From a virus: DNA of 22,411 nt. The stretch is from the IMG/VR virus record IMGVR_UViG_3300030103_001156, positions 1 through 22,411 of that record; one strand, 5' to 3'. Within the stretch, counting starts at the first letter, position 1, and the number at the start of each line of letters is the position of its first letter. The position numbers were made by a program, and so were the translations under genes. Under the pieces are notes generated by a model that worked only from the letters and a program-made list of their open reading frames with translations, ran no database searches and was not told where the DNA came from. This document shows positions 1 to 22,411 of this stretch, piece by piece.

Positions 1-138
1 CGTCCCACCTGTATTTATATTGACAGTATCAGATCCAAAATTTATTCCTGTATTACTATCCGTTCCTGTAACCGCTGGTGCGGAGGCTGATCCATCAACC
101 CCAGAAATACCAGTAGTGCCGTTAATGTTTAAAGCCAT
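1..138 (-). CDS. Tail fibre-like protein, N-terminal 46 residues (cut by window edge)
   Basis: The ATG is at 138-136 and the frame stays open to base 1, so only the N-terminus is present. It begins MALNINGTTGISGVDG and continues with SASAPAVTGTDSNTG and a segment resembling INFGSDTVNINTGG. This opening is common in predicted fibre or receptor-binding proteins of marine phages, where it leads into a repetitive shaft. The start lies two bases after the stop of the gene at 141-833 in the junction TAATTATG, without a visible Shine-Dalgarno sequence, so it is probably translated by re-initiation. As the last gene of a row of fibre-type genes it fits a distal fibre. The fibre role is inferred from style and context, because the C-terminal domain that would identify it is missing. 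Confidence 0.75.
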   Translation of the reverse strand, partial: MALNINGTTGISGVDGSASAPAVTGTDSNTGINFGSDTVNINTGGT

Positions 139-140
139 AA

Positions 141-833
141 TTAAACTACCGTATAGACTGAACCGCTAGGTATCGTGAGCGTCACGCCTGTATTTATTGT
201 AATCGGTCCAAAGCTACCAGCATTACAAGTAGATCCAAATGTAGTTCCGATTGTGTAGTTAGTTGTAATTGTTGTTCCATTCTCTATTATCACCTTGTCA
301 GACCCACCACCAGTAGCTCCAGATGGTGCATCAACATAAGAGAGCACACCAGCTCCATTTGTTGATAAGAGTTGTCCTGAAGATCCTGTAGATGTTGGGA
401 ACTGTGCAACTTTTGTTCCATTAGCAACAATACCAATCTGTCCAGAACTTACTCTGAAGAAACCAGTGTCGGTGTCTGAGGAGAAGGTAATACTGGGAAC
501 TGAGGTTGTGCCATCAGGAAATGTACCACCAGCATTTAAATAATCTGCACCTGCAAAGATAACTCCAAAGAAAGCTTCACCTGAAGCTGGAGCAGAACTA
601 AAAACTATATTTGTTCCTGATAATCTAAATCCTGTTGATCCAGAAGAATCAGGTTCCTGGATTACACCACCAACAGATATTAATAATTGTGTTTCATATT
701 TTGGAAATGGAGTAGGTGCAACTCCTCCTACTAATAAAGAAAATGAAGTAGTGCTTCCATTAAACGAACTTGAAATATCATCAATAGTTTTGTAATCAGT
801 ATTTGACCTTAAATTATTACCTATATACGGCAT
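141..833 (-). CDS. Probable tail fibre or fibre-adhesin protein, 230 aa
   Basis: This is a beta-rich, Ser/Thr/Gly-rich protein. The first 95 residues (YKTIDDISSSFNGST, LLISVGGVIQEP, FRLSGTNIVFSSAP, EAFFGVIFAG) form a module common near the N-terminus of tail proteins in marine T4-like and podovirus-like phages. Residues about 110-140 (SITFSSDTDTGFFR) carry the DTGF motif typical of trimeric fibre shafts. The C-terminus ends in a short beta-solenoid-like stretch closing with IPSGSVYTVV. It sits in the fibre cassette between a tail-assembly-chaperone-like gene and another fibre gene. Its ATG is preceded by a 79-base AT-rich gap with no clear Shine-Dalgarno sequence. The structural role is well supported; whether it is shaft, adhesin or adaptor cannot be told from sequence alone. 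Confidence 0.75.
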   Translation of the reverse strand: MPYIGNNLRSNTDYKTIDDISSSFNGSTTSFSLLVGGVAPTPFPKYETQLLISVGGVIQEPDSSGSTGFRLSGTNIVFSSAPASGEAFFGVIFAGADYLNAGGTFPDGTTSVPSITFSSDTDTGFFRVSSGQIGIVANGTKVAQFPTSTGSSGQLLSTNGAGVLSYVDAPSGATGGGSDKVIIENGTTITTNYTIGTTFGSTCNAGSFGPITINTGVTLTIPSGSVYTVV

Positions 834-897
834 GATTACTGAAATCTTTTATATGCTTCTTCTATTTTACAGAGGCTAATTTTTGAAAATTATTACT

Positions 898-913
898 AAT
901 TTTTTAAAAAATT
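898..913. repeat. 16-bp perfect AT-only palindrome
   Basis: The sequence AATTTTTTAAAAAATT is its own reverse complement and straddles the stop codon of the gene at 913-1293. It lies in the 79-base gap before the next minus-strand gene. It could act as a weak pause or terminator, but the stem has no G or C and composition alone could produce it. The rest of the gap (834-897) shows nothing else I can support. Confidence 0.3.
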
Positions 914-1293
914 TAACTATTAGGTCCTTTTGTTGATGGTTGAGTCGGCCAAACAACATCGTCAGGAGTTTTATCTTTATAAGTCTGAGGAATATCTCTT
1001 ATAACTTGTCTATATGCAGCCCATTGAGCCTGATCTACAGTTGCTCCAGTTGTCATTGTCCAATCTGTATCTTTTAATATTTGATCTCTTGTAGCTCTAA
1101 TATCATCCCAAGTTAATGTATCATCAACAGCTTCGGCTGTGTTTCCCTCTGCTACCCATGCAAGGTACTCTTGGTATTCTGTGTTTGCTTCGTCAAATGG
1201 AATAGAAGAAATTACATCTCCATCTGTTTTTTGAATAGCTTGTCTTGGTAATCCATTTTCATAATCTGGATAAAGTTTGTAAGAAATTGCCAT
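913..1293 (-). CDS. Tail assembly chaperone-like protein (Phage_tail_APC type), 126 aa
   Basis: The second half matches the pattern of phage tail assembly chaperone proteins of the Pfam Phage_tail_APC type. It has WDDIRATRDQILKDTDWTM (about residues 62-80), then QAQWAAYRQVIRDIPQ (about 88-103) and a tail rich in D, V, W and P (DDVVWPTQP). The N-terminal half (YKLYPDYENGLP, FDEANTEYQEYLAWVAEGN) is the usual lead-in. Members of this family are often found next to fibre genes in marine phages and may help fibre folding or assembly; that role is not directly shown here. The ATG lies two bases after the upstream stop (TAATTATG), and this junction does have a GGAG about nine bases upstream. Family assignment is from recalled pattern, not a search. 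Confidence 0.75.
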   Translation of the reverse strand: MAISYKLYPDYENGLPRQAIQKTDGDVISSIPFDEANTEYQEYLAWVAEGNTAEAVDDTLTWDDIRATRDQILKDTDWTMTTGATVDQAQWAAYRQVIRDIPQTYKDKTPDDVVWPTQPSTKGPNS

Positions 1294-1295
1294 AA

Positions 1296-2423
1296 TTAAA
1301 TCTCCGAACTAAAATTTAATTCACCATTATCTGCTCTAAATTCTAACTGACCACCTTGTCCAGCAGTCATACTGCTTGTACCTATATCTAAACACATTCG
1401 ACTTGGATTGCTTGTAGTTGGTGCTCCTCCATTTGCAAATCCACTGATATTAAAAGAAGCACTGTCATCAGACGAATCAAAAACCATAGCTGTTGCTGTT
1501 CCTGAAAATGTAGGTAAAGCTCTCATAGGAACTGGAAATTGAACCATAGCTCGAAGGCTAGATGTAGAATTTGCGTAAGCAGCAATACCTGATCTGCTAC
1601 CATTATTTCCAGTGATATTAAAAAAGTATCTCTGACATAAAGCAAGCTCCTGACCGAATGACCTATGCTCAAAATCTGTTGCCAAACTGCCTACTTCTAA
1701 TTGAACTCCTGTAATTTCAAATGTCGCATCATCTGTTGTATACCATGTTGTAGTATTATCTGGTGTTCTTGTTCCACTTGCATAAGCAGCCCAAGCATTT
1801 AAAGTTACACCTGAATCTGTAAAATTTGTACCACGAAACATCATCCATTCTATATCTATACCTTTATCCGCATTATTATCAAATTGTAAATTAGAATTAC
1901 CAGGAATTGTTTTTGTAATCTTTGTCCAAGTATCAGCAGTTAAAGAACCTGTTTCAAATGGATAATTCTGTGATGTTCCATCTGTGGTAGTTAATCTTCC
2001 ATAAAAATTTTGAGCAACACTAGATTTAACCCAAAAAGATAATGTTATATAACTAGAACTAGAAACATAATTCCAACCACTATTAGCTAAATCCTGTGCC
2101 TCTAATTTATACCCTAGTACGATTGCATCACCAGCACCAGCACCACCTGTTTGGTTTCCGTTTGTAATTCTAAATGCTTTTCTAAAGCCAGAAGTATATG
2201 GTGTAGTACCACTCGCAACATCAACTTGAGCAAAAGTAGGTGCTTCATCTGTACCACTTCCTGTATGTCTAAATCTATCAACAGTGTGATAACCAGTAGA
2301 AGTAGATGACGTACCACGTTGAGCCACTTGCATAGCTCCATTAATTATTAAATTTTTAGTCGTACCAATCTTCTTAGTGGTTGCTGTATTAAGTCTTTCT
2401 AATCCAACTTGATTAAGAGCCAT
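1296..2423 (-). CDS. Fibre or receptor-binding protein with jelly-roll-like domain, 375 aa
   Basis: Residues 23-39 carry NLIINGAMQVAQRGTS, a signature found in many predicted fibre proteins of marine phages. Next come VDRFRH and a long beta-sandwich-like region (YITLSFWVKSS, WTKITKTIPG) that resembles carbohydrate-binding modules. It ends in the conserved ITGVQLEVGS, FEHRSFGQELALCQRYF stretch at about residues 237-267. The C-terminal 110 residues are variable-looking beta sequence and may be the receptor-contact part. It has the best ribosome-binding site in the window, AAGGAGGT seven bases before the ATG, overlapping the stop codon of the preceding gene. That suggests high translation, as for a protein needed in many copies. 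A glycan-binding role is inference. Confidence 0.8.
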   Translation of the reverse strand: MALNQVGLERLNTATTKKIGTTKNLIINGAMQVAQRGTSSTSTGYHTVDRFRHTGSGTDEAPTFAQVDVASGTTPYTSGFRKAFRITNGNQTGGAGAGDAIVLGYKLEAQDLANSGWNYVSSSSYITLSFWVKSSVAQNFYGRLTTTDGTSQNYPFETGSLTADTWTKITKTIPGNSNLQFDNNADKGIDIEWMMFRGTNFTDSGVTLNAWAAYASGTRTPDNTTTWYTTDDATFEITGVQLEVGSLATDFEHRSFGQELALCQRYFFNITGNNGSRSGIAAYANSTSSLRAMVQFPVPMRALPTFSGTATAMVFDSSDDSASFNISGFANGGAPTTSNPSRMCLDIGTSSMTAGQGGQLEFRADNGELNFSSEI

Positions 2424-2430
2424 TTGTTAT

Positions 2431-2438
2431 ACCTCCTT
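2431..2438 (-). promoter_or_regulatory. Perfect Shine-Dalgarno for the 1296-2423 fibre gene
   Basis: Read on the minus strand the bases are AAGGAGGT, the full anti-16S complement, seven bases before the ATG at 2423. They overlap the TAA of the gene at 2437-2775. Most neighbouring starts have weak or no Shine-Dalgarno sequence, so this one stands out and confirms the start choice. Confidence 0.8.
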
Positions 2439-2775
2439 AAGTTTGTTCTAGATAACTTACAGTCACATCTAAAGCACTTGCTGTACCAGCCCTCACTCTT
2501 AAAATATCATTAGCTTCCATAATTACTTTTGATCCACTTATAAGTTCTAAAGAACTTCCTGCTGGAACTGGAGCATTTCTTATAAGGTGAACATCATCAC
2601 CACCCGTTACAAGAAAAACATCAACTTGAGCACTGGCTCCTGTTGTATTTGAAACAAGGACACTGAGAAGAACAATAGTTGCACTTCCTCCACATGTTAC
2701 GACATTCGTATTAGTGCTACTAACAGCATCTGTTACGACATTAGTTTTTGTGTCACTTTTGAAGGTATTTGCCAT
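2437..2775 (-). CDS. Small beta-sandwich virion protein, 112 aa
   Basis: This is a compact, soluble, beta-rich protein. Residues about 1-30 are Thr/Asn/Val-rich, followed by alternating hydrophobic strands (ATIVLLSVLVSNTTG, AQVDVFLVTGGD, HLIRNAPVPAGSSLEL, SKVIMEANDILRVRAG). That pattern fits an immunoglobulin-like or jelly-roll fold, and single-domain proteins of this style are common beside fibre genes in marine phages. There is no signal peptide or membrane segment. It starts two bases from the stop of the gene at 2777-3181 and its own stop overlaps the Shine-Dalgarno of the next fibre gene. I infer a fibre accessory, head decoration or adhesin tip. No closer family is recognised. Confidence 0.65.
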   Translation of the reverse strand: MANTFKSDTKTNVVTDAVSSTNTNVVTCGGSATIVLLSVLVSNTTGASAQVDVFLVTGGDDVHLIRNAPVPAGSSLELISGSKVIMEANDILRVRAGTASALDVTVSYLEQT

Positions 2776-2776
2776 A

Positions 2777-3181
2777 TCAGCCTAGAGCTATTATTAATGC
2801 AAGTTGGTCAGTAGAATCAAATGCTCCACTTACAGTCAACGCACCTGTTACGGTTAAGTTGCCTGGTATTGAGACTGATCCATTAGAATCTATTGTAAGA
2901 CGGCTAACTCCTCCAGTTACTAAAGAAATATTATCTGCAGAGGGACTTATTAAACCTGTATTAGCATCTCCTTGAAATTTTAGGCTACAATTAGTAACAG
3001 ATCCTAATGCTAAAGCAGAATTAGATCCGTCTTGTCTTAATAATGGAAAGCCTCCATTAGTAATTGCATCATGTATTACAACAGTTTTTAACGAGGTATC
3101 TACTGTGACTTCACCATCAGCACCTTTAAATCCTGAGTGCTCTGCTGTTGTTCCTCTTCTAAATTGAACTTGGGTTGACAT
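2777..3181 (-). CDS. Fibre protein with Mtd-like N-terminal repeat, 134 aa
   Basis: The N-terminus (VQFRRGTTAEHSGFKGADGE, then a segment with VDTSLKTVVIHDA) matches the short trimerising module seen at the start of Mtd-like (major tropism determinant) and other phage fibres. The middle (DANTGLISPSADNISLVTGG, LTIDSNGSVSIPGNLTVTGAL) is the triple-stranded fibre shaft vocabulary. At 134 residues it is much shorter than Mtd and has no C-type lectin domain, so it is probably a short fibre, spike base or adaptor. Its final residues (LALIIALG) resemble the end of the protein encoded just upstream (AIAVALG). The start lies four bases after that gene's TAG, with GGATAG as a weak ribosome site. Confidence 0.7.
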   Translation of the reverse strand: MSTQVQFRRGTTAEHSGFKGADGEVTVDTSLKTVVIHDAITNGGFPLLRQDGSNSALALGSVTNCSLKFQGDANTGLISPSADNISLVTGGVSRLTIDSNGSVSIPGNLTVTGALTVSGAFDSTDQLALIIALG

Positions 3182-3185
3182 AATA

Positions 3186-4592
3186 CTATCCTAAAGCCAC
3201 TGCTATTGCGGTAGCAAAGCTCTCCGTTGCAAAAGCAGTCGGCATATTAATTGTAACTTTGTTACCTGTTGCAGCTGTTGTAATGTTTGTTCCTCCTTCT
3301 ATATCTAAAACTTCTGAATTTAAATCAATAGCAATAGTTCCAGAATCGGCTTCAATGTCTAAGTCTTCAGCTGTAATCTGAGTATTTACATAGGCTTGAG
3401 TCGCTATAGTTCCATCTGCATCTGGGAAGGTTAATGTTCGTGTTTGACCACCTGTAATAGAGGCAGCACTAAAAGCTCCAATTTTTGTATTATCTGAATT
3501 ATTTCGAATTCTAAATCCACTGTCATTTGTTACGACGGCAGTAGAAGTTATTGAAGCTAATCCAGTAAATGTTGTTGCACTACCTCCAAGAGCAATTCCA
3601 GTGCTTCCAATAGTTAATGAACTATTAGCTAAATTACTATTCGCAATTGAAGATGCAGTGGTAAGTACTGTTCCTGTTTCAGCTGGGAGAGTTATGGTTA
3701 CATCAGCAGTCGATGCAGGTCCTACAAGAGTTGCAGAGTTTGTTCCATTATCAGTATCTTCTTTAAAAATTATGCTCCCAGCACTAGATGAAGATCCTGT
3801 AAGAACTGGAGCAGTTAAACTTTTATTTGTTAAAGTCTCTGTTCCTGTTGTAGAGACTAAGGTGGCGTTTGAAACAGCAGTATTAAATTGAGCAAAGGTT
3901 CCAGTTAATGTATTATTTGCTAAATTTACAGATTTATTTGTAAGAGTTTCAGATCCTGTAGTAGAAACAAGAGTTGCGTCAGTAACAGCAGTATTGAACT
4001 GGGCAAGAGTTCCCGATATTGTATTTGATCCAAGAGCTAAAGTTTTATTTGTAAGAGTTACAGAATTATTTAAAGTGACTGGATAGACAATGTCACTTGT
4101 TAGAGCAACAGTTCCTCCGTTGTCGGGAAAAGTTATAGTGCGGTCTGCAGTTGGATCAGTAACTGCTAAAGTTGTTTCAAAATTATTAGCTGTAGCTCCT
4201 TCAAAAACTATCTGTCCACTAGCAATTGTTATTGCATTTGCAGCATCAGCAATGCCAGATATTAATGTAGTCGAGGTTAAAGATGTTAATCCTGTAAATG
4301 TACCTTGTGTAGCTCCAAGTGCAACGGCAGTGCTTCCAATCGTTATATCATCATTTGCTAATTGAGAATTAGGTATCGCACTAGTTCCAAGAACCCCAGT
4401 TGATGAGTTATATGTTAAACCTGAACCACCAGCAACACTGACTGCACCTCTAGCTCTTGTATTTGTAAAATATTGATTTGAACCCTCACTTAAATCTGAG
4501 GTACTATTTCCAGCAAAATCTAATTTATCAGAAGAAGAATTTAACTCCTGAAAAAGACCAGAAACAAGTACTAATGCCTTCCTAGTTGCCAT
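3186..4592 (-). CDS. Repetitive tail fibre shaft protein, 468 aa
   Basis: The whole protein is built of Thr/Ser/Asn/Ala/Gly-rich beta repeats typical of trimeric fibre shafts. The N-terminus contains LSEGSNQYFTNTRARGAVS, a frequent fibre-family motif. Two adjacent 37-residue copies lie at 180-253, each running from LTNK through AQFNTAV and ATLVSTTG. A second repeat pair, with TIGST, ALG and TFTGL, lies at about 77-112 and 320-353. Three separate RTITFPD/GT-type strands lie at about 151-163, 297-309 and 385-396. The last 60 residues (IEGGTNITTA, ATESFATAIAVALG) look like a terminal cap. A 63-base gap with a TATAAATA element lies upstream. The role is fibre shaft; the receptor is unknown. Confidence 0.8.
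   Translation of the reverse strand: MATRKALVLVSGLFQELNSSSDKLDFAGNSTSDLSEGSNQYFTNTRARGAVSVAGGSGLTYNSSTGVLGTSAIPNSQLANDDITIGSTAVALGATQGTFTGLTSLTSTTLISGIADAANAITIASGQIVFEGATANNFETTLAVTDPTADRTITFPDNGGTVALTSDIVYPVTLNNSVTLTNKTLALGSNTISGTLAQFNTAVTDATLVSTTGSETLTNKSVNLANNTLTGTFAQFNTAVSNATLVSTTGTETLTNKSLTAPVLTGSSSSAGSIIFKEDTDNGTNSATLVGPASTADVTITLPAETGTVLTTASSIANSNLANSSLTIGSTGIALGGSATTFTGLASITSTAVVTNDSGFRIRNNSDNTKIGAFSAASITGGQTRTLTFPDADGTIATQAYVNTQITAEDLDIEADSGTIAIDLNSEVLDIEGGTNITTAATGNKVTINMPTAFATESFATAIAVALG
3834..4055 (-). repeat. Two tandem 37-residue fibre repeats
   Basis: Codons 180-216 (bases 3945-4055) and 217-253 (bases 3834-3944) encode the same 37-residue unit. Both begin LTNK and contain G-T-[LF]-AQFNTAV followed by ATLVSTTG-[ST]-ET. 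A third LTNK at residue 254 begins a partial copy. The copies have diverged at the DNA level, so the duplication is not recent. Confidence 0.7.
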
Positions 4593-4625
4593 TTAATATC
4601 TCGATCAAGCTCTATGGGAAGAACT

Positions 4626-4633
4626 TATTTATA
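4626..4633 (-). promoter_or_regulatory. TATAAATA element before the fibre-shaft gene
   Basis: On the minus strand these bases read TATAAATA, identical to the T4-type late promoter core. They lie 34 bases before the ATG at 4592, in one of the few intergenic gaps (4593-4655). The same octamer occurs inside genes at 12-19, 10605-10612 and 18552-18559, about as often as expected in AT-rich DNA. No T4-type late transcription factors are visible in the window. The position is suggestive, but this is only a candidate. Confidence 0.25.
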
Positions 4634-4655
4634 TTTATTTTACGACTACCAAATA

Positions 4656-5120
4656 TCAGGAAAGAAGTATTTCAGGTTCTACTTTAATTACAAATTGTGC
4701 AGTAGTTCCTGCTTCTCCTACAGGCACTACGAAATGTCCAGATGTTGTAGGAGCTGTTTCAACTATACCTCCAGCACTAAAAGGAGATAAAAAATATCTA
4801 TTTCCTGTATTTAATCCAGAAGTTGCTATAACTCCTCTTACTATTGCACGGACTTCTTGACCAGCAGTTTGCGTCGTTTCAGCAAAGCCAGCTACCTTAG
4901 CTTTTTCTCTGGTATCGTTAGCAATAGCTTTTCCTAATTTTCCATCACTATCTCTACAAAATAAAGCTTCCCCTTGATTAACATTTTCAAAACATTCAGC
5001 TCTATACCCAACTACTTTAAAAACTATTTGGTTAGGCATAGTAGACCTTAGATCTTGTAGAGAACCTACAAATCCTACATAATTAGAAGAGTAGGGCTGG
5101 TTTACATCAACACTAGACAT
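4656..5120 (-). CDS. Head/fibre decoration-like protein, paralogue B, 154 aa
   Basis: It is a shorter paralogue of the preceding gene (5120-5650). Both share an AE.FE.V..G.ALF.R.SDGK.GKA block (here about residues 39-65), a VGFA/VAGFA strand, L..G...FLSP with an alanine/glycine turn, a TAP(T/S)(T/S)G(H/Q) strand, and a closing FVIKVEPEILL / FAIQPEPPILL. The fold is probably a small all-beta domain. The N-terminus keeps a degenerate version of the YEPN peptide (PYSSNYVGFVGSLQDL). The start overlaps the upstream stop as TAATG, so the two are translationally coupled. Its position in the fibre cassette suggests a head fibre, decoration or tail-fibre accessory role; this is inference, as I know no characterised homologue. 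Confidence 0.65.
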   Translation of the reverse strand: MSSVDVNQPYSSNYVGFVGSLQDLRSTMPNQIVFKVVGYRAECFENVNQGEALFCRDSDGKLGKAIANDTREKAKVAGFAETTQTAGQEVRAIVRGVIATSGLNTGNRYFLSPFSAGGIVETAPTTSGHFVVPVGEAGTTAQFVIKVEPEILLS

Positions 5121-5650
5121 TATCTTAAAAGAATTGGTGGCTCAGGTTGTATTGCAAACTCTGTTGCGGTAACACTCTCTCCAACTCTTACTACTGCTTG
5201 ACCAGCACTTGATGGAGCAGTCGTAGTTATAGCACCTGCGGTAGTAGGTGAAAGAAAATGTAAATCTCCTGCATTTAAACTTGAAAAAGTTTTGATACCA
5301 ATAACCACAACTTTTATTGTTGCTCCTGAAATTCCAGCGGTATTTGCAAAGCCAACCACTGTAGCATTTTCTAAAGTACCATCCGCTGCACTAGCTTTCC
5401 CTACTTTACCGTCGGAAGTCCTAATAAATAATGCATCTCCGTCTGCAACGGCTTCAAATGTTTCAGCGTCAAATCCAATTTGTAAAGGAGCAAATGTCGG
5501 AAAACCTTCTTTTAAATCAATAATTGCATCGGTTAAACCTCTGAAATTTGGCTCGTAAGGTGAACGAGTCATTGTAAAACTATTACCTGTCATTAAGTCA
5601 ACTAAAACAGTAATAGCACCTTCTATATTTGGTTCGTACCCTGTAGCCAT
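5120..5650 (-). CDS. Head/fibre decoration-like protein, paralogue A, 176 aa
   Basis: This is the longer member of a tandem pair with 4656-5120. The N-terminus holds two copies of an 18-residue peptide: YEPNIEGAITVLVDLMTG at residues 5-22 and YEPNFRGLTDAIIDLKEG at 32-49. They are separated by a short Ser/Thr-rich linker, as expected for a peptide that docks onto a repeated surface. A single all-beta domain follows, with TSDGKVGKA at about 78-86, LHFLSPTTAG at about 130-139 and QPEPPILLR at the end. It is the first minus-strand gene after the inverted gene 5705-5947, and its ATG lies in the 54-base divergent gap. I infer an abundant capsid or tail surface protein. Confidence 0.65.
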   Translation of the reverse strand: MATGYEPNIEGAITVLVDLMTGNSFTMTRSPYEPNFRGLTDAIIDLKEGFPTFAPLQIGFDAETFEAVADGDALFIRTSDGKVGKASAADGTLENATVVGFANTAGISGATIKVVVIGIKTFSSLNAGDLHFLSPTTAGAITTTAPSSAGQAVVRVGESVTATEFAIQPEPPILLR

Positions 5651-5704
5651 AATATTTGCATATAATTATCTATTTTAAACTGTGCCTACTATTATAATTA
5701 AGGT
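5651..5704. promoter_or_regulatory. Divergent intergenic region between 5120-5650 and 5705-5947
   Basis: This 54-base AT-rich gap is the only divergent junction in the window. On the plus strand it has TATAAT at 5661-5666 and at 5693-5698. The first is better placed to start a leader for the plus-strand gene; the second is too close to the ATG. No convincing -35 partner is visible for either strand. AAGG at 5700-5703 sits one base from the plus-strand ATG, too close to be a normal ribosome site. Confidence 0.3.
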
Positions 5705-5947
5705 ATGGAACCTCAAGTTATTGCAGCTATTATTTCAGGTAGTATTGGAGCCTTTGCTGGTATAACTAGGGCTTTGGGAAATTTTAATAAAAAATTAGAC
5801 AGAAGATTTGAAAATGTCGAAAAAAACGTAGAAAAATTAAAATATGAAGTTTTACATGATTATGTATTAAAAGAAGATTTTTTAAGAGAAATGCAAGCAG
5901 TTCATAGTAAATTAGATAGAATTTTAGATCATTTACTAAATAAATAA
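5705..5947 (+). CDS. Small membrane-anchored coiled-coil protein (holin-like candidate), 80 aa
   Basis: This is the only convincing plus-strand gene. Residues about 5-25 (VIAAIISGSIGAFAGITRALG) form one transmembrane helix. A basic turn (NKKLDRR) follows, then a heptad-like helix (FENVEKNVEKLKYEV) and a second charged helix (YVLKEDFLREMQAVHSKLD, then RILDHLL). Size, N-terminal membrane helix and charged C-terminus suit a holin, antiholin or tail-associated membrane protein. The layout differs from XhlA-type proteins, whose membrane segment is C-terminal. Its TAA ends exactly where the convergent minus gene's stop begins (5947/5948), with no terminator visible. The minus transcript from 5948-6376 probably runs across it as antisense RNA. 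Codon use is strongly A/T-ending, like the neighbours. Confidence 0.7.
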   Translation: MEPQVIAAIISGSIGAFAGITRALGNFNKKLDRRFENVEKNVEKLKYEVLHDYVLKEDFLREMQAVHSKLDRILDHLLNK

Positions 5948-6376
5948 TTAAACTGCCTGCCAGTTACCAAGTGCAGACAAATATATTTTTAAAGATCCAC
6001 CTGCGTTTGTGTCCCAAACTAATTGTCCATTTACAGGATTAGCAGGTAATCCAGCAGAAACAGATGCAACTGCTTTGACAATTTGGAATGCAGAACCATC
6101 GTGAACTTTAAATATATGTGTACTAGCTGTATCTAACCAAGTTTCACCTTTACTAGATGATGTAAATCCAGCAGGGGAACTATTAGGTGCAGTAGATCCA
6201 ATATGAACAGGACCAACTTTAATTAAACCTGTACTAGGAGATGCAGTATTATCTGCAAAGAATAAACCTGGACTTACATTATTGTTATTTACCGCTAATT
6301 CACCAGCTCCTAATCTTATTGGGAAGGGTCTGTCATGTGCTGTGCTCGATCTACGAGATTGAATTTGTACTGCCAT
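5948..6376 (-). CDS. Small fibre/whisker-type virion protein, 142 aa
   Basis: The N-terminus (IQSRRSSTAHDRPFPIRLGA, then GELAVNNNNVSPGLFFAD) is the compact module often seen at the start of marine phage fibre proteins; it resembles the Mtd-type N-terminal repeat. The middle (HIGSTAPNSSPAGF, KGETWLDTAS, HIFKVHDGSAF) and the end (NPVNGQLVWDTNAGGSLKIY) are two repeats of the pattern in which W-D-T precedes a display strand. Such repeats occur in virion proteins that project from the particle. The ATG follows the upstream stop by two bases in TAATTATG with no Shine-Dalgarno sequence. The structural role is likely; the exact position in the virion is unknown. Confidence 0.65.
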   Translation of the reverse strand: MAVQIQSRRSSTAHDRPFPIRLGAGELAVNNNNVSPGLFFADNTASPSTGLIKVGPVHIGSTAPNSSPAGFTSSSKGETWLDTASTHIFKVHDGSAFQIVKAVASVSAGLPANPVNGQLVWDTNAGGSLKIYLSALGNWQAV

Positions 6377-6378
6377 AA

Positions 6379-8649
6379 TTAGACATTTATATATAGTCCT
6401 GCATCTACTACTGTATCTTGGGCAGTCTCTGGATTATATGTTCCAGCATCCATGTTGCTTGTATTAATTGAAGCATCTAATAATTCTCCGTTTATATAAT
6501 CTCCAGCTTGTAATAATCCAGCTTCAAAAACATTAGTAAATTCTGATAATGGTTTATTTACAATTCCAAATTTTATATCATCTAAAACTGTTGGAGCTTT
6601 ATTAAATAATTTATTCACCATTGCAATCATTCTGTTTGTAGTATTAAAAGCTTTACCTGATCTATTTAAACCACCTGTCTCATCTCTTTTTAAACTATCA
6701 GTCAATGTCATAGCAATAACAGATGGATCAAAATTAGCTACATCTTGAGGTAAATTAAAATCTCCCACAATATTCTTATTACCCTCCCATTTTGTTGACC
6801 GATTATATAAAGCAAAAATTTCCACTGCTTCTTGCATTTTTCTTTTTTCTTTTGCCCATCTCTTTTCCCAATTTTCTAATCCTTTTCCAATTGGTTTATC
6901 ACTAGGTTCTAATAGCCAAGCTCCTACATACTCATGTTTTTTTAAATTTTCTACAGTTACATATCCACTAGTAGTCTGTGTAAATGGATAAACAACAGTA
7001 AAACTATTTGGATTAGGAATATCAGTAATCGTATATTCACCTGATATTGCATTTCCACTTGTAAAATTTAATTGAATTTTATCGTTTTTATTTAAATTAT
7101 GGTTTTCAAAATCAACAGTAATATTAATTCCATTTTGATTGTATTTTGCAGCTAATTTTAGTGGTTCATTGCCTTCATCATGAAGTATTGACCACATAGC
7201 AGCGTAAATGTGCTTGCACCAACGTAGCTGATAATATTGCAAATTTTGAAAAGAATCTTGTTTTTCGTCTTCATATTCTGGTAACTCGTAAAAATTATTT
7301 ATTGTGACATAACCTAAGTCTCTAAATACACCAGGCTCATCTCTTCTTTCATCTAAAGATCCATCATTTTGAATTATATTTCCAGGTTTCGTATCTCTAA
7401 TTGAAGTTACAGGAAATCTTTCATGATTATTCTGACTAAATAAATCATAACTATCTCTTCTGGAAAAATCTTGACAAGAACAATTCCATCTTAATTCTGT
7501 AGTTAAAAACCTTCCTACTGCAAAACCTCTATGAGCAGGCACAGTTGTCTTAGCAATTGTATCTACAGTTTTTGCTCCATAACTATCTGCTTTCTGAAAA
7601 ATGATCTCATTTGTAGTTGCGTCAGATCCAGTAACTGTATATCCAACATAATCGTCATATCTAAATCCTCTAATTAATCTAAATAAAGTTAAATTACCCG
7701 AAGTTGTTCCAGTAGGAATTGTGGTGAATTTAAATTGTGTAGGGCTAGTAACTTCGATTGTATATCTACCAGATATAACAGCTCCTGTACTTACATCAAC
7801 AAACACTTTATTATCTGTAGATAGTCCATGAGCAGAATTACAAGTCACAGTAACTGTAGAACCTGATCTTGCATATGTTGAAGATATACCAGAGTCTCTT
7901 TCTACTATGCGATCTGCCATTCTTTCTCCAGCTAAGAAGGCAACTTCAGTTGGTAACGATCTTAGTTTTACTCTCACAAATCTCCAACGAGTATCATTAA
8001 ATGCTGTAGAGTTGTGATAAATAACATTACCTGAAGTTGTTGCAGATCCTGATGCAGTTAAGGTAAAAGTATTCTGTGTCTTACTCACAATTGTTAGAGT
8101 CTCATCTGTCGCACTACCTGTAGATATATCTAAGTAAACATCATCACCAGGAAATAATCCATGATCATTTTTTGTTACTACCAAAGTTGTTCCATTTTGA
8201 GAATATGTAGCATTTACTTGAGGTGCTAAGTATCTGACATCTAATATTGGTAACCCAAAATCGTAAAAACTAAATCCATCTGTATCTCTCATCCCACATA
8301 TGTGCTCACCTAATTCTTGATTAGTGGATGGAAAAGTAAATATTCTGGCAGGTATAAAAACTCCAGGAAACTGTTGAAAAGTAAAAAATAATCTATAGTC
8401 TCCTCTCTTATCTCTTTCTTTAGCAGTAGATCCTAATATCTGTTGCGTAAACGTATATAACTCATACCCTCTTCTCCATCTAGTCCATAAAGAATCTTGA
8501 TTATAAAATTTAACTTCACTTTCTAATTCATATCCATCAGATCCTCTTGGATAAGTACTAGGTCGTTTTGGAATATTTTCAAAATTTTTAAAATTATTTT
8601 TTAATTCGAAATTTGATTTATCTTCGAATTTTTTAAATCCGAATGACAT
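6379..8649 (-). CDS. Large virion protein with three beta repeats and SWIM-like zinc finger, 756 aa
   Basis: This is the largest protein in the window. The N-terminal 140 residues (YPRGSDGYELESEV, WTRWRRGYELYTF, ELGEHICGMRDTDGFSFYDF) form a conserved-looking domain. Three copies of a 60-65 residue beta module lie at about 147-210, 258-321 and 502-566, each with (D/A/N)H(G/N)L, a GD/DN-K/D turn, a D/N-x-S/T-(T/S)G strand and a closing TTSG. Between the second and third copies, C390-x-C392 (CSCQDF) and C478-x-H480 (CKHIYA) reproduce the SWIM zinc-finger ligand pattern with an 85-residue insert. The C-terminal 180 residues are helical and charged, then Asn/Asp-rich. Position next to connector genes and length suggest a tail hub, nozzle or neck protein; this is inference. 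Confidence 0.75.
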   Translation of the reverse strand: MSFGFKKFEDKSNFELKNNFKNFENIPKRPSTYPRGSDGYELESEVKFYNQDSLWTRWRRGYELYTFTQQILGSTAKERDKRGDYRLFFTFQQFPGVFIPARIFTFPSTNQELGEHICGMRDTDGFSFYDFGLPILDVRYLAPQVNATYSQNGTTLVVTKNDHGLFPGDDVYLDISTGSATDETLTIVSKTQNTFTLTASGSATTSGNVIYHNSTAFNDTRWRFVRVKLRSLPTEVAFLAGERMADRIVERDSGISSTYARSGSTVTVTCNSAHGLSTDNKVFVDVSTGAVISGRYTIEVTSPTQFKFTTIPTGTTSGNLTLFRLIRGFRYDDYVGYTVTGSDATTNEIIFQKADSYGAKTVDTIAKTTVPAHRGFAVGRFLTTELRWNCSCQDFSRRDSYDLFSQNNHERFPVTSIRDTKPGNIIQNDGSLDERRDEPGVFRDLGYVTINNFYELPEYEDEKQDSFQNLQYYQLRWCKHIYAAMWSILHDEGNEPLKLAAKYNQNGINITVDFENHNLNKNDKIQLNFTSGNAISGEYTITDIPNPNSFTVVYPFTQTTSGYVTVENLKKHEYVGAWLLEPSDKPIGKGLENWEKRWAKEKRKMQEAVEIFALYNRSTKWEGNKNIVGDFNLPQDVANFDPSVIAMTLTDSLKRDETGGLNRSGKAFNTTNRMIAMVNKLFNKAPTVLDDIKFGIVNKPLSEFTNVFEAGLLQAGDYINGELLDASINTSNMDAGTYNPETAQDTVVDAGLYINV

Positions 8650-8654
8650 AATAT

Positions 8655-9452
8655 TTAATAGAAACCGCCCTGTACGTTACAGTAGAATCCATTTGTCAAA
8701 GCAGTAGCACCACTAGCAGCTACATATAATGCTTGCCCTCTCTTCAACATTAAACCTCTTTGCTTTGGAGCAATTTCATTATTAGATCCAGCAAAATTTA
8801 AAGCTCCTGACTGTACTGTAGGATGATTAATTAAAGGTAATTTTTCTGTAAGTGTTGTACTTAATATTTGATTCTCCGATACTTGTGGAATACTTTGAGT
8901 AAATAAGGGGAAGAATTGATTAATGTTTGTAATTGTACCTGTACTAACAAGATAAAAACAAAAATCAACGGGTAAAGAGACATTAACATTTCCATTTGCT
9001 GCTGACTGAGATGGGACATCTACATCAAAAGTAGTAGATGTGAAATTTAACGTATCTTTAACTTCAAAAGTATCATCTTTTGGAACTACACCAGTGTTGT
9101 ATGTAAGAAAATCTAAGAATACTTTTTGTCCAATTTCTAAATTATGTCCACCTGATAAAGTTACCGTACAGACTGTACCAGTTGCAGAATAAGTACCTTG
9201 AGTAGGAGTTACTGCATCAAGTTTTTGTATAGATCTCTTTGAGTATGTAAACCAAATTTCGTCAATATAAGCACCACTAATTGATGTATCTGTTAATGCA
9301 GAGTCAACATCAAATACTTTTGTTGCATTACCAACAGCGGTTGGAATTAAACTTGTTAAAAATGATTGTCCCGACGCAACTGTACATAGGGTTGAATTCG
9401 TTGCTGGGCGATCAACCATTAATGGTTGTTTGTTTGAACTACTACTTGCCAC
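8655..9452 (-). CDS. Virion protein with one HGL-type beta repeat, 265 aa
   Basis: The start codon is GTG (9452-9450). An ATG upstream at 9465 is out of frame and closes after three codons. Residues about 87-158 are a fourth copy of the module found three times in the neighbouring 756-residue protein (GTYSATGT, GGHNLEIGQKVFLDF, TFEVKD, AANGNVNVS). The part before it (TALPT-like GNATKVFDVDSAL, AYIDEIWFTY) and the last 45 residues (QRGLMLKRGQALYVAASGA) are all-beta and resemble baseplate, decoration or tail-tube surface domains of marine phages. No Shine-Dalgarno is clear; a TATAAT lies at 9484-9479 on the minus strand without a -35 partner. The shared module implies it assembles near the 756-residue protein. 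Confidence 0.65.
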   Translation of the reverse strand: MASSSSNKQPLMVDRPATNSTLCTVASGQSFLTSLIPTAVGNATKVFDVDSALTDTSISGAYIDEIWFTYSKRSIQKLDAVTPTQGTYSATGTVCTVTLSGGHNLEIGQKVFLDFLTYNTGVVPKDDTFEVKDTLNFTSTTFDVDVPSQSAANGNVNVSLPVDFCFYLVSTGTITNINQFFPLFTQSIPQVSENQILSTTLTEKLPLINHPTVQSGALNFAGSNNEIAPKQRGLMLKRGQALYVAASGATALTNGFYCNVQGGFY

Positions 9453-9496
9453 GTTATTTATTCATAGGACTTGTTTTAATTATATAGGAAGGCTTT

Positions 9497-9664
9497 TTAC
9501 TTACCTTTCTTATCTTCTTTTTTATTTTTCATCATTTTAGACTTATCTAAAGCTTCTTTACGCTTTTCTTTATCAGACATTTCCTTGCCATCTTCTTTCT
9601 TTTTATTTTTATTTTTAAAATATTCTAATAATTGTGGTGGCATTTTACCTTTTTTGTCTGCCAT
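9497..9664 (-). CDS. Lysine-rich 55-residue protein
   Basis: A short frame reads from ATG at 9664-9662 to TAA at 9499-9497. The protein begins MADKKGKMPPQLLEYFKNKN, and 22 of its 55 residues are lysine. There is one short helix-forming stretch (PPQLLEYFK) and then a highly charged K/E/D tail. The start abuts the stop of the preceding gene (9665), matching the tight packing around it, and the gap to 8655-9452 would otherwise be a 212-base hole. Similar tiny basic proteins occur among head and connector genes of marine phages. It could bind DNA or be a connector accessory, but no family is recognised. Confidence 0.6.
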   Translation of the reverse strand: MADKKGKMPPQLLEYFKNKNKKKEDGKEMSDKEKRKEALDKSKMMKNKKEDKKGK

Positions 9665-9916
9665 TTAGTCTTCCTCCTCCCTATCAATTGGAATGTCTAA
9701 AGTTTGAGTAAATCGTTTAGGTAGATTAGTACCTTTCGTATAAGAAAAAGGTGCTTCATCTGGGCGAACAGCAAATAAATCTATTCGCTTTTCTCCTGCC
9801 ATTCTAATACGTCTACCTTTGAAAGGACTGGCTTTCTGTCTCTCTCTTGGACTAATAACATCTCTATCTCTTTTTACACCTAAAGTATATCCAAGTTTTG
9901 TAGTAGGTAGAACCAT
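9665..9916 (-). CDS. Small basic protein of the connector block, 83 aa
   Basis: I do not recognise a family. The first half is strongly basic (TLGVKRDRDVISPRERQK, FKGRRIRMAGEKR), the centre has FAVRPDEAPFSY, and the end is acidic (IPIDREEED). There is no membrane segment. It begins two bases after the TAG of the probable connector gene 9919-10398, and its stop abuts the ATG of the 55-residue gene. The tight packing argues that it is translated and serves the same assembly step, perhaps as a head completion or stopper component. Composition alone cannot confirm that. Confidence 0.6.
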   Translation of the reverse strand: MVLPTTKLGYTLGVKRDRDVISPRERQKASPFKGRRIRMAGEKRIDLFAVRPDEAPFSYTKGTNLPKRFTQTLDIPIDREEED

Positions 9917-9918
9917 AA

Positions 9919-10398
9919 CTATCTATGACTTACTTCTAATAGTAATCTTGTTCCAACAGCTACATCTGCTGGTCCAGGCAGTGCTTGGATAAATTCTGCA
10001 CCTTCTCTATTAAATCTATATCTTGCCTGAGCTGGATTTCTATAATTAGGAACGTATAAATGCATTGCTAATCTATCCGTTTCATAAATATAAATTTCTG
10101 TCCAAGTTTTTAAAGTTTCACGAAAATCTGAAGTTGCAACTGTTCTATCAACGTCACCAGCAATACTTTCAATTCTATTTCTTGGAACAGTATCATTATT
10201 AATACTTCCAGTCATGTCAGTTCTTTTCTCTGCTTCATCACAACGTCCTATTTGCTCAATAATTTTACTAACCCAAAAAGAATCTTGAACATTATTTAAT
10301 GCTTCTTCTAATCTGGCTTGGTCACCAGCTGGTATTGAAGTTATGTTATAACCTAAATGCCAACGTACTTTTGATTGTATAAAGGTATCGAGCTTCAT
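9919..10398 (-). CDS. Probable head-tail connector protein, 159 aa
   Basis: The N-terminal 55 residues are helical (FIQSKVRWHLGYN, PAGDQARLEEALNNVQDSFW, SKIIEQIGRCDEAEKR). This matches the helix bundle of head-tail connector or adaptor proteins, which start with a helix pair packing against the portal. The middle includes IAGDVDRT and TWTEIYIYETDRLAMHLYVP. The end (RYRFNREGAEFIQALPGPAD, then a beta strand with TRLLLEV) is typical of marine phage homologues that I recall as uncharacterised. It sits two genes after the coat pair, beside the helix-hairpin-helix protein, where connectors are normally encoded. Length is close to that of known adaptors. The assignment rests on size, helix pattern and position. 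Confidence 0.55.
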   Translation of the reverse strand: MKLDTFIQSKVRWHLGYNITSIPAGDQARLEEALNNVQDSFWVSKIIEQIGRCDEAEKRTDMTGSINNDTVPRNRIESIAGDVDRTVATSDFRETLKTWTEIYIYETDRLAMHLYVPNYRNPAQARYRFNREGAEFIQALPGPADVAVGTRLLLEVSHR

Positions 10399-10422
10399 TC
10401 AAACAGGAAAATTTACCTGTTA

Positions 10423-10863
10423 CTAGTCTACTCTCACTAAGTTTTCTTTAAATATCTCATCCCAATCAATACGCTTAATACCTCTAAGTTGTTCTAACTT
10501 TGTAAATCTTTCTCCAGATAAAGTTGTTTGCAAATCCTTTATATCTCTTGCAGTTTTTAAACCTACCCCTGGCAGAGCATCTGCAATTTGTCTTGCTCCA
10601 GCTGTATTTATATTTAATCTGGTATCTACAGGAAAAGTTTCTCTGTTAGATACTTTTGCATCTTTATCTCCACCTGCATTTAATTCTGCTTTTAATCTTT
10701 CTTCTGTTTTTATTTTTTCACTAGTAGCACCTACGCAAGGAATTAAATCTTCATCATTTACATATTCCGTTTCATCATTAGCATTTATGACCATAGAAAC
10801 ACCCTCTCCATGCTGAGATATCTTTTCTACTATGCCTCCAGTAATTTTGTGTTGATACAACAT
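10423..10863 (-). CDS. Helix-hairpin-helix (ComEA-like) virion-operon protein, 146 aa
   Basis: Residues 83-131 form a ComEA-type helix-hairpin-helix domain: LNINTAGARQIADALPGVGL, then KTARDI, then a second hairpin ending LRGI. HhH domains of this type bind the DNA backbone without sequence preference. Residues 1-43 (HKITGGIVEKISQHGEGVSM, then EYVNDEDLIPC) look like a small SH3-like beta barrel. A charged linker (SEKIKTEERLKAELNAGGDK) joins the two. It is the first gene after the terminator at 10926-10944 and has its own candidate promoter. HhH proteins are known in secretion, repair and uptake. Here the position with head-tail genes suggests contact with packaged DNA or a connector function, which is inference. 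Confidence 0.7.
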   Translation of the reverse strand: MLYQHKITGGIVEKISQHGEGVSMVINANDETEYVNDEDLIPCVGATSEKIKTEERLKAELNAGGDKDAKVSNRETFPVDTRLNINTAGARQIADALPGVGLKTARDIKDLQTTLSGERFTKLEQLRGIKRIDWDEIFKENLVRVD

Positions 10864-10889
10864 AATTTTTTAAAAATTCTTCTTTATTT

Positions 10890-10918
10890 AGAATAACTCA
10901 ATAAATTTTTCTTGACAA
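10890..10918 (-). promoter_or_regulatory. Candidate sigma70-type promoter for the HhH gene
   Basis: On the minus strand TTGTCA (10918-10913) is followed by a 17-base spacer and TATTCT (10895-10890). These match the TTGACA and TATAAT consensus at five and four of six positions. It lies just after the terminator and about 27 bases before the ATG at 10863, so it would restart transcription of the connector block. No expression evidence exists here. Confidence 0.35.
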
Positions 10919-10925
10919 TGAAAAA

Positions 10926-10944
10926 GCGAGCCATAAAGACTCGC
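10926..10944 (-). terminator. Intrinsic terminator after the coat/second virion gene pair
   Basis: On the minus strand GCGAG and CTCGC pair, extended by a T-G wobble and a C-G pair around the five-base loop TTTAT. A run of five T follows and A-rich sequence precedes it. On the plus strand the same stem has a C/A mismatch but a longer T run, so it could work weakly in both directions. It lies 29 bases past the stop of 10973-11791 and before the HhH gene. Confidence 0.7.
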
Positions 10945-10972
10945 CTTTTTTTACTAATTCTAAAAATATGAA

Positions 10973-11791
10973 TTATGAATCTGTTCCACCTACTTGAGAA
11001 GCAAAGTCGATGAAGGATGAAATATCACTCCATGCAACCTCTGCTGCTGGACGTAAGTAGTTAACACGACAAACTAAGTAAGCTGCTTTACCTGCAGTGA
11101 TGTCATCTGCAGATATAGAAACACCATCACCATTAACAGAAGTATCTGTTATTGCGTTGACGTTGAACACCTTGAATGTTGTGTCAGCTGTAACCTTGTA
11201 CATCATGGAGTTAGCTGCGTTAGCTGCAGTAATACCACCACCTGTGACTACTGTCCAGAAAGGTAGTTTTCCTGTTGTAACTGCACCTGTTCCTTGAGCA
11301 ATAGTTGTGCCACTAAATGCTATTGAACTGGAAGCTGCTGCTAAACCATTTTGCTGAGTTGAAGGTACACCGAAAGGTGAACCACTGTTGTTAGGACCAA
11401 GAAGAAGAACTTCTGTGTTAGTTCCAACAAGATCAGCTGTAATAGGAGATGCTGGGAAAGAAGGAAGACCACCTGAAGGATCATCCTGAGCAAGAGCTAT
11501 AGACGCACCATAAACATATGCTGGTCTAGCTGAGCTTGCTTTTACAACTAAAGTTGTACGATCATCTCTAACACGATCACTGACTCTTCTATCTGGAGAA
11601 GGTACAGTTATGTCAAAGCTCTTGAAACTAGCTTTATCAGCTGATGCATTATTGATTTTTACAAAACCAATTTGCTCAAAAGCTTCAACTCCAGGCCATC
11701 CCTTAACACCTTCATGGTTGAAGGATGATAAACGATTGATCTGATTACCTGGTTCTAGGATTGCTCCTGCATCACTCTTATAAGTTGCCAT
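10973..11791 (-). CDS. Abundant virion protein following the coat gene, 272 aa
   Basis: This is an all-beta protein rich in Ala, Ser, Thr and Gly. The N-terminus (YKSDAGAILEPGNQINRLSSF, GWPGVEAFEQIGFV) resembles the opening of marine phage proteins of unknown function located after the coat gene. The centre has FDITVPSPDRRVSDRVRDD and a long glycine/serine region, and the end has AAYLVCRVNYLRPAAEV. AAGGGG, overlapping the coat stop codon, is its ribosome site nine bases before the ATG. Like the coat gene it is GC-richer than its neighbours and uses more C-ending codons, and a terminator follows directly. I infer a high-copy protein such as a head decoration or major tail protein; sequence alone does not decide. 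Confidence 0.65.
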   Translation of the reverse strand: MATYKSDAGAILEPGNQINRLSSFNHEGVKGWPGVEAFEQIGFVKINNASADKASFKSFDITVPSPDRRVSDRVRDDRTTLVVKASSARPAYVYGASIALAQDDPSGGLPSFPASPITADLVGTNTEVLLLGPNNSGSPFGVPSTQQNGLAAASSSIAFSGTTIAQGTGAVTTGKLPFWTVVTGGGITAANAANSMMYKVTADTTFKVFNVNAITDTSVNGDGVSISADDITAGKAAYLVCRVNYLRPAAEVAWSDISSFIDFASQVGGTDS

Positions 11792-11800
11792 TAGTTAATA

Positions 11801-11806
11801 CCCCTT
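11801..11806 (-). promoter_or_regulatory. Shine-Dalgarno AAGGGG for the 10973-11791 gene
   Basis: Read on the minus strand the bases are AAGGGG, nine bases before the ATG at 11791. They overlap the TAA of the coat gene (11807-11805), so translation of the two genes is probably coupled. Confidence 0.55.
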
Positions 11807-12950
11807 ATTCTGTGATTGTGAAGGCAGTGGTAATGAAGTCTTTATTCAAGTTTGCAAAACCAGCATAAAGCTGCCATATAAGAATAATGAATCTTGAGAA
11901 ATCATCATTATTGTTAATTAAAACTTGAGCGTTAGGACCACCGATACCAACACCAATTGCTTGTGGACCAAAGAACAATCCTGCTGGAGTTGTCTTTGAT
12001 ACTGCACCGTTACCATCTCCAATATCGACCGTAATTGTCTTAGATGGGAAGTTTGTAGATTCGAAGAATCTTACTCCTTCAAACACGAATCCAGAAGGCA
12101 TAACTGGTTCACCAGCTACGAACTGAGCTTGTCCATACTGTCCACCAGCATAGATTGCTTGGTTAGGAGCCATAGCACCCATTAAAGGTGAACCTTGACC
12201 CATTCCTGGATATCTTGCTATTTCACGGAAGCCTTGATCGGCTCTTAGATCTTTCATAAATGAAGGATCTGCTATACAACGATAATATCCGTCTGCGAAT
12301 ACAGGTACGTGACGTTTTCTTAGACTCTTAACTACCTCAAGAAGGTCAGTCTTAACATTGAACTTAAATCTTTCAGAAGCATATTCTGTTGCAGAATAAG
12401 CATTCAATGTTGTTGAGTTAGACTTTGTCTTTGTGTTTGGATAGTAATATCCACCCTGTGTATCAGATGAAGCACCACGAGATTCAGATTTGAATAACTC
12501 ATCAATGAATACTCTGTCTCTCCATCTACGGTAATCGTCTAACAAGGTCAACGAACCAATTGATTGATGGAACATGTTTAAGTTTCCAGTATCAAGCAGT
12601 AAACGCTGAGCTGTCATTAGGGTTTCTCTAGCAATTTTGAATGTGCTAGGAAGAGTTGTATTATTAGGGTCAGCAGGACCTGTATATTCCCTAAGAGATA
12701 CAAGCACCTTGTCCTTTACGATAGATCTGCTGTTTGCTGTGCCAATTGTCTGGTCTTGAGTCCTCTCTCTAGAGGTCTTAGTTCCAGGATTGCCAAAGAA
12801 ACGATAGCGATCTAACTGAACGGTCTGACCTGGCTGTTTGGTAAAGTCATGTACAACCACAGGCTCGGAAGCCATTTCTACGATATACGCAGGATGAGGT
12901 CTATATAACTCAGCACCAAGCAGCTTCGGAAAATCGTTATCTATAAACAT
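11805..12950 (-). CDS. Major capsid protein, N4 gp56-like, 381 aa
   Basis: The order of motifs matches phage coat proteins of the N4 gp56 type. Residues about 38-53 carry KQPGQTVQLDRYRFFG, followed by a basic loop and VSLREYTGP. Around 220-245 is the conserved ADGYYRCIADPSFMKDLRAD, then FREIARY. Near 290 are FVFEGVRFFESTNFP and PAGLFFGPQAIGVG, the usual end strands. Length is near the family norm. It is followed by a second high-copy gene and preceded by two small genes and a 123-base leader. GC content is clearly above the neighbours (about 50% in a counted line), with more C-ending codons, as for a protein made in hundreds of copies. No clear Shine-Dalgarno precedes the ATG. Confidence 0.8.
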   Translation of the reverse strand: MFIDNDFPKLLGAELYRPHPAYIVEMASEPVVVHDFTKQPGQTVQLDRYRFFGNPGTKTSRERTQDQTIGTANSRSIVKDKVLVSLREYTGPADPNNTTLPSTFKIARETLMTAQRLLLDTGNLNMFHQSIGSLTLLDDYRRWRDRVFIDELFKSESRGASSDTQGGYYYPNTKTKSNSTTLNAYSATEYASERFKFNVKTDLLEVVKSLRKRHVPVFADGYYRCIADPSFMKDLRADQGFREIARYPGMGQGSPLMGAMAPNQAIYAGGQYGQAQFVAGEPVMPSGFVFEGVRFFESTNFPSKTITVDIGDGNGAVSKTTPAGLFFGPQAIGVGIGGPNAQVLINNNDDFSRFIILIWQLYAGFANLNKDFITTAFTITE

Positions 12951-13073
12951 TTTTAGAAGTCAGCTACGTTTGCTGATAGCGAACACTTAATTGTGTTCAT
13001 TTGAAACTGGAAAATAAATTCCATTACGTACAATTATACTTACCCTTAATAAACGAGATTATATAAGTTTTAA
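12951..13073 (-). promoter_or_regulatory. Coat gene leader with hairpin and -10-like boxes
   Basis: This 123-base gap is the longest intergenic stretch. On the minus strand TATAAT occurs at 13063-13058 and 13038-13033, without convincing -35 partners at 17 bases. Bases 12981-12998 form a 6-bp hairpin (GAACAC/GTGTTC, six-base loop), and no T run follows, so it is not a terminator. The hairpin would lie in the 5' leader of the coat mRNA and may stabilise it. No Shine-Dalgarno is seen before the ATG at 12950. Confidence 0.4.
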
Positions 13074-13298
13074 TTAAACTATTGCGTTCTCTTGCTGACG
13101 TGATGTATAGCCGTTTGTCATATTACCCAGTGAATACTGTGCTGAAGGTACAACACCTATTCTATGCATTGGAGTTACATATCCATCCGCAGGTTGTAAA
13201 TCAGGTTGACTCGCCATTGCCATCTGTTCTTCTATAGCTGCAGCTGCCATAAAATCTTCTGCCATTTTTTTAGCTTTTTTTGCTTTTGCGTGTTTCAT
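13074..13298 (-). CDS. Small protein sharing an MKH-type start with its neighbour, 74 aa
   Basis: No family is recognised. The N-terminus is a lysine/alanine helix (MKHAKAKKAKKMAEDFMAAA), followed by an acidic/methionine-rich stretch (IEEQMAMASQPDLQPADG) and a Tyr/Gln/Asn-rich end. The first 16 residues resemble those of the protein encoded just upstream (MKHKKASATEKADKF), suggesting a shared targeting peptide, for example binding the coat or scaffold interior. Its ATG abuts the TAA of 13299-13727 with no gap. It is the last gene before the coat leader. I infer a minor head protein; no catalytic motif is seen. Confidence 0.6.
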   Translation of the reverse strand: MKHAKAKKAKKMAEDFMAAAAIEEQMAMASQPDLQPADGYVTPMHRIGVVPSAQYSLGNMTNGYTSRQQENAIV

Positions 13299-13727
13299 TT
13301 ACTTCTTTCCTTTCTTTGATTCTAAAGGAGGCTGACCTACAGGTAGTTGACTTAATCCAGCTGCTGGTAAATATTGTGCTAAAAACATTTGCTCATTTAC
13401 ACCAATCATATCTTGATTTCTTTCTGCAGCTCTTAGATTCTGAGGAACTAATAAACCATTAGCTGGTAAAGGAGATCCTGGTAAATTTAATTTTAAATAT
13501 GAGGCATCTAAATCAGAAGGCATCTTTGCTCCTTCAACAATTCTTGTATCTCCTTCCTTCATTCTTATATTTGCATATTCATCTCTATTACCAGCCGCAA
13601 CTTGAGACATAGTATCCATACCACCAAATCCTATTAACTGTGGAGAGCCTATAGCACCTCCTGCAGTTCCTATACTCTGTAAAAATTTATCTGCTTTTTC
13701 TGTAGCACTGGCTTTTTTGTGTTTCAT
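13299..13727 (-). CDS. Hypothetical head-region protein, 142 aa
   Basis: No family is recognised. It begins with a basic helix (MKHKKASATEKADKFLQS), followed by glycine-rich IGTAGGAIGSPQLIGFGGM. Then come MSQVAAGNRDEYANIRMKEG, a Leu/Pro-rich part (KLNLPGSPLPANGLLVPQ, NLRAAERNQDMIGVN) and a lysine-rich end (ESKKGKK). It has no membrane helix. It is the first gene after the terminator at 13744-13768 and abuts the next gene directly. The shared MKH opening with that gene and the position between scaffold and coat suggest a minor capsid or internal head protein; this is inference. Confidence 0.6.
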   Translation of the reverse strand: MKHKKASATEKADKFLQSIGTAGGAIGSPQLIGFGGMDTMSQVAAGNRDEYANIRMKEGDTRIVEGAKMPSDLDASYLKLNLPGSPLPANGLLVPQNLRAAERNQDMIGVNEQMFLAQYLPAAGLSQLPVGQPPLESKKGKK

Positions 13728-13743
13728 AGTTAGAAAATAAAAT

Positions 13744-13768
13744 GGGGTGAAATTTTAAAAATCACCCC
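13744..13768 (-). terminator. Strong bidirectional hairpin terminator after the scaffold gene
   Basis: GGGGTGA (13744-13750) pairs with TCACCCC (13762-13768) across an 11-base AT-rich loop. On the minus strand the stem is followed by ATTTTATTTT and preceded by seven A; on the plus strand seven T follow. It lies in the 50-base gap between the scaffold stop (13778) and the start of 13299-13727, so it would end or thin the packaging/portal transcript before the head genes. Confidence 0.8.
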
Positions 13769-13777
13769 TTTTTTTAA

Positions 13778-14782
13778 TTATTCCATTACGAGAAGTTTCT
13801 CACGGAATACTTGTGGATTCTGCTGTGCAGCATTTAAGTATCTCCAAGCATTTTGTGGATCTCTATCGGCTGCTCCACCGAAATCTTTCCAGAAGTCCTG
13901 TGAATTTGTAGGAGCTTGTGGCTGTGGAGGAACAGGCATTTGAGGTCTAGCTGGAGCTTGAGCCTGAGCTTGTCCTTGTGCAGCAGCTGGGTTAGGTAGT
14001 TGCTGACCTGCAAAAGTTGGAGCAGCTGGTGCTTCATCTTCTACTGGATAAGGTCCATTCTCTCCAAAGAACTCACATGTATAATCTGCTAAAACATCTG
14101 GATCTGTAAGAATCTTTTCATATGCTTTATGCTCTGTTGACATCTCTTTTAATAAGCCTACTGCTTCTTGTAATTGCTGATTTGTCTGAATTAAAGAATC
14201 TTCAATCTGACAAGCATAGTTATTAAGGATTGCAGGAGCATCTGCACCAAAATGATTAATTACTTCAAGACTTTGCTCGCTTACCCCGTTGGCTAGGAGC
14301 TGGTCGTTGGTTATCTCCTGAGAAGTTTGGGAAGAGTTGTTGGAGTATGCCTGGCTGTTGTTGCTCGAAGGCATATAAGTCTGCTGACCCCCGTTGCTGT
14401 ATGGGGTTGTTTGTTGGTATCCGTAATTGGCTTGGTCGGCTGCTGGAGTCACTGCTGACTGTTGACCCTGGAACGGGAATTGAACTGGTGAACTCAGGAG
14501 TCCCACTACCCTGTTGAATGCGTCCTTGTAAGGGTTCTCCGCTTGTGGAGTTGCCTGCTGTGTCTGGGGCTGATACTGCGTAGGGTTGTATTGGATCCCT
14601 TGTACCCCCATCTGGGCTTGAGCTACTGGAGCTGGAGCCTGTGTTGCCTGTGTTGGGGCTACCCATTGCTGGGAAGTCGCCACGGAAGGAGCTTGGGCTG
14701 CTTGAGGAGCCACGTAGCTGCTCTGCTGGGTCGGGGATGTCTGGGGTGCTGATTGGGTCTGCTGAGCGGTAGCGTCCTGCAT
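13778..14782 (-). CDS. Scaffold-like protein, 334 aa, overlapping the portal gene
   Basis: The N-terminal 172 residues are Gln/Pro/Ala/Ser-rich and disordered-looking (AQQTQSAPQTSPTQQ), with one structured patch (PYKDAFNRVVGLLSSPVQFP). Residues about 175-225 are helical and coiled-coil-like (VINHFGADAPAILNNY, SLIQTNQQLQEAVGLLKEMS). A Pro/Gln-rich linker follows, ending in WKDFGGAADRDPQNAWRYLN and FREKLLVME. An acidic/helical protein of this size between portal and coat is the usual slot of a capsid scaffold. The start is secure: AGAGGT lies five bases before the ATG, and an in-frame TAA sits two codons upstream. The first 518 bases lie inside the portal frame, scaffold being +1 relative to portal. 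A terminator follows the stop. Confidence 0.7.
   Translation of the reverse strand: MQDATAQQTQSAPQTSPTQQSSYVAPQAAQAPSVATSQQWVAPTQATQAPAPVAQAQMGVQGIQYNPTQYQPQTQQATPQAENPYKDAFNRVVGLLSSPVQFPFQGQQSAVTPAADQANYGYQQTTPYSNGGQQTYMPSSNNSQAYSNNSSQTSQEITNDQLLANGVSEQSLEVINHFGADAPAILNNYACQIEDSLIQTNQQLQEAVGLLKEMSTEHKAYEKILTDPDVLADYTCEFFGENGPYPVEDEAPAAPTFAGQQLPNPAAAQGQAQAQAPARPQMPVPPQPQAPTNSQDFWKDFGGAADRDPQNAWRYLNAAQQNPQVFREKLLVME
14265..14782 (-). other. 518-base same-strand dual-coding segment (portal C-terminus / scaffold N-terminus)
   Basis: Both frames stay open through the segment: portal residues 578-749 and scaffold residues 1-172. Scaffold reads +1 relative to portal. GC counted by hand over 14281-14760 is about 55% (266 of 480), against roughly 25-40% in sampled lines elsewhere. 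The portal stop TGA is at 14267-14265. Both encoded segments are low-complexity (Ser/Gly/Pro against Gln/Pro/Ala). Confidence 0.75.
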
Positions 14783-16514
14783 AAGTTACCTCTTTTTGTA
14801 AACTTTCTAATGTTCGATATAAGAATGGAGTTAAGTCCAGTCTGGGGTCAGCTGCCATCGGTAAGTTAGGCTGCTGAGGATGTGGGGTTCGCATTTCCTG
14901 ATTTATTAAGTCAATAAATGCGGAATATGCCCTTTGTACTTCACCTACCATTCTAAACGGAAAACCAGAAAGCATCGCTGCAATTTCGTCGTCAGTTTTT
15001 GAAGGAAATAAGTACTTCAGTGCTTCTATACTATCAACCCCCAATTCTTGAAGGTTTCTAGTGAAGATGGATTGATTGAGTTTATCTTGAGCTGTATCCT
15101 CATAAACAGGACCCATCCATCTCCAAAGAACTGTCCTGTCCCCATCAGGAGCTAGTCCTAATACTCCATCTGGAATTTCTCTTGTTTCTACTGCAGTATC
15201 AATAGCTTGTTGCAGTTTTTGTTCATATTTAATTTTTTGCTTTTCATACTTTTCTAAAGCTTTTGGATCTTCGTCATTTTCTGGTAATTGTGGATATTTT
15301 ATTCCTGAAGTAAAAGCTAAGGATTTTCTGAAAATTTGTTCTTCTTGGAAAATAATTAATTCGAAAACTCTACAAATTCCATACTGGTAAATCTGTAAAC
15401 ATTTTTTCTTAGCTGTCGCACTTACACGACCATAAGCAGATTTAATTTCTGTAGCCGTTACGTTAGTAATACTTAAATCATCTATTCCTCCAAGAGCCAA
15501 TCTAATCTCACTTCTAAGTTGTTCTGAAAATCTAGCTTGATCAGAACTAACAGCATTTGGAGTTATGAATCCTACTCTGTCAGATGGCTCTAAATTAGCG
15601 ATAACTCTTGGAACTCTCATTCCACTACCTGGTCTTCCTGCATACCCTGGCTGTTGTCTTGTTATTGGATCTTGCTTATAAGTAGAACTAAATAGATCAA
15701 CATTTGAAGCAAAACCTGATTGACTAGATATACTTGGTCTTTGTGCTGTTTCAGAGTCGCTTTCTACAATGTCTTGTTTTGGTCTAGATGATAGAAGAGT
15801 TGGATTACCAAAGAATGATAAGTTTGCTCTTATATTTTTTACCATCTCATCATGAGCAGTAATTTGATTAGCAATAAAATCAAACTCTCCTGAACCATCA
15901 GTTCCAAATGCGTCAGGATTATTAAACACTTCAACACATGGAATAAACTCCATCGTATTTTCTACAACTTTTTTATCAAAAGTCGCAAAATTTGTATTTT
16001 CCTGATCAAACTTTATTTCTTGTTCTGCATGATATTCTTCTATTTCTGTAGCAGTAATTTTTAATCTCATATATCTTTTATCTGTATTTAATCCCACTCC
16101 AGAAAAACCCTTTGAAGATTTAACCTTATATGGATAAATAATTACTACTTCCTCTAGCTCCCCTTCAGGAGAATAATATGTTCTATAAGAATCTTTATTA
16201 AACCAATAAATTCTATAAGATTTTTTAGTAGGTCTTATATAAAATAATCCTTTTCCATATGCTAAGAATCTATCCCATATTGCATCTAATCTTGCATCTA
16301 ATTGATTAAACTTTATAACCTGCTGAATAAAATCAAATCTCTGTGTTCCAAAATTATCTTGTTGTGGATAAAACTCAACTCCCTGTCTTATACCAAACAT
16401 CTTCATTTGGGATAAGTGAGAACTGACCAGCATCGTATCAGCTGATCCTTTACCGTCACGAGTAATGACGGACTTAATCATTTCATCAAGAACAGCTTTA
16501 CTATTACTCTCCAT
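14265..16514 (-). CDS. Portal protein with C-terminal extension, 749 aa
   Basis: A head-tail portal forms the ring through which DNA is packaged. Evidence is the position after the large terminase and before scaffold and coat, the length, and motifs. Those are LDARLDAIWDRFLAYGKGLF at about 94-113 with YWFNKDSYRTYYSPEGELEE after it, IPCVEVFNNPDAFG, a helical stem region (ITAHDEMVKNIRANLSFFGN), DLSITNVTATEIKSAYGRVS and a long C-terminal helix (QKIKYEQKLQQAIDTAVETR). Residues 578-749 are a Ser/Gly/Pro-rich, probably disordered extension that overlaps the scaffold gene. Without it the protein would be about 577 residues, a common portal size. AAAGGA eight bases before the ATG is a good ribosome site. 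The family is not more closely named. Confidence 0.8.
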   Translation of the reverse strand: MESNSKAVLDEMIKSVITRDGKGSADTMLVSSHLSQMKMFGIRQGVEFYPQQDNFGTQRFDFIQQVIKFNQLDARLDAIWDRFLAYGKGLFYIRPTKKSYRIYWFNKDSYRTYYSPEGELEEVVIIYPYKVKSSKGFSGVGLNTDKRYMRLKITATEIEEYHAEQEIKFDQENTNFATFDKKVVENTMEFIPCVEVFNNPDAFGTDGSGEFDFIANQITAHDEMVKNIRANLSFFGNPTLLSSRPKQDIVESDSETAQRPSISSQSGFASNVDLFSSTYKQDPITRQQPGYAGRPGSGMRVPRVIANLEPSDRVGFITPNAVSSDQARFSEQLRSEIRLALGGIDDLSITNVTATEIKSAYGRVSATAKKKCLQIYQYGICRVFELIIFQEEQIFRKSLAFTSGIKYPQLPENDEDPKALEKYEKQKIKYEQKLQQAIDTAVETREIPDGVLGLAPDGDRTVLWRWMGPVYEDTAQDKLNQSIFTRNLQELGVDSIEALKYLFPSKTDDEIAAMLSGFPFRMVGEVQRAYSAFIDLINQEMRTPHPQQPNLPMAADPRLDLTPFLYRTLESLQKEVTYAGRYRSADPISTPDIPDPAEQLRGSSSSPSSFRGDFPAMGSPNTGNTGSSSSSSSPDGGTRDPIQPYAVSAPDTAGNSTSGEPLQGRIQQGSGTPEFTSSIPVPGSTVSSDSSSRPSQLRIPTNNPIQQRGSADLYAFEQQQPGILQQLFPNFSGDNQRPAPSQRGKRAKS
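14788..14793 (-). promoter_or_regulatory. Shine-Dalgarno AGAGGT for the scaffold gene, inside the portal gene
   Basis: Read on the minus strand, AGAGGT (with an A-run before it) lies five bases before the ATG at 14782, within portal codons KEVTY. An in-frame TAA sits two codons before the ATG. Together they mark this ATG as the real scaffold start. Confidence 0.7.
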
Positions 16515-16522
16515 TAATTAGA

Positions 16523-16528
16523 TCCTTT
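16523..16528 (-). promoter_or_regulatory. Shine-Dalgarno AAAGGA for the portal gene
   Basis: Read on the minus strand, AAAGGA lies eight bases before the portal ATG at 16514, in the 16-base gap after the AbrB-like gene. Confidence 0.6.
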
Positions 16529-16530
16529 TG

Positions 16531-16716
16531 CTATTGGTCAATGACATAACCAGCATGTAAACGCTTTAAAGTAATTACATCTCCTTCAACTTCAACATCA
16601 AACCTTTCATTTGGTTGAAGTGCCATGTCATGACATAGCTCATCAGGTAAAGAAATTACAGCTGAACCATAAGCATCTTGCTCAAGCTCAAGTTTGTAAA
16701 AAGTTGGTTCTGGCAT
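16531..16716 (-). CDS. AbrB/MazE-like swapped-hairpin protein, 61 aa
   Basis: The 61 residues are a single SpoVT-AbrB-like unit: LELEQDAYGSAVISLPDELC (about 9-28), then DMALQPNERFDVEVEGDVIT (about 30-49) and LKRL. This matches the pattern of strand, G-x-hydrophobic, LP.EL, hydrophobic loop, D/E-x-hydrophobic strand and L.L shared by AbrB and MazE antitoxin N-terminal domains. These dimerise and bind DNA. The basic residues that usually contact DNA are few here and the protein is acidic. It sits between terminase large subunit (24-base gap) and portal (16-base gap), an unusual place for a regulator. It could be a late-gene repressor, an antitoxin remnant or a structural use of the fold. Confidence 0.6.
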   Translation of the reverse strand: MPEPTFYKLELEQDAYGSAVISLPDELCHDMALQPNERFDVEVEGDVITLKRLHAGYVIDQ

Positions 16717-16740
16717 TGTTAGTACTTCTAGTTTAAATCC

Positions 16741-18264
16741 TCAATACTCTAACTCAAGTTTTCCACGAGTCATTAACCCATTACATAGCCAAACTAAAGC
16801 GTCTACGCAATCATCATGTGAGCTAACCCCAAAATTGACTATCTCATCTGTTAGAGCACCAAACTTACGATACTTATTAAAAATAATTTTTCTTTGTTCA
16901 AAAAGTCCCATAATTCCACGAAATCTTGCAACTTTATCTCCTCGAAAACCTTTTACTGGATGCCAAATCAAATTATATAGACCTTGTTCTGTTTGACATA
17001 TTCTTTTAAAGTCTGCTTCTAAGGAAGCTTGATAGGCAACTGCTTCAGACCATATATGTAATGAAGTTCCTGTAGGGAAATAATTTTTTCCATCTTTCAT
17101 AATTACTCCCCACTCTTCCATCATTTCCATTAAAAGTTCTAATTTTTCTAAATTTCCCATCACCCTAACTCGTTTGCAATCTATAATATGGACTTTATCT
17201 TTTACTCGACCACCCATAACAAAAACTGTATAGTCATTTCTTTCTCTAACTCCAGCAGATAAATCTACTCCGACTCCTAAAGCATCAAAATCTGTAGATA
17301 TAGTTCCCTTAACAATTAAATCTGGAGATAAAGATAATTCACTAGTTTGAACAACTTGATTCTGATATTGAAAACTAAAAGCTACTGGAGCAATTCTTCT
17401 TCTTTGACTTAAATAATCTAAAGACCACATGTCAGGCCAGTATGATATTTCTTCTCCTTCTTTATCTACAGTTATTGCAGATTGTACTATTTGTTTCCAA
17501 CCATTAGCAGGAAGAAAAGTACTACTATGAATATCGTCATGTCTAAACCTAGTTCCTAAACAAATGGCTCTTGCACCTTCAAACATAGTAGGAACAATAA
17601 CGGCATTCCAGTTATCTTCCATAGCTTGGCGAATATCTTTATTTTTAATATCATCAGCACTTTTTATTGCGTCATCAATTATGCAGAGATGAGATCTTTT
17701 TGATGTAACAGCACCTTTTAGTCCTGCACAACAAACACTAAATTCTTCTTCACCAGTAGATTTTATTCCTGCAAACTTCCAATCAATACTCCAATATTCA
17801 TTTGAATTTATTCCTTTAGCAATTTTTACCATAGGAAAAATTTCTTTATAAACTTTACTTTCATCAATTATTCTTTTTATTGCTGCACTCTTTGGTCTAG
17901 CTACATCGACGGTGTATGAAATATATAAAATTTTTAAAGGCATTTTATTTAAAGCATGTATGCCAATAGACCATGCTGTATATAAGCCTAATACGGTAGA
18001 TTTAGCAGATCCTCTAGGAGCCAGTATGTCAATATTGGGACCAGCAATACTTTTTAGACATTCACTATCATCTCCTGTGCAAAGATATTTGTGCCACTCA
18101 AGGTGGTGTTTCGCAGGAGGTTTTCCCCCTACAACATCACAAAAATATGCAAAATTTTTTCTAGCTTTTTCTACATCAACATTAGAAGTTTTCTTAACTA
18201 CTTGTTGTTTTGCAGCTGCCCTGGCTGTACGCCTGTAGACACTGTAAATACTTGTACCTGCCAT
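16741..18264 (-). CDS. Terminase large subunit (ATPase and nuclease), 507 aa
   Basis: The large terminase pumps DNA into the procapsid through the portal and cuts concatemers. The ATPase half shows the Walker A motif APRGSAKST at 82-90, the Walker B LCIIDD at 193-198 and the coupling motif LGTRF at 236-240. The nuclease half shows the expected acidic triad: D334 in GVDLSAG, E408 in WSEAVAYQ and D485 in HDDCVDALVWL. Length is normal for the family. Residues 1-60 (ARKNFAYFCDVV, AKHHLEWHKYL) form the usual N-terminal lead-in. The ATG has no clear Shine-Dalgarno and follows the putative small terminase stop by 24 bases. Every catalytic element is present, so the gene should be functional. Confidence 0.93.
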   Translation of the reverse strand: MAGTSIYSVYRRTARAAAKQQVVKKTSNVDVEKARKNFAYFCDVVGGKPPAKHHLEWHKYLCTGDDSECLKSIAGPNIDILAPRGSAKSTVLGLYTAWSIGIHALNKMPLKILYISYTVDVARPKSAAIKRIIDESKVYKEIFPMVKIAKGINSNEYWSIDWKFAGIKSTGEEEFSVCCAGLKGAVTSKRSHLCIIDDAIKSADDIKNKDIRQAMEDNWNAVIVPTMFEGARAICLGTRFRHDDIHSSTFLPANGWKQIVQSAITVDKEGEEISYWPDMWSLDYLSQRRRIAPVAFSFQYQNQVVQTSELSLSPDLIVKGTISTDFDALGVGVDLSAGVRERNDYTVFVMGGRVKDKVHIIDCKRVRVMGNLEKLELLMEMMEEWGVIMKDGKNYFPTGTSLHIWSEAVAYQASLEADFKRICQTEQGLYNLIWHPVKGFRGDKVARFRGIMGLFEQRKIIFNKYRKFGALTDEIVNFGVSSHDDCVDALVWLCNGLMTRGKLELEY

Positions 18265-18288
18265 AAACGTAGCTTAGCGTACTTTTGC

Positions 18289-18774
18289 TTAAGATTCTTC
18301 CTGAAGAATTTTTGTCCAGACTCCCATTGATGCTTCCTGTAAAGGTCCTTCAATAGGATCATCTCTGAAGATAGATAACATCTCACGTAATGCTCTGTCA
18401 GCACCAGCTAAAATCAAGCCTTGTTTATCTTGTAAAATCTTTTTATCTTCTATTTGTTTTATAGCTCCACGTAATTCTTTTTGAAGCATCGCTATTCTTG
18501 CTGCACCCATATCCTGTTTAACAATTCCCATATCAATTGCATCACGTAATTTATTTATATCAATCTGCATATTATCTATTTCAGATTCTAGAACTACGTT
18601 AAAATTTCGTTTTTTAAATTCTTTCGTAGACCACTCGTTGCATTCCACAACTGTCCCTTGAAAACCTAAAAAACGGGAAAATAAATATATTTGTATTGGA
18701 GAACTTGCTTTTTTACAAAATTCAAGAAAGGATTCACGATCTTTGTTAGATAAAGTCTGAATCCATTTCTTCAT
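18289..18774 (-). CDS. Probable terminase small subunit, 161 aa
   Basis: It directly precedes the large terminase, the usual slot for the DNA-recognition subunit. The N-terminal 50 residues (TLSNKDRESFLEFCKKASSP, QIYLFSRFLGFQGTVVECNE) are compact and helical, ending in EWSTKEFKKRNF, which could be the helix-turn-helix part. Residues about 65-120 are a long amphipathic helix (INKLRDAIDMGIVKQDMGAA, then RIAMLQKELRGAIKQIEDKK) suited to ring oligomerisation. The C-terminus (ALREMLSIFRDDPIEGPLQE) would contact the large subunit. Its ATG overlaps the upstream stop as ATGA (4 bases), so translation is coupled to the 206-residue gene. Assignment is by position, size and helix layout. Confidence 0.55.
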   Translation of the reverse strand: MKKWIQTLSNKDRESFLEFCKKASSPIQIYLFSRFLGFQGTVVECNEWSTKEFKKRNFNVVLESEIDNMQIDINKLRDAIDMGIVKQDMGAARIAMLQKELRGAIKQIEDKKILQDKQGLILAGADRALREMLSIFRDDPIEGPLQEASMGVWTKILQEES

Positions 18775-19391
18775 GTTCTGTATTGGCTCTGAGCCTGTTC
18801 GAAATCTCTATTCTCTTTATAGCGACGGAACATCTCTCTTTGCAAGTCAGTTGTTCTTGTCTCACTACCTGTTTCTCTTATCCCTGCTCTCTGTTCTTCT
18901 CCCTCGACTCTTCTTGTGGCTCTCTGCTCAGAACCTGTTTCTCTTATCCCTGCTCTCTGTTCTTCTCCCTCGACTCTTCTTGTCGCTCTCTGCTCAGAAC
19001 CAGTTTCACGAGTCAAAGCTCTATCTTGTTCTCCTGCTGTCTCTAATCCTCTTCTGTACTGTAAACCAGTTTCTGCAGTCTGGGCACGAGCCTCTTGACC
19101 AGCAACTCTTTGAAGAGCACGATTTTCCTCTGCTGTTTTAGCAACAGTCAATCGGTCTTCGGCAGCAGCAGCCTGACCACGACGTATATCCTGACCAGTA
19201 AAGAATTCTGCATTAGTTCTATCCAATTGAGCACCTAACTCCATATTCAATCTTTGCTGTTTTCCACTTACTTCATTTAAAGCAGATTGACTAGCAAGAG
19301 CTTGAGTTGGAACCTGCGTTGTTGGAGCAGGAGCTGGAGCTGGTGGTGGATATATTATCTGTGGTGGTGGTGGGGATCCTCCTCCCATCAT
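18771..19391 (-). CDS. Pro-rich N-terminus, charged helical repeat protein, 206 aa
   Basis: The protein starts MMGGGSPPPPQIIYPPPAPA, a proline-rich arm, then becomes almost wholly helical and rich in Arg, Glu, Gln and Ala. The last 110 residues contain 22-residue repeats around RETGSEQRATRRVEGEEQRA, two of them nearly identical at the DNA level. The heptad-poor, salt-bridge-rich pattern fits a long single helix. AGAGGT eight bases before the first ATG supports the start; a second ATG follows immediately. The stop overlaps the putative small terminase start as ATGA. Such proteins in marine phages sit with ejection or internal virion genes. I do not recognise a family and infer an internal virion or tail component. 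Confidence 0.65.
   Translation of the reverse strand: MMGGGSPPPPQIIYPPPAPAPAPTTQVPTQALASQSALNEVSGKQQRLNMELGAQLDRTNAEFFTGQDIRRGQAAAAEDRLTVAKTAEENRALQRVAGQEARAQTAETGLQYRRGLETAGEQDRALTRETGSEQRATRRVEGEEQRAGIRETGSEQRATRRVEGEEQRAGIRETGSETRTTDLQREMFRRYKENRDFEQAQSQYRT
18868..18999 (-). repeat. Two tandem 66-bp repeats differing at one base
   Basis: Bases 18868-18933 and 18934-18999 are copies of one 66-base unit, beginning CCTGTTTCTC on the plus strand. They differ at a single position (GGC against CGC in the RATRR codons). The unit encodes 22 residues (RETGSEQRATRRVEGEEQRA plus GI). A third, diverged copy continues to about 19060. The near-identity indicates a recent duplication or ongoing gene conversion, and copy number may vary between relatives. 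Confidence 0.85.
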
Positions 19392-19425
19392 GATGCTGTA
19401 CCTCTCATAACTCTTTTATTTTAGA

Positions 19426-20292
19426 TTAGCCAAATCGACGCTCCATTCCAAGACCTGCAAATCTTGTAGCAGCATCTTGCTGTGCAGCTAAAGCTTTAGC
19501 TTCCTCTGCAAAAGCAGAAGATGCCATTTGTTGTTGTGCTTGTTTTGATAACATTATGTTTTGAATGTTAGATGGCATCATTTCTCTAGCACCTAACATT
19601 GCCTTATCTAGTTCTAATCTTCTTTTAGCTGCATCCTCTAATAACCTTGTATAAATAGGCATTGAAACTGTATTTGAAACTAAAGTTTCTATTGCCTGTT
19701 CTCTTCTCTTCTTTCTATCTAATGGATCTATAACCTCTCTTCTTGAAAGTTCTTCGTCTATAGACTCTTTTCTAATCTCTTCTTTAGAGGGTAATTCTTT
19801 TGGAAAGGCTGTATCTAAAACATTCTCAGCTTTTTTTTGAAATCCTTGAGGTAATAAATATTTGGATAAATCATCTTGATCTATTGTTTTTGAAGTATCA
19901 CTATAGCGACCTTCTCCTAAAATACCTAATTTATCAAAATCAGTAGTATCACGTAGTATTAAATCCGCAAAACTTGCTAAAGGTCTTAATAAATTTTTTG
20001 GTCTATTTTTATCTAATACTGTTCCTTTTTTTGTAGGATCTAAAAAACCACCCTGATAAAATTCAGTACCTTCTGGTAACTCTGAATGACCAAATTCTTT
20101 TTTTAATTGATTAAGAGTAAGACCATCAAAATCTTGTAAAGGAGTATCTAATCCAACTCCATAAAAATCTTTGATATCTTTAAGAGTTTTGAAATTTTTA
20201 GGTCTTTTTACGTTTTCGTCATCAATCTCAAAAGTTTGATTCACTCGTGCACCATTTGAGAAATCAGTTCCAGATAATGTATGCTTTGACAT
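19426..20292 (-). CDS. Hypothetical virion-operon protein, 288 aa
   Basis: No family is recognised. It opens MSKHTLSGTDFSNGARVNQ, then FKTLKDIKDFYGVGLDTP and LNQLKKEFGHSELPEG. A charged region rich in Arg, Asp and Glu follows (about residues 145-205: KEEIRKESIDEELSRREVID, PLDRKKRREQAIETL). The last 80 residues are helical and Ala/Gln/Met-rich (AMLGAREMMPSNIQNIMLSK). It starts with the same five residues (MSKHT) as the gene at 21141-21653, perhaps a shared peptide. The ATG follows the upstream stop by two bases (TAATTATG) without a Shine-Dalgarno sequence. I infer an internal or ejection protein from the company it keeps. Confidence 0.6.
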   Translation of the reverse strand: MSKHTLSGTDFSNGARVNQTFEIDDENVKRPKNFKTLKDIKDFYGVGLDTPLQDFDGLTLNQLKKEFGHSELPEGTEFYQGGFLDPTKKGTVLDKNRPKNLLRPLASFADLILRDTTDFDKLGILGEGRYSDTSKTIDQDDLSKYLLPQGFQKKAENVLDTAFPKELPSKEEIRKESIDEELSRREVIDPLDRKKRREQAIETLVSNTVSMPIYTRLLEDAAKRRLELDKAMLGAREMMPSNIQNIMLSKQAQQQMASSAFAEEAKALAAQQDAATRFAGLGMERRFG

Positions 20293-20294
20293 AA

Positions 20295-21086
20295 TTAATA
20301 ATTGTATCTAGCAGTTAGAGCCTGCCCAGCTTGCTGTGCAGCATTCATTCCCATATTAAGTCCAGCTCTCTGCATATTTTCAGTAAGGGCTGCATTTGTA
20401 AGAATATTCTGTTTAATACCAGCACTAGCCATGTCTCTAGCAAAATCATCTCTCTTAGCCTGTTCAGAGAATTTCCTTACTGTAGGAAGAAGTATATTTG
20501 TGGCATCTCTCAATGTCTCAGCATCTTTTACTGATCTTAATCTTCTACCTGCATCTAAACCTAAAGGACTTAGTACACTTAAAGGATCACCCATAGGAGA
20601 TATACCTCCATACGGACCCATTCCTGGAGGTAGTGGAGTACCACCAGCTCCCATTCCTTCTCCTCCTGTTATTCCATATCCACCTAAACTTAATCCAGCT
20701 CTACCAGCAGTACCTGCTCCTCCTCCTAGAAGACCAGCTGTTGATCCTCCTGCAAGTGCTCCTATTCCAAGTGGAACAGCAGCTCTACCTAAAATTCCAG
20801 CAGCCGTAGCCCCGAAACCTTTAGAACCTGCCATTCTTGCTGCCTGTAATCCTGCTTTACCAGCTAAACCTGTTGTCACTCCTCCTAATCCAGCAGTTCC
20901 TAAAGCTCCAAGTCCGCCTCCAACTAAAGCTTGTCCTAAATTTCCACGACTTAAACCTGGTGCTGCTCCAGCTGCTATACCAGCTCCTCTAAGTAATAAA
21001 GGTAATTTGACTGCTCCTACCTTGGCTAGTAGTGGCATTAGTTTTCCTGCTAATGGTATTGCTGCAGCTGCTACTGGTGCTGGCAT
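20295..21086 (-). CDS. Gly/Ala-rich hydrophobic protein, possible ejection/pilot protein, 263 aa
   Basis: The first 140 residues are extremely rich in Gly, Ala and Leu, with several stretches able to cross a membrane (PVAAAAIPLAGKLMPLLAKV, AVPLGIGALAGGSTAGLLGG). A Gly/Pro-rich linker follows (GGTPLPPGMGPYGGISPM), then a charged helical C-terminal third (DAETLRDATNILLPTVRKFS, QAKRDDFARDMASAG). This layout resembles phage proteins that enter the host envelope with the DNA. It lies in the row of unassigned virion genes upstream of the terminase. The complementary strand is also open over the same span because GGN/GCN codons give few stops; that plus-strand frame is not a gene. Function is inferred from composition only. 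Confidence 0.6.
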   Translation of the reverse strand: MPAPVAAAAIPLAGKLMPLLAKVGAVKLPLLLRGAGIAAGAAPGLSRGNLGQALVGGGLGALGTAGLGGVTTGLAGKAGLQAARMAGSKGFGATAAGILGRAAVPLGIGALAGGSTAGLLGGGAGTAGRAGLSLGGYGITGGEGMGAGGTPLPPGMGPYGGISPMGDPLSVLSPLGLDAGRRLRSVKDAETLRDATNILLPTVRKFSEQAKRDDFARDMASAGIKQNILTNAALTENMQRAGLNMGMNAAQQAGQALTARYNY

Positions 21087-21140
21087 TTTATTAATCTAAT
21101 AAATCTTGTTATAAATATTTTAAATTAACTATTCTTTGCT

Positions 21141-21653
21141 CTAATTATCTTGTAGTTCTTTTACGAAGTAAGCTACATCTGCTAAGTCATCTTTCACTAA
21201 ATTCATATCTGTCAAACAATCAACATCATGCTTCAATCTCATATCGCAGAAAAATGCACTTGCTGCAGCTCCTGCTACTGGTCCTGCAATTTGAGATAAT
21301 AATCCTGGACTTCCCTGCTGACCTGGTATTACAGTCATTGGGTTTGTAGGAGGTTGATATATTCCGAACCCTTCTGCCACAGGATTAAAACCACTTTCGA
21401 ATTGACTCGAAAATTCAGCTACTTTATCGCTAACACTCTTTCCACCTTTATTTGTAAAATCAAAAGCATTAGGATTTTCATCAAAATAATCCGCCATATT
21501 ACTTTTAAATCGACTTAAAAATGAACTGCTTCTTTTATTAGGATCTTCTACTTTTTGACCTGCTTTGTTAAAAAATGTTGTTGTATCAGAATCTGTATCG
21601 TAAGTGCTAAACCCACCTTGATCAAAATGAGGATAATCTGTATGTTTTGACAT
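21141..21653 (-). CDS. Virion protein ending in an S74-like RLK motif, 170 aa
   Basis: It opens MSKHTDYPHFDQGGFSTYD, followed by a Ser/Phe-rich middle (RSSSFLSRFKSNMADYFDEN) and a Pro/Gly stretch (PPTNPMTVIPGQQGSPGLLS). An Ala-rich hydrophobic patch (IAGPVAGAAASAFF) leads to the end, CDMRLKHDVDCLTDMN and then LADVAYFVKELQDN. The phrase DMRLKHDV resembles the SD-x-RLK motif that begins peptidase S74 (intramolecular chaperone) domains of fibre proteins. Here only about 35 residues follow, far short of a full S74 domain, so self-cleavage is not expected. Position among internal virion genes suggests a minor virion protein. The shared MSKHT start links it to 19426-20292. Confidence 0.6.
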   Translation of the reverse strand: MSKHTDYPHFDQGGFSTYDTDSDTTTFFNKAGQKVEDPNKRSSSFLSRFKSNMADYFDENPNAFDFTNKGGKSVSDKVAEFSSQFESGFNPVAEGFGIYQPPTNPMTVIPGQQGSPGLLSQIAGPVAGAAASAFFCDMRLKHDVDCLTDMNLVKDDLADVAYFVKELQDN

Positions 21654-21681
21654 CTACTTAACCTTTTTCATAATTATAAAA

Positions 21682-22239
21682 TTAGTAAGCACGAAGACCT
21701 GTTCCATATATGCTTCTAGCTATATCTTTTGCTTCTCTGTTTGTCACTTCTCCTGCCTCTACTAAAGCTTGTTCTGCTCTAGCATAATCTAGTAAAGATC
21801 CACCGTACTGAGCACCGGGTGTTCTAGCCTCTGCTCTTGCTCTCTCTAAAGCAAGGTCATGTCGGAACTGTTGTTCCTGTAAAGCTGATTTCATTAAAAA
21901 TTGATCTAATTCTTTATTTCCTACAGAATTAGACATTGGCTGACTGTAATCAGACTGCTGATCTATCATCCCAGCTGCTGCAAGACCTGCTCCAAAAACT
22001 GCTGATTGACCTAACCTTTTACCAACCGTAGGAATTGTAGCTCTAGAACCTTCTCTTAGTAACATAGGAACTTCTTTACCTGTTTTACCAACTAAATCTG
22101 GAGCAAATTTAGCTTTACCTGCTCTCAAAGCAGCAGTTGCTGCTTCTTGTCCTATATTTCCACCTATACGAAAAGCATCATCAAGATAACTTTGTAATGC
22201 AGTTCCTGCTGTTCTTAAAAAAGCTTTTTTTACCGACAT
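21682..22239 (-). CDS. Hypothetical helical virion-operon protein, 185 aa
   Basis: No family is recognised. It opens with a basic amphipathic helix (MSVKKAFLRTAGTALQSYLD), followed by helices and a Gly/Ala patch (GKRLGQSAVFGAGLAAAGM, about 70-90) that could touch a membrane. A charged helix (LKFLMKSAL-like DQFLMKSALQEQQFRHDLAL, then ERARAEAR) and a C-terminal helix (RAEQALVEAGEVTNREAKDI) come next. The start overlaps the upstream stop as TGATG, so the two are translated together. Size, helix content and position upstream of a Gly/Ala-rich protein fit an internal virion or ejection protein; this is inference. Confidence 0.6.
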   Translation of the reverse strand: MSVKKAFLRTAGTALQSYLDDAFRIGGNIGQEAATAALRAGKAKFAPDLVGKTGKEVPMLLREGSRATIPTVGKRLGQSAVFGAGLAAAGMIDQQSDYSQPMSNSVGNKELDQFLMKSALQEQQFRHDLALERARAEARTPGAQYGGSLLDYARAEQALVEAGEVTNREAKDIARSIYGTGLRAY

Positions 22240-22411
22240 CAGACGTTCACATCCTTACTGGGAAACTTACCAGCTACATTTGAATCTACTATAGCATTTC
22301 CACTCGCTGCAGGTTGTGATGCTTCTGCATTCTCAGTATCGAAACCAACTGGTTTATCTGACACCTGATCTAAGTTTCTTCTATCTACCAGATCTTCCTT
22401 TGCAATTAAAC
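22239..22411 (-). CDS. C-terminal 56 residues of an unassigned protein (cut by window edge)
   Basis: The frame is open from the window end to TGA at 22241-22239, so the N-terminus lies outside. The visible part is hydrophilic, Asn/Asp/Ala-rich and probably disordered (LVDRRNLDQVSDKPVGFDTE, ASQPAASGNAIVDSN), ending FPSKDVNV. The stop overlaps the next start as TGATG, which argues the frame is real. Nothing in the visible residues identifies the family. Confidence 0.6.
   Translation of the reverse strand, partial: LIAKEDLVDRRNLDQVSDKPVGFDTENAEASQPAASGNAIVDSNVAGKFPSKDVNV

Follow-up and report, generated by a model that had tools for sequence, protein, structure and literature searches.

A long out-of-frame overlap of portal and putative scaffold genes is conserved in a group of cyanophage-like viruses

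Two head genes that share more than 500 nucleotides

When two head genes of a tailed phage read the same DNA in different frames over more than 500 nucleotides, are two proteins really encoded there, or is one of the frames open merely by accident? In the window, as we call the whole 22,411-nucleotide stretch of viral DNA analyzed here (IMG/VR record IMGVR_UViG_3300030103_001156), the portal gene (14265 to 16514, minus strand; 749 amino acids [aa]) and a putative scaffold gene (13778 to 14782, minus strand; 334 aa), which lies between the portal and major capsid protein genes, overlap by 518 nt (14265 to 14782, minus strand), with the scaffold frame at +1 relative to the portal frame. The overlap encodes portal residues 578 to 749 and scaffold residues 1 to 172. 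An earlier note, made from the letters of the window, had given the same coordinates, lengths, and residue numbers, and the ORF listing and a translation of the window reproduce all of them.

The openness of the portal frame by chance was estimated with the scaffold protein held fixed, the synonymous codons being either drawn from the usage of the overlap itself or permuted. Under these schemes the portal frame of the window is open in 0.9% and 0.3% of draws, respectively; with the portal protein fixed instead, the scaffold frame is open in approximately 40% of synonymous reshuffles. We find the openness of both frames in the window sequence alone only moderately surprising. Chance openness is too frequent for a single sequence to prove the case, and significance therefore comes from conservation in relatives, among which both frames are open, kept, and constrained, as befits the genuine dual-coding overlap that the earlier note proposed.

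Conservation of the overlap among relatives

Related loci were sampled by viral-contig scans seeded with the window portal, with Synechococcus phage S-EIV1, and with two deep relatives, as well as by a genome-contig scan, yielding approximately 330 loci. The carriers of the overlap form a large group of cyanophage-like viruses, most of them uncultured, of which S-EIV1 (KJ410740) is the sole cultured member found. Where both ORFs are uncut, the overlap is present in 281 of 285 loci, at a length of 440 to 641 nt and invariably in the +1 frame, and the scaffold start codon in these 281 loci is ATG (219) or GTG (62). The four exceptions, three with a premature portal stop (L002, L076, and L178) and one with a portal frameshift (L043), look like defects confined to one contig each, since the portal is still alignable beyond the defect and near relatives are intact. 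A second sample was collected with short DNA patterns from the portal core, and was thus not seeded by the tail, with some contigs common to both samples; it contains the overlap in 164 of 165 loci, the sole exception being the frameshifted contig already met in the first sample.

The overlap is also kept in relatives at 42 to 48% portal identity, and again in the divergent contig L482, in which the portal core is 32% identical to that of the window and the overlap measures 542 nt in the same frame. Similarity of the L482 scaffold to the window scaffold is not detectable, and its start occupies the equivalent portal position (K-E-L-A-Y). Viral-contig and genome-contig scans for relatives lacking the overlap found none; a further viral-contig scan seeded with L482 returned only the contig of L482 itself. 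GC content is 58 to 64% in the overlap versus 42 to 51% in the contigs. For the analyses of selection, codon alignments were prepared for four clades, namely window-like (78 members), S-EIV1-like (72), L166-like (60), and L165-like (69).

An assembly frameshift near position 14780, considered as a trivial cause of the overlap, is ruled out by identical frames in hundreds of contigs. Separately, we observe phage contigs of this lineage (L163 to L170) binned in MAGs titled Bacteroidetes, Euryarchaeota, Crocinitomicaceae, and Blastopirellula, where they are probably contaminant viral contigs.

The portal protein and its tail

The portal gene (PHROG 20475, head and packaging) is located, as expected, between the genes for the terminase large subunit (16741 to 18264, minus strand; PHROG 38, Pfam Terminase_6C) and the major capsid protein (11805 to 12950, minus strand; 381 aa; PHROG 1357, major head protein). 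Structure models were built from window and locus sequences, with the S-EIV1 row left out of the alignments. AlphaFold modeled the portal with low confidence (pLDDT 46), and the model gave 17 Foldseek matches at an E value of ≤1e-3, all of which are portals; these fold matches of a low-confidence model support the portal identity. The Pfam match to SPP1_portal is weak and below the cut-off (E value, 0.013), and the portal profile had no match among PDB sequences.

Residues 1 to 577 make up the conserved core of the portal, and residues 578 to 749 make up the tail encoded by the overlap. Predicted helices stop near residue 580 of the model, and residues 581 to 749 are of very low confidence except for short patches, in agreement with the earlier description of this part as a Ser/Gly/Pro-rich tail, which lies beyond the portal fold and is predicted to be disordered. 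Tail length is kept at 151 to 213 aa among loci, and two tail motifs are conserved, PIPVPGST and GSADL..QPG.L..LFPN. The protein ends in a basic C-terminal tip (last 14 residues, ...SQRGKRAKS; 14265 to 14309, minus strand, including the stop codon), for which the mean net charge across four clades is +4.9 to +7.3; certain C-clade portal tips carry no charge. Of 67 sequences of the window clade, 65 have GTA as the scaffold Val codon over a tip Lys, whereas GTA makes up 39% of the other Val codons of the scaffold, a bias indicating that the free third base of the scaffold codon is set by the portal frame. Conserved scaffold codons may force part of the charge pattern of the tip.

The putative scaffold and its embedded start

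No PHROG or Pfam family was obtained for the window scaffold protein, and a family search gave nothing convincing, so its identity rests on gene position and on character (helices, disorder, and composition), and "scaffold" is used here as a putative assignment inferred from these two. The gene sits between those of the portal and the capsid protein, the latter has no evident fused scaffold domain, and the product is predicted to be mostly helical or disordered, and is charged. Scaffolding proteins diverge fast, and a family match is supporting rather than strictly defining for them. The low-confidence model of the window protein is disordered to approximately residue 155, except for a helix at residues 84 to 97, and helical afterwards. 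This predicted helix falls on NPYKDAFNRVVGLL (approximately residues 83 to 96; 14492 to 14533, minus strand), the best conserved of the scaffold elements that the overlap encodes, and the patch PYKDAFNRVVGLL, singled out earlier as structured, indeed proves to be a conserved element (NP[WY]..AF...) among relatives. The non-overlapping remainder of the scaffold is acidic in all clades, with a charge of about -10 to -18.

The scaffold start region reads AAAAAGAGGTAACTTATG in the window. Its context is as first described: a Shine-Dalgarno sequence, AGAGGT (14788 to 14793, minus strand), lies within the portal codons K-E-V, 5 nt before an ATG (14780 to 14782, minus strand) placed within the portal Tyr-Ala codons, with an in-frame TAA two codons upstream. 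Among relatives, the ribosome-binding site and start sit in the portal codons K-E-x-[ST]-Y-[AS]-G, and an in-frame stop is found 1 to 2 codons upstream of the start in 268 of 279 loci. The Shine-Dalgarno sequence is purine-rich (AAGGAG or AAAGAGG), being conserved in most clades and weaker in clade D. In three clades ATG lies over Tyr-Ala, and the Tyr-Ser-Gly clade has GTG one codon later, which means that portal residue and scaffold start codon changed together.

Mean duplex energies between the Shine-Dalgarno sequence and the anti-Shine-Dalgarno 16S tail range in three clades from -7.1 to -9.4 kcal/mol for the scaffold and from -2.3 to -4.4 kcal/mol for the portal; in clade D the scaffold (-3.8 kcal/mol) is no stronger than the portal (-3.7 kcal/mol). 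The scaffold start precedes the portal stop by approximately 515 nt, making classic termination-reinitiation impossible. Independent initiation of the scaffold would be the simplest reading of this arrangement, and in three of the four clades we infer an initiation that is separate from, and probably stronger than, that of the portal.

In S-EIV1, whose portal (53 to 55% identity), scaffold, and gene order correspond to those described here, the overlap is 554 nt long. The S-EIV1 scaffold gene (L082 6751 to 7728; KJ410740.1 59287 to 60264) begins at the conserved start, 59287, inside the portal gene. GenBank record KJ410740 annotates it from 59863 only (CDS 59863-60264), which corresponds to the last 133 codons, and the overlap is therefore invisible in the annotation.

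Selection on the two frames

In the overlap, dN/dS of the portal frame is 0.42 to 0.52 in portal-based alignments and 0.49 to 0.61 in scaffold-based alignments of the four clades, and that of the scaffold frame is 0.21 to 0.35 and 0.26 to 0.34, respectively, as obtained by a pairwise OLGenie-like count (own script) in which substitutions in close pairs, not phylogenetically independent of one another, are classed per frame. Every 95% bootstrap interval lies below 1 in each frame. Controls outside the overlap gave 0.66 to 0.95 for the scaffold frame upstream and 1.14 to 1.99 for the portal frame downstream, in the scaffold-only region. Simulations seeded by four real overlaps yielded a portal-frame dN/dS of 0.71 to 1.14 under scaffold-only constraint, a scaffold-frame dN/dS of 0.53 to 1.19 under portal-only constraint, and values of 0.22 to 0.45 (portal frame) and 0.22 to 0.41 (scaffold frame) under two-frame constraint. 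Of these regimes, constraint on two frames comes closest to the observed values, the portal frame being the less constrained. The overlapping-gene dN/dS test that had been proposed in the earlier note thus reveals constraint in each frame, and these substitution patterns indicate that purifying selection acts on both in all four clades.

These values bear on the explanation that the scaffold frame alone matters and that the portal tail is unselected read-through, free of stops by chance. Such read-through could well look like this low-complexity, Ser/Gly/Pro-rich, predictedly disordered tail, and constraint on the scaffold frame does exceed that on the portal frame. However, portal-frame values of 0.42 to 0.61 contradict both the scaffold-only region and the scaffold-only simulations, the tail has conserved motifs, a basic tip, and a maintained length, and the synonymous choices of the scaffold are biased toward the portal Lys, so we regard unselected read-through as very unlikely.

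Less credible again is the converse, in which the portal frame alone matters in the overlap and the true scaffold starts downstream, as in the S-EIV1 CDS of GenBank. That annotation argues for it, as does the ease with which the scaffold frame of the window stays open in reshuffles with the portal fixed. Against a downstream start stand the scaffold-frame values of 0.21 to 0.35 in portal-based alignments, which lie under both the controls and the portal-only simulations, the conserved start with its adjacent in-frame stop and Shine-Dalgarno sequence, the conserved helix NP[WY]..AF, and a scaffold frame that is open in every sampled clade.

Divergence at fourfold sites drops in portal codons at the scaffold start and rises in scaffold codons past the portal stop in the four clades, with steps of varying size. 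Functional elements of any kind lower synonymous change, and the low rate might in principle reflect an RNA or DNA element, such as a packaging or regulatory site, instead of two proteins. However, the constraint covers the entire overlap and shifts at the two coding borders, it is amino-acid-directed in each frame, and overlap length varies among loci at a constant frame relation, which makes a nucleic acid element the least probable of the three alternatives. Two proteins encoded by the same bases remain the reading we prefer: the overlap is very probably an ancient dual-coding segment, in which one head-assembly mRNA has two readings that are both under selection.

A possible role in head assembly

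Under this dual-coding reading, ribosomes starting at the portal gene would continue to residue 749, giving the core plus a disordered tail with a basic tip. Other ribosomes would start at the embedded Shine-Dalgarno sequence and ATG or GTG in the last portal core codons and produce the putative scaffold in the +1 frame, the same bases now giving its disordered N-terminal half with the conserved short helix. Both proteins would be made, in different amounts, and both are expected to take part in procapsid assembly. Independent initiation and, in three of the four clades, a better ribosome-binding site suggest that the scaffold would be made in excess over the 12 portal subunits. The portal tail may project into the procapsid interior, and direct contact of its basic tip with the acidic scaffold is plausible from the composition of the two sequences.

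The earlier note held that a physical link of portal tail to scaffold, or dosage coupling, would follow from the overlap, which by itself implies neither. As an addition to the dual-coding reading, the tail and its basic tip could attract the acidic scaffold and serve to nucleate the procapsid, with the shared DNA keeping the partners co-inherited and co-evolving. The charges of the tip (about +5 to +7 in four clades) and of the scaffold remainder are consistent with recruitment, and in P22 the portal and scaffold do form a nucleation complex (PMC12005531). However, the contacts described for P22 are at the portal wing (PMC12005531), and a basic tail could touch packaged DNA instead; we offer this addition tentatively, as possible and on balance unlikely. 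It is doubtful, in our estimate, that the genes form an interlocked pair in the full sense, whereby one DNA writes both the scaffold-contacting tail of the portal and the N-terminal half of the scaffold, and tail and basic tip nucleate scaffold assembly. Were this true, the assembly partners would be inseparable by recombination and would change together.

Comparison with known systems

In phiX174 (Microviridae), gene A contains, in another frame, the coding sequence of the internal scaffolding protein B. As in the present lineage, an essential gene thus also encodes a scaffolding protein, on the same strand but in a second frame; the gene overlaps of phiX174 have been reviewed (PMC8227390). 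The phiX174 overlap belongs to a small ssDNA phage and involves its replication protein, whereas here the lineage is one of tailed dsDNA phages, the overlap is terminal, and the scaffold is paired with the portal, with which it is expected to act in assembly. In lambda, the Nu3 scaffold lies within gene C, in frame, so that the C-terminus is common to both. Lambda, also a tailed phage, shares the placement of the scaffold start inside a head gene lying upstream, but Nu3 uses the same frame as C, while the present genes use different frames and have no residues in common.

T7-like phages have the order portal gene 8, scaffold gene 9, capsid gene 10. That order recurs here together with the portal fold, T7 portal structures being among the best Foldseek matches. 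We know of no long overlap between the T7 portal and scaffold genes, whereas here 440 to 641 nt are in common and the portal has an extra tail of approximately 150 to 210 aa. The P22 portal has a long C-terminal extension past the wing and crown that looks unstructured in the procapsid, and portal and scaffold initiate assembly (PMC12005531). The present portal likewise has a C-terminal extension, and it may act with the scaffold at the start of assembly; in contrast, the P22 extension is a helical barrel for which dual coding is not known, and we see no sequence relation between the two.

Across reference virus genomes, one survey puts the median overlap near 16 nt in DNA viruses and at 14 nt for +1 overlaps (PMC8903798). 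Against such typically tiny overlaps, two head-assembly genes of tailed phages here share approximately 500 nt, down to 32% portal identity. In our literature search, mostly of open-access texts, we met no description of portal and scaffold genes overlapping at length in different frames. Gene overlap as such is familiar; the portal-scaffold pair, and the length and age of its overlap in tailed phages, appear to be new. Approximately 280 natural sequences are thereby available for studying how one DNA stretch serves two disordered proteins that are expected to act together. In addition, a portal tail and a scaffold N-terminus specific to this lineage are predicted from the overlap; these are overlooked by current annotation, in S-EIV1 as well.

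Origin of the overlap

The earlier note has the portal losing its stop near residue 577 and then extending over the scaffold N-terminus. This history is not borne out: down to 32% identity, we found no relative whose portal frame has a stop there. The same observation counts against an extension that is merely incidental: with no portal ending near residue 577, a constrained portal frame, and assembly error excluded, the extension does not look incidental. In codon usage, neither frame of the overlap consistently resembles the remainder of the genes, as expected of an old overlap under heavy constraint. Since no pre-extension relative was found and codon usage is silent on which frame is older, the scaffold could equally have gained its start inside an existing portal tail.

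Neighboring genes

For comparison, the window contains a 265-aa antisense ORF (20302 to 21099, plus strand) over nearly all of a 263-aa gene (20295 to 21086, minus strand). It has 2 to 11 stops in 18 relatives and, not being conserved, looks incidental. Between the scaffold and capsid genes lies a gene for a 142-aa protein (13299 to 13727, minus strand) with no PHROG or Pfam match, possibly another head or scaffold factor. The terminase large subunit of S-EIV1 (L082 1544 to 4084; 846 aa) contains an intein (Pfam Intein_splicing; E value, 1.4e-11); the window terminase is shorter, at 507 aa, and has no Intein_splicing match. Finally, the apparent major capsid protein gene of S-EIV1 is an intact, GTG-started plus-strand ORF of 383 aa (L082 8323 to 9474; KJ410740.1 60859 to 62010), 72% identical in its product to the window capsid protein; over this ORF, the record places one CDS in antisense (60784-61545) and another, short and on the plus strand (61540-62010).
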